DNA from: Vibrio sp. HDW18
GTDB lineage: Bacteria > Pseudomonadota > Gammaproteobacteria > Enterobacterales > Vibrionaceae
Direction of reading: 5' to 3'
Length of the DNA stretch: 64,000 nucleotides
Assembly: GCF_011306175.1 (NCBI RefSeq)
Contig: NZ_CP049913.1
Coordinates: 372,001-436,000, forward strand
The position numbers were made by a program, and so were the translations under genes. Below, one piece after another: positions 1 to 64,000 of this stretch. Within the stretch, counting starts at the first letter, position 1; each line of letters begins with the position of its first letter. The notes under the pieces are model-generated. The model searched no databases. It was not told where the DNA came from and was given only the letters and a program-made list of their open reading frames with translations.

Positions 1-977
1 GCACGATTATGGTCAGCGAGTGTTTTCGAGAAATTGTGTCCGCCCTCACCGCTCGCCACAAAGTAAAGGTAATCACTTTGTTCCGGATTTAATGCCGCAT
101 AAATCGAAGCCTCACCAGGCATGGCGATCGGAGTTGGTGGTAATCCATTGATCACATAGGTATTATATGGAGTGCGTTCTCGTAAATCTTTCTTGCGAAT
201 ATTGCCATCATAAGCTTCTCCCATACCGTAGATCACCGTAGGATCGGTCTGTAGCCGCATGCGCTTATTAAGCCGATTAATAAACACGGCGGCAATTCGC
301 TCACGTTCATCAGCAATCGAGGTCTCTTTTTCGATAATTGAAGCCAAGATCAAAGCTTCATAAGCGGTTTGGATCGGTAAGCCCTTTTGGCGATGATCCC
401 AAGTCACCTGCAAAAACTGCTCTAACTTTTGATTAGCGCGTTTGAGAATGTCTAGATCGCTGGTACCTTTAATGAAATGGTAAGTTTCAGCCAAAAATAG
501 GCCTTCTAATTTTTCATGTTGCAACCCCAAAGCCTTGGCAATTTCCGCCTCCGAAAGTCCAGTCAATTGCTGAGTGATGTAAGGGTTACTGGCCAAAATA
601 GCACGCCATTCTTGAAAACGGCTACCCTCAACAAAGGTCACCGCAAATTGATGCTCTTTACCGGCCACCAACAAAGCCAAAGCTTGCTGTAGACTCATGT
701 TGGGTTGTAATTGATATGTCCCGGCTTTAATTTGCGATAACTCAGGATGAAAACGACGCACCCAATCGGCAACAAAACTGGCATTGATCCACGCTTGTTC
801 GGTGAGCACTGTCAGCTCTCGATTCAAACTTGTCCCAGGAGCTATGGTCACCAACTGGGCTTGCTCTATCAGCAAAGGCTGCGCAAGATAGTTATCCATT
901 TGTTTGACAAAATAAGCATAACTGCCTACGGCAGCGCAGATCAGAACGACAAAAATCAATACTAGCTTTTTAATCAC
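1..977 (-). CDS. mltG: Endolytic murein transglycosylase MltG (C-terminal end beyond window)
   Basis: Inner-membrane YceG/MltG lytic transglycosylase that cuts nascent peptidoglycan strands. The frame is open from a GTG at 977 to the left edge, so the C-terminus is missing. The N-terminus reads [20 protein letters not shown], a single membrane anchor, followed by the family segments [20 protein letters not shown] (with the family's catalytic Glu region) and PTVIYGM, and finally [16 protein letters not shown], which is typical of MltG. The GTG start overlaps the pabC stop (GTGA), indicating translational coupling, and pabC-mltG is the usual gamma-proteobacterial order. Confidence 0.95.
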
Positions 978-1777
978 GAATTACTACTCTCCTGAAAACG
1001 TCGCGTCATACTACCTATATCCAGCGAGTGTTCACCTATCTGTGTCACTGGCGCAATCACCAGTAACGCATTGGTAATGAACACTTCATCTGCCGCCAAC
1101 ACGCTTTCGATACCAAACCGGTCAATCACTAGCGGAATCGATAACTGCTGGGCAAGTTTGAGTATCTGACCACGTGCAACACCGGCAACGCCGGCATGGT
1201 GTAAACTGGGGGTATAAAGCTGGCCATCTTTACACCAGAATAAATTGGCGGCAGTAGTTTCAATCACTTGGTCATCGATGTCTAAACAAACACCATCGTC
1301 CCAACCCGCCACATCCATTTCACGTTTGAGTAAAATCTGCTCCAAACGATTATTATGTTTATGTCCAGCCAGCAGCGGATTTAACCCCATTCTCTGCTGG
1401 CAAATGCCTAATGACACACCCGCGTTACGCCACTGCTCATAATGGCTAGGAAAAGCAAACGCGCTAATAGTAACACTGCATGCGCTGACTTGAGTAGGAC
1501 TGTAACCACGTCCCCCAGTACCTCGGCTAATATGAACTTTTATCCCTGCTTGCGCATCACTGCGTATCATCGCCTGCACACCTTGCCACACCGCTGACCA
1601 ATCGGGCTCGGTAATATGCAGCGCTTTAAGGCAAGCTTGTAAGCGGGCTTGATGCTGCGGCCAAAGCACTGCTTGACCGTGCTGAGTTAGTAGAGTGGTA
1701 AAGCAACCATCGCCATATTGAAAGGAACGATCATCAATCGGTCGCTCATTGCCTGGCTTTCCATTCACCCAGTACAT
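974..1777 (-). CDS. pabC: Aminodeoxychorismate lyase (4-amino-4-deoxychorismate lyase)
   Basis: PLP-dependent fold-type IV lyase that releases pyruvate from 4-amino-4-deoxychorismate to give p-aminobenzoate for folate synthesis. The family features visible are [13 protein letters not shown] near the N-terminus, the lysine region [15 protein letters not shown], and the cofactor-binding [10 protein letters not shown] place the start at the ATG at 1777, giving 267 residues beginning [13 protein letters not shown], because TGGAG lies about 8 nt upstream; the in-frame TTG at 1807 has no good ribosome site. It lies between fabF and mltG in the usual order. Confidence 0.93.
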
Positions 1778-1854
1778 GCTCGGACTCCATAAAAAGAAAC
1801 GGCTCAATGCTATGCATCAAGCCGTGTGAACTCAAGTAAAGAGTGGTGAAGTTT

Positions 1855-3099
1855 TTACATGCGCTTGAAAATCAAGCTACCGTTAGTGCCACCAAAGCCA
1901 AATGAATTACACATCGCGTATTCCATATTCTCGACTTTACGCGCCACATGCGGTACCAAATCGACATCCAGACCAGGCTCTGGATTATCCAGATTGATGG
2001 TTGGAGGGACGATTTGATCAACTAATGACATCACTGTGATAATCGCTTCAGCAGAACCAGCCGCCCCAAGCAAATGACCCGTCATCGATTTGGTGGAAGA
2101 AATCAGCACTTGTTTGCTGCCCGCTTCACCCAAAGCACGTTTGATACCTTTCACTTCAGCAACATCACCTGCCGGCGTAGAGGTACCGTGCGCATTGACA
2201 TAGCCAATTTGTTCGCCAGTCACGCCCGCATCACGCATTGCAGCTTCCATCGCCAATGCGCCACCAGAGCCGTCTTCACTTGGTGAAGTCATGTGATAAG
2301 CATCACCAGACATCCCAAAACCAACCACTTCGGCGTAAATTTTCGCACCGCGTGCTTTCGCGTGTTGATACTCTTCGAGCACCATCACACCTGCACCATC
2401 ACCCAAGACAAAACCATCACGGTCTTGGTCCCAAGGACGAGAAGCTTTTTGCGGTTCATCATTACGAGTTGAAAGTGCTTTTGCTGCACCGAAACCAGCC
2501 ATACCCAGAGGTGTAGAGGCTTTTTCAGCGCCACCTGCGACCATCGCATCCGCATCGCCGTAAGCAATCATGCGTGCCGCATGGCCAATATTATGTAGGC
2601 CAGTGGTACAAGCGGTTGAAATAGCAATATTAGGGCCTCGTAAACCGCGCATGATCGACAAATTACCAGCAATCATGTTGACAATAGTCGATGGCACAAA
2701 GAAAGGGCTAACCTTACGTGGGCCTTTATCAATTAATGCTTGGTGACCCGTTTCGATAAGTTCAAGACCACCGATCCCCGAGCCAATCGCAACACCAATG
2801 CGTAGCGCATTTTGTTCCGTGACGACTAAACCCGAATCTTGCAGAGCTTGGATACCCGCCGCAATACCATACTGGATAAATAAATCCATTTTGCGGGCAT
2901 CTTTTTTTGACATGTACTGTTCGCAATCAAAGCCTTTGACTAAACCTGCGAAACGAGTAGAAAAATTGGTAGTGTCGAAATGCTCAATGTTGACGATACC
3001 GCTTTGGCCGTTTAACAAAGCTTGCCAAGATGACTCTACCGTGTTGCCTACCGGTGACAACATACCCATGCCAGTGACAACAACGCGACGCTTGGACAC
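1855..3099 (-). CDS. fabF: 3-oxoacyl-[acyl-carrier-protein] synthase II (KAS II)
   Basis: Condensing enzyme of type II fatty acid synthesis, elongating acyl-ACP with malonyl-ACP and important for palmitoleate to cis-vaccenate elongation. The thiolase fold is full length at 414 residues. The catalytic Cys is in STACTTG, and the two His are in [11 protein letters not shown] and [12 protein letters not shown], followed by the glycine-rich [11 protein letters not shown] end. I prefer the GTG at 3099 (protein begins with SKRRVVVTG as in E. coli), 9 nt from GGAG; an ATG two codons upstream at 3105 is the alternative. It follows acpP in the fab cluster. Confidence 0.96.
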
Positions 3100-3147
3100 G
3101 ATCATATTCTCCGGAATTGAAATTGAAATGAGAGGGTGTTGAGAACT

Positions 3148-3178
3148 AATAAAAATTCAGGCGGCCAGTAGGCCGCCT
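3148..3178 (-). terminator. Intrinsic terminator after acpP
   Basis: Inverted repeat CAGGCGGCC-agta-GGCCGCCTG at 3157-3178, followed on the minus strand by TGAATTTTTATT. It lies between acpP and fabF. It probably trims most acpP messages, which would allow the much higher expression that acyl carrier protein needs compared with fabF. Confidence 0.75.
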
Positions 3179-3187
3179 GGGGAGAGA

Positions 3188-3424
3188 TTACTGAGCGTTG
3201 TTGGTCACGTAATCGATCGCAGCTTGAACAGTAGTGATCTTCTCTGCTTCTTCATCAGGAATTTCAGTATCGAATTCCTCTTCCAGAGCCATTACTAGCT
3301 CAACAGTGTCAAGAGAATCTGCACCCAGATCATCAACGAAAGAAGATTCATGCTTCACTTCTGCTTCGTCTACACCTAGCTGTTCAACGATGATTTTCTT
3401 TACGCGTTCTTCGATGTTGCTCAT
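3188..3424 (-). CDS. acpP: Acyl carrier protein
   Basis: Small acidic four-helix carrier (78 residues) that holds acyl chains on a 4'-phosphopantetheine arm during fatty acid, lipid A and phospholipid synthesis. The attachment serine lies in the invariant DSL of [18 protein letters not shown]. The start is the ATG of [12 protein letters not shown]; the in-frame extension up to 3520 is upstream sequence with no ACP homology. It sits between fabG and fabF. The 233 nt upstream region to fabG is AT-rich and likely holds an extra promoter. Confidence 0.97.
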
Positions 3425-3657
3425 TTTTTCTTTTCCTTTACAGATTTCGCCTAATGCGATGATTCCGTAGTTTATTCGAACTAGGGAAAGTTGCAAGTGT
3501 GAGGTTTCTGGTCTAACCACAAATTAGCCGACTTTAACCGAAATTCACACCATATTTGATATAAGTCATGCATAAACATTGTGCATGTTATCGACACTTT
3601 TCATCTAAATTCGCCTCACAACTCGACAGTTCAATACCGGATCATGAGGCAAACCTT

Positions 3658-4404
3658 TTAGATCATGTACATGCCACCGTTAACATGCAGTGTTTCACCG
3701 GTGATATAAGCTGCTTCTGGTGAGGCTAAGAAAGCCACCGCTGATGCTATTTCACGCGGATCGCCCAAACGCCCAGCCGGAACTTGGGTTAAGGTTGCTG
3801 CACGTTGCTCATCATTCAGCGCTTTGGTCATATCCGTTTCGATAAAACCCGGAGCCACAGTGTTCACTGTTACGCCACGCGATGCTACTTCACGTGCCAT
3901 CGATTTAGTAAAACCAATCACACCCGCTTTCGCTGCAGCATAGTTTGTTTGACCCGCGTTGCCCATAGTACCCACAACCGAACCGACATTGATAATGCGG
4001 CCTTGGCGTTTTTTCATCATGCCACGCAATACGGCTTTAGAGAGACGGAAAATCGAAGTCAAATTGGTATCAATAATGTCTGACCACTCTTCTTCTTTCA
4101 TACGCATTAACAGGTTATCACGGGTGATACCAGCGTTGTTAACCAAAATATCGATGCCACCAAACTCATCTGCGATGGTTTTCACTACCGCTTCGATTGA
4201 CTCAAGATTGGTCACGTTCAGTGCCATGCCTTTGCCATTATCACCTAAGTAGTCGCTTATCGCTTGCGCGCCACTTTCGCTCGTCGCAGTACCAATCACT
4301 CGCGCACCGCGCTCAACCAACAATTCAGCAATCGCTTTACCAATACCGCGGCTCGCGCCGGTTACTAGGGCGACCTTGCCGTCTAAGCTCATGAATTGAG
4401 TCAT
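3658..4404 (-). CDS. fabG: 3-oxoacyl-[acyl-carrier-protein] reductase
   Basis: NADPH-dependent short-chain dehydrogenase that reduces 3-ketoacyl-ACP in the elongation cycle. Visible are the cofactor loop TGASRGIGKAIAE, NNAG, and the catalytic Ser (NVGSVVG), Tyr and Lys (YAAAKAG), ending HVNGGMYMI. At 248 residues it matches the V. cholerae enzyme, which also begins with a few residues before the (N/S)LDGKVALVTG block. From memory it is similar to but not identical with V. cholerae FabG (for example LVERGARVIGT), one reason for suspecting a sister species. Confidence 0.97.
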   Translation of the reverse strand: MTQFMSLDGKVALVTGASRGIGKAIAELLVERGARVIGTATSESGAQAISDYLGDNGKGMALNVTNLESIEAVVKTIADEFGGIDILVNNAGITRDNLLMRMKEEEWSDIIDTNLTSIFRLSKAVLRGMMKKRQGRIINVGSVVGTMGNAGQTNYAAAKAGVIGFTKSMAREVASRGVTVNTVAPGFIETDMTKALNDEQRAATLTQVPAGRLGDPREIASAVAFLASPEAAYITGETLHVNGGMYMI

Positions 4405-4419
4405 GTTTTATTCCTGTTA

Positions 4420-5343
4420 TTATTTTAACGCATCCAAAGAAGCCACATCGTTCACCGCAGCTCCTTCAAGGGTTTTGACAATACGTTTAGTCAGACCAGT
4501 CAACACCTTACCTGGCCCCATCTCAAGCAGTTTTTCGACACCCTGAGCGCTGATTTGTTCCACACACTCGGTCCAACGTACTGGGCTGTAGAGCTGGCGA
4601 ACCAGTGCCAACTTAATCTTAGCCGGATCGGTTTCGGCAATCACATCCACGTTATTGATGACGGGAATTTGTGGCACATTGAATTCAAGCTCTGCTAAAG
4701 TTTTTGCCAATTCATCGGCAGCAGGCTTCATCAGCGCACAATGTGATGGCACAGAAACTGGCAGCGGCAACGCACGCTTAGCACCAGCTTCTTTACACAG
4801 AGCACCGGCACGCTCTACCGCGTCTTTTTGACCGGCGATCACCACTTGGCCTGGTGAGTTAAAGTTGACCGGAGAAACCACTTCACCTTGCGCTGCATCA
4901 GCACAAGCTTTGGCAATGGCTTGATCATCTAAGCCAATAATCGCATACATCGCACCGGTACCAGCAGGCACCGCTTGTTGCATCAATTGACCACGCAGCT
5001 CAACCAGCTTGATCGCTTGTTTAAAATCGATCACTCCCGCACAGACTAATGCCGAATATTCACCTAAGCTGTGGCCAGCCAATACCGTCGGTTGTGGCAA
5101 TTCCAGTTGCTGCCATACACGCCAAATCGCCACTGAAGCTGCGAGCAGTGCTGGCTGAGTGCGAAAAGTTTGGTTGAGATCTTCGATCGGTCCATCTTGC
5201 ACCAGAGCCCAGAGATCGTAACCCAACACTTCAGACGCTTGTGCGAAAGTCTGTTTTACCACCTCATACTGCTGTGCAAGATCAGCCAGCATCCCAACCG
5301 CTTGCGAGCCCTGACCTGGGAATACGATAGCAAACTTACTCAT
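4420..5343 (-). CDS. fabD: Malonyl-CoA:ACP transacylase
   Basis: Transfers malonyl from CoA to acyl carrier protein, supplying the extender unit for fatty acid synthesis. The 307-residue protein begins FAIVFPGQGSQAVGMLADLA, has the nucleophile motif GHSLGEYSAL, the Arg/His region (RGQLMQQAVP and SVPSHCALM) and GPGKVLTGLTKRI near the end. It lies in tandem between fabH and fabG with short spacing, so it is co-transcribed. Confidence 0.96.
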   Translation of the reverse strand: MSKFAIVFPGQGSQAVGMLADLAQQYEVVKQTFAQASEVLGYDLWALVQDGPIEDLNQTFRTQPALLAASVAIWRVWQQLELPQPTVLAGHSLGEYSALVCAGVIDFKQAIKLVELRGQLMQQAVPAGTGAMYAIIGLDDQAIAKACADAAQGEVVSPVNFNSPGQVVIAGQKDAVERAGALCKEAGAKRALPLPVSVPSHCALMKPAADELAKTLAELEFNVPQIPVINNVDVIAETDPAKIKLALVRQLYSPVRWTECVEQISAQGVEKLLEMGPGKVLTGLTKRIVKTLEGAAVNDVASLDALK

Positions 5344-5412
5344 AACTCTTTCCTTTATCTCATAATGGATAAGGAGCCTTACGACTCCTTAAAATCAACA
5401 TTGATTGTGGAT

Positions 5413-6363
5413 TTAGAATTTCACCAGCGCCGAGCCCCAAGTGAAACCGCCACCAAACGCTTCGAGCAATAGAGTTTGCCCGCGCTGAATACGCCCATCA
5501 CGTACCGCTTCATCCAATGCCGTTGGCACTGTCGCTGCCGACGTATTGCCGTGGCGGTCTAACGTAACCACCACTTGATCTAATGACATAGCCAGTTTTT
5601 TCGCGGTCGCCGAGATAATCCGATAGTTAGCCTGATGGGGAACCAACCAATCGAGCTCTGATTTATCCATGTTATTGGCTTGCAGCGTATCGACCACCAA
5701 TTTAGACAGTTGTGTCACTGCCACTTTAAATACTTCGTTACCCGCCATGTGCAGCCATTTATCACTGCTGCCACCACGTTCAGGTACTTCAAGGCTCAAT
5801 AAATCACCAAATTGACCATCGGCGTGGATATGCGTTGAAAGAATACCGGGCTCATTGCTGGCTCCAACCACTACGGCACCTGCGCCATCACCAAACAAAA
5901 TAACTGTGGAGCGGTCGGTCGGATCACAAGTTTTGGACAGTGCATCCGCACCTATCACCAAAATATTTTTACATGCCCCAGATTTAACCTGTTGATCGGC
6001 AATCGAGAGCGCATACATAAAACCAGAGCAAGCGGCCGCCAAATCAAATGCAGGGCAACCTTTAATATCCAGCTTACCTTGCACTTGACAAGCAGCGGAG
6101 GGGAAAGCGTGACTCGCGCTGGTGGTGGCAACGATAATCATATCAATATCATTTTTATCGATACCGGCCATGTCGATGGCGTTTTGTGCCGCATAGAAAG
6201 CCATATCGGCCACCGTTTCATTATCAGCGGCAATGCGACGCTCGCGGATACCAGTACGAGCAACAATCCACTCATCACTGGTCTCTACCATTTTCTCTAA
6301 ATCTGCGTTAGTACGCACCTGAGATGGCAAGTAGCTGCCAGTACCTAAAATTTTGCTATACAT
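5413..6363 (-). CDS. fabH: 3-oxoacyl-[acyl-carrier-protein] synthase III
   Basis: Initiating condensing enzyme joining acetyl-CoA to malonyl-ACP. The 316-residue protein contains the Cys nucleophile in [12 protein letters not shown], His in [11 protein letters not shown] and Asn in [11 protein letters not shown], the complete KAS III triad. It sits five bases after plsX. This is the housekeeping FabH of the fab cluster (VC2023 type), not the second FabH that V. cholerae carries elsewhere. Confidence 0.96.
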
Positions 6364-6368
6364 GAAGA

Positions 6369-7394
6369 CTAATAATGCCTCTCGAGTAAAACCGCTTCCA
6401 AACGATCGCTTATACGGCTGGGTACTTGTCGTTTCACCTCATGCACCGCCTCACAAATTGCATTGACAACAGCGGATACATCAGCACTTCCATGACTCTT
6501 AATGACAATGCCGCGCAATCCTAGCAAACTTGCGCCGTTATACTGGTCGGGGTTCAGGGTTTTTAATTCAGTAAAGAGCTCAGAAAACAGTTTTCTTGCA
6601 ATCCAACCCTTTATGGATGAGGCTAAAAGCGATTTTTTTAACTTATCGATAAAGAGTTGCGCTGTTCCTTCACACGCTTTAAGGCAGACATTTCCCACAA
6701 AGCCATCGCACACTATCACATCTGCGCTATTGGTTAATAGCTGATTGCCCTCAATATAACCAATGAAATTGATCTCTTGGGTTTGGGTCAGCATCTCCGC
6801 GCAGCGCTTAACCAGGTCATTACCTTTAATCTCTTCTGCGCCGATATTTAAAATGGCAACTCTGGGTGCGTGGCGTAAATGTTGCTCAGCTAGCGCCGCC
6901 CCCATCACCGCAAATTGGAACAAAGAATCCGCATCACTCGACACATTGGCACCGAGATCCAGCATCCAAGTTTTACCGCCCGATACCGTAGGTAAAGCAG
7001 AAACCAACGCCGGACGATCAATACCAGGTAACAGTTTAAGACGAAAACGGGATAGCGCCATCAGGGCACCGGTGTTACCCCCACTGACACAAGCATCCGC
7101 CTGATTATCGGCAACCAGATCAATCGCCATACCCATGGAACTACCAGCACTATTGCGTAAAGCCAACGAAGGTTTTTCAGAGTTAGAGATAACTCGGTCA
7201 CTGTGCACAATACTTAAACGAGCATTGGCAGAATAACCAAGTAGGGAGAATTGTTGAGCGATCTGATGTTGATCACCCACTAAGATCACTTTTAGCTCTG
7301 GGAAATGTGACAGTGCCTGCACGGCGGCAGGCACTGTAACGCGTGGACCGAAGTCCCCGCCCATTGCATCAAGTGCAACGGTTAAATTTTGCAA
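6369..7394 (-). CDS. plsX: Phosphate acyltransferase PlsX
   Basis: Peripheral membrane enzyme that converts acyl-ACP to acyl phosphate, feeding PlsY in phospholipid synthesis. The 341-residue protein starts [19 protein letters not shown] (family signature DAMGGD) and contains [22 protein letters not shown] and [12 protein letters not shown] blocks. It lies directly after rpmF and before fabH, the conserved rpmF-plsX-fabH order that links translation capacity with membrane synthesis. Confidence 0.95.
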
Positions 7395-7403
7395 AGGTCA
7401 ACC

Positions 7404-7574
7404 TTACTTGTTGATAACCTTTTTACCACGGTAGTAACCTTCAGCAGTTACATTGTGGCGTAGGTGAGTTTCACCTGAAGTTGCGTCTACAGATAGCGCT
7501 GCAGCAGTTAGCGCATCGTGTGAACGACGCATACCACGTCTTGAACGTGTTTTACGGTTTTGTTGTACGGCCAT
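7404..7574 (-). CDS. rpmF: 50S ribosomal protein L32
   Basis: A 56-residue protein that begins [20 protein letters not shown] and ends RGKKVINK, matching bacterial L32. It has a basic N-terminal tail and lacks the zinc cysteines of some L32 forms, as usual for gamma-proteobacteria. The start ATG is at 7574, with AGGAG about 8 nt upstream. It stands between yceD and plsX and is co-transcribed with both. Confidence 0.96.
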
Positions 7575-7608
7575 TGACCCTACTCCTATGTTAAGAATGC
7601 TTAGCGAA

Positions 7609-8133
7609 TTACTTCTTCAAGCTTTTTAAAACATCGAATGGATTCGGTTTCTCTTCCAAAACTTCTTCTGGAAGTTCACCAAACACCAAATTGTCTGAAT
7701 CAACGCTACAATCCGCTTCGTCATGCATTGCAACTTGAGGCAAATTTAAGATGAACTCGTCTTCAACTAACTGAACTAGGTTAACCTCACCAAACTCGTT
7801 TAGATCTACCAAATCATACTCGTCTGGGGCGTCTTCTTCACTTTTACGCCCTAAATAAGGGGTATAAGTAAAGTCAACTTCACACTCATGTGCGAAAACC
7901 TCGTTACAGCGCTGACACTCTAAATCAACTTCGATGTTAGCTTTACCAGAGATAACAACGAGTTGCTGTTCATCAATCTCAAATGACAATGAAACTTCAG
8001 CGTCGCGTTTAACGCCTGCGACTGACTCCTCTAAGCGCTTGAACAGACTGATTTGGATGATGCCATCAAAATCTAATCTCTTCTGAGCCGCTTTAGCTGG
8101 ATCAACCGTTCGCGGTATTTTTACCTTTTGCAT
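7609..8133 (-). CDS. yceD: YceD/DUF177 protein (23S rRNA accumulation protein)
   Basis: A 174-residue acidic DUF177 protein. It begins [22 protein letters not shown] and contains the family block [22 protein letters not shown] with its CxxC pair. In E. coli the family is linked to 23S rRNA accumulation; the mechanism is not clear. It leads the yceD-rpmF-plsX-fab transcription unit. Upstream is the ancestral divergent promoter region shared with maf, now split from maf by the integrated element. Confidence 0.92.
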
Positions 8134-8280
8134 AGGGCGCGAATATTATCTTCCAAAACAGGTTTAGTCAAAGAAAAAGGCAAAAAACTTAGTTTTTTTT
8201 CCTTTTCCACCGAGAGCATTATGAACAGCGCATTAGGATACGTTATGCTGCTGTCAAACACGCGATGATTGTAAAGTAAA

Positions 8281-8297
8281 ATGCAGAATTACCAACT
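8281..8297 (+). other. attL: left attachment site of the maf-inserted element
   Basis: ATGCAGAATTACCAACT matches ATGCAAAATTACCAACT at 13012-13028 in 16 of 17 positions; the uninterrupted common core is AATTACCAACT (8287-8297 and 13018-13028). The single difference is a synonymous CAG/CAA change in codon 2 of maf. Chromosomal sequence lies to the left and element sequence to the right. The exact crossover within the 11-bp core cannot be set from one sequence. Confidence 0.85.
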
Positions 8298-8328
8298 GAT
8301 TTGTATAGGGACAAGGTTAACTCTCTGA
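8281..8328 (+). pseudogene. Displaced 5' end of maf at the left attachment site
   Basis: ATG CAG AAT TAC CAA CTG encodes MQNYQL, exactly the first residues of the intact maf at 13012, then runs into element DNA and stops at TGA after 15 codons (MQNYQLICIGTRLTL). This is the original maf start, cut off from its gene by insertion of the element. The native maf promoter region now faces the element's integrase, so any transcript from it would enter int. Confidence 0.85.
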
Positions 8329-8344
8329 ATATAAAGAGATTATT

Positions 8345-9928
8345 ATGACCTTTAACAATCATCTCAAAGCCTCAAACTCTCAAGAAGTCACCAAAAGAAG
8401 TCACTACGCCTCTTTGTCCCAATCTGTATGTTTTCCTTCAAGTAACCCAAGTAACTCAATAAACCCACACTATAGGAACATCCCAAAGATTTACTTCACG
8501 ACAATCAAGAAGGAGAACACTTTCTATCTAAGAGTCTCACACCGAGACCAGTTACAGAATGAGAGTGTTACCGTATCACTTAGAACAAATAATAGACGAG
8601 AGGCAATGATGAATACTGATTACCTAAAGGAACGCCTGTTAGAGCAAGCAGGTAGCTTTGTTAGCTTTGACCATATGAGAGCAGCTCTAAAGGAAATCGC
8701 ACAGACTGAGCTTGTTAGACGTCCCAAAGTTGATTGGTTTTACCGTGGTAATATCATCATTGCACAAGAAGCTCTCCAAGAAGCTCAGACAGTCGAACAG
8801 GTTAGATTCATACAGTCCTATTCAGATATCATGAAGAAGGGCTTACAGAGCGATACAGAAGGTTTATTGTCGATTGTTGATAGTGTCAGTGAAGTTAGTA
8901 GAGTTAGTGAATCAACTAACGTGAACAGCGAACGAAGTAAGCACAGAGTAAACAACGTTAAAACCTTTTCTCAAATGGTCGAGGATTATATTAACGAGAA
9001 AGAAGTTAGTGGAAGTTGGACAGCAGCAACATTAGGAACCAAAGCAGCCACTGTAAGAAAGCTTGTAAGCTACTTTGAGGCTTGCTCTCTTCAAGATAAA
9101 CCGATAGACCAGATAACAAGACAAGACCTATTGGAAGTGCGTACAGCTCTATCTAACGATGGTCTGAAGCTATCCACGGTAAACGGTCAAATAAGGAATA
9201 TTGTTGCTGTCTTTAAATATGCTGAATTGCTTGATGTTATTCCGAAAAGTCCAGCCGTTAAGCTGTTATTGAAAGACCGTGATAATAAAGACTCAAAGGC
9301 ATTAACAGAGTCAGAAGTTAACAATGTTCTGAGTTATTTCAAGCATGGTTATTTCACTGAAGCTAAACGCAGTAAGAAGACCACAGAGGCCATGGAGTTT
9401 ATCAAGTGGATTCCTCAATTAGCAGCTATTACAGGTGCAAGACTTAACGAAATTCTACAGCTACGCAAAGGCGACATAAAGCAATCTGATAATGGTCTAT
9501 GTTGGTTTATTGATATTAATGACAAAGATGACAATGTACTCAAGAATAAATCTTCAGCTCGTATAGTCCCTCTCGTAAATGGTGCTTATGGGTTCGACTT
9601 AGAGTTATTCCTAAATGAAGTTGTCAATACCTGTAATGATGATTCAGACAATATATTCAGACTCAAGAACAGTGACCGACAATTAAACAGCATCAAGATA
9701 GGTAAACTATTAAAGGCTTATCGAGATAACCACTCAGAAGCCCCTGAGACGCTCACAATGCATTATTTCCGTCACACTATGGCTACCCTATGCCTAAACA
9801 AGAAGATGCCTGAAAGCTTCGCTAAGGAAATATTAGGGCATACTCAGAGTATAACCTATGGTCTCTATGGTTCAGCAGGTGTAGACGTTGAGACAATGTA
9901 TAAAGAGATGGTTAAACTATGGTCATAA
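8345..9928 (+). CDS. Tyrosine recombinase (integrase) of the element
   Basis: Site-specific integrase of 527 residues. The catalytic set is complete: Arg in TGARLNEILQL (about residue 365), Lys in KNKSSARIVPL, HxxR in MHYFRHTMATL (about 473-476), His in ILGHTQ, and the nucleophile Tyr508 in YGLYG. An arm/core-binding SAM-like domain (about 205-295) precedes the catalytic domain. The ATG at 8345 has AAAGAGAT 7 nt upstream. The first 45 codons are low in complexity, contain the left GAAGTCAC arm repeats (8384-8407) and a T3-type promoter (8458-8480), so the N-terminal stretch doubles as regulatory DNA and the conserved protein may begin near IPKIYFTTIK. It is close to attL, as expected for an integrase. 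Confidence 0.93.
   Translation: MTFNNHLKASNSQEVTKRSHYASLSQSVCFPSSNPSNSINPHYRNIPKIYFTTIKKENTFYLRVSHRDQLQNESVTVSLRTNNRREAMMNTDYLKERLLEQAGSFVSFDHMRAALKEIAQTELVRRPKVDWFYRGNIIIAQEALQEAQTVEQVRFIQSYSDIMKKGLQSDTEGLLSIVDSVSEVSRVSESTNVNSERSKHRVNNVKTFSQMVEDYINEKEVSGSWTAATLGTKAATVRKLVSYFEACSLQDKPIDQITRQDLLEVRTALSNDGLKLSTVNGQIRNIVAVFKYAELLDVIPKSPAVKLLLKDRDNKDSKALTESEVNNVLSYFKHGYFTEAKRSKKTTEAMEFIKWIPQLAAITGARLNEILQLRKGDIKQSDNGLCWFIDINDKDDNVLKNKSSARIVPLVNGAYGFDLELFLNEVVNTCNDDSDNIFRLKNSDRQLNSIKIGKLLKAYRDNHSEAPETLTMHYFRHTMATLCLNKKMPESFAKEILGHTQSITYGLYGSAGVDVETMYKEMVKLWS
8384..8407 (+). repeat. Left arm-type repeat pair (GAAGTCAC x2)
   Basis: A 24-bp segment identical to 12914-12937. It contains GAAGTCAC at 8384-8391 and 8397-8404, spaced 13 bp. 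Its place about 90 bp inside attL, with a mirror set inside attR, fits integrase arm-binding sites of lambda-type recombinases. It lies inside the annotated start of the integrase frame. Confidence 0.65.
8458..8480 (+). promoter_or_regulatory. T3-type phage RNA polymerase promoter P1
   Basis: AATAAACCCACACTATAGGA matches the T3 promoter AATTAACCCTCACTAAAGGG at 16 of 20 positions and shares AACCCACACTATAGG with the two promoters at 10065 and 10225. Predicted initiation at G8475, inside the integrase frame (about codon 44). It is the most divergent of the three because +3 is A rather than G. If used, it would produce an int transcript lacking the first codons, or simply read through to the rest of the element. 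Confidence 0.7.
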
Positions 9929-9940
9929 CATATGAGAATC

Positions 9941-9967
9941 ACTATCATCTATACGCGTGGGTTAATT
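9941..9967 (-). promoter_or_regulatory. Degenerate minus-strand T3-type promoter, facing back into int
   Basis: Reverse complement reads AATTAACCCACGCGTATAGA. The first eleven bases are identical to the recognition half of the promoter at 10065, but the melting region is GCGTATAGA instead of ACTATAGGG and one base longer. It may be a decayed or low-activity promoter antisense to integrase, or a fortuitous match. Seen 13-39 bases after the int stop. Confidence 0.3.
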
Positions 9968-10064
9968 ACATAAGAGCAACATAACCACCAACATAAAGAC
10001 AACAATCAGACTCTCAAAGCTCCTCGTCAATAGAACAAAAAGTCCCTATAAATCAATAATATTG

Positions 10065-10087
10065 AATTAACCCACACTATAGGGGGA
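10065..10087 (+). promoter_or_regulatory. T3-type phage RNA polymerase promoter P2
   Basis: AATTAACCCACACTATAGGG matches the T3 class consensus AATTAACCCTCACTAAAGGG at 18 of 20 positions, followed by GGA. The -17 to -5 recognition part is T3-like rather than T7-like, whereas TATAGGG is the initiation block shared by T7 promoters. Predicted start at G10082. It points away from int toward the four unknown genes and immediately precedes the AT-rich repeats. Confidence 0.88.
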
Positions 10088-10098
10088 CAGTAGGGGGA

Positions 10099-10216
10099 GA
10101 CTATAAGATATCTTTAAGATAAGACTATAAGATATCTTTAAGATTACTCTTTAAGTCTAATATTCTTAATAGTAATTATTATTAAAGAATCATTATCTTT
10201 AAGATATATCTTTAAG
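10099..10216. repeat. AT-rich iteron-like repeats (AAGATATCTTTAAGAT)
   Basis: A 22-bp unit beginning GACTATAAGATATC is perfectly repeated at 10099-10120 and 10123-10144. Related ATCTTTAAG/AAGATAT units recur at about 10134-10155 and 10195-10216. The AAGATATCTT core is a perfect palindrome. The block is almost wholly A and T and lies between phage promoters P2 and P3. It could be an unwinding region, an iteron set for an initiator, or both. Confidence 0.75.
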
Positions 10217-10224
10217 TCCCTCCT

Positions 10225-10247
10225 ATTTAACCCACACTATAGGGAGA
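10225..10247 (+). promoter_or_regulatory. T3-type phage RNA polymerase promoter P3
   Basis: ATTTAACCCACACTATAGGG matches the T3 class consensus at 17 of 20 positions and is followed by AGA, giving GGGAGA at the start as in T7 and T3 class III promoters. Predicted start at G10242. It lies about 215 bases upstream of the first unknown gene, so its transcript would cover genes at 10462, 10736, 11242 and 12197. Confidence 0.88.
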
Positions 10248-10420
10248 TATTAACTATCATCCCGTTGCTATAGCGAAGTTAATTGTAATCAAATCATCTT
10301 AGCTGTAATCACTTAAAGACACATCTCTACAGATTTAATCATGTGAGTCATTCTGGTTATTCAGAGTGCATTGATTATTAATGGTGTATGTGTCTTACCA
10401 TAATCTTTATTTATAACCAT

Positions 10421-10461
10421 TGTTAACGAAGTAAACCATTACCAACAAGGAGACCCCTAAT
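10421..10461 (+). promoter_or_regulatory. Leader of the first element gene, shared motif with 11185-11241
   Basis: TGTTAACGAAGTAAAC, then ACCAACAAGGAGACC precedes the ATG at 10462. The leader at 11185-11241 has TGTGAACGCAGTAAAC, then ACCAACCCATAGGAGAAC before its ATG. AAGGAGA is a strong ribosome site 9 nt from the start. The repeated design suggests common translational or RNA-processing control of element genes. Confidence 0.5.
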
Positions 10462-10734
10462 ATGACAACTAAAGATAATGTGAACACTCTCGATATTCAT
10501 TTCAGAGGTGAGAAGCCTAAGCGTCTTTCATTTACTCAGAAAGCAGCTCTACACAATCGGATGATTAATATTCTCAGAAAGTTTGACTGTGAGCATTCCC
10601 AAAGTGCAGCGGATAAACTTCAAGCCACTCTTAAAGGGATGACTGGAATTAAATATACCGGATGGGAAGCTTGTCGGAAAGAATTAGCCTATGAAAAAGC
10701 TAAGTTTCAATTAGAGAAAGAAGGAGTCCTATAA
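10462..10734 (+). CDS. Unrecognised 90-residue element protein
   Basis: I do not recognise this protein. It is small, basic and probably mostly helical: MTTKDNVNTLDIHFRGEKPK is followed by LSFTQKAALHNRMINILRKF and a charged C-terminal helix ending KFQLEKEGVL. No membrane segment or cysteine motif is apparent. A strong ribosome site (AAGGAGA) and a one-base gap before the next gene show it is a real, translated gene of a polycistronic unit led by phage promoter P3. First in the array after the candidate origin, it could be a DNA-binding or initiation factor, but that is a guess from position only. Confidence 0.75.
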   Translation: MTTKDNVNTLDIHFRGEKPKRLSFTQKAALHNRMINILRKFDCEHSQSAADKLQATLKGMTGIKYTGWEACRKELAYEKAKFQLEKEGVL

Positions 10735-10735
10735 G

Positions 10736-11143
10736 ATGAGTATTATTAATTATGATGAAACAACTAATACATTTAGTGTCTACGGACAAACTTTTACAGC
10801 AGATTATTTTAATCATGTTCAAGTTGCTATTTTACTTGACATTAATTGGTCTGTCGGTCTCATCCATAACGCACTGAAAGACACACCCTTAGCGAATCAC
10901 CGTGACCACCGATTAGTGAATCATCGTCGTGAACTGGCAGAGATTGCAGAAAGGGAGTCTAAAGAAGCAGCAGAGCGTACACGTATAGCTCTCCTCAGAG
11001 ACCCTGAGCATCAAGCAAAGCTAAAACGTGAACGCGATGCCTTTGCCGCTAAGAGTCGAGCACATGCAGCAGCCTTAAAGTCTGGTCGTCCTGTCTACAC
11101 AAACAGTCCTCACCAAGACCCTATTCCAAGTATCAAATGGTAA
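10736..11143 (+). CDS. Unrecognised 135-residue element protein with charged helical C-terminal half
   Basis: I do not recognise this protein. Residues 1-60 look globular (MSIINYDETTNTFSVYGQTF, then a DINWSVGLIHNAL segment that could be a short helix-turn-helix-like element). Residues 60-115 form a very charged Arg/Glu/Ala-rich stretch likely to be a long helix or coiled coil (AEIAERESKEAAERTR, KLKRERDAFAAKSRAHAAAL). It ends PIPSIKW. It starts one base after the previous stop, with AGGAG inside that gene's end, so the two are translationally coupled. Function unknown. Confidence 0.78.
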   Translation: MSIINYDETTNTFSVYGQTFTADYFNHVQVAILLDINWSVGLIHNALKDTPLANHRDHRLVNHRRELAEIAERESKEAAERTRIALLRDPEHQAKLKRERDAFAAKSRAHAAALKSGRPVYTNSPHQDPIPSIKW

Positions 11144-11149
11144 AGCTAT

Positions 11150-11169
11150 GGCCTCCTAAAAGGGAGGCT
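11150..11169 (+). other. Hairpin between element genes
   Basis: GCCTCC-taaaag-GGAGGC, a 6-bp perfect stem directly after the stop of the 135-residue protein. There is no T-run, so it is not a classical intrinsic terminator. In T7-type phages, intergenic hairpins act as RNase III processing sites or 3' stabilisers; that role here is inference. Confidence 0.4.
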
Positions 11170-11184
11170 ATCGACCCTAAACAC

Positions 11185-11241
11185 TGTGAACGCAGTAAAC
11201 ACTCTAAACACTAACCACCAACCCATAGGAGAACACCAATT
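11185..11241 (+). promoter_or_regulatory. Leader of the 314-residue element gene
   Basis: Contains TAAACACT repeats around TGTGAACGCAGTAAAC and ends ACCAACCCATAGGAGAACACC before the ATG at 11242. It resembles the leader at 10421-10461 in both the GAACGNAGTAAAC block and the ACCAAC...AGGAGA ribosome-site block. The CCCATAGGAGA portion also faintly resembles the end of the phage promoters, but not well enough to call one. Confidence 0.45.
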
Positions 11242-12186
11242 ATGAATATCACAATCAATGAAAAACCTTCAGCTCAAAGCTACTTGGAGTCATTGGCTCG
11301 CAAGTTGTCCGGTTGTTTCAACTCAGTAGCCTTTAAGACTGCTTGCGGTACTGAAGCTCGGTACTTCCGATTCCATCGCAAAGGTGATAACCCTAAGACA
11401 ATCCAAGTCCCTACTCTTGCGAATCGTTCCGTAAAGCTCAACCTTGCTGACAAATCACAGAATGGTAAGCCAACTATCATCACTCACAAACAAGGCTCGT
11501 TGGTGGTCTCTAAGCCATGTAAAGAGGGCTTAATGCTATCCGCAGCGATTGAGCTTAGTGATTCTGAGGTAAGTGGTCATATTACTGATTTGTCACTTCA
11601 ACAAGAGATTGAGACCGTAACCGAGACCACTAACGATACTTTGAATAAGGAAATCTTAGGCTTAATCGAGGAATCGGAAGACTTTGCGAAGCTCGTTAAG
11701 GTCATGCCAGAAACAAGCTCAGGGACTGGTCTTAAAGCCCGTGGAGAAGCTCTACAAGAATCAATCTTCACAGCTAAGGCTGAGGTATTGCCTTTAGGCA
11801 AAGAGCTTGCAGATTACATTGTGGGACTGTCAGACGCTGCTTTCACTGCCCTTGAGTATAGTGCTCGTGTTAATGGCTTTAGCTCTATCCATGACATGAT
11901 GGGAACTGAGGTATTTGCCTTTACCAGTAAGAGCGATGACACAGGTACAAATAACTATGGCTATCTGATTCCAAGACGACACACAGCGATTAGCTTTGCT
12001 GAGTCAGCTACAGGTGAAGTCTTCAAGTTCGAGGTGACCCGTAAACCTGAAACCCAAAGCTCTATCATGGAGATTATCGCTAATGCTGAAGTATTGGCAG
12101 CAGGTTTCACCAAGCTTGATGTGGACGGACAGACAGTTGACGTTACCATGCCTCTTATCACTCAGTTCAGCTTAAAGATTGCTTGA
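11242..12186 (+). CDS. Unrecognised 314-residue protein, largest cargo gene of the element
   Basis: I do not recognise this protein. It has no signal peptide, membrane helix or metal-binding motif. Residues 1-130 appear mixed beta (ARYFRFHRKGDNPKTIQVPT, PTIITHKQGSLVVSKPC), 130-230 look helical and acidic (KEILGLIEESEDFAKLVKVM, KELADYIVGLSDAAFTALEY), and 230-314 return to beta with a distinct YGYLIPRRHTAISFAES segment. AGGAGA precedes the ATG by 8 nt. As the largest gene under promoter P3 it is the best candidate for the element's main helper-directed function (packaging diversion, capsid or replication interference), but nothing in the sequence decides this. Confidence 0.82.
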   Translation: MNITINEKPSAQSYLESLARKLSGCFNSVAFKTACGTEARYFRFHRKGDNPKTIQVPTLANRSVKLNLADKSQNGKPTIITHKQGSLVVSKPCKEGLMLSAAIELSDSEVSGHITDLSLQQEIETVTETTNDTLNKEILGLIEESEDFAKLVKVMPETSSGTGLKARGEALQESIFTAKAEVLPLGKELADYIVGLSDAAFTALEYSARVNGFSSIHDMMGTEVFAFTSKSDDTGTNNYGYLIPRRHTAISFAESATGEVFKFEVTRKPETQSSIMEIIANAEVLAAGFTKLDVDGQTVDVTMPLITQFSLKIA

Positions 12187-12196
12187 GGTGTCTAAT

Positions 12197-12475
12197 ATGG
12201 AAATTGTCAATCTACTTAGTATTGACAGGAATGGCTCACACGGACAAGTGAGCTATCACGAAAAGTACACTTTACTATGGAACAAACCTAAGCTCTCCTT
12301 TGAGTTTGTTATTATCCACTATGTGAAAGGTGATGAAGTCTACCCTAAAGGATTCAAGACGATTGACCCTAACGGACAACCTATTGAGTTGCGTCCTGAA
12401 GAGATTCAAGAGGTTGAGGCTTACTGTCAAGACAATGCAACTACTCCGTGGGCAGACTTGTGTAGTATCAGTTGA
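12197..12475 (+). CDS. Unrecognised 92-residue element protein
   Basis: I do not recognise this protein. It is small and acidic, with likely beta-rich N-terminal half (SYHEKYTLLWNKPKLSFEFV) and an acidic helix RPEEIQEVEAYCQD, ending WADLCSIS. I chose the ATG at 12197 because GAGGTG lies 8 nt upstream; a TTG at 12179 overlapping the previous gene is less likely. It lies 10 nt after the 314-residue gene and is the last of the rightward array. Confidence 0.72.
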   Translation: MEIVNLLSIDRNGSHGQVSYHEKYTLLWNKPKLSFEFVIIHYVKGDEVYPKGFKTIDPNGQPIELRPEEIQEVEAYCQDNATTPWADLCSIS

Positions 12476-12490
12476 GATAAAGTTAACAAG

Positions 12491-12718
12491 CTATTTTGAT
12501 ATAAAAATACTAAATGCCCACTCTGGTAAGCCAAATAAGAAGCTCCAACCACCTAAAATAGAGGCAATTGGGGCGGTCAAAGGGAACAAAGCTAAGGCAA
12601 ACATCGCAAAGCCGCCTATCTTAATTGCAATCCACAACCAGTAAAGCCACCCAACCGGAAGCAAAATAGCTAAAAACCAAATGAGAGCACTTGCAAGACC
12701 GCCTAAAACTCTGTCCAT
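12491..12718 (-). CDS. Small membrane protein of the element, opposite orientation
   Basis: A 75-residue very hydrophobic protein (MDRVLGGLASALIWFLAILL, then WLYWLWIAIKIGG and a third apolar stretch FAMFALALFPLTAPIASILG), predicted to have two or three membrane helices and almost no soluble domain. The ATG at 12718 has AAAGG 9 nt upstream; an upstream ATG at 12736 is less well placed. It is the only leftward gene and has none of the phage promoters on its strand apart from the degenerate one downstream, so it is probably read by host polymerase in the dormant state. Possible roles are superinfection exclusion or host modification; unproven. Confidence 0.65.
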   Translation of the reverse strand: MDRVLGGLASALIWFLAILLPVGWLYWLWIAIKIGGFAMFALALFPLTAPIASILGGWSFLFGLPEWAFSIFISK

Positions 12719-12913
12719 AAACACACACCTTTGCATTAAATAACGTAATGCTCAGAATTGTATCAAATAGTCACTTTGTGGCATAGCATGCTGATGAAAA
12801 TCTACCAGAAAAATCTGAGAGACCATCTAATTGATTAAGCGTAGAGATTACCCCCATATAGGGTGTCTTTATGCCTCTCTTTTTGTGTTACGTTATAACA
12901 TTGCGTTAATCAG

Positions 12914-12946
12914 GAAGTCACCAAAAGAAGTCACTACAGAAGTCAC
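12914..12946 (+). repeat. Right arm-type repeats (GAAGTCAC x3)
   Basis: GAAGTCAC occurs at 12914-12921, 12927-12934 and 12939-12946, spaced 13 and 12 bp, about 70-105 bp inside attR. The first 24 bp are identical to 8384-8407 in the left end. Direct repeats at near-helical spacing on both sides of the attachment cores fit integrase arm sites. Confidence 0.65.
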
Positions 12947-12954
12947 TAAGGCTA

Positions 12955-12983
12955 TTGACGTGAGTATGTACTATCCTTATAGT
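12955..12983 (+). promoter_or_regulatory. Element-borne sigma70 promoter for maf
   Basis: TTGACG (12955-12960), 17-bp spacer, TATAGT (12978-12983), pointing at the maf ATG at 13012. This is close to the E. coli consensus in both boxes and ideal in spacing. It lies inside the element, so integration replaces the native maf promoter with this one. Confidence 0.7.
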
Positions 12984-13011
12984 TCAATCATATCAACGCC
13001 TTGTAGACTCC

Positions 13012-13028
13012 ATGCAAAATTACCAACT
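13012..13028 (+). other. attR: right attachment site, recoded start of maf
   Basis: ATGCAAAATTACCAACT restores MQNYQ of maf using CAA in codon 2 where the left copy has CAG. The crossover lies in AATTACCAACT (13018-13028); sequence right of it is the native maf body. Confidence 0.85.
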
Positions 13029-13593
13029 AGTTTTAGCTTCCACCTCACCATTTCGCCAACAAATTCTGACCAAACTCAAGCTACCTTTCGTGAGTGCGAA
13101 ACCCGATTGCGATGAAACACCTTTAATCGGTGAAAGCCCAATCCAATTGGTGATGCGTTTAGCCGAACACAAAGCACGCAGCTGTTTTTTGCCTGAACCG
13201 AGTTTAGTGATTGGCTCCGATCAGGTGTGCGTGATTGACGGTCAAATCATCGGCAAACCCTTAACCATGGAAAAGGCGGTGGAGCAACTGTCACGACAAA
13301 GTGGCAAAGCGATCACCTTTTATACTGGAGTCGCCCTTTTTAATAACCAAACCCAGCAAATTCAGGTGGTTTACGATACGTTTACGGTCCATTTTCGAAC
13401 CTTGTCTGAATCAATGATCCGCAACTATGTGGCGGTCGAGCGACCACTGGAGTGTGCTGGCAGTTTTAAGAGTGAAGGTCTAGGCATTGCCCTGTTTGAG
13501 CGATTAGAAGGTGATGACCCCAATTCGCTGATTGGTCTGCCGCTGATTAAATTGATTAATCTGCTTGAACAAGAAGGGGTTAATGTGATTTAA
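13012..13593 (+). CDS. maf: Maf-family nucleotide pyrophosphatase YceF (7-methyl-GTP type)
   Basis: House-cleaning hydrolase of modified nucleoside triphosphates; the YceF branch prefers m7GTP in E. coli. The 193-residue protein begins [17 protein letters not shown] (family phosphate-binding ASTSPFR) and has the [16 protein letters not shown] block with the catalytic Asp region and [20 protein letters not shown]. The first codons come from the element's attR, so the gene is intact despite insertion. The ribosome site upstream (TGTAGACTCC) is weak. It converges with rluC. Confidence 0.95.
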
Positions 13594-13602
13594 ACCGTAG
13601 AT

Positions 13603-13634
13603 GACTCACAGCGCGATAAATCGCCCTGTGAGTC
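13603..13634. terminator. Bidirectional hairpin between maf and rluC
   Basis: GACTCACAG at 13603-13611 pairs with CTGTGAGTC at 13626-13634, and the inner GCGAT-aa-ATCGC extends the stem across a single C-C mismatch to about 14 bp. It has no T-run on either side. Placement between convergent genes suggests it separates or stabilises the two transcripts. Confidence 0.5.
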
Positions 13635-13676
13635 CACGTGAATACCGCGGATCAATTTATGAGTTACGGTTATTCC

Positions 13677-14642
13677 TTACAGCTCTTGCGATGATTGAGC
13701 TTGGCGCAGTTGGTTTAGCGCTTGCTCAAGGTTTGCCGTTAATGGCGCGTGAATATCTAGCTTCTTCTCGCTGGCTGGATGGACAAACTGAATGTTTGCC
13801 GCATGCAAGAACAGCCGTTCAATCCCAAACTTGGCCGTGTAAGCATCAAAACGGCGATCGCCATAGCGATCATCCCACGCAATTGGATGCCCCATATATT
13901 GGGTATGGACACGGATTTGGTGCGTGCGCCCAGTTACGGGACTCGCTTGCACTAAGGTTGCTTCACTAAACTGCTCAACAATGCGAAATCGCGTTTCCGA
14001 AGGTTTACCGTTTGGATTGACACGCACGATACTGTTGACTTCATTTTTTAGTAACGGCGCATTTACGATCCGACACTCCGGATCCCAGCGCCCCATCACT
14101 AGCGCATAGTAGTATTTCTGCACCGTTTTTTCGCGAAACTGAGCTTGCAAATGACGCAGTGCAGAACGCTTTTTGGCCACTAGCAAAATTCCCGAAGTGT
14201 CACGGTCAATCCGGTGTACCAGCTCAAGAAAACGCGCTTGCGGACGTAAAGCACGTAATGCTTCAATCGCACCAAAATGCAAACCGCTGCCACCGTGTAC
14301 CGCGGTCCCCGAAGGTTTATTGAGGATCAACAAATGTCCATCTTCATAAACGATGCAGTGTTCTAACTCTGCCACTTTATTGAGTTTGGTATTCGGTGCT
14401 GTGGGCTGATTCTCTTTGACTTCTAGCGTGACAGGTGGCACGCGCACCACATCGCCGGCAGCCAGTTTGTATTCCGCTTTAACGCGCTTTTTATTCACGC
14501 GCACCTCACCCTTACGCAGAATGCGATAAACTACGCTTTTAGGGATGCTTTTTAATTGGTTGCGCAAAAAATTATCAATGCGCTGACCTGCCATATCTTC
14601 ATCAATATCGATGAGCTGGACTTGAGTTCTAATTTCATTCAT
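13677..14642 (-). CDS. rluC: 23S rRNA pseudouridine synthase RluC
   Basis: Makes pseudouridine at 955, 2504 and 2580 of 23S rRNA (E. coli numbering). The 321-residue protein has an N-terminal S4 domain (GQRIDNFLRNQLKSIPKSVV, about residues 15-75) and a catalytic domain with the Asp in HRIDRDTSGILLVAKK (about 143), then GRTHQIRVHTQYMGHPI. It is divergent from rne across a 600-bp intergenic region, the same arrangement as in E. coli. Confidence 0.95.
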   Translation of the reverse strand: MNEIRTQVQLIDIDEDMAGQRIDNFLRNQLKSIPKSVVYRILRKGEVRVNKKRVKAEYKLAAGDVVRVPPVTLEVKENQPTAPNTKLNKVAELEHCIVYEDGHLLILNKPSGTAVHGGSGLHFGAIEALRALRPQARFLELVHRIDRDTSGILLVAKKRSALRHLQAQFREKTVQKYYYALVMGRWDPECRIVNAPLLKNEVNSIVRVNPNGKPSETRFRIVEQFSEATLVQASPVTGRTHQIRVHTQYMGHPIAWDDRYGDRRFDAYTAKFGIERLFLHAANIQFVHPASEKKLDIHAPLTANLEQALNQLRQAQSSQEL

Positions 14643-15249
14643 GGCGTTATTCTATCTGGAATCACGCTAAAATCACATTTTCTTAGCAACAAAAAACTAT
14701 TTTCATTAGATCTTCACGCGATGGCAGCACCATTTCAATAAATTGGCACAAATATTACGCGTTAAATTACTGGTAGAGATAGTGATAAGTCATTTTTCAC
14801 GCTTATTTCCAGCATTGAACAATAGGTTATTCCCTACTCTTTTTTAATCTCCCGCAAATAATTCACACTAGCTTGGAAAGCTGATTGCTGACTTTAGCTG
14901 TCACTGCTATAGTTCACAGCTGCAAGAGCTGAACTGGTAGCATTTTGTTATTTACTGTTCAATTTCTAGCAAGTTAGTGAGTAGTGAGTTGAAAAATTGA
15001 GTGCAGCACATGGCGTAAGACACCGAATTTGAGACTTTTTGTTGCTCTACTCGTCGCCTTTCATGTTGAGTACTTTCCGCCTTTATTGCGGTTTACAGGC
15101 TATTGCTAGCTTGTGAATACTGATGTGCCCTAGAGCATCCCCTCCAGCCGGGAGGCTGTATCGAAAAAGCCATGGGATCTGGCACCGTGAAAACGAAACA
15201 CAGCAACAAAAACAAGAATCAAAACTATATAAGAACATGAGATTTTTAA
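14643..15249 (+). promoter_or_regulatory. rne upstream region and long 5' leader (rne5-type)
   Basis: There are 607 bases without a gene between divergent rluC and rne. Several hairpin-forming segments are visible near rne, including CCTCC-agcc-GGAGG at about 15147-15160 and GCC...GGTTTACAGGC before it. In E. coli the rne message has a long structured leader through which RNase E degrades its own mRNA; position and structure here fit that, though I cannot fold it. The rne and rluC promoters must both lie within, most likely at 14650-14900. Confidence 0.55.
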
Positions 15250-18200
15250 ATGAAGAGAATGTTAATTAACGCAACTCAAAAAGAAGAGTTGCGTGTCGCG
15301 TTGGTTGATGGCCAACGTCTGTTCGATCTGGATATTGAAAGCCCAGGACACGAATCGAAAAAAGCCAATATCTACAAAGGCCGCATTACCCGTATTGAAC
15401 CCAGTCTTGAAGCTGCATTTGTTGACTACGGTGCTGAACGACACGGTTTCCTCCCTCTTAAAGAAATTGCGCGTGAATACTTCCCTAGCGGTTATAGCTA
15501 CCAAGGTCGTCCTAACATCAAAGATGTTTTGAACGAAGGCCAAGAAGTGATCGTACAGATCGAAAAAGAGGAGCGCGGTAGTAAAGGCGCGGCTCTGACC
15601 ACCTTTATTTCGCTGGCGGGTAGCTATCTGGTACTGATGCCGAATAACCCTCGTGCGGGCGGTATTTCTCGTCGCATTGAAGGTGATGAGCGTACCGAGT
15701 TAAAATCGGCACTCAGTTCACTGGAATTACCACAAGGTATGGGCCTTATTGTTCGTACCGCCGGTGTTGGTAAAAGTGCAGAAGAGCTGGAGTGGGACTT
15801 AAACGTACTGCTTAAACACTGGAGTGCGATTAAACAGGCTTCTGATTCCAACCCAGCGCCATTCCTGATCCATCAAGAAAGCAACGTGATTGTACGTGCA
15901 ATCCGTGATTACTTGCGCCGTGATATCGGTGAAATTCTGATCGACAGCACCAGCATCTACGAACGTGCTCTTGAGCATATTCGCTTGGTGCGCCCTGACT
16001 TTGTCAATCGTGTCAAAAAATACGAAGGCGAAGTGCCACTGTTTAGCCATTTCCAAATCGAAAGCCAGATTGAATCGGCGTTCCAACGTGAAGTTCGTCT
16101 GCCTTCTGGTGGCTCTATTGTCATCGATCCAACCGAAGCATTGACCTCGATTGATATCAACTCCGCTCGCGCGACCAAAGGCGGCGATATTGAAGAGACC
16201 GCGCTCAATACCAACTTGGAAGCCGCAGAAGAGATTGCACGTCAATTACGACTGCGTGACCTCGGTGGTCTGGTGGTAATCGATTTCATTGATATGACTC
16301 CAGTTCGCCATCAGCGTGAAGTTGAAAACCGTCTGCGTGAAGCAGTTCGTGTTGATCGTGCTCGTGTACAAATCGGCCGTATTTCTCGCTTTGGTTTATT
16401 GGAGATGTCTCGTCAGCGACTAAGCCCATCTTTGGCCGAAGCTAGCCACCACATCTGTCCTCGTTGTACTGGTACCGGTGTGATTCGTGATAATGAATCA
16501 TTAGCACTGTCAGTACTGCGTTTGATTGAAGAAGAAGCCCTGAAAGACAATACCTCGCAGGTTCTTGCCGTGGTGCCGGTCTCGATTGCTTCTTATTTGT
16601 TGAACGAAAAACGTCGCTCAGTGAATCATATTGAGAAAAATCAAGATGTCCGTATCACTATCGTGCCGAATTCAGAAATGGAAACCCCGCACTTTGACGT
16701 GATCCGCGTGCGTGACGGTGAAGAGCAAGACATCCTGTCTTACTTGATCCCGAAAAAGCTTGAAGCGATGAAAGAAGCTGAAGGCAAAGAGACACCAGAT
16801 GTCGAACTTAAGCCAAAACGCATTGAAGAGCCGGTACTAAAAGGCTTCGCAGCACCTGACGAAGCTATACCCGCTCCAGCACCAAAAGCCAAAGCTGAAC
16901 CACAACCTGCGAAAACGGCAGCGCCGACTCAGCCAGGCTTGTTCAGCCGTTTGTTTACCGCATTAGCGAACCTGTTCTCGGCAGCGCCAGCAGTGGAAAC
17001 GGCAGCAACACCTGCGGCAACCAACAATCAGCAAGATAAACCGCGCCGTGAACGCAACGAGCGTAACAATGACCGTCGTCGTAACCCTCGCGATAGAAAC
17101 CGTCGTCGCACCAATGAGGAAAACAGCGAGCGCAATGAGAAAGAGGCGACCAACCATAATCGCAAGCCACAAGATCGCAAACCAAAGTCAGAGCGTAATG
17201 AGCGCGTAGAAACCGAACGTGCAGAGCGACAAGATCGCCGTAACAAACGCGATGACAGCAAGAGCGCTAAACTGCTTGAGCAAGGTCGTCAACTGGCCGC
17301 GGAAGCGCAGCAAGAAGTCAAAGTTGCAGAGCCAAAAGAAGAAAAAGTAGCGGTAGTTAAAGAGCGTCGTCAGCGTCGCAAACTGCCAAAACAGATCCGC
17401 GTTAAAGATCAAGTGGCGAATGAAGAGCTGGATCCTTTGTCAGCAATGAGCACTAGTGAGTCGCTTGAAGCTGCAGAATCGCATACTCTGCCAGCAGTAG
17501 AAGACGTTACTGACCCAAATCAAGATGATCAAAAACAACGTCGCAATCGCCGCTCACCACGCCACTTGCGTGCAAGTGGTCAACGCCGTCGCCGTGGTCG
17601 TGATCGTCGCCCTAACCCATTCCGTCTGCGCAAAGGTGGTGTTGCATCACCAGAAATGGCGATGGGTAAAGTGATGCCGCGTTATGATTTAGCGCCACGT
17701 CCACAATCTCGCCATGATGTTGTAACTGTAACTGAACAACCCGCAGAGCAAATGGATCCGGTGATTGTCGATCAAAATATAGCCGTAGCAACAGCACCAA
17801 CTCTTGGTGGTTTTGCTTGCCCTGAAATGAGTATGGGTAAAGTGATCCTACGCCGCGAACCGGTGGTATCCGCTACCCCTATCGCACAACAGCCAGTAGT
17901 GATCGCAGAACCTGTCGTTGAAACAGTAGCTGAAACGGTTGTGTCAACTCGCGAGCAAGACGTAGTGGCTACACCAATCGCGGTCGAAGTTTCATCTTCA
18001 GCTACGATTGATGCGGCACCTGCTGCGGTGGCACCAACCGTGGTTGAAGCTGCAGCAGTAACCGAACAGCCGACTGAGCCATTAAAAGTTGTGAAAGTTG
18101 CTAAGGCCAGCCACCAACCGCGTAGTGCGAAAGCCGTGATTGAACAGCCAAGCGCTTCGTCACCGATGACTAAAGCATCCGGCTCAAATGAGCTCCGTGA

Positions 18201-18312
18201 AGTGCAGGTTAACCCAGCACCACTCCGTGCTGAGCGCTATTCCGCACGTGGTGCTGGTAGTCAAGCCGCGCGTAGTCAAGCAAGCGCCGCAATGACAAAG
18301 CCACTGAGCTAA
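15250..18312 (+). CDS. rne: Ribonuclease E
   Basis: Essential endonuclease for rRNA, tRNA and mRNA processing and scaffold of the degradosome. The 1020-residue protein starts [20 protein letters not shown]. The S1 domain is at about 35-125, the DNase I-like catalytic domain has [10 protein letters not shown] and VIDFIDM with the two metal-binding Asp, and the Zn-link is CPRCTGTG at about 404-411. After about residue 520 comes the unstructured scaffold: a membrane-binding-like amphipathic stretch ([16 protein letters not shown]), an Arg-rich RNA-binding block and a second Arg-rich block near 770. Two copies of a short motif, [10 protein letters not shown] and [10 protein letters not shown], follow. 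Confidence 0.97.
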
Positions 18313-18331
18313 TTGTCCAACACCGACCACA

Positions 18332-18357
18332 AGGGCTGCATTCGCAGCCCTTTTTTT
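18332..18357 (+). terminator. Intrinsic terminator of rne
   Basis: GGGCTGC-attc-GCAGCCC stem followed by TTTTTTT, 20 nt after the rne stop codon. Confidence 0.9.
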
Positions 18358-18468
18358 ATGTGCATTTTTTATATTTGCATCTTAGCCCCGTAATTTACGC
18401 ACACCATGCTGTGGTATTTGAGATTGACTAAAACCATCAAGTGAGGGTTAGAGTGATGTGCGATGAAA

Positions 18469-18505
18469 TATACCCAAACAACTTGAAGATGCAGGTAGGT
18501 GGCAA
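18469..18505 (+). repeat. Partial ERIC repeat (one half) next to the IS630 remnant
   Basis: TATACCCAAACAACTTGAAG and the following GCAGGTAGGTGGCAA match the first part of the ERIC copy at 22295. The rest is missing and IS630-type sequence follows about 35 bases later, so the ERIC half was probably truncated by the insertion or its later deletion. Confidence 0.6.
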
Positions 18506-18540
18506 ACGACTTTTACCACTACAAATAAAGTCTCTGAGCC

Positions 18541-18973
18541 GTGAAGCAACAACAATTTGAATATGCGTATCTGTTTGGTTCTGTCTGTCCCGCTAGAGGC
18601 ATTGGCGAGGCGATGGTCGTTCCTTGGGTTAACAAGGACCTTATGGTTGAGCATCTTAGGCAGATCTCCGCGGTGACCGAAAAAGGTCGTCACGCAGTGG
18701 TCATTATGGATGGTGCAAGCTGGCACACAGAAGATATTGCCAATGAATTTCAGAACCTCAGTGTCATCAAACTCCCGCCCTATTCCCCTGAGTTGAATCC
18801 AATAGAACAAGTATGGAGTTGGTTAAGACAACACTATCTATCTAGCCAACCAGTCTTTTACGGATTACGAAGACATTGTCTCCAAAGCATGTCGGGCTTG
18901 GAATAGTTTTTTGGAATGCTCGGCCAGAGTCAGACAGATGTGTTCGAGAAGGTGGATAGAGCTAACCAGTTAA
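18541..18973 (+). pseudogene. IS630-family transposase, C-terminal remnant, frameshifted
   Basis: Only the last third or so of a DDE transposase remains: VVIMDGASWHTEDIANEF, then KLPPYSPELNPIEQVWSWLR, the hallmark IS630 end with the catalytic Asp and Glu. At 18835-18842 TATC is doubled, shifting the frame; reading on in the other frame gives LANQSFTDYEDIVSKACRAW and ends at TAA 18973, which is the expected IS630 C-terminus. The N-terminal two thirds and both inverted ends are absent. It is a dead insertion sequence relic between rne and adhE. Confidence 0.85.
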
Positions 18974-19043
18974 TTTTCCAGATTGGTATAATTGAACATC
19001 TTATCTCAGTATGCTGTTTGTCGATTAACGCCAATCAATCGCC

Positions 19044-19071
19044 ATAAAAAAACCCTCCATCAGGAGGGTTT
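19044..19071 (-). terminator. Intrinsic terminator of adhE
   Basis: AACCCTCC-atca-GGAGGGTT with a T-run on the minus strand (AAAAAA at 19046-19051 on plus), 43 nt past the adhE stop. Confidence 0.85.
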
Positions 19072-19113
19072 GATATGGGTTGATTTGCTTCGTGCTAGCG
19101 AAAACCAATCACA

Positions 19114-21801
19114 TTATTTTTTTGCTTTTGGCGCTACTTTCGCTGCTTCTTGATCCGCTTTCTTTACGATAACGGTGGTACCTTCGAAAGTTTGACCTTC
19201 AACGAAAGGTTTACCGTAGAAAGAAGCCAACAGAACTTCTTTCAGTTCAGTGATCAGTGGGTAACGTGGGTTTGCACCAGTACATTGGTCATCAAACGCT
19301 TCAACCGCTAATCCATCAACTTTCGCAAGGAAATCAGCTTCGTTTACACCAGCGGCTTGGATAGACATTGGAATATCCAAGTTTGCTTTCAGCTCATCCA
19401 ACCAAGCTAGCAGACGCTCAATTTTCTGTGCAGTACGGTCGCCCGCTTGGCTCAGACCTAAATGGTCAGCCACTTCTGCATAACGACGACGAGCTTGTGG
19501 GCGGTCGTATTGAGAGAACGCAGTTTGTTTAGTTGGGTTGTCGTTCGCGTTGTAACGTACCACGTTAGCAATCAATAGCGCGTTAGCTAGACCGTGTGGT
19601 AAGTGGAACTCAGCACCGATCTTGTGCGCCATAGAGTGACATACACCTAGGAACGCGTTCGCAAATGCGATACCTGCAATGGTTGCTGCGTTGTGTACTT
19701 TTTCACGAGCGATTGGATCTTTCGCGCCGTTTGCGTAGCTAGAAGGTAGGTATTCTTTCAGCATCTTAAGTGCTTGCAGAGCCTGACCATCTGAGTATTC
19801 GTTCGCAAGAACAGATACGTAAGCTTCTAGCGCGTGAGTTACTGCATCGTAACCACCGAAAGCGGTCAGCGACTTAGGCATATTCATCACTAGGTTCGCA
19901 TCTACGATCGCCATTTGAGGAGTCAGTTCGTAGTCTGCCAGTGGGTACTTAGCACCAGTTTTGTCGTCAGTAACAACCGCAAATGGCGTCACTTCTGAAC
20001 CAGTACCTGAAGTGGTAGTGATACATACCAATTCTGCTTTTTGACCCATTTTCGGGAACTTGTAGATACGTTTACGGATATCCATAAAGCGCATTGCTAG
20101 CTCTGCGAAATGCGTTTCTGGGTGCTCGTACATTACCCACATGATCTTCGCAGCATCCATTGGTGAACCACCACCTAGAGCTAGGATCACATCTGGTTGG
20201 AAGCTTTGCATAGCTGCAGCGCCTTTCTCTACTACAGATAGAGTTGGATCCGCTTCTACTTCGAAGAATGTTTGCACTTCCATACCTTGCGCTTTCAGCA
20301 GGGCAACCACATCATCAGCATAACCGTTGTTGAATAGGAAACGGTCTGTTACTAGGAATGCGCGTTTTTTACCTTCTAGATCGCTTAGTGCGATTGGAAG
20401 GCTGCCACGACGGAAGTAGATAGACTTAGGTAGTTTGTGCCACAACATGTTTTCAGCTCGCTTCGCAACAGTTTTCTTGTTGATTAGGTGCTTAGGACCT
20501 ACGTTCTCAGAAATTGAGTTACCACCCCAAGAACCACACCCCAGAGTCAGAGACGGTGCAACGTTGAAGTTGTACAGGTCACCGATACCACCGTGAGTGG
20601 TTGGGATGTTGATCAGGATACGGGCAGTTTTCAGTTTGTCACCGAAGTAACGAATACGATCTGCGTTTACATCTTGATCTGTGTACAGGCCTGAAGTGTG
20701 ACCGATACCGCCGATTTCAACCATAGTTACCGCTTGAGCAACAGCGTCTTCGAAGTTGTCAGCACGGAATAGACCTAGAGTTGGAGACAGTTTTTCATGA
20801 GCGAATTCATCGTCATAAGAGACTTTACCCAGACCTTCACCAACCAGTACTTTAGTATCAGCAGGTACTTTCACGCCAGCCATTTCAGCGATAGCTGCTG
20901 CTGGTTGACCAACGATTTTCGCGTTCAGAGCACCATCGATCAGCAGAACTTTACGCACTTTGTCAGCGTCAGCTTTGCTTAATACATGAGCTTTATGTGT
21001 TGCGAAACGCTCTTTCACTTCTTCGTACACTTCGCTCACAACGATAGCCGCTTGCTCAGAAGCACACACTACACCGTTATCGAAAGTTTTTGACATCAGA
21101 ATAGAGGCAACCGCACGTTTGATATCTGCAGTTTCATCGATAACCACAGGAACGTTACCCGCACCTACACCGATCGCTGGTTTACCAGAAGAGTATGCTG
21201 CTTTCACCATGCCTGGACCACCGGTCGCAAGGATCAGTGCAATGCCATCATGCTTCATTAGCGCGTTAGATAACTCAACTGATGGTTGATCGATCCAGCC
21301 GATGATATCTTTCGGTGCACCCGCTGCGATTGCTGCATCCAGAACCAGTTTCGCTGCTGCGTTGGTTGAATTTTTTGCACGTGGGTGTGGAGAGAAGATG
21401 ATACCGTTACGAGTCTTCAGAGAAATCAGTGATTTGAAGATTGCGGTTGAAGTTGGATTAGTGGTTGGAACAATACCACAGATGATGCCTACTGGCTCAG
21501 CGATGGTCATGGTACCAAGGTTGTCATCTTCTTCTAAGATGCCACAGGTTTTTTCATCTTTGTATTTGTTGTAGATAAACTCAGAAGCAAAGTGGTTTTT
21601 GATTACTTTATCTTCAACAATACCCATGCCCGATTCTTCTACCGCCATTTGTGCTAGCGGGATACGCGCTTGGTTTGCTGCCAATGATGCTGCGCGGAAA
21701 ATTTTGTCTACTTGTTCTTGTGAGAAAGTAGCAAATTCTGCTTGTGCCGCTTTAACGCGAGCAACCAGAGCATCAAGTTCAGCCAGATTAGTAACAGGCA
21801 T
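19114..21801 (-). CDS. adhE: Bifunctional acetaldehyde-CoA/alcohol dehydrogenase
   Basis: Fermentative enzyme that reduces acetyl-CoA to acetaldehyde and then ethanol, regenerating NAD+. The 895-residue protein has an N-terminal aldehyde dehydrogenase domain (catalytic Cys in GVVCASEQAAIVVS, cofactor loop ATGGPGMVKAAYSSGKP) and a C-terminal iron-type alcohol dehydrogenase (ALGGGSPMDAAKIMW; iron ligands around HSMAHKIGAEFHLPHG). I start at MPVTNLAELDALV (ATG 21801) where AGGAG lies about 10 nt upstream and E. coli AdhE begins alike; the in-frame extension to 21876 is rejected. ychE follows on the opposite side, as in E. coli. Confidence 0.96.
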   Translation of the reverse strand: MPVTNLAELDALVARVKAAQAEFATFSQEQVDKIFRAASLAANQARIPLAQMAVEESGMGIVEDKVIKNHFASEFIYNKYKDEKTCGILEEDDNLGTMTIAEPVGIICGIVPTTNPTSTAIFKSLISLKTRNGIIFSPHPRAKNSTNAAAKLVLDAAIAAGAPKDIIGWIDQPSVELSNALMKHDGIALILATGGPGMVKAAYSSGKPAIGVGAGNVPVVIDETADIKRAVASILMSKTFDNGVVCASEQAAIVVSEVYEEVKERFATHKAHVLSKADADKVRKVLLIDGALNAKIVGQPAAAIAEMAGVKVPADTKVLVGEGLGKVSYDDEFAHEKLSPTLGLFRADNFEDAVAQAVTMVEIGGIGHTSGLYTDQDVNADRIRYFGDKLKTARILINIPTTHGGIGDLYNFNVAPSLTLGCGSWGGNSISENVGPKHLINKKTVAKRAENMLWHKLPKSIYFRRGSLPIALSDLEGKKRAFLVTDRFLFNNGYADDVVALLKAQGMEVQTFFEVEADPTLSVVEKGAAAMQSFQPDVILALGGGSPMDAAKIMWVMYEHPETHFAELAMRFMDIRKRIYKFPKMGQKAELVCITTTSGTGSEVTPFAVVTDDKTGAKYPLADYELTPQMAIVDANLVMNMPKSLTAFGGYDAVTHALEAYVSVLANEYSDGQALQALKMLKEYLPSSYANGAKDPIAREKVHNAATIAGIAFANAFLGVCHSMAHKIGAEFHLPHGLANALLIANVVRYNANDNPTKQTAFSQYDRPQARRRYAEVADHLGLSQAGDRTAQKIERLLAWLDELKANLDIPMSIQAAGVNEADFLAKVDGLAVEAFDDQCTGANPRYPLITELKEVLLASFYGKPFVEGQTFEGTTVIVKKADQEAAKVAPKAKK

Positions 21802-21915
21802 AATGAATCTCCTAAAATAAAAAAATGTTAAAAACTCTTTAGTAAGTCTGTATGGCGCGTTTTCAGCTAATGTCAAAGGGTTAGCTGAACAACCAACTTA
21901 GTAAATTGCTTTCAC

Positions 21916-21937
21916 GTCTGAGTATAATATTTCAGAC
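21916..21937. promoter_or_regulatory. Inverted repeat upstream of adhE
   Basis: GTCTGA and TCAGAC separated by 10 bases, enclosing TATAAT, 115 bases before the adhE start. It has the form of an operator overlapping a -10 box; no regulator can be named. Confidence 0.35.
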
Positions 21938-22294
21938 TGTGAAAAAAATTGACTCAGATCAGTTATGAAAAATTAATTACCTCACAAGGGGTAGCCACCC
22001 GTACAAACCAAGCACAACACATTGAATTAAATAAAGTTAAGCCAAAATCATCATCTGCTCAAAAAATATCACTTGAAATTGAATACGCTAAAAAAACTAC
22101 ATATCCTGTAAAAAAGTTTCATTTTTATACGCCAACACCGGCTCCTGGAGGGAGATGACGTGCTAGTCAGAGTATAGAGATTATGCCTACAACCACCAGA
22201 TCTCGAGTGATTTTTTACAAAAAATCTGTAACTGATAATGTATCGCAACAGTCATTCGCACCATAAATTGCACACTAAAGTCGCCTGCCTTGTA

Positions 22295-22424
22295 TATACC
22301 CAAACAACTTGGTGTTGCAGGTAGGCGGTAATTGAGTGAGTCCCCATGGGCATAGGAAAATTATGTGATTGGGGTGAATGAACGTAGCCAACACCGCGAC
22401 TTCTTCAAGTAGGAAGGGAATATC
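22295..22424. repeat. ERIC (enterobacterial repetitive intergenic consensus) repeat
   Basis: About 130 bp running from TATACCCAAACAACTTGG to AAGTAGGAAGGGAATAT, with the central palindromic part GTGAGTCCCCATGGGCAT and ATGTGATTGGGGTGAATGAA that matches the ERIC core (known ERIC primers end CCTGGGGATTCAC and GACTGGGGTGAGCG). ERIC elements occur in Vibrio intergenic regions and form long RNA hairpins when transcribed. This copy lies upstream of ychE. Confidence 0.85.
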
Positions 22425-22556
22425 GCCGATGATGAATTAGTTTTTCTCACCCAATAAGCGATGGAGACCCAATTTTTTTCATTCGTTCTTTTGCTATCTT
22501 TGACTTACATTACCTACGCTTCTTTAGCGTCCCTTTGATGGTTAAGAGACTTCATC

Positions 22557-23198
22557 ATGCAAAGCTTTGAAATTGCCATTTTTCTTCAATTTTTCCTTGG
22601 CTTAGTTGCTGCGGTAAACCCGGTTGGCATCATGCCCGTTTTCGTTTCTCTCACCAGTCATATGACGTTGGAAGAGAAAAATAAAACCGCCGCCACGGCC
22701 AATATTGCGGTCGCGATTATCCTGACCATTGCGTTACTCGCCGGCCAGATGCTGTTGGATCTTTTTAGTATTTCCCTTGATTCTTTCCGAATCGCGGGTG
22801 GATTACTGCTGATGAGCATCGCTTTTTCGATGATGAGCGGTAAGCTCGGGGAAGATAAACAAAATAAGCAAGAGAAATCGGAATACATCAGCCGCGAGCA
22901 AATTGCGGTGGTACCACTTGCCATGCCGCTGATGGCTGGCCCAGGCGCGATCAGCTCAACCATCGTATATGGGTCTCGCTATCCCACCATGCTGGATACG
23001 GTCGGCATTATTTTGACTATTGTCGCGTTTAGTTTTTGCTCTTGGTTACTGTTTCGCTCCGCTCCTTATATTGTCAGACTACTTGGCCAGACTGGGATCA
23101 ACGTCATTACCCGGATCATGGGCCTAATCCTAGGTGCGCTGGGGGTTGAGTTTATCGCCAATGGATTACGTAACTTATTCCCAGGCTTGGCATTATAA
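22557..23198 (+). CDS. ychE: MarC-family inner-membrane protein YchE
   Basis: A 213-residue membrane protein with about six hydrophobic segments. It carries the MarC-family signatures AAVNPVGIMPVFVSLT near the start and PLAMPLMAGPGAISSTI in the middle. The family was once linked to multiple antibiotic resistance but its substrate is unknown. The neighbourhood with adhE is the same as in E. coli. The start ATG is at 22557. Confidence 0.9.
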   Translation: MQSFEIAIFLQFFLGLVAAVNPVGIMPVFVSLTSHMTLEEKNKTAATANIAVAIILTIALLAGQMLLDLFSISLDSFRIAGGLLLMSIAFSMMSGKLGEDKQNKQEKSEYISREQIAVVPLAMPLMAGPGAISSTIVYGSRYPTMLDTVGIILTIVAFSFCSWLLFRSAPYIVRLLGQTGINVITRIMGLILGALGVEFIANGLRNLFPGLAL

Positions 23199-23249
23199 AC
23201 CGATCCATCCTTACCTCGCGCCAAATCCTCCGTGAAAAAAGAATGTCAT

Positions 23250-23276
23250 AAAAAAAGCGCCTAACGGCGCTTTTTA
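23250..23276. terminator. Bidirectional terminator between ychE and asd
   Basis: AAAAAGCGCC-taac-GGCGCTTTTT, with A- and T-runs on both sides of a GC stem, between convergent genes. Confidence 0.9.
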
Positions 23277-23303
23277 GTCTTCAGCGATAAATATGGCACG
23301 CCG

Positions 23304-24422
23304 TTAAGCCGCCTTTTCAGCCAAAATAATACGTAACGTACGGCGCAGTGGCTCAGCAGCGCCCCACAGTAATTGGTCACCCACTGTGAAAGCATTGAGG
23401 AAATCATCGCCCATGCTCATTTTACGTAAACGACCAACCGGCACAGAGAGCGTACCGGTAACTTTGGCTGGCGTCAGCTCATGAGCGGTGATATCACGCT
23501 CATTGGCGATGACTTTCACCCAATCGTTATGCGTAGCAATCATCTCTTCAATTTCATCCAGTGGAACATTCTGTTTGAGTTTGATCGTCAATGCCTGAGA
23601 ATGGCAACGCATCGCCCCAATGCGCACGCAAGTGCCGTCAATCGGTACAGGAGCGTGTTGTAAACCAAGAATTTTGTTGGCTTCAACTCCCGCTTTCCAC
23701 TCTTCTTTGCTCTGGCCATTGTCACGTTTAACATCAATCCAAGGGATCAGCGATCCGGCCAAAGGCGCATCAAAATTATCGGTCGGGAAAGCGCTCGAAC
23801 GCATAGTATCGGCCACTTTTTGATCAATATCCAAAATCGAGCTAGCCGGATTAGCGAGCTCAGAGCTAACCGCATCATTAATCACGCCCATCTGCGAAAT
23901 TAATTCACGCATATTTTGCGCACCGGCACCGGAAGCGGCTTGATAAGTCATCGCACTCATCCACTCGACTAAGCCGCGTTCATATAAGCCACCTAATGCC
24001 ATTAGCATCAAGCTCACGGTACAGTTACCACCAACAAAGGTTTTGGTGCCGTGGTCAATACCATGCAAAATCTGTTTTAGGTTAACCGGATCTAAGGTAA
24101 TGATTGCTTCTTTATCCATACGCAACGTAGAAGCGGCATCAATCCAATAACCTTTCCAACCGGCTTGACGCAAGGCTGGATACACTTTTTCGGTATAGCT
24201 GCCACCTTGGCAAGTAATGATCGCATCAAGCTGCTTGAGACTTTCAATATCAAACGCATCTTGTAGCATTCCTGCGTCTTTACCAAAATTTGGTGCAGAG
24301 ATACCAATTTGCGATGTGCTGAAAAAAACGGGCTCAATCAGATCAAAATCGCGCTCTTCTACCATGCGTTGCATCAAAACTGAGCCGACCATGCCACGCC
24401 AACCTACTAAACCTACTCTCAT
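23304..24422 (-). CDS. asd: Aspartate-semialdehyde dehydrogenase
   Basis: NADPH-dependent reduction of aspartyl phosphate to aspartate semialdehyde, the branch point for lysine, diaminopimelate, threonine and methionine. The 372-residue protein begins [20 protein letters not shown] (nucleotide-binding), has the catalytic Cys in [15 protein letters not shown], and [15 protein letters not shown] after it. This is the enterobacterial-type Asd (V. cholerae carries a second, distinct asd). It stands alone and is divergent from the antiporter gene. Confidence 0.96.
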
Positions 24423-24843
24423 TTCCTATACTCTCCGTGTAGATCGAATGTCAAATTACTGGCTCCATCTATAAGTGGTTCAGTCTTAAATCTCAAGCGT
24501 TTCTTAGTAAATCAGTGAACTTTTTCCTCTCCGTCCTTGCTACTTATCGCACTTTCGATACTCGATGCCTTAAAAGAAGCATTTTTGGTCAAATTAGAGC
24601 ATTAACGTCAATTTTCACAAAAAAATAACTCACTGTTACACAATAAAACCACTCTACAAAACATTTACTTTCATTAATGGCGCAAAATAACAACAGCAAA
24701 CACCACAAATTAACCATCTGGACGATATAAATCACAACAAGAAGCTTTAATGTCGATATATTATTTTAACTACGGTAAAGTGCCCGCCGACTCAATAAGG
24801 ACACCCTGACTCCTTACTAACGATTGGATAAGAGGCTCTTACT
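24423..24843. promoter_or_regulatory. Divergent intergenic region asd / antiporter
   Basis: 421 bases without a gene. It is AT-rich in the middle (24600-24770) and must contain both promoters. A short GC-rich stretch at 24780-24810 precedes the antiporter gene. I looked for a lysine riboswitch because NhaC-type lysine carriers of this group can have one, but could not recognise its conserved blocks on either strand. Confidence 0.45.
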
Positions 24844-26283
24844 ATGTTACAAGCCCCACAACGCCTACCAAGCTTAACCCAAGTGATCATTGCGCTTGGC
24901 TTATTTTTGTTGCTCGCGTTTTCATTTACTGCGCAGTTAGATTTACCTATCCAGCTTGCGCTGTACATCGGCTGGTTTATTGTCATGACCTTAGGCATCC
25001 GCTTAGGTCATAAATATAAAGAATTAGAGGCCGCCGCCTTAAATGGTATTGGCAATGGTTTAGGTGCAGTCCTGATCCTACTGGCGGTCGGTGCCCTAGT
25101 CGGTACTTGGATTGCGGGTGGCATTGTACCCACCATTATTTATTACGGCCTACAAGCGATCCACCCTTCGATTTTTTTACTGGCGACCATGGTGATTTGC
25201 TCGTTAACTGCTCTGGCCACCGGCACCTCATGGGGCGCCGCCGGTACTGCAGGTATCGCTATGATGGGGATCGGTCAAGGTCTTGGCATTCCAGCACCAA
25301 TTACCGCAGGTGCAGTTCTGTCTGGCTGTTACTTTGGCGATAAGATGTCACCACTCTCCGATTCAGTGATATTGGCTTCATCGATGTCGAATGTTGAAGT
25401 GATGGAACACATCAAAGGCATGCTGCCGATTGCGCTGATCAGCTATATCATTACAGGTATTTTGTTTACGCTGTTTGGTTTCCACTACGCTGGCAATGTT
25501 GATATGTCTCAAGTTGAGAGCGTGATTGTCGCGATGGAACAACAGTTCTACATCACCCCTTATTCGTTTGTACCCGTACTGATCGTGCTAAGTTTGCTTG
25601 CGATGCGCATGCCTTCTTTCCCAGTGATCAGTTTTGGTTCACTACTCGGTATTGTTTGGGCGGTGATGATCCAAGATGTCGATTTCCTAGCGGCGTTTAA
25701 TACCGCATGGGCTCCCTACCATATCGAATCTGGCGTAAGCTTTATTGATGCGATCCTCAACCGTGGTGGCATGTCATCCATGCTCGGCTCGGTAGCGGTG
25801 ATTGTCTTCGGTCTCGGTTTTGGCGGTCTGTTAGATAAAGTAGGTGTACTTGAAACCATCGCGAAACTGTTTGAACGTCGCGTAACCAGTGCCGGCTCAT
25901 TGGCCACCAGCACGATTGGCACTGCGTTTATGGGTAACGTATTCGGTTCTGCAATGTATGTTTCGCTGATCCTGACCCCTAAAATTTGTGCCAAAAACTA
26001 TGATCGGCTTGGCTACCAACGCAAAAACCTCTCTCGTAATGCGGAGTTCGGCGGCACGTTAACTTCAGGGATGGTGCCTTGGAGTGATAATGGTATCTAT
26101 ATGGCGAGTATTTTGGGAGTGGCTACCCTCTCCTACGCGCCATTTATGTGGCTAAGCTTTGTATGCATTATCGTTACGATCGTGACCTCTTACTGCGGAT
26201 GGTTTGTGGATAAATGTGAGCCGACAGCATCTGCGGACCAGTCACCGACTGATGCGCCTGAAACAGTGACCACGGCGGCGTAA
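24844..26283 (+). CDS. nhaC: NhaC-family Na+/H+ antiporter-like transporter
   Basis: A 479-residue inner-membrane carrier with about 11-12 hydrophobic segments. Family landmarks: GTWIAGGIVPTIIYYGLQ, ATGTSWGAAGTAGIAMMGIG, GAVLSGCYFGDKMSPLSDSV and GTLTSGMVPWSDNGIYMA. The NhaC family exchanges sodium for protons, but some members carry malate, lactate or lysine, and its place opposite asd leaves amino-acid transport open. The tail after about residue 455 is polar and variable. Confidence 0.85.
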   Translation: MLQAPQRLPSLTQVIIALGLFLLLAFSFTAQLDLPIQLALYIGWFIVMTLGIRLGHKYKELEAAALNGIGNGLGAVLILLAVGALVGTWIAGGIVPTIIYYGLQAIHPSIFLLATMVICSLTALATGTSWGAAGTAGIAMMGIGQGLGIPAPITAGAVLSGCYFGDKMSPLSDSVILASSMSNVEVMEHIKGMLPIALISYIITGILFTLFGFHYAGNVDMSQVESVIVAMEQQFYITPYSFVPVLIVLSLLAMRMPSFPVISFGSLLGIVWAVMIQDVDFLAAFNTAWAPYHIESGVSFIDAILNRGGMSSMLGSVAVIVFGLGFGGLLDKVGVLETIAKLFERRVTSAGSLATSTIGTAFMGNVFGSAMYVSLILTPKICAKNYDRLGYQRKNLSRNAEFGGTLTSGMVPWSDNGIYMASILGVATLSYAPFMWLSFVCIIVTIVTSYCGWFVDKCEPTASADQSPTDAPETVTTAA

Positions 26284-26324
26284 CGAGACCTTGCTGCAAA
26301 ACAAGCATCACCCTTACGGATGAC

Positions 26325-26357
26325 AAAAAAGAGCGCTTTGCAAGCGCTCTTTTTTTA
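26325..26357. terminator. Bidirectional terminator between the antiporter gene and yejK
   Basis: GAGCGCTT-tgc-AAGCGCTC (26331-26349) with AAAAAA before and TTTTTTT after. Confidence 0.9.
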
Positions 26358-26430
26358 CCTATTCGACTATCGATATCAGTCGATCGAATTGCGGGGCTAG
26401 CACGGCATGCTTGCCACCGAAAATATCCGA

Positions 26431-27432
26431 TTAGCGTAGACGCGTCAGTTGGTCACGCAGATTGGGTGGGGTCCCTTTGATGCTCAAAGTATCGGTTTCT
26501 GGATCGTAGAACACCCGCTCGCCAAGTAACACACTATCAAAGCTGAGATTTAAGCCACCACCTGCACCAACATATTTGGTGAGTTTACGCACGGTTGAGC
26601 GATCCGCGGGGAAACTCTCTTCTAATTGATAGCCTTGCTCACGGGTAAAATCGAAAAAATTGATCCCTTCATGACTGGCTGGCAACTCACCAGAAAGTTC
26701 TTGCACCTTAACCTCATCACCAGCTTTGATTTGATCGTTACAGTATTCGTATACCTGCTTCTTATAACTGATCGTTTCCTCTTTTTCGAACTTGGCATCC
26801 GTACAGAAATCTTCTACCGCTTGCATCAATACTTGGTTTTGCTGCTTAGTATCCAAACCAATATCGGCTTGTAGAAAATCGAGGAAAAAATCGGCCACTT
26901 TGCGCCCAACTCGGCCTTTAATGTAGCTCAGGTAACGCTTGGACTCTTGGTCAGTCTCATAGCTAGAGAGATCAATCCGCGCCACAATATCCATTTTATT
27001 GATATCCAGATAGTCGGTCGCGCTAATCTCTAGTCCCTCGGTGACTTTCAAACTTTGATTAAGCGGTAGCAAACCAATAAACAGATAATCGGTGGCCAAA
27101 GATTGATATTCCGCCATGACCAAAATGCCTTCATCAGCGAAAGGGTATTTGGCTAGCTCATTTTTCAGACGCTGCGCGCTTTGCTGTGAAAAAGGGTAAA
27201 AGGGTAAGCTGCCACGACGCATATCTTGCAACCAAAGCTGAAACTCACTGTCTGATTTAAAGCAACCAAAACCTTTACCTGCTTTGGCATTAAAAATACG
27301 ATGTAACTCCGCCACCAAATTTTCGGTGGACGCGTCATTAGGCAAAGATTCAGCGCGATAATTGACCTCTAATTCATCGTTATCATTTTTACGCAGTTGG
27401 TGCAAAATCACGTTAGAAAGGAATAGGCTCAT
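26431..27432 (-). CDS. yejK: Nucleoid-associated protein YejK/NdpA
   Basis: A 333-residue nucleoid-associated protein, starting MSLFLSNVILHQLRKNDNDE and containing GRVGRKVADFFLDFLQADIG and FDSVLLGERVFYDPETDTLS. E. coli YejK is found on the nucleoid and contacts topoisomerase IV and gyrase. It is divergent from yejL with 84 bases between, the conserved arrangement. Confidence 0.93.
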   Translation of the reverse strand: MSLFLSNVILHQLRKNDNDELEVNYRAESLPNDASTENLVAELHRIFNAKAGKGFGCFKSDSEFQLWLQDMRRGSLPFYPFSQQSAQRLKNELAKYPFADEGILVMAEYQSLATDYLFIGLLPLNQSLKVTEGLEISATDYLDINKMDIVARIDLSSYETDQESKRYLSYIKGRVGRKVADFFLDFLQADIGLDTKQQNQVLMQAVEDFCTDAKFEKEETISYKKQVYEYCNDQIKAGDEVKVQELSGELPASHEGINFFDFTREQGYQLEESFPADRSTVRKLTKYVGAGGGLNLSFDSVLLGERVFYDPETDTLSIKGTPPNLRDQLTRLR

Positions 27433-27516
27433 AGTGAAATAATCATCGTTGTGGTTTCAGTTGTCAGGCATAGTAGGGTATCATAAGCCGCTTTTACTAT
27501 CATCATCAGAGTCAAT

Positions 27517-27732
27517 ATGCCTATTACATCGAAATACAGTGACCAACACGTTGAAACCATTCTGACTGAAATTGCTGCGGTACTCGATAAACACCATGCA
27601 TCGCCAGAGCTCACCTTAATGGTGGTGGGTAATGTTGCCACCAATATACTCAATCAAAATGTAGCCGCTGGGCAGCGTAAAATAATTGCAGAAAAATTCG
27701 CACAAGCATTAATCTCGTCTTTGCAAAGCTAA
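27517..27732 (+). CDS. yejL: DUF1414 protein YejL
   Basis: A 71-residue conserved small protein ([32 protein letters not shown]). Function is unknown. It lies between yejK and yejM, as in E. coli, and is probably co-transcribed with yejM, which begins 33 bases later. Confidence 0.92.
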
Positions 27733-27765
27733 ATGACCCATTTAACCTATTAATAGAAAAAGCAC

Positions 27766-29571
27766 ATGGTAGACAGCGAAAATACATACGGTGATCGAGT
27801 TTCTCGTTTGGTTGGTTGGGGGCATTGGTTTGCCTTCTTTAATATCATTGCCGCTATCTTAATTGGTACGCGATACCTTTCCCAATCACCTTGGCCAGAA
27901 ACCCTGCTTGGGCAACTCTATTTGACCCTGTCGTGGATTGGCCATTTTGGTTTTCTGGTTTTCGCACTCTACCTGCTAGTGCTTTTTCCTCTTACCTTTA
28001 TCATTCCATCACGCAGCTTATTTCGTTTTCTCGCCGTTTGCTTCTCAACACTTGGCCTGACGGTACTATTGATTGACACTCAAGCGTATCAGATCATTAA
28101 CCTGCATCTAAATCCTGTGGTTTGGGAGTTGCTATTTAGCGATGAAACCAGCAGTGTCAGTGCCGATTTACAACATCTGTTTGTGGTTTTACCACTGATC
28201 TTTTTACTTGAACTTGGCCTCTCTGAATGGGTATGGCGCAAGCAGCGCAAACTATCGCACAAGCGCATAGGACGCCCAATCGCTGGGGTGTTTTTTGTGA
28301 GTTTTATTGCTAGCCATCTAATTTATGTCTGGTCCGATGCCTATCTATATGCACCGGTGACCAGCCAACGGGCTAACTTCCCACTCTCCTATCCGATGAC
28401 GGCCAAATCGTTTATGGAAAAACACGGCTTACTTGATAAAGAAGAGTACAGTAAGCGACTGGCGGAGCAGAGTAGCGAGATCGATGTACTGGCTTATCCA
28501 TTGGAGCCGTTAGAGTTTAATCGTCGCGCCAATAACCTCAACGTGCTGATCGTGAGCATTAACAATCTACGCGCAGATGCCTTAACCCCAGATCTGATGC
28601 CAACCGCTTATCAGTTTGCCAACCAAAACCTCAACTTTGCCAACCACTACAGTTCCAGCAACGATATGTTTGGGGTCTTTGGCTTGTTCTATGGCTTACC
28701 TAGCACCTACGCAAGCAGTGTTCGTGTGCAAGGTAGTGCACCGCTATTTATTGATATCATGAGAAAAAATGATTATCAATTTGGGTTATTTAGTGGCAAT
28801 GATTTTGCCGATCCTCTATATCAAGAAACGCTATTTCGAACATTAAAGCGGACCAAAATCGCAGTAGATAATCAGCATACCTTCGATCAACAAGTGGTAA
28901 ACATGTGGGCAGAATGGCTACCTTCCGTTCAGAAAAAACCTTGGTTTAGCTATCTCGAATTGACCACGCTTGAAGAACTTTCCGATCTCACCGATGCGCC
29001 CTCACAGGGTTCCACCGAACAGCGCTTACGCGCCAGCTATAACCGCTCCGTGACCCAAGCAGACCAAGTGTTTAATCAGTTACTTGAGCAGCTCAATACG
29101 CTTGGCTTAGCCGATAGCACCGTGATTGTGCTGACCTCTAACCACGGTACCGAATTTAACGAGACCAAAACCAATACTTGGGGTTCGGACAGCAATTACA
29201 GTCGCTATCAACTGCAAGTACCAATGGTGATTCACTGGCCAGGCAGAATTGCTGGTATCTATGCACACCGCTCTAGCCATCTCGACTTCTCGGTTACTCT
29301 AATGCAAGATCTGCTTGGGGTTTCATCCAATCCGATAGATTACAGTAGTGGTAAAAATCTATTTAATGAAAGTAAGCGCAAATGGATCCTGGCGGGTGAT
29401 GCCCGAGAGTTGGCTTTAATCACCAATCAAAACACCACCGTGATTGATAAGTTTGGCAATTTTAAAGTCTATGATAATGAATATCAGCGCCTGAAACAGA
29501 CAACACCAACCCTACCGGTATTAATGCAAGGTTTGACCGAGTTGCAGCGTTTTTACGCAAAAGACAATTAA
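27766..29571 (+). CDS. yejM: Inner-membrane LPS regulator YejM (PbgA/LapC)
   Basis: A 601-residue protein with five N-terminal membrane segments (about 1-190) and a periplasmic alkaline-phosphatase-superfamily domain (NVLIVSINNLRADALTPDLM, VIVLTSNHGTEFNET, MVIHWPG). In E. coli it senses periplasmic lipopolysaccharide and protects LpxC from degradation through LapB. The sulfatase-like domain normally lacks full hydrolase ligands. Start at ATG 27766, just after yejL. Confidence 0.94.
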   Translation: MVDSENTYGDRVSRLVGWGHWFAFFNIIAAILIGTRYLSQSPWPETLLGQLYLTLSWIGHFGFLVFALYLLVLFPLTFIIPSRSLFRFLAVCFSTLGLTVLLIDTQAYQIINLHLNPVVWELLFSDETSSVSADLQHLFVVLPLIFLLELGLSEWVWRKQRKLSHKRIGRPIAGVFFVSFIASHLIYVWSDAYLYAPVTSQRANFPLSYPMTAKSFMEKHGLLDKEEYSKRLAEQSSEIDVLAYPLEPLEFNRRANNLNVLIVSINNLRADALTPDLMPTAYQFANQNLNFANHYSSSNDMFGVFGLFYGLPSTYASSVRVQGSAPLFIDIMRKNDYQFGLFSGNDFADPLYQETLFRTLKRTKIAVDNQHTFDQQVVNMWAEWLPSVQKKPWFSYLELTTLEELSDLTDAPSQGSTEQRLRASYNRSVTQADQVFNQLLEQLNTLGLADSTVIVLTSNHGTEFNETKTNTWGSDSNYSRYQLQVPMVIHWPGRIAGIYAHRSSHLDFSVTLMQDLLGVSSNPIDYSSGKNLFNESKRKWILAGDARELALITNQNTTVIDKFGNFKVYDNEYQRLKQTTPTLPVLMQGLTELQRFYAKDN

Positions 29572-29634
29572 ATTCATTATTTTAAGCCAAGCTAGGCTTG
29601 ACGCCTTACACAAAAGTTATTAGATTACGCGCAT

Positions 29635-29711
29635 CGGACTGTAGCGCAGCTTGGTAGCGCACCGTCATGGGGTGTCGGGGGTCGGAGGTTCAAATCCTCT
29701 CAGTCCGACCA
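29635..29711 (+). tRNA. tRNA-Pro (anticodon GGG)
   Basis: The 77-nt cloverleaf has acceptor arms CGGACTG/CAGTCCG followed by encoded ACCA, a D arm GCGC...GCGC, the anticodon loop ATGGGGT with GGG at the anticodon, and a T arm GGAGG-TTCAAAT-CCTCT. The anticodon arm matches E. coli proL. The acceptor stem pairs fully. Confidence 0.97.
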
Positions 29712-29718
29712 TACACCT

Positions 29719-29748
29719 AAAGGGGAGTTTCTTAGAAACTCCCCTTTT
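29719..29748 (+). terminator. Terminator after tRNA-Pro
   Basis: AAGGGGAGTTTC-tta-GAAACTCCCCTT followed by TT, a 12-bp stem 7 nt after the tRNA. Confidence 0.9.
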
Positions 29749-29875
29749 CCGTTTTAATCAATGTACAAAATAACGTTTAGTGATAAAAATCGCAGCCAAG
29801 TGTACATAATTACAGCAAACGGTTTATTGGGGGCTTTACAAGTGAGTATCAGCTCGATATTATGCCCGCACAAAA

Positions 29876-29966
29876 GGAGAGATGGCTGAGTGGTTGAAAG
29901 CACCGGTCTTGAAAACCGGCGATGGTTAATAGCTATCCTAGGGTTCAAATCCCTATCTCTCCGCCA
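29876..29966 (+). tRNA. tRNA-Ser (anticodon TGA)
   Basis: The 91-nt class II tRNA has acceptor GGAGAGA paired with TCTCTCC followed by GCCA, the anticodon stem ACCGG/CCGGT around CTTGAAA with TGA anticodon, a long variable arm (about 29926-29941) and a T loop TTCAAAT. Confidence 0.97.
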
Positions 29967-29972
29967 AATTCA

Positions 29973-29998
29973 AGCCCTTGATTTATCAAGGGTTTTTC
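29973..29998 (+). terminator. Terminator after tRNA-Ser
   Basis: CCCTTGAT-tt-ATCAAGGG followed by TTTTT. Confidence 0.85.
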
Positions 29999-30168
29999 TC
30001 GTTTTAAGACGATCAAATATCACCTAATACAAATAGGTGACACATATGTGGTTATTTCAGCATCCTTCTAGCATCGACGATGCTCGCGTCAACTTCACTT
30101 CTTCGCAACACTTCCCTTCTTCGCAACAGAATATGCCCCTACTTCATCCCTGGCGGTTGCCAATCCAA

Positions 30169-32115
30169 TCAATTACGTTTTCTATCTTGACGTTGATTCT
30201 TCGAAGCACGCCGTGTGCGTTTAAAAGCAGGCTTACTGACCGCGGGTAAAGATTGTAATGCCGTAGGTATTGGCGCAGTTTTAACTTGCTCGATCAATTG
30301 TTCAAGGCGTTGCTGTAAGGTCTGCATAAAGGGTTGGTAAGCTTGGCCTTTCTCTGCGATAGCTTGCAGTTGATGCTCCCAATGCGCCGTCATATCTGGG
30401 TAAGTGGCTTCGCTGGGTAATGCATCAATCAAGCCCCGACCAGCGGGAGAGCTTTTAATCAACTTACTATCACGCAGTAATAAGCCACGCTTAAATAAGG
30501 TATCGAGAATACCAGCACGGGTTGCTTCCGTGCCTAAACCATCGGTTTCACGGAGAATTTTCTTCAAATCTTGATCCGCGACAAAACGAGCAATCCCAGT
30601 CATCGCTTGCAACAGCGTTGCTTCAGTAAAATGACGAGGCGGCTCCGTTTGCTTTTGTTTGATCTCCGCCTCTCGACACTGCAGTACAGTCCCGATAGGT
30701 AGAGGTGGCACTTTATCTACGCCCTCGACTTGCTCATCTTGACAACCGGTTAATGCTTTCCAGCCCGCACTGAGCAGTTGACGCCCTTTGGCGATAAAAA
30801 TGCCACCAGCGATGTTAAACACTAACTTTGCCTCTGCGTACACGGCGGCTGGATAAAACTGCATTAAATATTGGCGAGCAATCAGCTGATACACTTTCAA
30901 CTCATAGCTAGACAACCGATTCAGCGCGGCCTGTTTTGGGGTGGGGATAATCGCATGGTGAGCATCGACCTTACGGTCATTCCATGCTTTAGAACGCAAC
31001 GATAAATCAGCCTGCTGTACAGCCGTTGTCAGCTCTTGGGCATTATTGGCGATCGCCGCCACGACCTCTGCAGCTTGGGCCCAATGTTCATCAGGCAAAT
31101 AACGGCAATCAGAGCGTGGATAGGTGATTAATTTATGTTTCTCATACAGGGCCTGACAAATATCCAACACTTGCTGCGCACTCATGTGATAACGCTTGGC
31201 TGCATCAATTTGCAGCGTCGAAAGTGAATAAGGCAGTGGAGCCGCTTGCTTGGTTTGCTGTTGCTCTGATCCGGTTACGCTGGCAGGTTGATGTGCGATG
31301 CGATTGGCGACATTCTCAACCAGCTTACGGTTGATCACTCGACCTTGCTCATCCTGCCACGGCAAACAAGCGTCACTCGGTTGCCAACGAGCACGGATAT
31401 CAAACTGATCCGCACCATTTTGATAAGGAATGAGCGCATCGAGAGTGAAATAATCATGAGCGATAAAATTTTCGATCTCTTGATCACGCCTCACCACTAA
31501 ACCCAGCACCGGTGTTTGCACCCGACCAACAGAAAGCACCCCTTGATAGCCCGCTTTTTGCCCAAGCAAAGTATAAGCACGCGACATATTCATGCCATAT
31601 AGCCAATCGGCGCGTGAGCGGGCTAAGGCAGAAACCGAAAGCGGAATAAATTCACGATTACTGCGTAAATCCTGTAGAGCACGTTTTACGGCAGCAAGGT
31701 TTAAATCACTGATCAATAAGCGCTGTACCTGGGCTTTTTTATGCTGAGACACTTTGCAGTAATCCAACACTTCATCAACTAACAGCTGCCCTTCGCGGTC
31801 TGGATCGCCTGCATGAATAATTTGCGTCGCATCTTTAAGCAGTTTGCGTACGACGCTAAGCTGCTGAGCCGCGGATTTCCTAGGCCTTAATTGCCACTGC
31901 TGTGGAATAATCGGCAAATCGGCCATGTGCCATTTTTTATAGCGTTCAGCATAAGCATCCGGTTCAACTTGCTCAAGCAGATGGCCAATACACCACGTCA
32001 CAACATCACCATTCGCGCAGCGAATACTGCCCGGCTGTTTTTGGTGTGGTTTAGGCAGAGCATCGGCAATTGCTCGCGCTAAGCTTGGTTTTTCAGCAAT
32101 AAAGAGTCGACTCAT
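30169..32115 (-). CDS. topB: DNA topoisomerase III
   Basis: Type IA topoisomerase that decatenates and resolves replication and recombination intermediates. The N-terminal TOPRIM domain has [20 protein letters not shown] and [19 protein letters not shown]; the catalytic Tyr is in [17 protein letters not shown] (about residue 325); [14 protein letters not shown] and [15 protein letters not shown] complete the family set. The tail after 620 is Lys/Arg-rich, as in E. coli TopB. I start at the second ATG (32115), because TopB proteins begin [10 protein letters not shown]; the ATG three codons upstream is possible. Confidence 0.95.
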
Positions 32116-32199
32116 GGTGGTCATTGATCAGATAAAATTAAGGCCACATTACTCAATGTGGCCTTATAAATGCAAGTGAAACTGTAATTTTATACAGTG

Positions 32200-32532
32200 T
32201 TATTCTTGATTAGCGGCACGGGCTGCCGCCTCTTTAACCAGTGTTTGCAGCTCACCCTTCTGGAACATTTCCAGCACGATGTCGCAACCGCCGATCAACT
32301 CGCCTTCAATCCACAATTGTGGAAAAGTAGGCCACTGTGCATAGACTGGCAATTCCGCACGAATATCTGGATTTTGCAGAATATCTACATAAGCAAATTT
32401 TTCACCACACGCCATCAGTGCTTGTGCCGCTTGTGAAGAAAAACCACAACTTGGCAATTTAGGTGAGCCTTTCATATAAAGCAAAATCGAATTTTCGGCG
32501 ATTTGCTGTTTGATTTTATCAATAGTTTCCAT
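32200..32532 (-). CDS. grxD: Monothiol glutaredoxin GrxD (Grx4)
   Basis: A 110-residue monothiol glutaredoxin that carries Fe-S clusters, often with BolA proteins. The active motif is PSCGFS rather than the PSCPYC-type dithiol, preceded by ILLYMKGSPKLP and followed by TFPQLWIEGELIGGCDIVLEM for glutathione binding. I chose the ATG at 32532 with GAGGAA 5 nt upstream; the longer frame to 32802 runs into the divergent sodB promoter region. Next to sodB as in V. cholerae, suggesting iron and oxidative stress context. Confidence 0.95.
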   Translation of the reverse strand: METIDKIKQQIAENSILLYMKGSPKLPSCGFSSQAAQALMACGEKFAYVDILQNPDIRAELPVYAQWPTFPQLWIEGELIGGCDIVLEMFQKGELQTLVKEAAARAANQE

Positions 32533-32815
32533 CGCTTCCTCATTAATGGATGTCATCAAATATGGCCGTATTCTAAAGCAATAATGGAGAATAAAAACCC
32601 TATTATTAACACGGTTAAGCGCTAAACTTAGTTTACTGGGAAAGGTGATGCTTGGGATTGATGGACCTTGATGATCTTTTTCTGCACTCGGGGTTTTAAT
32701 AAAGTAAAAACTTGCTAAACTAATTGGCAAGTCAGTCATAGTGACGAATAAAATAATACACTGGAAGCAATGACATAAAGAGAAGTCTCTCTTTACACTC
32801 AATGGAGAATCCGCA

Positions 32816-33400
32816 ATGGCATTTGAATTACCTGCTCTTCCTTATGCGAAAGACGCACTAGAGCCACACATCTCAGCAGAAACACTGGACTTCCACCACG
32901 GTAAGCACCACAACACTTATGTGGTAAAACTGAATGGCTTGATCCCTGGCACTCAATTTGAAAATAAATCATTAGAAGAGATCATCAAGACCTCGACCGG
33001 TGGTGTTTTCAATAATGCCGCTCAGATTTGGAACCACACTTTCTACTGGCACTGTCTGTCACCAAACGGCGGTGGTGAGCCAACTGGCGCAGTTGCTGAA
33101 GCCATCAATGCAGCATTCGGATCTTTTGCTGAGTTCAAAGCAAAATTCACTGATTCTGCGATCAACAATTTTGGTTCGTCTTGGACTTGGCTAGTGAAAA
33201 AAGCCGATGGTACATTAGCGATCAGCAACACTTCTAATGCAGCGACACCGCTGACAGAAGAAGGGGTGACACCGCTACTGACCGTTGATCTGTGGGAACA
33301 TGCATACTATATCGACTACCGTAACGTGCGCCCTGAGTACATCAACGGCTTCTGGGCATTGGTTAACTGGGATTTCGTTGCTCAAAACCTCGCCAAATAA
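32816..33400 (+). CDS. sodB: Superoxide dismutase [Fe]
   Basis: A 194-residue cytoplasmic iron superoxide dismutase. The metal ligands are visible: His in [13 protein letters not shown], His in [15 protein letters not shown], and Asp and His in [13 protein letters not shown]. Iron-type rather than manganese-type features include the [11 protein letters not shown] block. The sequence just upstream (AAAGAGA-ag-TCTCTCTTT) is an inverted repeat in the leader. In enteric bacteria and V. cholerae, sodB is repressed under low iron by the RyhB small RNA; the site is not proven here. Confidence 0.97.
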
Positions 33401-33425
33401 GCATCGTCCGCTTAATAAAACGCCA

Positions 33426-33453
33426 TAAGCCTGCAATTTTGCAGGCTTTTTTA
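33426..33453 (+). terminator. Terminator of sodB
   Basis: AAGCCTGC-aatttt-GCAGGCTT followed by TTTT. Confidence 0.9.
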
Positions 33454-33513
33454 TCTCTCTCGCTCAAGTTTTTCGTTCAAGTGCCGTTAAATGAACATCA
33501 ACGGGAGAGTGTC

Positions 33514-34017
33514 ATGCAAGTCCACACGTTAGACAAAGCTGCAATCATCAGTGAATTGCATTTCGGCCAAGGTATTAGCCAAGCCGTTACGCAAGGACGT
33601 CGTGCCGACTTCTCTCTACTGCTGGCACTATTTTCGAATGATGTCCGCGATAACACCCCGGTAGATAAGATCGATCAGACTCCAACCACTGAGCAGCTAC
33701 TACGGCAACGTTTTGAACTCGCGCCTCCTCAACCGCTGGCGAATGATCACAGTTCGTATCAAATTTCAGCCAACCAAGCAGCACAGTTCCATCAAGGGGG
33801 CATGGCAAGTGCCAAGCTAAGCCATTATTTGGCTCCAGAAGCATTAACCTATCGCCCACAAGATACTCAAGGCTTACCGGAAGAGGTGTATTTGAATCTC
33901 TCTGGGCACGAACGACGTCATCTGGCGGATAAAACCCCGATTTCACTCTTGGCTAAAGATTTTTATCAGCGTCTTGCGACCGCCTACCGTCAAGATCAAT
34001 TACGAGTTGCCCTCTGA
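33514..34017 (+). CDS. Hypothetical protein of the sodB neighbourhood
   Basis: A 167-residue soluble protein with no family I can name. It begins MQVHTLDKAAIISELHFGQG and has VTQGRRADFSLLLALFSNDV, a polar middle (QLLRQRFELAPPQPLAND), and GHERRHLADKTPISLLAKDF near the end. I start at the ATG at 33514 with GGGAGAG 7 nt upstream; an in-frame frame opening at 33439 overlaps the sodB terminator. No signal peptide or membrane segment. V. cholerae has a conserved hypothetical gene at the same place, so it is native. Confidence 0.8.
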   Translation: MQVHTLDKAAIISELHFGQGISQAVTQGRRADFSLLLALFSNDVRDNTPVDKIDQTPTTEQLLRQRFELAPPQPLANDHSSYQISANQAAQFHQGGMASAKLSHYLAPEALTYRPQDTQGLPEEVYLNLSGHERRHLADKTPISLLAKDFYQRLATAYRQDQLRVAL

Positions 34018-34229
34018 TCCGCGCACATATGAAATTATCCGCACTGCAAACAACCACATTCTGCAATCATTTTTGTGAATGAATGCAAACTATTGAGTTT
34101 CGATTTGGATAATCCAAGATCATTCGAGCTCATTCACATTGCATTCACATTTCATCAACTATCATAACCACACTCTTTTACAGAAACCCTCGCTAACAAA
34201 GCGCACAAAAATACGGAAAGGTGGCACAC

Positions 34230-34901
34230 ATGGATATAAAAAGTGCAGTAATCTTGATCACTTCTGCCAGTTCAGTGCTAGGTAGCACCTTAGCTATCCA
34301 TTTTGTGCGGCTTGGAGCGCGGGTGATGTTATGCGATCTCAATCTGTCTGGTTTAGTCAAAACTTATCAGTGTTGCTGTGCAATCTCAGATCAAGTTGCT
34401 TATTTTCATCTATGCGATTTTTCACCAGAAAGCATTGAGCATCTACTTGATATTACCGAGCAAAAATTCGATCGCGTGCCAGATGTATTGATTAATAATT
34501 TACCCTCTGCCCCCCTGCCCTCTTTGGTCGATGAAAAACCGGCAGCTCAATTTATTCAGCAATTAGCGACCATTGCTTCTTCATTGTTTAATTTTAGCCA
34601 TACTTGCTCACTCAGAATGCGTCAGCACGATACGAAAGGGGTGATCGTGAATGTGGTGTGCTATAACGCACCACAAGATCGGTTGGGAATTGAAAGTGCT
34701 AATTCGATGGTGTCCGGATTTACTCAATGCTGGGCTAAAGAGCTGACTCCGTTCAATATTCGGGTGGCTGGCGTTGTGCCCCAAGTCCCCTGCGCGAATG
34801 ATGAACGGGTACACTGGTCGGAAATGCGCGAAGAATTGATCCGAAATACTGAATATATCGTTGCTAATGAGTATTTTAGTGGTCGAGTGATGTCCGCTTA
34901 G
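34230..34901 (+). CDS. Degenerate short-chain dehydrogenase/reductase-like protein
   Basis: A 223-residue SDR-fold protein. The nucleotide-binding start is AVILITSASSVLGSTLAIHF (canonical TGxxxGxG becomes TSASSVLG), an Asp-ending second strand follows (VMLCDLNLSG) and NN is kept in VLINNLPSAP. At the place of the catalytic YxxxK it reads IESANSMVSGFTQCWAKEL, with Ile for Tyr and Ser for Lys. So it is probably not a classical oxidoreductase. ATG 34230 has GGAAAGGTG upstream; a GTG at 34221 is the alternative. It converges with mlaA. Role unknown, perhaps ligand sensing. Confidence 0.8.
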   Translation: MDIKSAVILITSASSVLGSTLAIHFVRLGARVMLCDLNLSGLVKTYQCCCAISDQVAYFHLCDFSPESIEHLLDITEQKFDRVPDVLINNLPSAPLPSLVDEKPAAQFIQQLATIASSLFNFSHTCSLRMRQHDTKGVIVNVVCYNAPQDRLGIESANSMVSGFTQCWAKELTPFNIRVAGVVPQVPCANDERVHWSEMREELIRNTEYIVANEYFSGRVMSA

Positions 34902-34922
34902 CCACAGCTAAGCGGTCAATGA

Positions 34923-35669
34923 TTATAATCCTTCGCTCAAATACTCATCCAAGTATTCTTCTTGTTGCGCATCATAATCATCCACTTGAATCTCCGCATC
35001 AGCATTACGACGTTGGATAAAAGCATCGCGAGTTAAGCTATAAGGATCTGGCGAGTTGTGCAGTAAAGGCTCTTGCGCCACCAACGCCGCTCGTGTCTCC
35101 ATGCCTTCCAATGTCCATTTACCAATCCCAGCCCAAGTATTGAGGTAAACCAGAGGGAAATAAAGCCCATCGACCAGATCACCGACTTGACGTAGCGTAT
35201 AAGGCCCATAACCTGGCAACATGAAGTAAGGACCATTGCCAACCCCGTAGTGACCAACGACATCGCTGAACTCTTTGCCATTGCTTTTTCTGATCCCAGC
35301 TTCAGAAGCAATATCAATAATGCCCAGTAAACCCAAACTGGTATTAATCCAAAATCGGTTAAAGTGATCGGCGGCTTTTGAACCATTACCCATCAGCAGG
35401 TTATTGACGACACTCGCTGGCTCATCCAAGTTAGAGAGAAAGTTGCCAACCCCAGTACGTACTGGTTTAGGCACATAACCAACATAAAACAGCGATACCG
35501 GGCGTACAATGTACGGATCGAGGTAATCGTAGTTAATCGTCCACATTTGTCGGTTAAAACCTTCTAAAGGGTCATTCACCTGAAGGGACGACGGCTCCTC
35601 ATCCGGTGCACTACTACACCCAACCAATAATGAGGTTACCAAAACAATCCAAGATAAACGGCTAAGCAT
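34923..35669 (-). CDS. mlaA: Outer-membrane lipoprotein MlaA (VacJ)
   Basis: A 248-residue lipoprotein that removes phospholipids from the outer leaflet of the outer membrane and hands them to MlaC. The signal peptide ends in the lipobox LLVGC (Cys18). The family blocks are DPLEGFNRQMWTINYDYLD, NFLSNLDEPASVVNNLLMG, RFWINTSLGLLGIIDIA and GPYFMLPGYGPYTLRQVGD. The acidic tail (QQEEYLDEYLSEGL) is typical of Vibrio. Confidence 0.95.
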   Translation of the reverse strand: MLSRLSWIVLVTSLLVGCSSAPDEEPSSLQVNDPLEGFNRQMWTINYDYLDPYIVRPVSLFYVGYVPKPVRTGVGNFLSNLDEPASVVNNLLMGNGSKAADHFNRFWINTSLGLLGIIDIASEAGIRKSNGKEFSDVVGHYGVGNGPYFMLPGYGPYTLRQVGDLVDGLYFPLVYLNTWAGIGKWTLEGMETRAALVAQEPLLHNSPDPYSLTRDAFIQRRNADAEIQVDDYDAQQEEYLDEYLSEGL

Positions 35670-35686
35670 ATGTTATTCCATGTACT

Positions 35687-35710
35687 AAGACCGATGTGGT
35701 CATCGGTCTT
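35687..35710. terminator. Hairpin between ccmI and mlaA
   Basis: AAGACCGAT-gtggtc-ATCGGTCTT, a 9-bp perfect stem between the end of the ccm operon and the start of mlaA. The downstream T-run in the minus direction is poor, so termination strength is uncertain. Confidence 0.5.
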
Positions 35711-35737
35711 ATTGATACTATTATTCAGCAGGTAATG

Positions 35738-36955
35738 TTATGGATACTGCTTATCAAGTATAACCTCAACCGGCTGTCCGGGCTGGGTTATTTGGCTTTC
35801 AGCATACCAGTCACCCGTTTTGGTGGTCACATTACCATCACGGTCAAGGCGGGCATGTACCACAAAAGATTCGAGGCTGGATAATTTTGCCCCTTCAAGC
35901 ATACTGTTATTATCATCCAAGACTACGGTTCTTGGGAATTCGCCAAGTGGATAACGCGCTGCTGCCACCGGAATTGGCGAACCTGGAGCATGGATCGATA
36001 CCATTAGCACCGCAGTCGGTTCAACCTCAGTCTGGGCACCCAGCTTAATCGTGACTTTCACCGATTGACCCTCGGCCGCCAAGTCTTGTCCCATCCGTTG
36101 TCGCGCACTGTCAATACTGCGCGTCAGCATCTCATAACGTGCATCGTCGGGCTCAATCACTTGTTGCATGAAGCTCCAATATTTTATCGCGGTTGCAAAA
36201 TCACTATTTTCAAAAGCATCGAACGCCAATAAAGAGTAGACGCGCAAATCCGGATAGCCATGTTGAGCCAGCTTCAGCAATATCGATTTGGCCGCTTGCT
36301 GATCCACTGCGTCATTAGACAACATCAGCGCTTGCGCATAACCAAATTGCACTTCTGGATTATCACTATCCAGTGCGAAGGCTTTTTTCATTGCGCCAAT
36401 AGCGCTGTTCAAGTCACGATTGGCCAAGCCTATGCGCCCTAACAACAGCCACCCCGTCACATCATCGGCTTGAGAATGCAAGCGAGTGCGTAACGCCAAA
36501 GTCAGATCATTCATCTCTTGGTCGCTGAGCTCAACTTGAGGAACCATTAACTTTTTCGATAACTGTGGCAGTTGTGCCGTAACCTGTTGCCAAGCTTGTA
36601 CTTGCTGATAATGACCAAACTGTGCGTATAAGGCAGAGCTTAATCCGATCACCACCAAAACTGCAGGCACAATCACTCGCCAAACTGCCACTTGGTTTTC
36701 TGGCAGGTGCTTTTGCTGCAGCGGGATATCATCTAACAGGGTTTGCTTTAAATCGGCAATCAGCTCTTGCTGATCTAACACAATCCCTTCTGCCGTTTCT
36801 TGTTCAAGCTCTTGCAAGCGGTCTTTATAAAAAGCTTTATTGAGTTGATCACGCAGCAGTTGATCATTATTCACTCGGGGTTGCATCAACGGGATGACGA
36901 TAAACGCCACCGCAATCGCGATTAGCAATAGGGTAGAAATCCAAAACAGCCACAT
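35738..36955 (-). CDS. ccmI: Cytochrome c maturation protein CcmI
   Basis: A 405-residue inner-membrane chaperone that presents apocytochrome c to the haem ligation complex. Two N-terminal membrane segments (about 1-25 and 95-115) bracket a charged leucine-zipper-like cytoplasmic loop, followed by a periplasmic TPR domain (LGRIGLANRDLNSAIGAMKK, then FGYAQALMLS) and a beta C-terminal domain (TVKITIKLGAQTEVEPTAVL onward). In E. coli this module is fused to CcmH; here it is separate, as usual in Vibrio. Last gene of the ccm operon. Confidence 0.92.
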   Translation of the reverse strand: MWLFWISTLLLIAIAVAFIVIPLMQPRVNNDQLLRDQLNKAFYKDRLQELEQETAEGIVLDQQELIADLKQTLLDDIPLQQKHLPENQVAVWRVIVPAVLVVIGLSSALYAQFGHYQQVQAWQQVTAQLPQLSKKLMVPQVELSDQEMNDLTLALRTRLHSQADDVTGWLLLGRIGLANRDLNSAIGAMKKAFALDSDNPEVQFGYAQALMLSNDAVDQQAAKSILLKLAQHGYPDLRVYSLLAFDAFENSDFATAIKYWSFMQQVIEPDDARYEMLTRSIDSARQRMGQDLAAEGQSVKVTIKLGAQTEVEPTAVLMVSIHAPGSPIPVAAARYPLGEFPRTVVLDDNNSMLEGAKLSSLESFVVHARLDRDGNVTTKTGDWYAESQITQPGQPVEVILDKQYP

Positions 36956-36957
36956 GA

Positions 36958-37434
36958 TTATTTCTCTCCCTCATGCTTTTCAGTGAGCAGATCCTGTAAA
37001 CGTGCTTCTTGCTCTGCACTCCAGTCGCTGGCATTGAGTGAATCCTGCTTTTTACGACGACTACGCAGCACAATCACCGCAAAACCGATCACTAAGACGG
37101 CAATCGGTCCTAACCAAAGGATCGCCGTGCCGATGGTCAGCGGCGGATTATAAGTTACAAAATTCCCGTAACGCGCGATCATGTAATCGACGATTTCTGC
37201 TTTCGATTTACCCTCTTTAGTCATCTCATAGACTTTTTGCCGCAGATCTTGCGCCAGCTCCGCATTCGAATCGGCAATCGTGTTGTTTTGACATTTAGGG
37301 CAACGCAGAGTAGCACCTAAATCCTGAAACTGTTTTTCTTGCTCAGGGGTATCAAAATCATACACTTCGATGGTCGCTAGAGCAGAAAGCGATACCAGCA
37401 TGGCGACACAAGCCGCAACCCACCACTGCTTCAT
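36958..37434 (-). CDS. ccmH: Cytochrome c maturation thioredoxin-like protein CcmH
   Basis: A 158-residue membrane-anchored thiol-oxidoreductase of the apocytochrome c reduction pathway. It has a signal/anchor at the N-terminus (MKQWWVAACVAMLVSLSALA), the redox motif LRCPKCQNNTIADSNAELA, and a C-terminal membrane helix (AILWLGPIAVLVIGFAVIVL). I choose the ATG at 37434, which overlaps the dsbE stop; a longer frame to 37488 lies inside dsbE and has no signal sequence. The N-terminal part corresponds to E. coli CcmH residues before its TPR. Confidence 0.93.
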   Translation of the reverse strand: MKQWWVAACVAMLVSLSALATIEVYDFDTPEQEKQFQDLGATLRCPKCQNNTIADSNAELAQDLRQKVYEMTKEGKSKAEIVDYMIARYGNFVTYNPPLTIGTAILWLGPIAVLVIGFAVIVLRSRRKKQDSLNASDWSAEQEARLQDLLTEKHEGEK

Positions 37435-37985
37435 TGTTTCGCCTCCGCCAGTAACTGAGCATAAAGAGGAGCTAAGGTGGTTTGCCAATTACGCGCATTG
37501 ACATCACCAACATGGCGATAACGGATCCCCCCCTGAGCATCAATCAAGAAAGTCTCTGGCGCGCCATACACCCCCAGATCCAACCCCAGCATACCATTGC
37601 CATCAAACAAGCTGATCAGATAAGGATTGCCTAATTGATTCAGCCATTGCGTCGCTTTACCGCGTTGATCTTTATAGTTAAGACCAATAATTTTCACCCC
37701 TTGCTCTGCAAGTTGGTTGAGGTATTGATGCTCGGCATAGCAAGTCGGGCACCAGGTCGCCCATACGTTTAACAGTAGCGGCTCACCGGTAAAGATCGAT
37801 TGATCATATAACTTACCCGGTGCAGCTAAATCTTCAAGCCGAAATTCCGGCACACTTTTTCCAACTAGCACCGATTCCAACTTGGTCGGATCATCGCCAT
37901 CGGAATTTCTGACTAACTGAGTCGCAAACACTCCGGCCAGTAATAAAAATGCGATGAGTGGGATAAATAAAATTTTTTTATTCAC
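37431..37985 (-). CDS. ccmG: Thiol:disulfide interchange protein DsbE/CcmG
   Basis: A 184-residue periplasmic thioredoxin-like reductant, held by an N-terminal membrane anchor (ILFIPLIAFLLLAGVFATQL). The CXXC is in NVWATWCPTCYAEHQYL, and the cis-Pro/GAPETFLID block confirms the CcmG subgroup. It passes electrons from DsbD to apocytochrome c via CcmH. It sits between ccmF (next base) and ccmH (4-nt overlap), so the three are translated together. Confidence 0.95.
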   Translation of the reverse strand: MNKKILFIPLIAFLLLAGVFATQLVRNSDGDDPTKLESVLVGKSVPEFRLEDLAAPGKLYDQSIFTGEPLLLNVWATWCPTCYAEHQYLNQLAEQGVKIIGLNYKDQRGKATQWLNQLGNPYLISLFDGNGMLGLDLGVYGAPETFLIDAQGGIRYRHVGDVNARNWQTTLAPLYAQLLAEAKQ

Positions 37986-39941
37986 TTAAACCTCCGACGA
38001 TAGGTGCTTTCTAAAACGGTAGCGTTTGTCACTAATTGCCAATATTCCAGCCAGCGCCATCAACAAACCGCCCGCCCAAACCCAACGAACGTACGGTTTA
38101 TAATAAATCCGTACCGCCCAAGAACGGTTGTCATCTAAACGCTCACCTAGTGCAATATAGAGATCACGCGTGATAGCGCGGTCGATCGCCGCTTCGGTCA
38201 TCATTGATTTAGCGGTACGGTAGAAACGTTTTTCCGCATGTAAGGTATTGATGTACTCCCCTTGGCGAGTGATTTCAAACTCCGCAATATAGCCGTCGTA
38301 GTTCGGGCCATCGTTATCGCGCACCGCTTGGAAATAAAAGTCATACTGGTTAAGCACGAAATTCTCGCCTGGCGCTAAACGCACATCACGCTCAATACTG
38401 TAATTTTGTACCATCGCAATACCGATAATCGAGACGGCCAATCCAGCATGTCCGAACAGCATCGCCCAATGGCTACGCGGCAACTTACCGATCCCTTGGA
38501 TAAAACGATGACGGTGGGTAGCTCGTGTATACAGTTCATAGCCATGCAGCAATAAAATCCACCACGCCATCACCCAGCCAAGATAGGCCATCAAGCTAAA
38601 GGAGGTTGCATTAAGCCACATCATCAGCCCTGACAGCATCAATGCCGCAGATGCACTGAGCAGCATAGGTTTGACTAAGCTTGAGAATTGATCTCGCTTC
38701 CAGCGGATCAGCGGACCAATGCCCATAAAAAACGCAAATGGGATCATTAACCAGGCAAATAGCATGTTAAAGAAAGGGGCACCGATCGAGACCGAGCCAA
38801 GGCCAAGCTGTTTATGCACCAAAGGCAGTAGAGTACCAATCAATACCACGGCCAACCCAGTCATTAGCAATATGTTATTCACCAGTAGGCCATTTTCACG
38901 CGACACGAGGTCGAAGTTACCCCGCACTCGCACCGCGGCCCCCTTGATCGCGAATAGCAGTAATGAACCACCAATCACGGCGATCAAAAAGCCAAGAATA
39001 AACATACCGCGCGCCGGATCGGAGGCAAACGCATGAACCGAGACCAAAATACCGGAGCGCACTAAAAAAGTGCCGAGCAAACTCAATGAGAAAGCAGAAA
39101 TCGCCAGTAATACCGTCCACGCCTTAAATGTGCCACGTTTTTCCGTAACCGCGAGCGAATGCATTAACGCGGTACCGGCCAACCAAGGCATAAATGATGC
39201 GTTTTCAACCGGATCCCAGAACCACCAGCCGCCCCAACCGAGTTCGTAGTAAGCCCACCAAGAACCCAATACGATGCCTAATGTTAAAAACAGCCAGGCG
39301 GCAATTGTCCAAGGCCGCGACCAACGCGCCCAAGCAGTATCAAGCCGACCGGTCATTAGCGAGGCAATCGCAAATGAAAAAGCGACCGAAAAACCGACGT
39401 AGCCCATATACAGCATCGGAGGGTGAATGATTAAACCAGGATCTTGCAATAATGGGTTTAAATCACGCCCATCAATGGGAAAATAAGGCAAAGTGCGTAA
39501 GAAAGGATTTGAGGTAACAATGATAAACAGCAAAAATCCAACCGTGATCATCCCCATCACCGCTAGCACTCGGGCTACCGACTCTTGTGGCATACCACGG
39601 CTAAAACTGGCCACCGCCACCGTCCAGCCCGCTTGGATTAACACCCAAAGCAATAGCGAGCCTTCATGGGCACCCCATACCGCGGTTAACCGGTAGTACC
39701 AAGGCAATTCGCTATTGGAATTACTGGCTACATACTGCACGGTAAAATCATTGCTATAGAATGCCCATAGCAAAATCACAAAAGAAACCAATAACATACA
39801 GAACATACCCCAGGACAAAGGGCGTGCAGTGTTAATCAGTATTGTGTTATTGCGTGAAGCACCCAGTAGCGGTAATCCGCTTAGTAAAACCGCTAATGCT
39901 AATGCCAGGATAAGTGCAAAATGGCCAATTTCCGCAATCAT
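37986..39941 (-). CDS. ccmF: Haem lyase CcmF
   Basis: A 651-residue polytopic membrane protein that ligates haem to apocytochrome c. The tryptophan-rich WWD domain is [20 protein letters not shown], with family His residues in [13 protein letters not shown] and elsewhere; a large periplasmic loop precedes the last membrane segment (about 510-615). It overlaps ccmE by 4 nt and abuts ccmG. Confidence 0.96.
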
Positions 39942-40417
39942 TGAGCGCTTCCTTGTTGTTGTTCCGTGTACTGTAACGGTGCATGAGTTTTTTGCATCGC
40001 TTCTGCAACTTCTGGTGGCATGTAGTTTTCATCATGCTTGGCCAGCACTTCGAACGCCTCAATCCGCATCGGCTCAACTAAGATCCCTTGTGCAACAATG
40101 CCCTGACCTTCGCGGAATAAATCCGGTAAAATGCCATCATAGGTCACCGTGATACTTGGCCCTACATCGTGCAGATCAAAACTCACTTGTAACGAACTTG
40201 CATCGCGCTTGACAGAACCTTCAACCACCATGCCGCCAATACGCAGCCGTTGACCAATTGCGGGCTTTTTCCCTTCTTTGCCATACACTAGCTCGGTTGG
40301 GGTATAGAACAGATCCATATTCTGGTTCAGCGCATAAATAATTAATCCCACGGTGGTACTTAAACCAAACAAGATGGCTAACACCACAGCGAGCCGCTTT
40401 TTACGTCTTGGGTTCAT
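39938..40417 (-). CDS. ccmE: Haem chaperone CcmE
   Basis: A 159-residue membrane-anchored periplasmic chaperone that binds haem covalently. Visible: [20 protein letters not shown] anchor, OB-fold strands ([20 protein letters not shown]), and the haem-binding His in [19 protein letters not shown] (HxxxY). The flexible C-terminus is polar. It overlaps ccmD and ccmF by 4 nt each. Confidence 0.96.
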
Positions 40418-40620
40418 AGTGTGTTCTCACTCTGTTTTGCGGCATCGATACGCGCTTGCCGCTCAAGTTTATTGCGCACTTCAGCCAGTAACTGCTGCTT
40501 GCGTCTAACGCTGGCCACCCACAACACCGCCATTGATAGATAGGTCAAACCAAATGCGCTCCAGACATAGCTGGCATACCCACCCATCGCTAAAAAATCG
40601 CTGAAAGATTGAAAATGCAT
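40414..40620 (-). CDS. ccmD: Haem exporter accessory protein CcmD
   Basis: A 68-residue single-pass protein that helps release holo-CcmE from CcmABC. It begins [20 protein letters not shown] (typical CcmD start), has one membrane helix ([15 protein letters not shown]), then a Lys/Arg/Glu-rich cytoplasmic tail. Its start overlaps the ccmC stop by one base. Confidence 0.93.
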
Positions 40621-41372
40621 TACTGCTTGCCTCGTAGAGATTGATTGGCCAACTCACTAACCCAAGGTCGGTGACTTTCCCGACTCACAATTTCATTGCG
40701 CAGACGGATCATGGTTAACGCCGCAAAAAACAGACCAAAACCGAAGATACACGCCAGCAATGGCCATAACATCTGCGGTGCAATCGAAGGTTTCGCCAAT
40801 TTAGTGATGGTGGCTCCTTGATGTAAGGTATTCCACCACTCGACCGAGAAATGGATAATCGGCAAGTTAATCACCCCAACGATCGCCAAGATACCGGCGG
40901 CTTTGGCCGCGGTCTTTTGATCATCAAATGCATGATAAAGCGCAATCACACCTAAATAGAGGAACAACAATACCAGTTCCGAGGTTAAGCGAGCATCCCA
41001 TACCCACCAAGCGCCCCACATCGGTTTGCCCCAAATCGCCCCAGTGATCAGGGCAATAAAGGTATATAGCGCACCGATCGGCGCCATCGCTAAAGCGGCC
41101 ATATCCGCCAGGCGGATCTGCCAAACAATGCCGATAAAGGCAGCAATGGCCATCGACATATATACCCCCATCGACCAGATTGCGGCAGGTACATGGATAT
41201 AGATGATCCGAAAACTCTCACCTTGCTGATAATCAGCGGGCGCATAAGCTAAGCCAAGCACTGTCCCTAGCGCGAGCAACACAAATCCTAGGCTGGCAAA
41301 CCAAGGCAGCAACTTACCACACAGTTGATAAGCGACGTCTGGTTTGGCATAGGGATGAAGCCATTTCCACAT
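40620..41372 (-). CDS. ccmC: Haem-handling protein CcmC
   Basis: A 250-residue membrane protein with six segments that loads haem onto CcmE. The WWD motif is WGAWWVWDARLTSELVLLFL; conserved His in FRIIYIHVPAAIWS and HFSVEWWNTLHQG. It is 89 bases downstream of ccmB, the widest gap in the operon. Confidence 0.95.
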   Translation of the reverse strand: MWKWLHPYAKPDVAYQLCGKLLPWFASLGFVLLALGTVLGLAYAPADYQQGESFRIIYIHVPAAIWSMGVYMSMAIAAFIGIVWQIRLADMAALAMAPIGALYTFIALITGAIWGKPMWGAWWVWDARLTSELVLLFLYLGVIALYHAFDDQKTAAKAAGILAIVGVINLPIIHFSVEWWNTLHQGATITKLAKPSIAPQMLWPLLACIFGFGLFFAALTMIRLRNEIVSRESHRPWVSELANQSLRGKQ

Positions 41373-41461
41373 GTTGATCTCACTTTAATTTTGATTGCAA
41401 TTCTTTGATATATATAAATTATGAATTTAAATCTCACGCAGGCTGCGTAAGTTCGAGCGAA

Positions 41462-42130
41462 TTACTGCACACTCACGCGCAGTGCCGCACTGATCGCCAA
41501 CGGGGTCAGTGTCATCGACCCGGCCAACATCGCGCCTAAAATGGCCAGTTGCCCGTTATATGCCATACCGAGGTTGGCCGCATCGATGGCTGACGTCGCA
41601 AAGATCAGCACGGGAATAAATAGTGGCAGCACCAGCAGACTCAATAGCACACCACCTTTGGGCAAGCCTACGGTTAACGCCACGCCAATCGCGCCAATAA
41701 AACTTAAGGTTGGAGTCCCGAGTAACAGCGTTAACACTACGGCTAACCAAGTTGCGCTATCAAACGCGAGTAAAATTGCCAGTAATGGACTGAGCAAAAT
41801 CAGCGGTAATCCGGTCAATAACCAGTGTGCCACCACCTTAGCCAGTACCACTATCGCGAGCGGTAGCGGAGTCAGCATTGCCTGCTCTAAAGCGCCATCT
41901 TGAAAATCATCACGAAACAGCCGCTCTAACGAAAGTAAGGCGGCTAATAATGCCGCCACCCAGACGATACCAGGTGCAATGCGCGCCAATAACGCAGGCT
42001 CAGGGCCAACACTTAACGGAAACAGTGTGATCACTATGATAAAAAACCACAGCGGGTTAAACACATCGGCTTGACGGCGCAAGGCAATCAGCAATTCACG
42101 ACGGATAAACTGAGTAAAAGCCGCCATCAT
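41462..42130 (-). CDS. ccmB: Haem exporter permease CcmB
   Basis: A 222-residue permease with about six membrane segments, partner of the CcmA ATPase. It starts [20 protein letters not shown] and has the family region [20 protein letters not shown] and [20 protein letters not shown]. It overlaps ccmA by 4 nt. Confidence 0.94.
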
Positions 42131-42753
42131 AACCGTTCACCACCAAGGCGAATTTTACGCAGTTTAGGATTGTCGGCAAACATATCCTGATGGGTGGTTA
42201 GGATCACAATCCCTCCTTGCTCAGCATGAGCTAAAAATAGCGCTTCGAGGACTTTAACGCCCTGTTTATCAATCGCAGTCAATGGCTCATCGAGAATCCA
42301 CAATGTTTTTTGGCTTAACCACAATCTCGCCAGTGCCACTCGACGCTGTTGGCCTGCGGAAAGTTGTGCCACTGGCACATCTTCTCGCCCCGCCATACCC
42401 ACTTTAGCCAATGCTTCAAAAATAGCTGATTGCTCACAACTTTGCTGATGTACCGCTAAGTAAAAACGCAAATTTTCTAATGCAGTGAGTTCACGCTTGA
42501 TGCCCGTTTGATGGCCTAAAAACAACAAATCTTGATGATAGCTTTCACGATCGGCTTGGATCCGGCGCTGCTGCCAGAGAATATCACCAGACTCGCACTC
42601 CGCAAGGCCGGCAATAATGCGCAATAATGTAGTTTTACCGGTGCCATTACGCCCTTCAATTTGGACTAATTCACCCGCTCCAATCTCAAAACTGAGTGCT
42701 TCAAATAAAGTCCGCTCATCACGGATCGCGGTAAGATTTTTAACTTGTAACAT
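42127..42753 (-). CDS. ccmA: Haem exporter ATP-binding protein CcmA
   Basis: A 208-residue ABC ATPase that drives release of holo-CcmE. The Walker A is [18 protein letters not shown], the signature [19 protein letters not shown], the Walker [13 protein letters not shown] and the switch His in [10 protein letters not shown] start at [17 protein letters not shown] (ATG 42753); a frame opening four codons earlier at 42765 is less likely. It is the first gene of the ccm operon, and about 200 bases upstream hold its promoter. Confidence 0.94.
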
Positions 42754-42946
42754 GCTTATCCACACACAGTATTAGGGGGCGATTATATTAGCACAGCAAG
42801 AGGCAGACTAAAGCCGCTAAGCGGCTTGTCCATCACGAAACTACGTAAGAAACTATTAAAACTTCGCAGATCTTGTCGACAAGTAACCCTTTGTAGTTAG
42901 CTGACTAATCATTTATCGGTATGCTTTTATTTCATACTACTCAGCA

Positions 42947-42973
42947 ACAAAAAAGGAAGCTTGCGCTTCCTTC
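42947..42973 (-). terminator. Terminator of the chemotaxis/flagellar operon
   Basis: GGAAGC-ttgc-GCTTCC at 42955-42970, extended to AAGGAAGC/GCTTCCTT, with AAAAAA on the plus strand before it, giving a T-run for minus-strand transcripts. Confidence 0.88.
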
Positions 42974-43012
42974 AACCATCGACACTCGTTGCAATCACTC
43001 ACCAAACGGCAT

Positions 43013-43492
43013 TTAAGATCTCACCTTATGGGTACGACCTTCCGGATGACTCGCTAAAGGCGGGATCGCCTCTTTACCCGCCAGCTTATTTTGCAGCGAC
43101 ATCATCAGCTCAGCTTCGGCTTTGGGCAGTTCACACTCTTGGATCAGTTCATTGAGATCGGCACCCAACTGCACCATTTTACTGGCTCGGGTATACAGAC
43201 GCGCGTCTGCGTCGGTATTTTCTTGCTCCAGTAACCGATCATTTAAATGGCGGATCACATCTTGTTGCTCACTGACTTTTTGGCCTAAACCGACCATGGC
43301 CGAACGAACTTCCAGTAACTGTCGGTTGGACTTTTGCAACTCTTTATCCAGATGGCGGATCTGCTGACGAAAAAATTCGCTTTGCCGACGCAAAGCAAAC
43401 TTGAAGCGCCATCCAATCAAAATGATGCCAAGCAAGATTGCTACCACACCCCCTGCCAAGGCAGAAGGTGTTAACCACGTTAAGTCAGCCAT
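43013..43492 (-). CDS. DUF2802 protein at the end of the che operon
   Basis: A 159-residue protein with one N-terminal membrane helix (LAGGVVAILLGIILIGWRF) followed by a long coiled coil (about 35-110, with RQSEFFRQQIRHLDKELQKS) and a C-terminal domain ASKMVQLGADLNELIQECEL, DUF2802. It commonly follows cheW in polar-flagellated gamma-proteobacteria; its function is not established. The ATG at 43492 overlaps the cheW stop by one base (TAATG), so it is coupled. Confidence 0.88.
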   Translation of the reverse strand: MADLTWLTPSALAGGVVAILLGIILIGWRFKFALRRQSEFFRQQIRHLDKELQKSNRQLLEVRSAMVGLGQKVSEQQDVIRHLNDRLLEQENTDADARLYTRASKMVQLGADLNELIQECELPKAEAELMMSLQNKLAGKEAIPPLASHPEGRTHKVRS

Positions 43493-43986
43493 TATAGGTG
43501 AGCCATGTCGTCCCATTCTTCATCGCTGAGAAACTTATTCAGATCGACCAAGATCAACAACTTACCATCACGGTTGCTCACCCCTTGAATGAATTTGGAG
43601 CTTTCATCAGTGCCCACACTTGGGGTTGAATCAATTTCAGATGAACGCAAGTAAACCACTTCGGCCACGCTATCAACCAAAATACCAATCACTTGGCGTT
43701 CAGACTCAATCACAATGATCCGCGTGTTGTCGGTGATTTCACCTTGCATCAAACCAAAGCGTGAGCGGGTATCAATCACGGTCACAACATTGCCACGTAA
43801 GTTGATAATACCTAATACATAATCAGGCGCTCCTGGTACTGGCGCAATTTCTGTATAGCGCAACACTTCACGAACCTGCATTACGTTAATGCCGTAGGTT
43901 TCTTCTTCCAATTGGAACGTTACCCATTGAAGTACTTCATCGTTCGACTTGTCTTTTCTGAGTTTCACTTCATTCGCCTGAGACAT
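43492..43986 (-). CDS. cheW: Chemotaxis coupling protein CheW
   Basis: A 164-residue scaffold that links receptors to CheA. A single CheW domain: LQWVTFQLEEETYGINVMQV, then VREVLRYTEIAPVPGAPDYV, INLRGNVVTVIDTRSRFGL and ILVDLNKFLSDEEW. The operon belongs to the F6 polar cluster that controls flagellar chemotaxis in Vibrio. It follows parP by 54 bases. Confidence 0.96.
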   Translation of the reverse strand: MSQANEVKLRKDKSNDEVLQWVTFQLEEETYGINVMQVREVLRYTEIAPVPGAPDYVLGIINLRGNVVTVIDTRSRFGLMQGEITDNTRIIVIESERQVIGILVDSVAEVVYLRSSEIDSTPSVGTDESSKFIQGVSNRDGKLLILVDLNKFLSDEEWDDMAHL

Positions 43987-44040
43987 ACTTTTCCCTCTCT
44001 AAGTCGTTGCCGACTCTCAATATATTAGTTTTCCAGTACA

Positions 44041-45027
44041 TTAATTTTCCAGTGCTTTTACATCGAGCCCAGCATTGAGCATCGCGATCAATGCTTGCAC
44101 ATGGATTAAAGCGCACATTTTTTGTTTAACCATACCCGCTAGCCAAGGTCGTTTACCCACCTGTTCACGCCAGCGTACTTTGTCACTACTGAGTAATTCG
44201 GTACCCATCAGCTGAGTGCTGGCCAATCCCCACGCACTCTCACCTAACATCACAATATACTGATAAGCTTGTTTGTAACTATCATCATGCAGCTTCTCAG
44301 CCATGACCCACTTCGCAGTATCCACCACATCAAGCTGGGTATCACGATTGGTTTGCAACCCCAAATACCAAGCGGGGCGACCAATTAAGTGATTCAGGCT
44401 TGCCATACGATGAATTCCGCCTAATTCCTCTAGTGGTACCGCAAACATGACACCATTCACATCAAAATAGAGCACTTGAAAATCGCTGGTACGGATGGTG
44501 TTGTTCCAGCTTCCGAGTTGAGCCGAGCCCGCTTGAGTTTCTGGTTCTACGGCGGCCACGCTCACCGGCTCAGCCACCACTTCCACTTCTTCCACCAAAG
44601 AGATCGCTGGTTCTACTTCACTCTCCGCCAGCGCCAAAGTTTCAGTAAACGTGATCTCTGGCTCACTATTTTCAATCTCCCATTCTTGGATCTCTTCCTG
44701 CACTGCGGCTGATTCGAGCTTAGGCTCCACTCGCACAATTTTGGCGGTATTCTCAGCAAAAATCGGTTCAAGATCCAAGTCTGCAATAGGGTTACTCGTT
44801 TCCAACTGGCTTAGCAAGCGCTGTACATCATCTAAGTTGGGCAGTTCGAGTTCTTCCAACTCGGCGTCCAAATAGCGAGGATTGAACACAGGCTGGACGA
44901 CAGGAGCCGGTACCAAATCAGCAGGTGGTACAATTTGAGTTAACTCACTATCGGCTGTCTCTTCATCCAATAATGCGCTGAAGTAATCATTCAGCGCTTG
45001 TTCGCTTGAGATCAAGGTATTACTCAT
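44041..45027 (-). CDS. parP: CheW-domain polar array protein ParP
   Basis: A 328-residue protein with a long Glu/Val/Pro-rich, probably unstructured N-terminal part (1-180) and a C-terminal CheW-like domain (FQVLYFDVNGVMFAVPLEEL, IHRMASLNHLIGRPAWYLG, WLAGMVKQKMCALIHVQALI). Its place between parC and cheW identifies it as ParP, which in Vibrio binds ParC and CheA and tethers chemosensory arrays to the pole. It overlaps parC by 8 nt. Confidence 0.92.
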   Translation of the reverse strand: MSNTLISSEQALNDYFSALLDEETADSELTQIVPPADLVPAPVVQPVFNPRYLDAELEELELPNLDDVQRLLSQLETSNPIADLDLEPIFAENTAKIVRVEPKLESAAVQEEIQEWEIENSEPEITFTETLALAESEVEPAISLVEEVEVVAEPVSVAAVEPETQAGSAQLGSWNNTIRTSDFQVLYFDVNGVMFAVPLEELGGIHRMASLNHLIGRPAWYLGLQTNRDTQLDVVDTAKWVMAEKLHDDSYKQAYQYIVMLGESAWGLASTQLMGTELLSSDKVRWREQVGKRPWLAGMVKQKMCALIHVQALIAMLNAGLDVKALEN

Positions 45028-45796
45028 CGATAGCGAGCCTCTCTAAAAACAGCAGTAGCTGCTTATAGGCGAATACACCGCGACTGCTTTCCGCAAAATG
45101 AGAGGCCGGCAGACGCTGTAAACTGGCATCGCGAAACTTAGTATCAATAGGTACGGCAGAGGTCCAGACTTGAGCTGGATAATCCTTTTTCAACTGATTT
45201 AATGTGTGTAGCGACGCTCGAGTCCGCTTATCGTACATGGTGGGAACGATAGTGACTTTAAATTCACGGCTGCGCGATTTTTGCATAATCGCCAGCGTAC
45301 GCACCATGCGCTCTAAGCCTTTCATGGCCAGAAATTCGGTCTGTACTGGGATCAAAATCCGATCACTGGCGGCCAATGCATTGACCATCATCACACCAAG
45401 GATCGGTGGACAATCGATCAGCACATAATCGTACGCATGGCGCAGCGCCAACAAAGCACGCTTTAGGATCAGCCCCATACCACTACGATTGCCCATCACC
45501 CGATCGAGAGTGGCCAATGACATATGTGCCGGGATAAGGTCAATCCCTTGAATATCGGTCTTTAAGATTAAAGGCCGCACCGTCGCTTCATTGTATTCCG
45601 CTAACTGAAACAGGTCGAATAAGCTCGCCGACACCCCATCTGAGTCATAGCCCAAATAGGTGGTCAGCGAAGCATGCGGGTCAGTATCCACCAGCAAAAC
45701 ACGCTTACCCTGCTGGCTTAATAAGCCAGCCAGAGTAATCGTGGTGGTGGTTTTTCCAACCCCACCTTTTTGGTTTGCGACACTCCAAACGATCAT
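45020..45796 (-). CDS. parC: ParA-like ATPase ParC (polar localisation of chemotaxis arrays)
   Basis: A 258-residue ParA/MinD-type ATPase with deviant Walker A ANQKGGVGKTTTTITLAGLL, Walker A' LVDTDPHASLTTYLGYD and Walker B YDYVLIDCPPILG. In V. cholerae ParC recruits the chemotaxis arrays to the old pole through HubP and ParP. Not to be confused with topoisomerase IV ParC. Lies between cheB and parP. Confidence 0.93.
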   Translation of the reverse strand: MIVWSVANQKGGVGKTTTTITLAGLLSQQGKRVLLVDTDPHASLTTYLGYDSDGVSASLFDLFQLAEYNEATVRPLILKTDIQGIDLIPAHMSLATLDRVMGNRSGMGLILKRALLALRHAYDYVLIDCPPILGVMMVNALAASDRILIPVQTEFLAMKGLERMVRTLAIMQKSRSREFKVTIVPTMYDKRTRASLHTLNQLKKDYPAQVWTSAVPIDTKFRDASLQRLPASHFAESSRGVFAYKQLLLFLERLAIDE

Positions 45797-45805
45797 GGCG
45801 ATTCC

Positions 45806-46930
45806 TTATGCGAGCCCGACTTCTACCAACATGCGCTCTGCGATTCTATCCAGTGGCAGATCTTCAGATGAGATGCCAGCCTTAGCCACCGCTTGTGGCA
45901 TACCATACACCACACAGCTCTCTTCATCTTGTGCCCAAATCGTTGCACCAGCCTCTTTCAACATGCGTGCACCTTCACGGCCATCTGCTCCCATGCCAGT
46001 CAACACCATAGATAATACTTTGTCGGCAAAGATTTTAGCGGCAGAGCCAAAGGTGACATCCACACAAGGTTTGTAATTCATGCGGTCACCACCGTCAATA
46101 ATGCGCAGCCGCGCATTACCTAAACGTCCATCCAACATCATTTGCTTGCCACCAGGAGCCAAATAAGCAACACCAGGGCGCAGAATATCACCGTCTTCAG
46201 CTTCTTTGACTTCAATCTTACACAACGAGTTAAGACGGCTAGCAAACGCTGCGGTAAACGTAGCAGGCATATGTTGGATCAGCACAATCGGGTGTGGATA
46301 ATTGGCCGGTAATTTGGTCAAAATTTTCTGTAACGCCACCGGGCCACCGGTTGAGGTGCCAATCGCAGTGAGCTGATATTTTTTACCGGAAGCTTTAAAA
46401 CGTGTGGTCGCGGCAGCGGGTACACTACGGCTGTTTAGCGCCATGCTCGATACCGCGCGCTCTTGTGCTAACGGAGCGCTCAGCGAACTAGATGACGCTG
46501 GCCGAGTGATCGTCGGACGACGTAAAAAGATTTTTTTCGAGGCGATCGAGAGCACGCGCTGTTGAAGTAGCGTGACCGCTTCATCACGGTTGCGTGCAAT
46601 ATCTTCAAATTTTTTGGGTAAAAAATCTAACGCTCCGGCATCTAACGCATCTAATGTTGCTTTAGCGCCATCATGGGTCAGAGAAGAGAACATCAAAATC
46701 GGTACAGGATTGCTGGCCATAATTTCACGGACCGCAGAAATACCATCCATCACCGGCATTTCAATATCCATCGTGATCACATCAGGCTTGAGTCGAGCGG
46801 CCTTTTCGACCGCTTCTTTGCCATTTACAGCAACATCAATGACTTCTAAACGCGATTCAGCGTTGATGATTTCACTCACCCGTCGACGGAAAAAGCTCGA
46901 ATCATCAACCACTAATACTTTAATCGCCAT
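45806..46930 (-). CDS. cheB: Protein-glutamate methylesterase CheB
   Basis: A 374-residue adaptation enzyme that demethylates and deamidates receptors. The receiver domain is at 1-120 ([20 protein letters not shown], phosphorylated Asp in [15 protein letters not shown]), then a linker, and the esterase domain at about 185-374 with Ser in [16 protein letters not shown], His in [14 protein letters not shown], Asp in [15 protein letters not shown]. It sits between cheA and parC. Confidence 0.96.
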
Positions 46931-46956
46931 GTTTATCCTTATCGTTATACTGCTAA

Positions 46957-49248
46957 TCAGATCCGAGAGGCCGCCGCATACTGCTTAAGCAGATCCGGCA
47001 CATCCAAAATCAGCGCGATATGGCCATCACTGGTGATGGTGGCTCCAGACATACCTGGAGTCCCCTGTAACAGCTTATCAAGCGGTTTGATCACCACTTC
47101 TTCTTGACCGATTAAGGTATCAACCACTAGACCAATCCGCTGGCTACCAATTTGGACAATCACCACATGGCCATGACCTTGACGCAGTTGTGCTTTACCT
47201 TGTTTCGGTGCAAGCCAGTTTTGCAAATAGAACAGCGGAATTGATTTTTCACGCACAATGATGGTCAGTTGACCATCAACAACGTTGGTCCGGCGCAGAT
47301 CTAAATGGAAAATTTCATTAACACTCGCCAGAGGCAAGGCAAATGGATGGCCGGCGACACCAACCATCAAGGTCGGCAAGATGGCGAGTGTCAATGGCAC
47401 TTTGATGGTAATTTTGGTGCCTTTACCAATGCTAGAATCAATATCGATCGAGCCATTCAGGGTATTGATCGCGGTTTTCACCACGTCCATGCCAACCCCA
47501 CGGCCTGAAATATCGGAGATTTTTTCCTTGCTTGAGAAGCCCGGCATAAAGATCAGATTGAAGCACTCTTTATCGGTTAAACGCGCTGCTGCATCTTCAT
47601 CCATCACGCTTCGTTTTACCGCGATAGCACGCAGTTTATCCGGATCCATTCCCGCGCCATCATCCACGATAGCCAGTTCGATATGATCGCCTTCCTGAGA
47701 AGCAGAAAGGATCACTTTACCCGTACGCGCTTTGCCATTTTTGGCACGCTCATCTGGCATTTCAATACCGTGATCGACCGAGTTGCGCACCAAGTGAATG
47801 AGCGGATCAGCCAGCGCTTCAACCAGATTTTTATCTAAATCGGTATCTTCGCCACGCAGCTCAAGATCAATGTCTTTATTTAGGCTACGAGCTAAATCAC
47901 GTACCACGCGAGGGAAACGCCCAAACACTTTTTTGATTGGCTGCATGCGGGTTTTCATTACCGCGCCTTGTAAATCAGCCGTCACAACATCGAGGTTGGC
48001 CACCGCTTTTGACATCTCTTCATCATTGCTGTTCAGGCCAAGACTCAGCAGACGGTTACGCACCAATACTAACTCACCCACCATATTCATAATGGTATCG
48101 AGGGTTGAGGTGTCAACCCGAACGGTCGATTCAGCTTGGGCTTTTTTCGCCCCACCGGTTGCTGCAACTTCACGAGACTCATCCGCCTCTTTTAGCGCAG
48201 CAACGGGTGCTTTTGCGGCAGGTTTTTGCACGGTCATCGGTTTAGCCACAGGAGCCGCGACAACTGGACTAGGTTTATCTATAGCTTGACTAACCAAGGT
48301 TTGAGCTGTCGATGAGTGGGCAGATTCCGCCACTGAACGCGTCGCCATATCGAGCTCTTCGACTGACGGTCCTTTACCGGAACCATGCAGCTCATCGAGC
48401 AGTCGCTCAAACTCATCATCACTCATTAAATCATCGCCACTTGTGCTGATTTTCGCTGCCGCAGCAGGTTTTTCAGTATGGTTAGAGACGCTGGCTGGTG
48501 ATGAAGCCAAGGATTCAATCGATGGACCTTTACCCACGCCATGCAACTGATCCAGTAATTTTTCGAACTCGTCATCGGTGATATCGCCACCGATATCAGC
48601 ATGGGGGGCTGATGAAGTCGGCACTGCAGCGTTATTTTGCTCCGTTCCCGGTGCTTTACCTTTACCGTGTAGCTCATCTAACAGCTTTTCAAACTCATCA
48701 TCGGTAATATCGTCGATCGAGCCCTGATGAACCGCGCTGTCATTATTCGACACGGGTGCCTCAATGATTGCTTCAGTCTCGACAACGACCTTAGCAACAG
48801 CCTCGACTACCGGCTCTGCCGCGAGTTCCACGTCATGTGATTCGGTTTCATCATCGCTTGCTGGTTTGCTTAAACGGTGCAGTTCATCCAGCAACGCTGG
48901 ATCCGCGCTTTGCAGCGATTCACCATCTTGTACCGCACGGAACTGCTCATTGACCGTATCCAACGCTTTGAGCATGGTATCCATCAAACTTGGAGAAACG
49001 TGTCGCTGACCATTACGTAGGATGTCAAACACGTTTTCAGCACCGTGGCAGGTCTCCACCAGCTCGGATAATGCTAAGAAACCAGCCCCACCTTTTACGG
49101 TATGAAAACCACGGAATATGGCATTCAATAGATCGCGATCTTCAGGATTATTTTCCAGTTCAACCAGTTGCTCGGAAAGCAACTCCAAAATTTCGCCGGC
49201 TTCCACCAGAAAGTCCTGCAGAATGTCTTCGTCTAATTCGTAGCTCAT
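46957..49248 (-). CDS. cheA: Chemotaxis histidine kinase CheA
   Basis: A 763-residue kinase of the F6 array. The HPt domain (1-105) has the phospho-His in [19 protein letters not shown]. The linker (about 110-360) holds three copies of a 20-residue motif (SDDEFE-K/R-LLD-E/Q-LHG-GKGP) and Ala/Pro-rich spacers instead of an obvious P2 domain. Then P3 dimerisation ([20 protein letters not shown]), P4 ATPase ([30 protein letters not shown]) and P5 CheW-like end. The repeat region corresponds to where Vibrio CheA contacts ParP/ParC. Confidence 0.96.
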
Positions 49249-49256
49249 AGGTACCC

Positions 49257-49976
49257 CTAAAATCCAAGACTCGATAACAAATCGTCAACTTCGTCTTGCG
49301 ATGAGACAGCATCAATTCTTTCATGAGGATTCATGATTGGTCCCTCTACGGCGGTTGATGCTATGGTCGGCTTATCGGCTGGCTCTTCTTGTTGTGTGGC
49401 GCCAAATACCATTAAGATCTCAATCAAACGGCTTTCAACTTCATTAACTAAGTTGATCACGCGCTTGATGATCTGTCCGGTTAAATCCTGAAAATCTTGC
49501 GCCAGCAAAATTTCCGTCAATTCTCCACGTAACTGGCTACTGTCACCTTCAACTTGTGACAACATGTCATCAATTCGATGGCACAGGGATTTAAAACTGA
49601 CCAGTTCAATTTGTCCCTTCATCAAACGATTCCATTCCGGGCGGATCTGCAACAAACTTTCATGTAACTGATCAGCAATCGGCATACACCGATCTACCGC
49701 ATCCATCGTTTTATTGGCTGCCACTTCCGTTTTCTGCATCACGTAGTGCAATCTTTCCCGCGCGTCCGGAATTTCATCGGTCGCGATTTGATTGAAGCGT
49801 TCATCAATATGAAAATTTTTCAACGATTCATGTAAATCCCGTGTCAACATCCCTATCTCGTTGAACATAGGATTGCTTGCAGACTCATAAACATAGGTCA
49901 GCAAGCGATTCGCTTCGTCTTGCTGGCCCTGTTCTAAAAGTTGCACGAGTTGTTTAGCCTGTTCTAATGCAATCAT
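49257..49976 (-). CDS. cheZ: CheY phosphatase CheZ
   Basis: A 239-residue, largely helical phosphatase of CheY-P. The active-site Gln is in LLAQDFQDLTGQIIKRVINL, and the C-terminal CheY-binding peptide ends SQDEVDDLLSSLGF. It stands between cheY and cheA, the usual Vibrio order. Confidence 0.95.
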   Translation of the reverse strand: MIALEQAKQLVQLLEQGQQDEANRLLTYVYESASNPMFNEIGMLTRDLHESLKNFHIDERFNQIATDEIPDARERLHYVMQKTEVAANKTMDAVDRCMPIADQLHESLLQIRPEWNRLMKGQIELVSFKSLCHRIDDMLSQVEGDSSQLRGELTEILLAQDFQDLTGQIIKRVINLVNEVESRLIEILMVFGATQQEEPADKPTIASTAVEGPIMNPHERIDAVSSQDEVDDLLSSLGF

Positions 49977-50031
49977 CCTGAATCAGCCTTGTACGCCTGT
50001 CGGTAGAGCGTTGTTTGCTACTGTAAACGCC

Positions 50032-50424
50032 TTATAAACGCTCAAAAATTTTCTCTAGCTTCTCTTTCAGCGTGGCTGCGGTGAATGGTTTTACAATGTA
50101 ACCATTGACTCCAGCTTGAGCGGCTTCAATGATTTGCTCGCGTTTCGCTTCTGCGGTGATCATCAGTACAGGCAGGTGCTTTAATTGTTCGTCAGCACGA
50201 ATGTTTCTAAGTAGATCAATACCTTGCATTCCTGGCATATTCCAGTCAGTCACGACAAAGTCAAAGTCACCTTTCTTGAGCATTGGCAATGCAGTTAAGC
50301 CATCATCCGCTTCCTGCGTATTGTTGAATCCTAGATCTCGAAGTAGGTTTTTAACGATTCGGCGCATTGTTGAAAAGTCATCAACAATAAGGATCTTCAT
50401 GTTTTTATTCAAAATTGCCTCCAC
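50032..50424 (-). CDS. cheY: Chemotaxis response regulator CheY (CheY3 type)
   Basis: A 130-residue single receiver domain that binds the flagellar switch. Acidic pocket DD in [15 protein letters not shown], phospho-Asp in [17 protein letters not shown], Thr in [12 protein letters not shown] and Lys in [12 protein letters not shown]. It matches the CheY3 sequence of V. cholerae, the copy that controls swimming. The start is a GTG at 50424 ([11 protein letters not shown]) as annotated in V. cholerae; an ATG at 50400 would also preserve the fold. Confidence 0.95.
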
Positions 50425-50445
50425 TGAGTTTGAAATCAGTGATAT

Positions 50446-51180
50446 TTAATCATTCCGAGTCCAAGAACTTAACTTGGTTCTTAGTCGCTGTATTGCTTGG
50501 CTGAGTATTTGGCTAACGCGAGATTCACTAACCCCAAGTACCTCACCAATTTCTTTTAAATTTAGTTCTTCATCATAATAGAGCGAAAGCACTAACGCTT
50601 CACGCTCTGGTAGTGATTTTATTGATTCAACCAGTGCTTTGCGGAAAGATTGTTCAGCAACGCCCTGAAATGGAGAATTTTCATCTCCCTCTTCAAACGG
50701 TGAAATGGCATCATCCGAAATACCGAGATCTTCTATCCCAACAATCCGTGAACAATTAATGTCCATCAGTGCGCTGTGATACTGCTCTAGCGACATCTCT
50801 AAAAATTTGGCCACTTCGGCATCGGTTGGATCACGATTAAGCTCTCCTTCGAGCACCGCTATCGCTTGACTGATTTCCCGATTGTTTTTATGTACCGATC
50901 GCGGAACCCAGTCACCACGTCGGATATCGTCGAGCATCGCCCCACGGATCCGAATTCCAGCATAGGTTTCAAAACTGGCACCTTTGCTTCCATCATAATT
51001 CTTTTGTGCCTCAAGTAAGCCAACCATTCCTGCTTGGATCAGGTCTTCAATCAGCACACTCGGAGGTAAACGACCAATTAAATGATGGGCGATACGCTTA
51101 ACCAATACCGAATACTTCTCAATAAATAGCTGCTGACTATTTAGATTTCCGTATTGATCGTATGTAAGCGCTTTATTCAC
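50446..51180 (-). CDS. fliA: Flagellar sigma factor FliA (sigma28)
   Basis: A 244-residue sigma70-family factor for late flagellar genes. Regions 2 (QLFIEKYSVLVKRIAHHLIG, LIQAGMVGLLEAQKNYD), 3 and 4 (LPEREALVLSLYYDEELNLK, VLGVSESRVSQILSQAIQRL) are complete. I choose the GTG at 51180, 8 nt from GGGAG; it overlaps the flhG end by 8 nt, so translation is coupled. Confidence 0.95.
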   Translation of the reverse strand: MNKALTYDQYGNLNSQQLFIEKYSVLVKRIAHHLIGRLPPSVLIEDLIQAGMVGLLEAQKNYDGSKGASFETYAGIRIRGAMLDDIRRGDWVPRSVHKNNREISQAIAVLEGELNRDPTDAEVAKFLEMSLEQYHSALMDINCSRIVGIEDLGISDDAISPFEEGDENSPFQGVAEQSFRKALVESIKSLPEREALVLSLYYDEELNLKEIGEVLGVSESRVSQILSQAIQRLRTKLSSWTRND

Positions 51181-52063
51181 CAAAAGGCTCCCCTACAATA
51201 ATGTCAGGCCGATTAAGTAAGCGTTCTACGAAAAACTCTAAGTGTCCACTTGGGGTACGAGGTATCGGCCAAGTTAACGCTTTGCTTGCCAATGAGCTTA
51301 TCGCCAGCGCCGCAGGCGAACGAGGATACGCATCCACTACGATCTTTTGCCGTTTAACCGCTTGCCGCACATTGTCGTCGAGAGGGATGCAGGCGACAAG
51401 TTCTAAGCTCACATTTAAAAACCGTTCTGTGACTAAGGTTAACTTAGCGAACAATTCTCGGCCTTCTCGATAGCTTCTCACCATGTTGGCGACGATTTTA
51501 AACCGTTGTACTTGATGCTCTTTACTGAGCAGTTTGATCAGTGCATAAGCATCGGTGATGGACGTCGGTTCATCACACACCACCACCACCACATCTTGTG
51601 CGGCACGCGAAAAGCTCACCACCATATCCGAAATGCCAGCCGCAGTATCAATCAGCAGGATATCCATCTCATCTTCTAGCGAACCAAAAGCACGGATTAA
51701 TCCAACATGCTGCGCATGGGACAATTCAGTCATCGATTGAGTACCCGATGTCGCAGGGATGATGCGAATACCATGCGGACCATCAACGATCGCATCTTTA
51801 AGTTCACATTCACCGGCAAGAACATGGCCTAAGTTACGTTTAGGTCGGATCCCGAGCATGACGTCAATATTGGCTAAGCCTAAGTCGGCGTCGAGCACCA
51901 TCACTTTTTTACCTTGTTTGGCCATGCAAATAGCCATGCCTAGGGTGACATTCGATTTTCCTACACCACCTTTACCACCGGTGACGGCAATCACTTTCGT
52001 CACCGAGGGTTGTGTTAAACGGCGTAGGCCGCTTGCTTGGTCATATATCATTTTATTTGTCAT
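51173..52063 (-). CDS. flhG: Flagellar number regulator FlhG (FleN)
   Basis: A 296-residue MinD-like ATPase that keeps flagellar number at one. It has the deviant Walker A VTGGKGGVGKSNVTLGMAIC, LDADLGLANIDVMLG and DILLIDTAAGISDMVVSFSR. The N-terminal activation helix (IYDQASGLRRL) that stimulates FlhF GTPase is present. I start at the ATG at 52063 (MTNKMIYDQASGL) just after flhF's stop; a frame opening at 52117 lies inside flhF. Confidence 0.94.
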   Translation of the reverse strand: MTNKMIYDQASGLRRLTQPSVTKVIAVTGGKGGVGKSNVTLGMAICMAKQGKKVMVLDADLGLANIDVMLGIRPKRNLGHVLAGECELKDAIVDGPHGIRIIPATSGTQSMTELSHAQHVGLIRAFGSLEDEMDILLIDTAAGISDMVVSFSRAAQDVVVVVCDEPTSITDAYALIKLLSKEHQVQRFKIVANMVRSYREGRELFAKLTLVTERFLNVSLELVACIPLDDNVRQAVKRQKIVVDAYPRSPAALAISSLASKALTWPIPRTPSGHLEFFVERLLNRPDIIVGEPFGE

Positions 52064-52076
52064 ACCTGTCCGCCAC

Positions 52077-53552
52077 CTAGAATCTCTCTGCATCACTGGT
52101 CCAGTAATGAGGTTCATCTTCAGTCGACTTCTCTAGCAATTCGTTTGCCTTTACGACCATGTATTTGGGTTGTGCGATTACAATATCTTCGGGCACTCGT
52201 TGTCCATTTGCGATATACGCAACGGGCAACGCATTTTGTACAACGACACTGACAAATTCCCCTAAACTGAGGCACTCATCGAGTTTGGTCATAATGCACC
52301 CAGAAAGTGGTATCCTTCTGAAATGCTCTATGGTTTCTTGCAGCACTTTACGCTGTGCTGTCGCAGGTAACACAAGGTAGCTATGAATAATTTCTCCGCT
52401 TTCTTGCATTAAGGTATCAAGCTGCTCGGATAAGCGAACATCACGCTGTCCCATCCCTGCCGTATCGACCAAAATTAACTGTCGATTACGTAGTTGATAA
52501 ATAATATCGGCTAACTCGTTGGAATCTTTAGCAACTCTTACCGGACAACCCATAATTCGGCCATAAATCGACAATTGTTCATGAGCACCAATCCGATAGG
52601 TATCGGTGGTGACCAATGCGACATTGTCTGAGCCAAATTCCATCGCAGCGCGTGCCGCTAATTTGGCGACGGTGGTGGTTTTCCCCACCCCTGTCGGACC
52701 AAGCAGAGCCACCACACCACCACGTTTGAGAATGTCATGTTTAACAACTGGAATTTGATCAGAGACCAAACCCAGTAACGCCTTCCACGCTTTGGGCGGC
52801 GGGGTATCTTCTGGAATATAACACGCTAGTTGATCCGCCATTTCCAGCGAAACTCCCATCCGCTCTAAGCGCTTGATTAACATCGCGCGTAGCGGTTCAC
52901 GGCGCTCTACTTCTTGCCACATTAATCCGGAAACTTGATGCTCAAGCAGGCGACGAATCGAGTTCATCTCTTCACGCATCGACTCTAGTTCACTGGCGGC
53001 TACGCTCGGCTCCGGAGCTGTATTGCGATCATAACGTGTCGGATCGAGACGTGGCTTATGGCGAGTACTAGTATCATCTTGCAATAATTGACTGAGCGCC
53101 GACTCTGGACGTTGGCGATCGGTTAAACGTCTAGCCTGCGGTGCACGATTGTCTGACTGACGTTTGAGCAAAGCTGAAAGTGAATCTTCATTTTCGGCAC
53201 GGTGCGCTGGCTCATCGCTGGCACCGTGACTGTATTGCTTAAGCATATTGGCAAAACGGCGCGTCATCGAACGACCATTATCGGCGCTCGACTGTAGACT
53301 GACCCGATCATCGGCTAATTCTCGATTTTTTGTCGCCGCGATCGAGGGTGAAACTTGGTTATACGCAGGTCGAGGCTGCGAGCTGTAAAGTTGAGCAGGC
53401 GCAGGCGCGGTATCACCATCAACGGCCGCCACAATTTCGACGCCACCTGCGACTTTTTTATTGGACATGATCACCGCATCCACGCCCAGCTCTTCTTTGA
53501 TCTGCAGCAGCGCGGTTTTCATATCTTTGGCAAAAAATCGTTTTATTTTCAA
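52077..53552 (-). CDS. flhF: Flagellar GTPase FlhF
   Basis: A 491-residue SRP-type GTPase that positions the polar flagellum. The N-terminal B domain (MKIKRFFAKDMKTALLQIKE) and a long Arg/Ser-rich linker are followed by the NG domain: GPTGVGKTTTVAKLAARAAM (G1, about 295), LVTTDTYRIGAHEQL (G2), ILVDTAGMGQRD (G3) and MTKLDECLSLG (G4). Between flhA and flhG as in all polar-flagellated Vibrio. Confidence 0.95.
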   Translation of the reverse strand: MKIKRFFAKDMKTALLQIKEELGVDAVIMSNKKVAGGVEIVAAVDGDTAPAPAQLYSSQPRPAYNQVSPSIAATKNRELADDRVSLQSSADNGRSMTRRFANMLKQYSHGASDEPAHRAENEDSLSALLKRQSDNRAPQARRLTDRQRPESALSQLLQDDTSTRHKPRLDPTRYDRNTAPEPSVAASELESMREEMNSIRRLLEHQVSGLMWQEVERREPLRAMLIKRLERMGVSLEMADQLACYIPEDTPPPKAWKALLGLVSDQIPVVKHDILKRGGVVALLGPTGVGKTTTVAKLAARAAMEFGSDNVALVTTDTYRIGAHEQLSIYGRIMGCPVRVAKDSNELADIIYQLRNRQLILVDTAGMGQRDVRLSEQLDTLMQESGEIIHSYLVLPATAQRKVLQETIEHFRRIPLSGCIMTKLDECLSLGEFVSVVVQNALPVAYIANGQRVPEDIVIAQPKYMVVKANELLEKSTEDEPHYWTSDAERF

Positions 53553-53586
53553 AGCAGATTTCCGTCTTTAAACAATGTGCCGACGA

Positions 53587-55680
53587 TTAATTTCCCACAG
53601 CCTGCACAATTCGAATTTGTTTCTCATCGGGGATCTCTTGATAAGAGAGTACGCGAAGATTTGGAATGGTATTTTTCACAAATTTCGCCAGTGTTGAACG
53701 CAACACACCAGAGGTCAGCAATACTGCAGGCTCTCCTTTCAACTCCTGCTCTTGAGTTGCATGGCTAAGCGCCATTTGCAGTCGTTCAGCTAATCCAGGC
53801 TCAATGCCCGCCGATTCCCCACCTGAAGCTTGCATAGTCTGATGCAAAATTTGTTCCAGCTCTGGAACTAGGGTTATCACGGGCAATTCAAGCTCTACCC
53901 CATTGATTTCTTGGACAATCAACCGTTTTAGCGCGATACGCACTGCCGCGGTCAAAATGTCAGGTTCTTGACTCTTACTGGCGTATTCAGAAAGTGTTTG
54001 GATAATCGTTCGAATATCACGAATGGGGATCGCCTCATGCAGCAGATTTTGCAGCACTTTGACCACCACTCCGAGCGACAGCTGATCCGGCACAAAATTT
54101 TCCACCAATTTAGGCGCTGAGCGAGAAAGCATTTCCAGCAGATTTTGTACTTCTTCGTAGCCAATTAACTGCGCCGCGTTATTGGTCAGCAGTTGGCTAA
54201 GATGAGTGGCAAGTACCGTTGATGAATCGACGACGGTATAACCCAGCGCTTGCGCGTGCTCACGCTGCTCTTCGCGGATCCACACCGCATCCAAACCAAA
54301 CGCAGGGTCACGGGTGGCCTCACCATCGATCATGCCATACACCTGACCGGGGTTAATCGCCAGCTCTTGGTCGGGGCGGATTTCGGCCTCTCCCACCGCA
54401 ACGCCCATTAAGGTGATGCGGTAACTATTGGGCGTCAATTCTAAGTTGTCACGAATATGTACCGATGGGATCAAAAAACCAAAATCTTGCGACAGTTTTT
54501 TGCGTACCCCTTTAACACGTTCCAATAACTCGCCACCTTGATCTTTATCGACCAATGGGATCAGCCGATAACCCACTTCCAAGCCGATCACATCAACGGG
54601 CTGCACATCATCCCAAGAGAGTTCACGTTGGGTTGGCGCATCGAGATGACTCTTGGCTGGCAGGTGCTTATCTTCTGTTTTGGTTTTCTGCTTGCGCTGT
54701 AACCAATATGCTACGCCACCGGCTAAGAGTGCTAACAATAAGAAAGCAAAATGTGGCATGCCAGGGACAATCCCCATCACTCCCAGAATACCTGCAGTAA
54801 TAGTTAACGCTTTCGGATTATCAAATAACTGAAAAATGAGCTGTTGGCCCATATCTTCATCAGTATTTTGACGAGTAACCATCATTGCCGCGCCAATTGA
54901 CAACAGCAGTGATGGAATTTGTGCTACGAGGCCATCACCAATCGTGAGTAAGGTGTAGATTTCAATCGCTTCTTTGAAACTAAGACCATACTGGATCATG
55001 CCAATACTAAGACCACCGATAATATTAAGAAACAAGATCAAAATACCGGCAATCGCATCACCTTTAACAAATTTTGACGCACCATCCATTGAGCCATAAA
55101 AATCGGCCTCCTTGGTCACTTCGAAACGTCGCAGGCGCGCTTGCTCCTGATCAATTAACCCTGCGTTTAAGTCAGCATCAATCGCCATCTGCTTACCGGG
55201 CAATGCATCTAAGGTAAAGCGAGCGCTTACTTCTGAAATTCGTCCTGCACCTTTGGTCACCACCATAAAGTTGATGATCATCAGGATCAAAAACACCACT
55301 AAACCAACTGCGTAGTTACCACCGATCACCACATTACCAAAGGCCTCAATCACATTACCCGCCGCGCCAGGCCCTTCATGACCATACAGTAACACCACTC
55401 GTGTCGAGGCGACGTTGAGCGCCAAGCGCAGTAGTGTCGCGATCAGCAAAACCGTCGGAAATGCAGCAAAATCCAGTGGACGTCGAGTATAGACCGTAAC
55501 CAACAGCACGATGAGTGAGAGAGCAATGTTGAAGGTAAAGAATAAATCCAGCAGAAAGGCTGGGATAGGCAGCACAACCATCGCCAATGCCGCCAGCACC
55601 ATAACCGGAGCACCGATCGCGGGTATGCTGCGCTGTGGAATAGCAGGTAATTTGTCCGCAAATGGCAGAGTAAATTTCAT
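53587..55680 (-). CDS. flhA: Flagellar export apparatus protein FlhA
   Basis: A 697-residue component of the flagellar type III export gate. Eight N-terminal membrane segments (LLRLALNVASTRVVLLYGHE is a family block; the FHIPEP-type loop lies between the fourth and fifth) and a large cytoplasmic C-terminal domain for chaperone-substrate docking (about 350-697). It begins the run flhA-flhF-flhG-fliA. About 225 bases upstream contain its promoter, then the sixA terminator. Confidence 0.96.
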   Translation of the reverse strand: MKFTLPFADKLPAIPQRSIPAIGAPVMVLAALAMVVLPIPAFLLDLFFTFNIALSLIVLLVTVYTRRPLDFAAFPTVLLIATLLRLALNVASTRVVLLYGHEGPGAAGNVIEAFGNVVIGGNYAVGLVVFLILMIINFMVVTKGAGRISEVSARFTLDALPGKQMAIDADLNAGLIDQEQARLRRFEVTKEADFYGSMDGASKFVKGDAIAGILILFLNIIGGLSIGMIQYGLSFKEAIEIYTLLTIGDGLVAQIPSLLLSIGAAMMVTRQNTDEDMGQQLIFQLFDNPKALTITAGILGVMGIVPGMPHFAFLLLALLAGGVAYWLQRKQKTKTEDKHLPAKSHLDAPTQRELSWDDVQPVDVIGLEVGYRLIPLVDKDQGGELLERVKGVRKKLSQDFGFLIPSVHIRDNLELTPNSYRITLMGVAVGEAEIRPDQELAINPGQVYGMIDGEATRDPAFGLDAVWIREEQREHAQALGYTVVDSSTVLATHLSQLLTNNAAQLIGYEEVQNLLEMLSRSAPKLVENFVPDQLSLGVVVKVLQNLLHEAIPIRDIRTIIQTLSEYASKSQEPDILTAAVRIALKRLIVQEINGVELELPVITLVPELEQILHQTMQASGGESAGIEPGLAERLQMALSHATQEQELKGEPAVLLTSGVLRSTLAKFVKNTIPNLRVLSYQEIPDEKQIRIVQAVGN

Positions 55681-55845
55681 AAATGTCTGGCTGTCACTGA
55701 AAGGTTAAACGGAAGATTATTATTGGCGCACCGTATGAATGGTACTACTGAATGCAATTTTCAGTCCATAATATACGTCAATTTTATGACAACCCAAATA
55801 TCACCATTAATTGTTTGAAAACAGATCGTTAAAAACAGGACATTA

Positions 55846-55872
55846 AAAAGCGCCAACTAAGACGCTCTTTTT
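55846..55872 (-). terminator. Probable terminator of sixA
   Basis: AGCGCC-aactaa-GACGCT stem (one mismatch) framed by AAAAA and TTTTT on the two sides, about 35-60 bases after the sixA stop. Confidence 0.55.
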
Positions 55873-55904
55873 CACTCAATCACACCGGGTGTGATTGGCG
55901 CAGA

Positions 55905-56372
55905 TTAAGGATAAATATTCCATAACACCTGCCCGGTCTGGGTCAGCGGATCATAATCAATACACATCATCCCCGAGGTTGGAAACATGGGGGGGATCAT
56001 CTCATCGACCAATTCAGCCACCAAATAGCCAACTAGAGGCAAATGCGAAACCAATAGCACTGACTGCAACTGTTCGATATCAATCAAGGCAGCTAAGTAA
56101 TCGAATACCCGATCTGACTGTCCATAAGGGGTGATCTCATCACAGGTTTGCACTTTTGCTGCCGAAAAATGCTCCGCCAGTACTTGCCACGTTTGTCGTG
56201 CTCGCAGGTAAGGGCTCACCAACACCAGATCAAAACCACTCACGCCCTGTTGACTAACACTGGCGCCAGCCACGGCAGCGGACTCATCACACCCACGTTC
56301 GGTTAATGATCGCTGTGCATCACTGGCCGCAAACTGCTGCGCCTCACCATGACGCATAATATAAATCTTCAT
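55905..56372 (-). CDS. sixA: Phosphohistidine phosphatase SixA
   Basis: A 155-residue histidine phosphatase that acts on phosphorylated HPt domains (ArcB in E. coli) or the nitrogen PTS protein. The catalytic RHG is in KIYIMRHGEAQQF; further family residues are LVSPYLRARQTWQVL and VLLVSHLPLVGYLVAEL. I start at the ATG at 56372, 6 nt after AGGTAG. Divergent from the M16 peptidase gene. Confidence 0.92.
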   Translation of the reverse strand: MKIYIMRHGEAQQFAASDAQRSLTERGCDESAAVAGASVSQQGVSGFDLVLVSPYLRARQTWQVLAEHFSAAKVQTCDEITPYGQSDRVFDYLAALIDIEQLQSVLLVSHLPLVGYLVAELVDEMIPPMFPTSGMMCIDYDPLTQTGQVLWNIYP

Positions 56373-56556
56373 GTACACTACCTAAGCTATGCAGTCTATG
56401 GCTGCTCAATTTTTGTGATTATAACAGCAGTCAAGCTAAAGACCTCGACTTCGTTAACAGTCTATAAAAAAGCTCCACGACCGACTAAACTGACTGCTAC
56501 CATCCTCAAGATATCGACATGATTTGCCATTGCCGCTATCAATCCGGAGAAATACT

Positions 56557-59328
56557 GTGCATATCAGCCCTAATGATACCAATCAGTACCGTTATATCAC
56601 CTTAAACAATGGGTTACGTACACTGCTGATCCACAGTCCAAATGCCAGCAAATGTGCCGCGGCTCTGGCGGTCAATGTTGGTCATTTTGATGATCCAATC
56701 GAACGGCAAGGCTTAGCACACTATCTCGAACACATGCTGTTTTTGGGTACCGAAAAATACCCGAAAGTAGGTGAATTTCAACATTTCATTACTCAACATG
56801 GCGGTTCGAATAATGCTTGGACGGGTACTGAACACACCTGTTTTTTCTTTGATATTGCACCCAATATTTTTACGAAAGCCCTCGACCGTTTCAGCCAATT
56901 TTTTATCGCACCACTGTTTAATCCTGAAGCGTTAGATAAAGAGCGACAAGCGGTCGATTCAGAATACAAACTCAAACTGAAAGATGAATCACGTCGCCTG
57001 TATCAAGTACAAAAAGAAACCATAAATCCGCGTCATCCGTTCAGCCAATTTTCGGTCGGCAACGCGCAAACCCTTAGTGATGGTGATCAAAGTTCCATTC
57101 GTGATGAACTGCTGGATTTCTATCAAAATCACTATTCGGCCAAATTAATGACGCTGGTTTTAACTGGTCCACAAAGCATTGAGCAGTTGACACTGTGGGC
57201 AGAAAACTATTTTGCCCACATTCCAAGCCCACCGCGCAAGCTTAAGCCATTGCCACCTTTTGTTGAACGAGAACACATCGGCATTTTGATTCAGGTTGAA
57301 CCAATCAAAGAACTGCGTAAGCTAATCTTAGCCTTTGTGCTGCCGAGCACAGCAAATGACTATCATAACAAGCCGCTCTCTTACTTAGCCCATTTGATCG
57401 GAGATGAAAGTCAAGGCAGCCTGCTGCAAGCGCTCAAAGAGCAAGGTTGGATCACTAGCCTCTCTGCGGGTGGTGGGATCAGTGGCCGTGACTACCGCGA
57501 GTTCGCGATCAGTTGCTTGCTCACCCCACAAGGATTAGAGCATGTGGATGAGATCATCCAAAGCGTATTCCAAACGCTGGATTTAATTGCCAGCCAAGGG
57601 CTACAAGCTTGGCGTTATCAAGAAAAACGTGCGGTGCTAGAGTCAGCCTTTCGCTTCCAAGAAACTCAGCGACCACTGGATATGGCCAGCCATTTAGTGA
57701 TCAACATGCAGCATTATGCGGCGCAAGATACCATTTATGGCGACTATATGATGATGGGTTTTGAGCAAGCACAGTTGGAAGAGATTTTAAGCCATCTCAG
57801 CCCAGAAAATCTGCGCGCTACCTTAATTGCCAAAGGAAGCCATTATGATCAGATTGCTCAGTGGTACTTCACCCCTTATTCGGTCACACCATTCAGTACC
57901 GAACAATTGCGTCGTTTCCGCACCCCCTTAGATTTGCCACTCAAATTGCCCGAACCAAACCCGTTCATCTGCGATGAGCTTAATCCAGCAGACATCAAAC
58001 AAATCACTGCGTACCCCCAAGTGCTGCAAGATTTGCCGGGCTTTAAACTTTGGCACCAACAAGATACCGAATTTAGAGTTCCGAAAGGGGTTATTTACAT
58101 CGCGATTGATAGCCCACATGCGGTGGCCAGTTGTCGCAATATTGCCATGACCCGCTTATGTGTTGAGATGTTTTTAGACACTTTAGCCAAACAAACCTAT
58201 CAAGCCGAAATCGCCGGCATGAGCTATAACCTGTACGCTCATCAGGGTGGGGTAACCTTGACGCTGTCTGGTTTTAGTCAAAAATTGCCACAACTGATGG
58301 CGCTGATCCTCAATAAATTTGCTGAGCGTGATTTTCAGCCCCAACGCTTTAATACCATCAAACAGCAGTTGACCCGTCACTGGCGTAATGCGGCGCATGA
58401 CAAACCGATATCACAGCTATTTAATGCGCTAAGCGGACTGCTGCAACCGAATAATCCGCCGTATGCTGACTTACTGGCCGCGATTAAAACGGTGCATGTC
58501 GAAGAGCTGGCCGGTTTTGTCGAGGCGATTTTGGCACAACTGCATATTGAAATGTTGGTCTATGGTGACTGGCCTGCCGATCAAGCACATCAAATGGCCA
58601 GCATGCTTAAACAGGCACTGCGTGTGCAAGGTCAAACTTACCAAATCGCACTGCGCCCGCTGGTAATGCTTGGCAAGCATGGAACCTTTCAGCGCGAAGT
58701 TGATTGCCAACAAGATGATTCTGCGATTGTGGTTTATTACCAATCAACCGAGGTGAGTCCACGTAATATTGCCTTATATTCGTTAGCCAATCATTTAATG
58801 TCAGCCGCATTTTTTGATGAAATTCGCACCAAACAGCAATTAGGTTATATGGTCGGTACCGGTAATATGCCGTTAAATCGCCATCCGGGCTTAATTATGT
58901 ATGTGCAGTCACCTTCCGCCCCGCCGAGTGAATTAATCCGTGCGATTGATGAGTTTTTAAATGCGCTGTACCTGGTGTTACTTGAGTTAAACGAATATCA
59001 ATGGCATAGCAGTAAACGGGGCTTATGGAACCAAATTGCCGCCCCCGATCCAACACTAAGAGTGCGAGCCCAACGGCTCTGGGTCGCGATTGGCAATCAA
59101 GATCTGAGCTTTGATCAACGAGAGCAAGTGTTGCAGGAACTAAAAACACTCAGTCGCGCCGATATGATCCGCTTTGTGGTCAATCAATTGAAACCCCGCA
59201 CAGCGCACCGCTTGATCATGCACAGCCAAGGCCAAGCGCATCATGCGCAGTCTACTTGGCAACTGGGTCAAGCCATCACCTCAGTTGAGCAATTCCAACA
59301 GCGCACTAAAGCTTATGATGTGGGTTAG
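56557..59328 (+). CDS. M16-family zinc metallopeptidase (insulinase/protease III type)
   Basis: A 923-residue peptidase of the pitrilysin/insulinase group. The inverted zinc site HYLEHMLFLGTEKYP (HxxEH, about residue 60-65) with the third ligand Glu about 75 residues on (AVDSEYKLKLKDESRR), and the C-terminal inactive half (KQQLGYMVGTG). I start at the GTG at 56557 because GGAGA lies 8 nt upstream; a TTG at 56524 has no ribosome site. No clear signal peptide, unlike E. coli Ptr, so it is probably cytoplasmic. It overlaps yecM tail-to-tail by 23 nt. Confidence 0.9.
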   Translation: MHISPNDTNQYRYITLNNGLRTLLIHSPNASKCAAALAVNVGHFDDPIERQGLAHYLEHMLFLGTEKYPKVGEFQHFITQHGGSNNAWTGTEHTCFFFDIAPNIFTKALDRFSQFFIAPLFNPEALDKERQAVDSEYKLKLKDESRRLYQVQKETINPRHPFSQFSVGNAQTLSDGDQSSIRDELLDFYQNHYSAKLMTLVLTGPQSIEQLTLWAENYFAHIPSPPRKLKPLPPFVEREHIGILIQVEPIKELRKLILAFVLPSTANDYHNKPLSYLAHLIGDESQGSLLQALKEQGWITSLSAGGGISGRDYREFAISCLLTPQGLEHVDEIIQSVFQTLDLIASQGLQAWRYQEKRAVLESAFRFQETQRPLDMASHLVINMQHYAAQDTIYGDYMMMGFEQAQLEEILSHLSPENLRATLIAKGSHYDQIAQWYFTPYSVTPFSTEQLRRFRTPLDLPLKLPEPNPFICDELNPADIKQITAYPQVLQDLPGFKLWHQQDTEFRVPKGVIYIAIDSPHAVASCRNIAMTRLCVEMFLDTLAKQTYQAEIAGMSYNLYAHQGGVTLTLSGFSQKLPQLMALILNKFAERDFQPQRFNTIKQQLTRHWRNAAHDKPISQLFNALSGLLQPNNPPYADLLAAIKTVHVEELAGFVEAILAQLHIEMLVYGDWPADQAHQMASMLKQALRVQGQTYQIALRPLVMLGKHGTFQREVDCQQDDSAIVVYYQSTEVSPRNIALYSLANHLMSAAFFDEIRTKQQLGYMVGTGNMPLNRHPGLIMYVQSPSAPPSELIRAIDEFLNALYLVLLELNEYQWHSSKRGLWNQIAAPDPTLRVRAQRLWVAIGNQDLSFDQREQVLQELKTLSRADMIRFVVNQLKPRTAHRLIMHSQGQAHHAQSTWQLGQAITSVEQFQQRTKAYDVG

Positions 59329-59929
59329 CTTGATCGGCAGCTTCACTAGCGACAATCGTCGCTAACGCGTGGGGGTGGAGCTTAACGCACACCCCTTGCC
59401 ATTGAAAAGCCAGCGTAGGATTGGCTAAGCGCTCCCCCTCCCCCTGCGGACTGGATAATTTAACTTGAATTCCCAGCTCACGGAGAAAATCCCATTTTAC
59501 TGCCAACACGGGATATCGCTGCTGCAGCTCAATACAAAACTCTGCCGCGCTTGAAGATGACGCAGGGATCACAAACTCAACATGCTCCCAACTTTGCACT
59601 GGATAGGTTTTTCCTAACCCAGGATAAGGCAATTCTAAACACTCAATCTGCCAGTGGCTAATCGACAGCGGTTGATAAAAGCGAATCACGATGATCGGCC
59701 GACCGTTAATCTGCGCACACGAGATTTGTTGACCATAGTCTAACCAGGCCAGATGCGCCGCTTGTGCCAATGCTGGATCATTAATTCGCAGTGCAATATG
59801 GTCTAGCTGATGTTCACGCAGATCTAAGCCTAAAAGATCAAGCAATTGCTCAATTTTAGCCATAAATAAGCCCAGTTTTTCGAGCAGTTGCTCTGGAGCC
59901 AGCCCTGTCTCACAAAGTTGTGGTTGCAT
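59306..59929 (-). CDS. yecM: VOC-fold protein YecM
   Basis: A 207-residue protein of the YecM family (metal-binding VOC superfamily fold; function unknown). Family residues: LREHQLDHIALRINDPALAQ, SWEHVEFVIP, and VCVKLHPHALATIV. It is divergent from argS with about 200 bases between starts, as in E. coli where yecM also neighbours argS. Tail-to-tail overlap with the peptidase gene leaves no room for a terminator. Confidence 0.88.
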   Translation of the reverse strand: MQPQLCETGLAPEQLLEKLGLFMAKIEQLLDLLGLDLREHQLDHIALRINDPALAQAAHLAWLDYGQQISCAQINGRPIIVIRFYQPLSISHWQIECLELPYPGLGKTYPVQSWEHVEFVIPASSSSAAEFCIELQQRYPVLAVKWDFLRELGIQVKLSSPQGEGERLANPTLAFQWQGVCVKLHPHALATIVASEAADQANPHHKL

Positions 59930-60128
59930 TGGTTCCCCTTAAAATGCCAGTTTGCGCGCGATACTAGCAAGATTGACAGCAAAAGGTGAAAATTTCCTAT
60001 GCATCACCCTAGGTGCTCAGGCTGAATATTGTTATCATAACGACCAATTAAACCATATTATTGTGATATGCCTCACTCTCCACATGACGGCATTCCATCT
60101 CTATTTCCTTGAATTGAAGGGCAAACGT

Positions 60129-61862
60129 GTGAATATCCAAGCACTGATCAATCAGAGAGTTTCTCAGGCTATTGAAGCCGCAGGCGCACCCGCTGGCACT
60201 CCAGCACTCGTTCGTCAATCGGCTAAAGCCCAATTTGGTGACTACCAAGCCAATGGCATCATGGGTGCCGCGAAACAACTAGGCTGCAATCCTCGAGAGT
60301 TTGCACAAAAAGTGTTGGATGTTCTGAATCTTGACGGTATCGCCAGCAAAACTGAAATCGCAGGTCCGGGTTTTATCAATATTTTCCTGAGCGAAACCTT
60401 TTTGGCCGCTCAAGCCGAAGCGGCACTCGCCGATGAACGCCTAGGTGTCGCCCAAGATGCCCCCCAAACCATCGTTGCCGATTACTCAGCGCCTAACGTT
60501 GCCAAAGAGATGCATGTCGGCCATTTGCGTTCCACCATTATTGGTGATGCAGTGGTGCGCACGTTGGAATTCTTGGGCCATAATGTGATCCGCGCTAACC
60601 ACATAGGAGACTGGGGCACACAATTTGGCATGCTGATCGCTAACCTTGAGCGGGTACAACAAGCCTCTGGCGAAGTGTCAATGGAACTGGCCGATCTGGA
60701 AGCGTTCTACCGTGAATCAAAACAGTTGTATGATGAAGATCCGCAGTTTGCCGAAACGGCACGTAGCTATGTGGTAAAACTGCAAGGCGGCGATCCCTTC
60801 TGCCTCGCGATGTGGAAAAAATTGGTCGATGTCACCATGATCCAAAACCAGCGTAACTATGATCGTCTTAATGTATCGCTGACCCGTGATAATGTAATGG
60901 GTGAGAGCATGTACAATGACATGCTGGCGCAGATTGTCAGCGACCTGCAAGCCAAAGGCTTAGCGGTTGAAGATGATGGTGCACAAGTGGTGTTCTTGGA
61001 TGAGTTCAAGAATAAAGACGGCGAAGCCATGGGCGTGATCATCCAAAAACGCGATGGTGGCTTCCTCTACACCACCACTGATATTGCGTGTGCTAAATAC
61101 CGCTATGAGACTCTTGGTGCGGATCGCGTACTGTACTTCATTGACTCACGCCAACATCAACATTTGATGCAGGCTTGGACCATTGTGCGCAAAGCAGGTT
61201 ATATTCCTGAGCAAGTGAGCTTAGAACACCATGCTTTTGGCATGATGCTCGGTAAAGATGGTCGCCCATTTAAAACTCGTGCGGGCGGAACGGTGCGTTT
61301 AGCGGATTTGCTGGATGAAGCTCAAGAGCGTGCTAGCACATTAATTGAGTCAAAAAATCCAACTCTGTCTGCCGAAGAAAAAGCCAACATCGCCAACACA
61401 GTAGCGATGGCTGCGGTCAAATACGCGGATCTGTCCAAACACCGCACCACCGATTATGTATTTGATTGGGATAACATGTTGGCCTTTGAGGGCAATACTG
61501 CGCCTTATATGCAATATGCCTATACTCGCGTCGCCTCGATTTTTGCCAAAGCGGGAATTGAGATGAACCAGTTGACTGGTCATATTCAAATTACTGAAGA
61601 AAAAGAGAAGACCCTAGCTGCCAAACTGCTGCAGTTTGAAGAAGCGGTCCAAGCGGTCGCTCGTGAAGGTCAACCACACCTGATGTGTAGCTATCTGTTT
61701 GAGTTAGCGGGCCTATTCTCTAGCTTCTACGAAGCTTGCCCAATTTTAGTGGCAGAGCAAGAGAGCGTGAAACAGAGCCGCTTGCAACTCGCTGCACTGA
61801 CCGCAAAAACCATCAAACAAGGTCTTGCGTTACTGGGAATTGAGACGCTAGAAAGAATGTAA
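60129..61862 (+). CDS. argS: Arginyl-tRNA synthetase
   Basis: A 577-residue class I synthetase. The HIGH-type motif is [20 protein letters not shown], with the Add-1 N-terminal domain before it, the arginyl-specific [15 protein letters not shown], and a DALR anticodon-binding domain at the end. The start is the GTG at 60129 ([20 protein letters not shown]), with AAGGG 7 nt upstream, the same length as E. coli ArgS; the in-frame extension to 59952 is not conserved sequence. Confidence 0.96.
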
Positions 61863-61874
61863 TCATCTTGCATA

Positions 61875-61903
61875 ATAAAGGTTGGCACTTCGCCAACCTT
61901 TAT
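61875..61903 (+). terminator. Terminator of argS
   Basis: ATAAAGGTTGGC-acttc-GCCAACCTTTAT followed by TTTA. Confidence 0.88.
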
Positions 61904-61960
61904 TTTATGACTGACTGGGTTAATAAAACATCACCACTTATTGTGCTTAAGAGGCATCAC

Positions 61961-62392
61961 ATGCTGCACTTTGAACTGCATTCACAACTGCAAAAAGATA
62001 CCGATGTGATCGGCTACTTTCCGCTCTGCATCGCCCTATTACATAAAGATGCTGCGGTGCCTTGGATTATTTTAGTCCCACAGCGTGCCAATCTGCGCGA
62101 ATTGCATCATTTACCAATGCAAGAGCAGCAGCAATTTTTGCTTGAATCACAAATCGTCAGCCAAACGCTAGAACACCTATTCAATCCTGACAAACTGAAC
62201 TTAGGTGCGCTGGGCAATATGGTGCCGCAGCTACACATTCACCATATCGCGCGCTTTACTAGCGATATTGCGTGGCCGGGCCCTGTGTGGGGCAGAACCT
62301 CAGGCCAGTTACGCTCACCCTCTGAGCAGCAAGATCTGCTAAATACACTCCGCACAACCCTGAGTTCACATTCACTCTTTAAGCCAACATAA
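61961..62392 (+). CDS. HIT-domain hydrolase
   Basis: A 143-residue HIT-family protein, related to diadenosine polyphosphate hydrolases and nucleotidyl transferases. The histidine triad is in MVPQLHIHHIARFTSDIAWP (HxHHxxR form), with WIILVPQRANLRELHHL upstream. I choose the ATG at 61961 (MLHFELHSQLQKDTDVIG) with AAGAGG upstream; a frame opening at 61868 crosses the argS terminator. The substrate cannot be read from the sequence. Confidence 0.88.
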   Translation: MLHFELHSQLQKDTDVIGYFPLCIALLHKDAAVPWIILVPQRANLRELHHLPMQEQQQFLLESQIVSQTLEHLFNPDKLNLGALGNMVPQLHIHHIARFTSDIAWPGPVWGRTSGQLRSPSEQQDLLNTLRTTLSSHSLFKPT

Positions 62393-62412
62393 AATCGATT
62401 TAAGTCACTCCT

Positions 62413-62460
62413 TTTCGAGCATAAACCCTTTCGAACATAAATCCTTTCGAGCATAAAAAA
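62413..62460. repeat. Three tandem 16-bp repeats after the HIT gene
   Basis: TTTCGAGCATAAACCC, TTTCGAACATAAATCC and TTTCGAGCATAAAAAA follow each other without gaps at 62413, 62429 and 62445. The last runs into the feoC terminator. A local slippage or duplication product with no evident function. Confidence 0.8.
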
Positions 62461-62479
62461 GCCGCATTACGCGGCTTTT
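62454..62479. terminator. Terminator between the HIT gene and feoC
   Basis: AAAAAA-GCCGC-attac-GCGGC-TTTT, usable from both sides between convergent genes. Confidence 0.85.
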
Positions 62480-62505
62480 GGTTAACGTGTAAGTACGGAC
62501 TATGA

Positions 62506-62736
62506 CTACATGGTCACGCTCACTGCGAGATCACAGCGACGATTCAGTACATAATGCACCCGCACCACCGCATCTTGCGCGTTGGTGTATTGCTGGCGAG
62601 AGAACACTCCTTTCTTAATCCAGACCGCGAGCATCGCCTCAACACCATCTTCACTCAGCGCAAAGCGCTGGGCTAATTGTTGACGAGTGATGCCGTGCTG
62701 CTGCTCAATCGCCGCTTTAAGCTCGTTCAAAATCAC
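62506..62736 (-). CDS. feoC: Ferrous iron transport protein FeoC
   Basis: A 76-residue winged-helix protein (MILNELKAAIEQQHGITRQQ, QRFALSEDGVEAMLAVWIKK) of the FeoC family, which associates with FeoB and is required for ferrous iron uptake in V. cholerae. The usual Fe-S cysteine cluster of the Klebsiella form is absent; only one Cys is near the end. It overlaps feoB by 4 nt. Confidence 0.92.
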   Translation of the reverse strand: MILNELKAAIEQQHGITRQQLAQRFALSEDGVEAMLAVWIKKGVFSRQQYTNAQDAVVRVHYVLNRRCDLAVSVTM

Positions 62737-64000
62737 GCAGCGGGTACCTCAACCATTTTTTGCTTACGTCCGCTTTGCTTTAATCCCCAATAGGTGATAG
62801 CTGCAAATACCATGATCCCACCAATCCAAGCTAAGCTGTACCAAGGGTGCTGGATAATATGGGTAATTTGGTAGTACAACACCGCTGAACCATACGCGAG
62901 GCCCATCGTCCAGAGCGCAATAAAACGTGCATAGGCAGCACCAAACTCGCGCACATAAGCCCCCATCGCCGCTACACAAGGGGTATACAGTAGGATAAAA
63001 ATCAGATAAGCAAATGCTACATGCCCATTCGCAAAATAAGTGTGTAAGTTGCCAAAGATAGAGGCATCCACTTCTTGCTCTTCAGCCACCGCATCGCTAT
63101 CGGTTAAATCACCGACCTCAATTCCAAGCGGATCACTAAAGCTCAAGGCGGCAAGATTGTCAGGGATCGACATTAGCGCTTCCTGCAAACTGGCTCGCAG
63201 ATCATATTCCACATCTTCATCATCGGCGTTTGTGGTGTACAAGCTATTTAAAGTTCCCACTACCGCTTCTTTAGCAAAAATACCGGTAATAATGCCAACG
63301 GTTGCTGGCCAGTTTTCCTGTGTGATGCCCATCGGAGAAAATACCGGTGTCACTACATGGGCTACTTTAGACAATACAGATTTATCTGTATCTTCATTAC
63401 CAAATGAACCATCGGTGCCCACCGAGTTTAAGAAACTCAAGATAGTGACCACCACCACGATGGTTTTGCCTGCACCCAATACAAAACGTTTCAGCTTCTG
63501 CCAGGTTTTGATCACGACGTTTTGTAGGGTCGGAATTTCATAATCTGGCATCTCCATGATTAAGCTTTCACTTGCCCCTGGATATAGAGTCTTTTTCAGC
63601 ACCAAGCCGGTCAAAACTGCCGCCACAATCCCTAATAAATACAGAGCAAACACCACATTTTGGCCACTTTGTGGGAAAAATGCCGCCGCAAACAACGCAT
63701 AAACCGGTAGACGCGCACCACAAGACATAAAGGGTGCCATCGAGGCCGCTAGCTTACGTTCACGCTCTTGATCCAGCGTTCGTGTGGCCATAATCGATGG
63801 CACGTTACAGCCAAAACCGAGCACCAGTGGCACAAAAGCTTTGCCAGGCAGACCAATTTTCTGCATCACTTTATCCAGCACAAAAGCTGCACGCGACATA
63901 TAACCCGAGCTTTCTAACACCGCTAAGAATAAGTATAAGCAGGCAATCACAGGGATAAATGTAGCCACGGTCTGGATCCCACCACCGACCCCATCCGCAA
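62733..64000 (-). CDS. feoB: Ferrous iron transporter FeoB, C-terminal part (N-terminus beyond window)
   Basis: The frame is open to the right edge, giving about the last 420 residues of FeoB, the GTP-dependent ferrous iron permease. It starts in the membrane domain with GDGVGGGIQTVATFIPVIAC, then the Cys-containing LVLGFGCNVPSIMATRTLDQ and a second Cys gate AAFMSCGARLPVYALF-like block (read APFMSCGARLPVYA), and TGIFAKEAVVGTLN. The G domain lies outside. feoC follows, and feoA would lie beyond the window. Confidence 0.95.
   Translation of the reverse strand, partial: ADGVGGGIQTVATFIPVIACLYLFLAVLESSGYMSRAAFVLDKVMQKIGLPGKAFVPLVLGFGCNVPSIMATRTLDQERERKLAASMAPFMSCGARLPVYALFAAAFFPQSGQNVVFALYLLGIVAAVLTGLVLKKTLYPGASESLIMEMPDYEIPTLQNVVIKTWQKLKRFVLGAGKTIVVVVTILSFLNSVGTDGSFGNEDTDKSVLSKVAHVVTPVFSPMGITQENWPATVGIITGIFAKEAVVGTLNSLYTTNADDEDVEYDLRASLQEALMSIPDNLAALSFSDPLGIEVGDLTDSDAVAEEQEVDASIFGNLHTYFANGHVAFAYLIFILLYTPCVAAMGAYVREFGAAYARFIALWTMGLAYGSAVLYYQITHIIQHPWYSLAWIGGIMVFAAITYWGLKQSGRKQKMVEVPAA

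What the first reader, a model, noticed from the sequence alone, without database searches (positions are those of the whole stretch)
8281..13028. Minimal integrated element with phage T3-type promoters: candidate satellite of a T7/T3-like vibriophage
Seen: near-identical att sites 4,731 bp apart, a complete tyrosine integrase, four small unassignable genes in one direction, one membrane protein in the other, and three promoters of the kind read only by single-subunit phage RNA polymerases. No such polymerase and no structural gene is recognised in the element. Known: T7-supergroup phages bring their own polymerase, and ICP3-type podoviruses infect V. cholerae; known V. cholerae satellites (PLEs) respond to ICP1 and are larger. 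Inference: this element stays silent until a T7-like helper infects, whose polymerase then switches it on directly, a simple trigger that needs no repressor or activator.
Basis: partly seen in the sequence, partly recalled or inferred. Interest (0 to 1): 0.93.

Follow-up and report, generated by a model that had tools for sequence, protein, structure and literature searches.

The report
Tiny parasite of T7-like vibriophages
A 4.7-kb element inserted in a Vibrio chromosome carries three promoter sequences, an origin-like stretch and a packaging-site-like sequence that match those of T7-like cholera phages, but no recognised structural or polymerase gene, so it is likely a minimal phage parasite that such a phage would switch on, copy and package.

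Summary
Between yceD and maf lies a 4.73-kb element with att repeats, a complete tyrosine integrase, four uncharacterised genes and three phage promoters. These are ICP3-type rather than T3-type: a matrix from 14 annotated ICP3 promoters scores them 31.1-38.1 (ICP3's own 29.9-41.2; next window site 13.0). A copy in V. ordalii at the same site keeps three promoter positions and the boundary sequence, but its promoters have another specificity; a metagenomic T7-like phage uses one of its two variants. T7 origin plus concatemer junction makes plasmids packageable (1990 paper, title seen). Best reading: a new family of phage satellite, induced directly by a T7-like helper's RNA polymerase. Induction, replication and transfer are untested.

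The parts
8281..8302 (.). attL core repeat (left element end)
   Evidence: 19/22 with 13012-13033; empty sites in relatives
8345..9928 (+). tyrosine integrase, 527 aa
   Evidence: PF00589 E 6e-14; phrog_1 E 3e-37; 89% identical copy in V. ordalii
8380..8407 (.). left copy of a 28-bp direct repeat (27/28), probable integrase arm sites (inference)
   Evidence: repeat D6
8458..8480 (+). ICP3-type phage promoter 1, inside the integrase frame
   Evidence: score 31.1; position kept in V. ordalii with changed specificity
10065..10087 (+). ICP3-type phage promoter 2
   Evidence: score 35.9
10096..10224 (.). AT-rich (77.5%) CTTTAAG-repeat region, origin-like
   Evidence: with promoter 2 aligns to ICP3 5797-5941 and 38533-38635; resembles T3 annotated primary origin, AT 76.6%
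10225..10247 (+). ICP3-type phage promoter 3
   Evidence: score 38.1
10462..10734 (+). 90-aa protein, unknown
   Evidence: DNA 61% identical to the V. ordalii copy
10736..11143 (+). 135-aa protein; named homologues in V. cholerae, mimicus, fluvialis, metschnikovii
   Evidence: model with long helices, pTM 0.31
11242..12186 (+). 314-aa protein, element hallmark, unknown fold
   Evidence: 50 homologous clusters, those named all Vibrio; model pLDDT 39.8
12197..12475 (+). 92-aa protein; weak similarity to a vibriophage N4 hypothetical protein
   Evidence: tblastn E 0.01, 32.5% over 82 aa; none to ICP3 orf49
12491..12736 (-). 81-aa hydrophobic ORF (cargo position; Bro-N gene there in V. ordalii)
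12794..12860 (+). packaging-site-like sequence: terminal-repeat boundary after 12825, then CCCCCATATAGGG
   Evidence: 35 nt exact to ICP3 38945-38979; aligned to repeat starts of T7, T3, JELG-KS1
12910..12956 (.). right copies of the arm-type repeat
   Evidence: repeats D5, D6
12955..12983 (+). sigma70-like promoter that would replace the maf promoter
   Evidence: TTGACG-17-TATAGT; same string in V. ordalii
13012..13033 (.). attR core repeat, 5' end of maf

Best explanation
This is an integrated 4.7-kb element that carries no recognised phage structural, polymerase or terminase gene but does carry promoter, origin-like and packaging-boundary-like sequences of T7-like vibriophages, and it is therefore most likely a minimal satellite that would be expressed, copied and packaged by such a phage. 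Shown: integration at maf, ICP3-type promoters, the origin-like and boundary-like sequences, and a second copy with the same layout. Inferred: a helper of the ICP3 promoter class infects; its single-subunit RNA polymerase reads promoters 2 and 3 through the four-gene operon and fires the origin-like region, while promoter 1 may give a short integrase message; the integrase excises the element through the att core and arm repeats; helper replication proteins make concatemers; helper terminase cuts them at the boundary sequence. About eight copies (8 x 4,731 = 37,848 bp) would fill an ICP3-sized head (ICP3 records 38,345-39,349 bp). The promoter letters would set which helper can switch it on, as the V. 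ordalii copy suggests.
For: Promoters within ICP3's own score range; next window site 13.0, best of 8 shuffled windows 9.5. Exact promoter 17-mer in 1 of 227 Vibrio species genomes, twice, both in this element. Boundary 31-mer (<=3 mismatches) in 2 of 227, both inside elements, control 0; a shorter degenerate form (<=1 mismatch) in 2 of 394 genomes of the order, the same two, control 1. It lines up with the first base of the exact terminal repeats of T7 (160 bp), T3 (231) and JELG-KS1 (185). Promoter 2 plus origin-like region aligns to mostly non-coding ICP3 DNA (E 4e-15) and resembles T3's annotated origin. V. ordalii copy: same site, three promoters at the same places but AACGCCC, AACGCCC, AACACCC; boundary site 30 of 31. 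A T7-like phage contig uses AACACCC in 17 of 19 sites found with one pattern, carries the boundary sequence, and its polymerase differs from ICP3's at T7 position 758 (R versus A), recalled to read -8. Integrase, boundary and right end are 88-94% identical between the two copies, maf 68%, yceD 85%. [quoted passage not shown] title in a reference list); PMC9799975 used that pair to get a plasmid into T7 particles (abstract and passages).
Against: No infection, transcript, copy-number or virion data. No viral contig encoding the 314-aa protein was found. Two of three V. ordalii promoters have G at -10, an exact form found in no viral contig, and its promoter/AT region has no significant phage match (best listed E 0.09). 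Promoter 1 starts its RNA inside the long integrase frame, so only a short integrase from 8606 could follow; and only 8 of 48 long integrase homologues keep codons compatible with the exact promoter core there (22 read NPD-, 8 NPHIR, 1 NPHFR, 9 none, protein level only). With one mismatch allowed, the reversed control of the promoter 17-mer hits 14 of 227 genomes, more than the pattern's 4, so only exact matches count. The remaining element genes are 61-85% identical between copies, not above the host genes, so transfer between species is only partly supported. ICP1 and ICP3 use O1 antigen (passage, PMC12137116), so ICP3 itself may not infect this host. No excisionase, primase or regulator was recognised.
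Confidence: 0.84

Rival explanations
1. A chromosomal defence or decoy island: helper polymerase turns on anti-phage genes, and the origin-like and boundary-like sequences titrate helper proteins, but the element is not normally carried in virions.
For: Four unknown genes sit downstream of phage promoters; variable cargo slot (81-aa ORF here, Bro-N in V. ordalii).
Against: No PADLOC model matches five element proteins (integrase not run) and the Bro-N protein; a boundary site kept 93.5% identical over 62 bp, arm repeats, an integrase and copies at one site in two species fit a packaged mobile element better.
Confidence: 0.1
2. A deletion remnant of a T7-like prophage that happened to keep promoters, origin and right end.
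For: The cis sequences match ICP3 regions that are non-coding or nearly so.
Against: ICP3 has no annotated integrase; of four element proteins, three have no phage match better than E 8 and one only E 0.01; the layout recurs in V. ordalii.
Confidence: 0.03
3. An ordinary integrative element whose promoter-like and boundary-like stretches are chance or neutral acquisitions.
For: Homologous integrases at two loci of another genus sit without such sequences in the parts that could be read.
Against: Chance does not explain the matches; a parallel change in all three V. ordalii promoters is not what neutral drift gives.
Confidence: 0.03

Closest known systems
PICMI satellites of Vibrionaceae (PMC10803314; abstract, passages and section 10 seen)
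   Same: Small (prototype 6.1 kb) integrated Vibrio satellites of virulent phages, no capsid-remodelling genes; the prototype is packaged as 8-copy concatemers
   Different: The PICMI model requires int, alpA and prim, and all found sit at fis; here no AlpA or primase is recognised, the site is maf, and the trigger would be the helper's own RNA polymerase
PLE satellites of V. cholerae (passages seen)
   Same: Activated by a virulent vibriophage
   Different: PLEs parasitise ICP1, a myovirus; PLE sequences were not compared here
T7 plasmid transduction (Chung and Hinkle 1990; title only)
   Same: Replication origin plus concatemer junction on a small DNA leads to packaging
   Different: Artificial plasmid; this is a natural, integrating element with its own genes
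ICP3 and relatives (Chatterjeevirus)
   Same: Promoter class, AT-rich stretch, right-end boundary sequence
   Different: The element has no recognised gene of these phages; ICP3 has no annotated integrase

Membership tests
Phage satellite (general) | Site-specific integration with its own integrase | tested here: met
   Integrase, att repeats, empty sites in relatives
Phage satellite (general) | No own structural or terminase genes | tested here: met
   None recognised
Phage satellite (general) | Induced by a helper phage | not testable with these tools
   Only promoter identity shown
Phage satellite (general) | DNA packaged in helper particles | not testable with these tools
   Boundary-site match only; no virion reads searched
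PICMI | alpA regulator gene | tested here: not met
   No AlpA family among six ORFs
PICMI | prim primase gene | tested here: not met
   No primase family among six ORFs
PICMI | integration at fis | tested here: not met
   Site is yceD/maf
PLE | induced by ICP1; PLE gene set | not tested
   No PLE sequence was compared
T7-like prophage remnant | residual T7-like coding genes | tested here: not met
   None recognised; 92-aa protein E 0.01 to a phage N4 protein is the nearest thing

The most novel reading that the evidence does not exclude
The founding members of a family of satellites of T7-like phages whose only inducer is the helper's RNA polymerase: a natural version of the T7 packaging plasmid, in which a few promoter letters decide the helper and track helper polymerase specificity across Vibrio species.
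Probability: 0.58. Interest if true: 0.93.

Novelty: new variant of a known kind. Interest (0 to 1): 0.88.

Why it matters
The listings I saw from nine paper searches show no satellite of T7-supergroup phages (three returned nothing, two showed only part of their hits). If true, induction would need no regulator of the element's own, the helper could be read from promoter letters, and one of the best understood phage groups would give a minimal system for what a satellite needs. It may also matter for ICP3-containing cocktails tested against cholera in animals (passage), since many homologues of the 314-aa protein and the integrase come from V. cholerae records.

Tried and rejected
T3-type promoter class: rejected for ICP3-type. 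ICP3 orf49 as homologue of the 92-aa protein: no similarity; the N4 version only E 0.01. Fold of the 314-aa protein: model too poor to search (pLDDT 39.8), PDB sequence search nothing below E 0.5; 135-aa model pTM 0.31, not searched. PADLOC and Rfam: nothing. Relatives: the 314-aa protein in 2 of 227 Vibrio genomes, 1 genome contig besides the window's own genome, 0 viral contigs; the 20 plasmid records matched only host yceD or maf DNA. Exact V. ordalii promoter: 0 viral contigs; with R at -10, one contig. V. ordalii promoter region against phages: nothing significant. Integrase relatives in the family: 4 of 329 genomes; the two of another genus lack the promoter and boundary motifs in the parts that could be read. 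T7 boundary region in E. coli: no match in 20,395 records. After rechecking, the novel case was lowered from 0.62 to 0.58, because only 8 of 48 integrase homologues keep codons compatible with promoter 1.
Full report
What is there. The window is part of a 3.14-Mb genome in three contigs; V. ordalii is in the same genus group, so it is a Vibrio, species not named. Between the divergent genes yceD and maf lies one element, present once in the genome. Its ends are a 22-bp repeat, 19 of 22 identical. In 11 of 11 fetched loci of related Vibrio genomes yceD and maf are direct neighbours; in 7 of the 8 loci whose maf start the script could show, maf begins with the att core AATTACCAACT. The right end restores the maf start and brings a sigma70-like promoter that the V. 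ordalii copy also has.

Promoters. A matrix of the 14 promoters annotated in ICP3 scores the three sites 38.1, 35.9 and 31.1; ICP3's own sites score 29.9-41.2 when left out in turn; the next site in 64 kb is 13.0 and the best of 8 mononucleotide-shuffled windows is 9.5. The exact 17-mer TAACCCACACTATAGGG is in 1 of 227 Vibrio species genomes, this one, twice. Three others have one copy with one mismatch; the reversed control pattern hits 14 genomes at that laxity, so one-mismatch hits mean nothing. In viral contigs the 17-mer TTAACCCACACTATAGG gives 15 stretches from six contigs of 29-55 kb, among them one with the length of the phage N4 record.

Origin-like region. Window 10065-10206 aligns to ICP3 5797-5941 (71%, E 4e-15) and window 10054-10157 to ICP3 38533-38635 (77%); both ICP3 stretches hold an annotated promoter and are non-coding but for a few bases at the ends of the first. 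Window 10096-10224 is 77.5% AT and holds 5 of the element's 6 CTTTAAG words. T3's annotated primary origin follows a T3 promoter, is 76.6% AT and has the same kind of word. That the region fires is inference.

Packaging-site-like region. Window 12794-12860 aligns to ICP3 38945-39012 with 35 identical bases in a row, in non-coding DNA. In T7, T3 and JELG-KS1 the terminal repeats, found here as exact end repeats of 160, 231 and 185 bp, all begin at one position of this alignment; before it stands AAAAATCTGA and a few more bases, after it TCT and then a run of C and ATA or a like word. Both elements keep this, with the boundary after 12825 in the window. ICP3 and VP4 records hold no repeated ends, so their boundary is placed by alignment. 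In 50,697 phage records a search with 12770-12900 at E<=10 matched 254; of the 60 listed, 29 are Vibrio phages with E<=8e-10; many of the others are weak. In viral contigs a degenerate boundary pattern hits three contigs: those with the lengths of N4 and VP4, and the one described next.

A second element. V. ordalii ATCC 33509 has a copy at the same site on two contigs. DNA identities between the copies: integrase from codon 88 90.6%, boundary region 93.5%, right end 88%, the 92-, 314-, 135- and 90-aa genes 85, 78, 72 and 61%, against yceD 85% and maf 68%. Its three promoters are at the same three places but read AACGCCC, AACGCCC and AACACCC instead of AACCCAC. A pattern with R at -10 found one viral contig, IMGVR_UViG_3300030238_000004, a T7-like phage (polymerase about 70%, terminase large subunit 82%, DNA polymerase 84% identical to ICP3) with the boundary sequence. 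In the six stretches held (36.6 of 41.1 kb) 17 of 19 sites of one pattern are AACACCC, and none of the 22 sites of a wider pattern is ICP3-type; ICP3 has 14 AACCCAC among 15. At the residues that in T7 polymerase are recalled to read -10/-11 and -8 (748, 758) the enzymes have N,Q (T7), D,Q (T3), D,A (ICP3) and D,R (contig). So element promoters and phage promoters differ at the same positions; the G-type helper of V. ordalii was not found.

Genes and spread. Homologues of the 314-aa protein: 50 clusters, the named ones all Vibrio (cholerae, paracholerae, fluvialis, metschnikovii, ordalii, aestuarianus). Integrase homologues (70 proteins at E<=1e-20) include V. metoecus and misgurnus, and at 39-42% V. 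vulnificus, Plesiomonas and Photobacterium. Promoter 1 can be read in integrase proteins as codons NPHYR. Of 67 homologues (P0051-P0117), 48 are long enough; 8 keep an HYR motif, 8 read NPHIR, 1 NPHFR, 22 NPD- and 9 none. In V. ordalii two stops precede codon 88 and the frame from there is open (449 aa), about 150 nt downstream of promoter 1; a short integrase made from the phage promoter is one reading, decay the other.

Reading. The kinds of cis sequence that a T7-type helper would need to express, copy and package a DNA are all here, and no recognised helper gene is. Plasmids with a T7 origin and concatemer junction are packaged during infection (Chung and Hinkle 1990, title only; used again in PMC9799975, abstract and passages). 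Hence a satellite is by far the likeliest reading. Induction, excision, replication, packaging, effect on the helper and the roles of the four genes are inferred or unknown.

Known kinds. PICMIs share size, genus and concatemer packaging but three of their defining features are not met here. PLEs were not compared. A review of hitcher elements lists other satellite families; its main text does not hold the words RNA polymerase or promoter. Ten paper searches were run; none of the listings shows a satellite of T7-like phages, but most subscription papers and preprints are not held.

Noticed in passing
L035:1192-1776: The V. ordalii copy carries a 194-aa Bro-N protein (PF02498, E 2e-29) where the window has the 81-aa hydrophobic ORF: a variable cargo slot.
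   Followed up: partly
12955-12983: A sigma70-like promoter in the element end, also in V. ordalii, would replace the displaced maf promoter.
   Followed up: partly
12197-12475: The 92-aa protein has weak similarity (32.5% over 82 aa, E 0.01) to a phage N4 protein encoded just before the small packaging gene: possible gene exchange with helpers.
   Followed up: partly
L061: A homologous integrase in another genus looks split by an IS-like pair of transposase ORFs (by eye), with no phage promoter motif in the readable part.
   Followed up: partly
L064-L069: IMGVR_UViG_3300030238_000004 is an ICP3-related phage with a distinct promoter class (AACACCC) and Arg at T7 polymerase position 758, useful for work on polymerase specificity.
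   Followed up: partly
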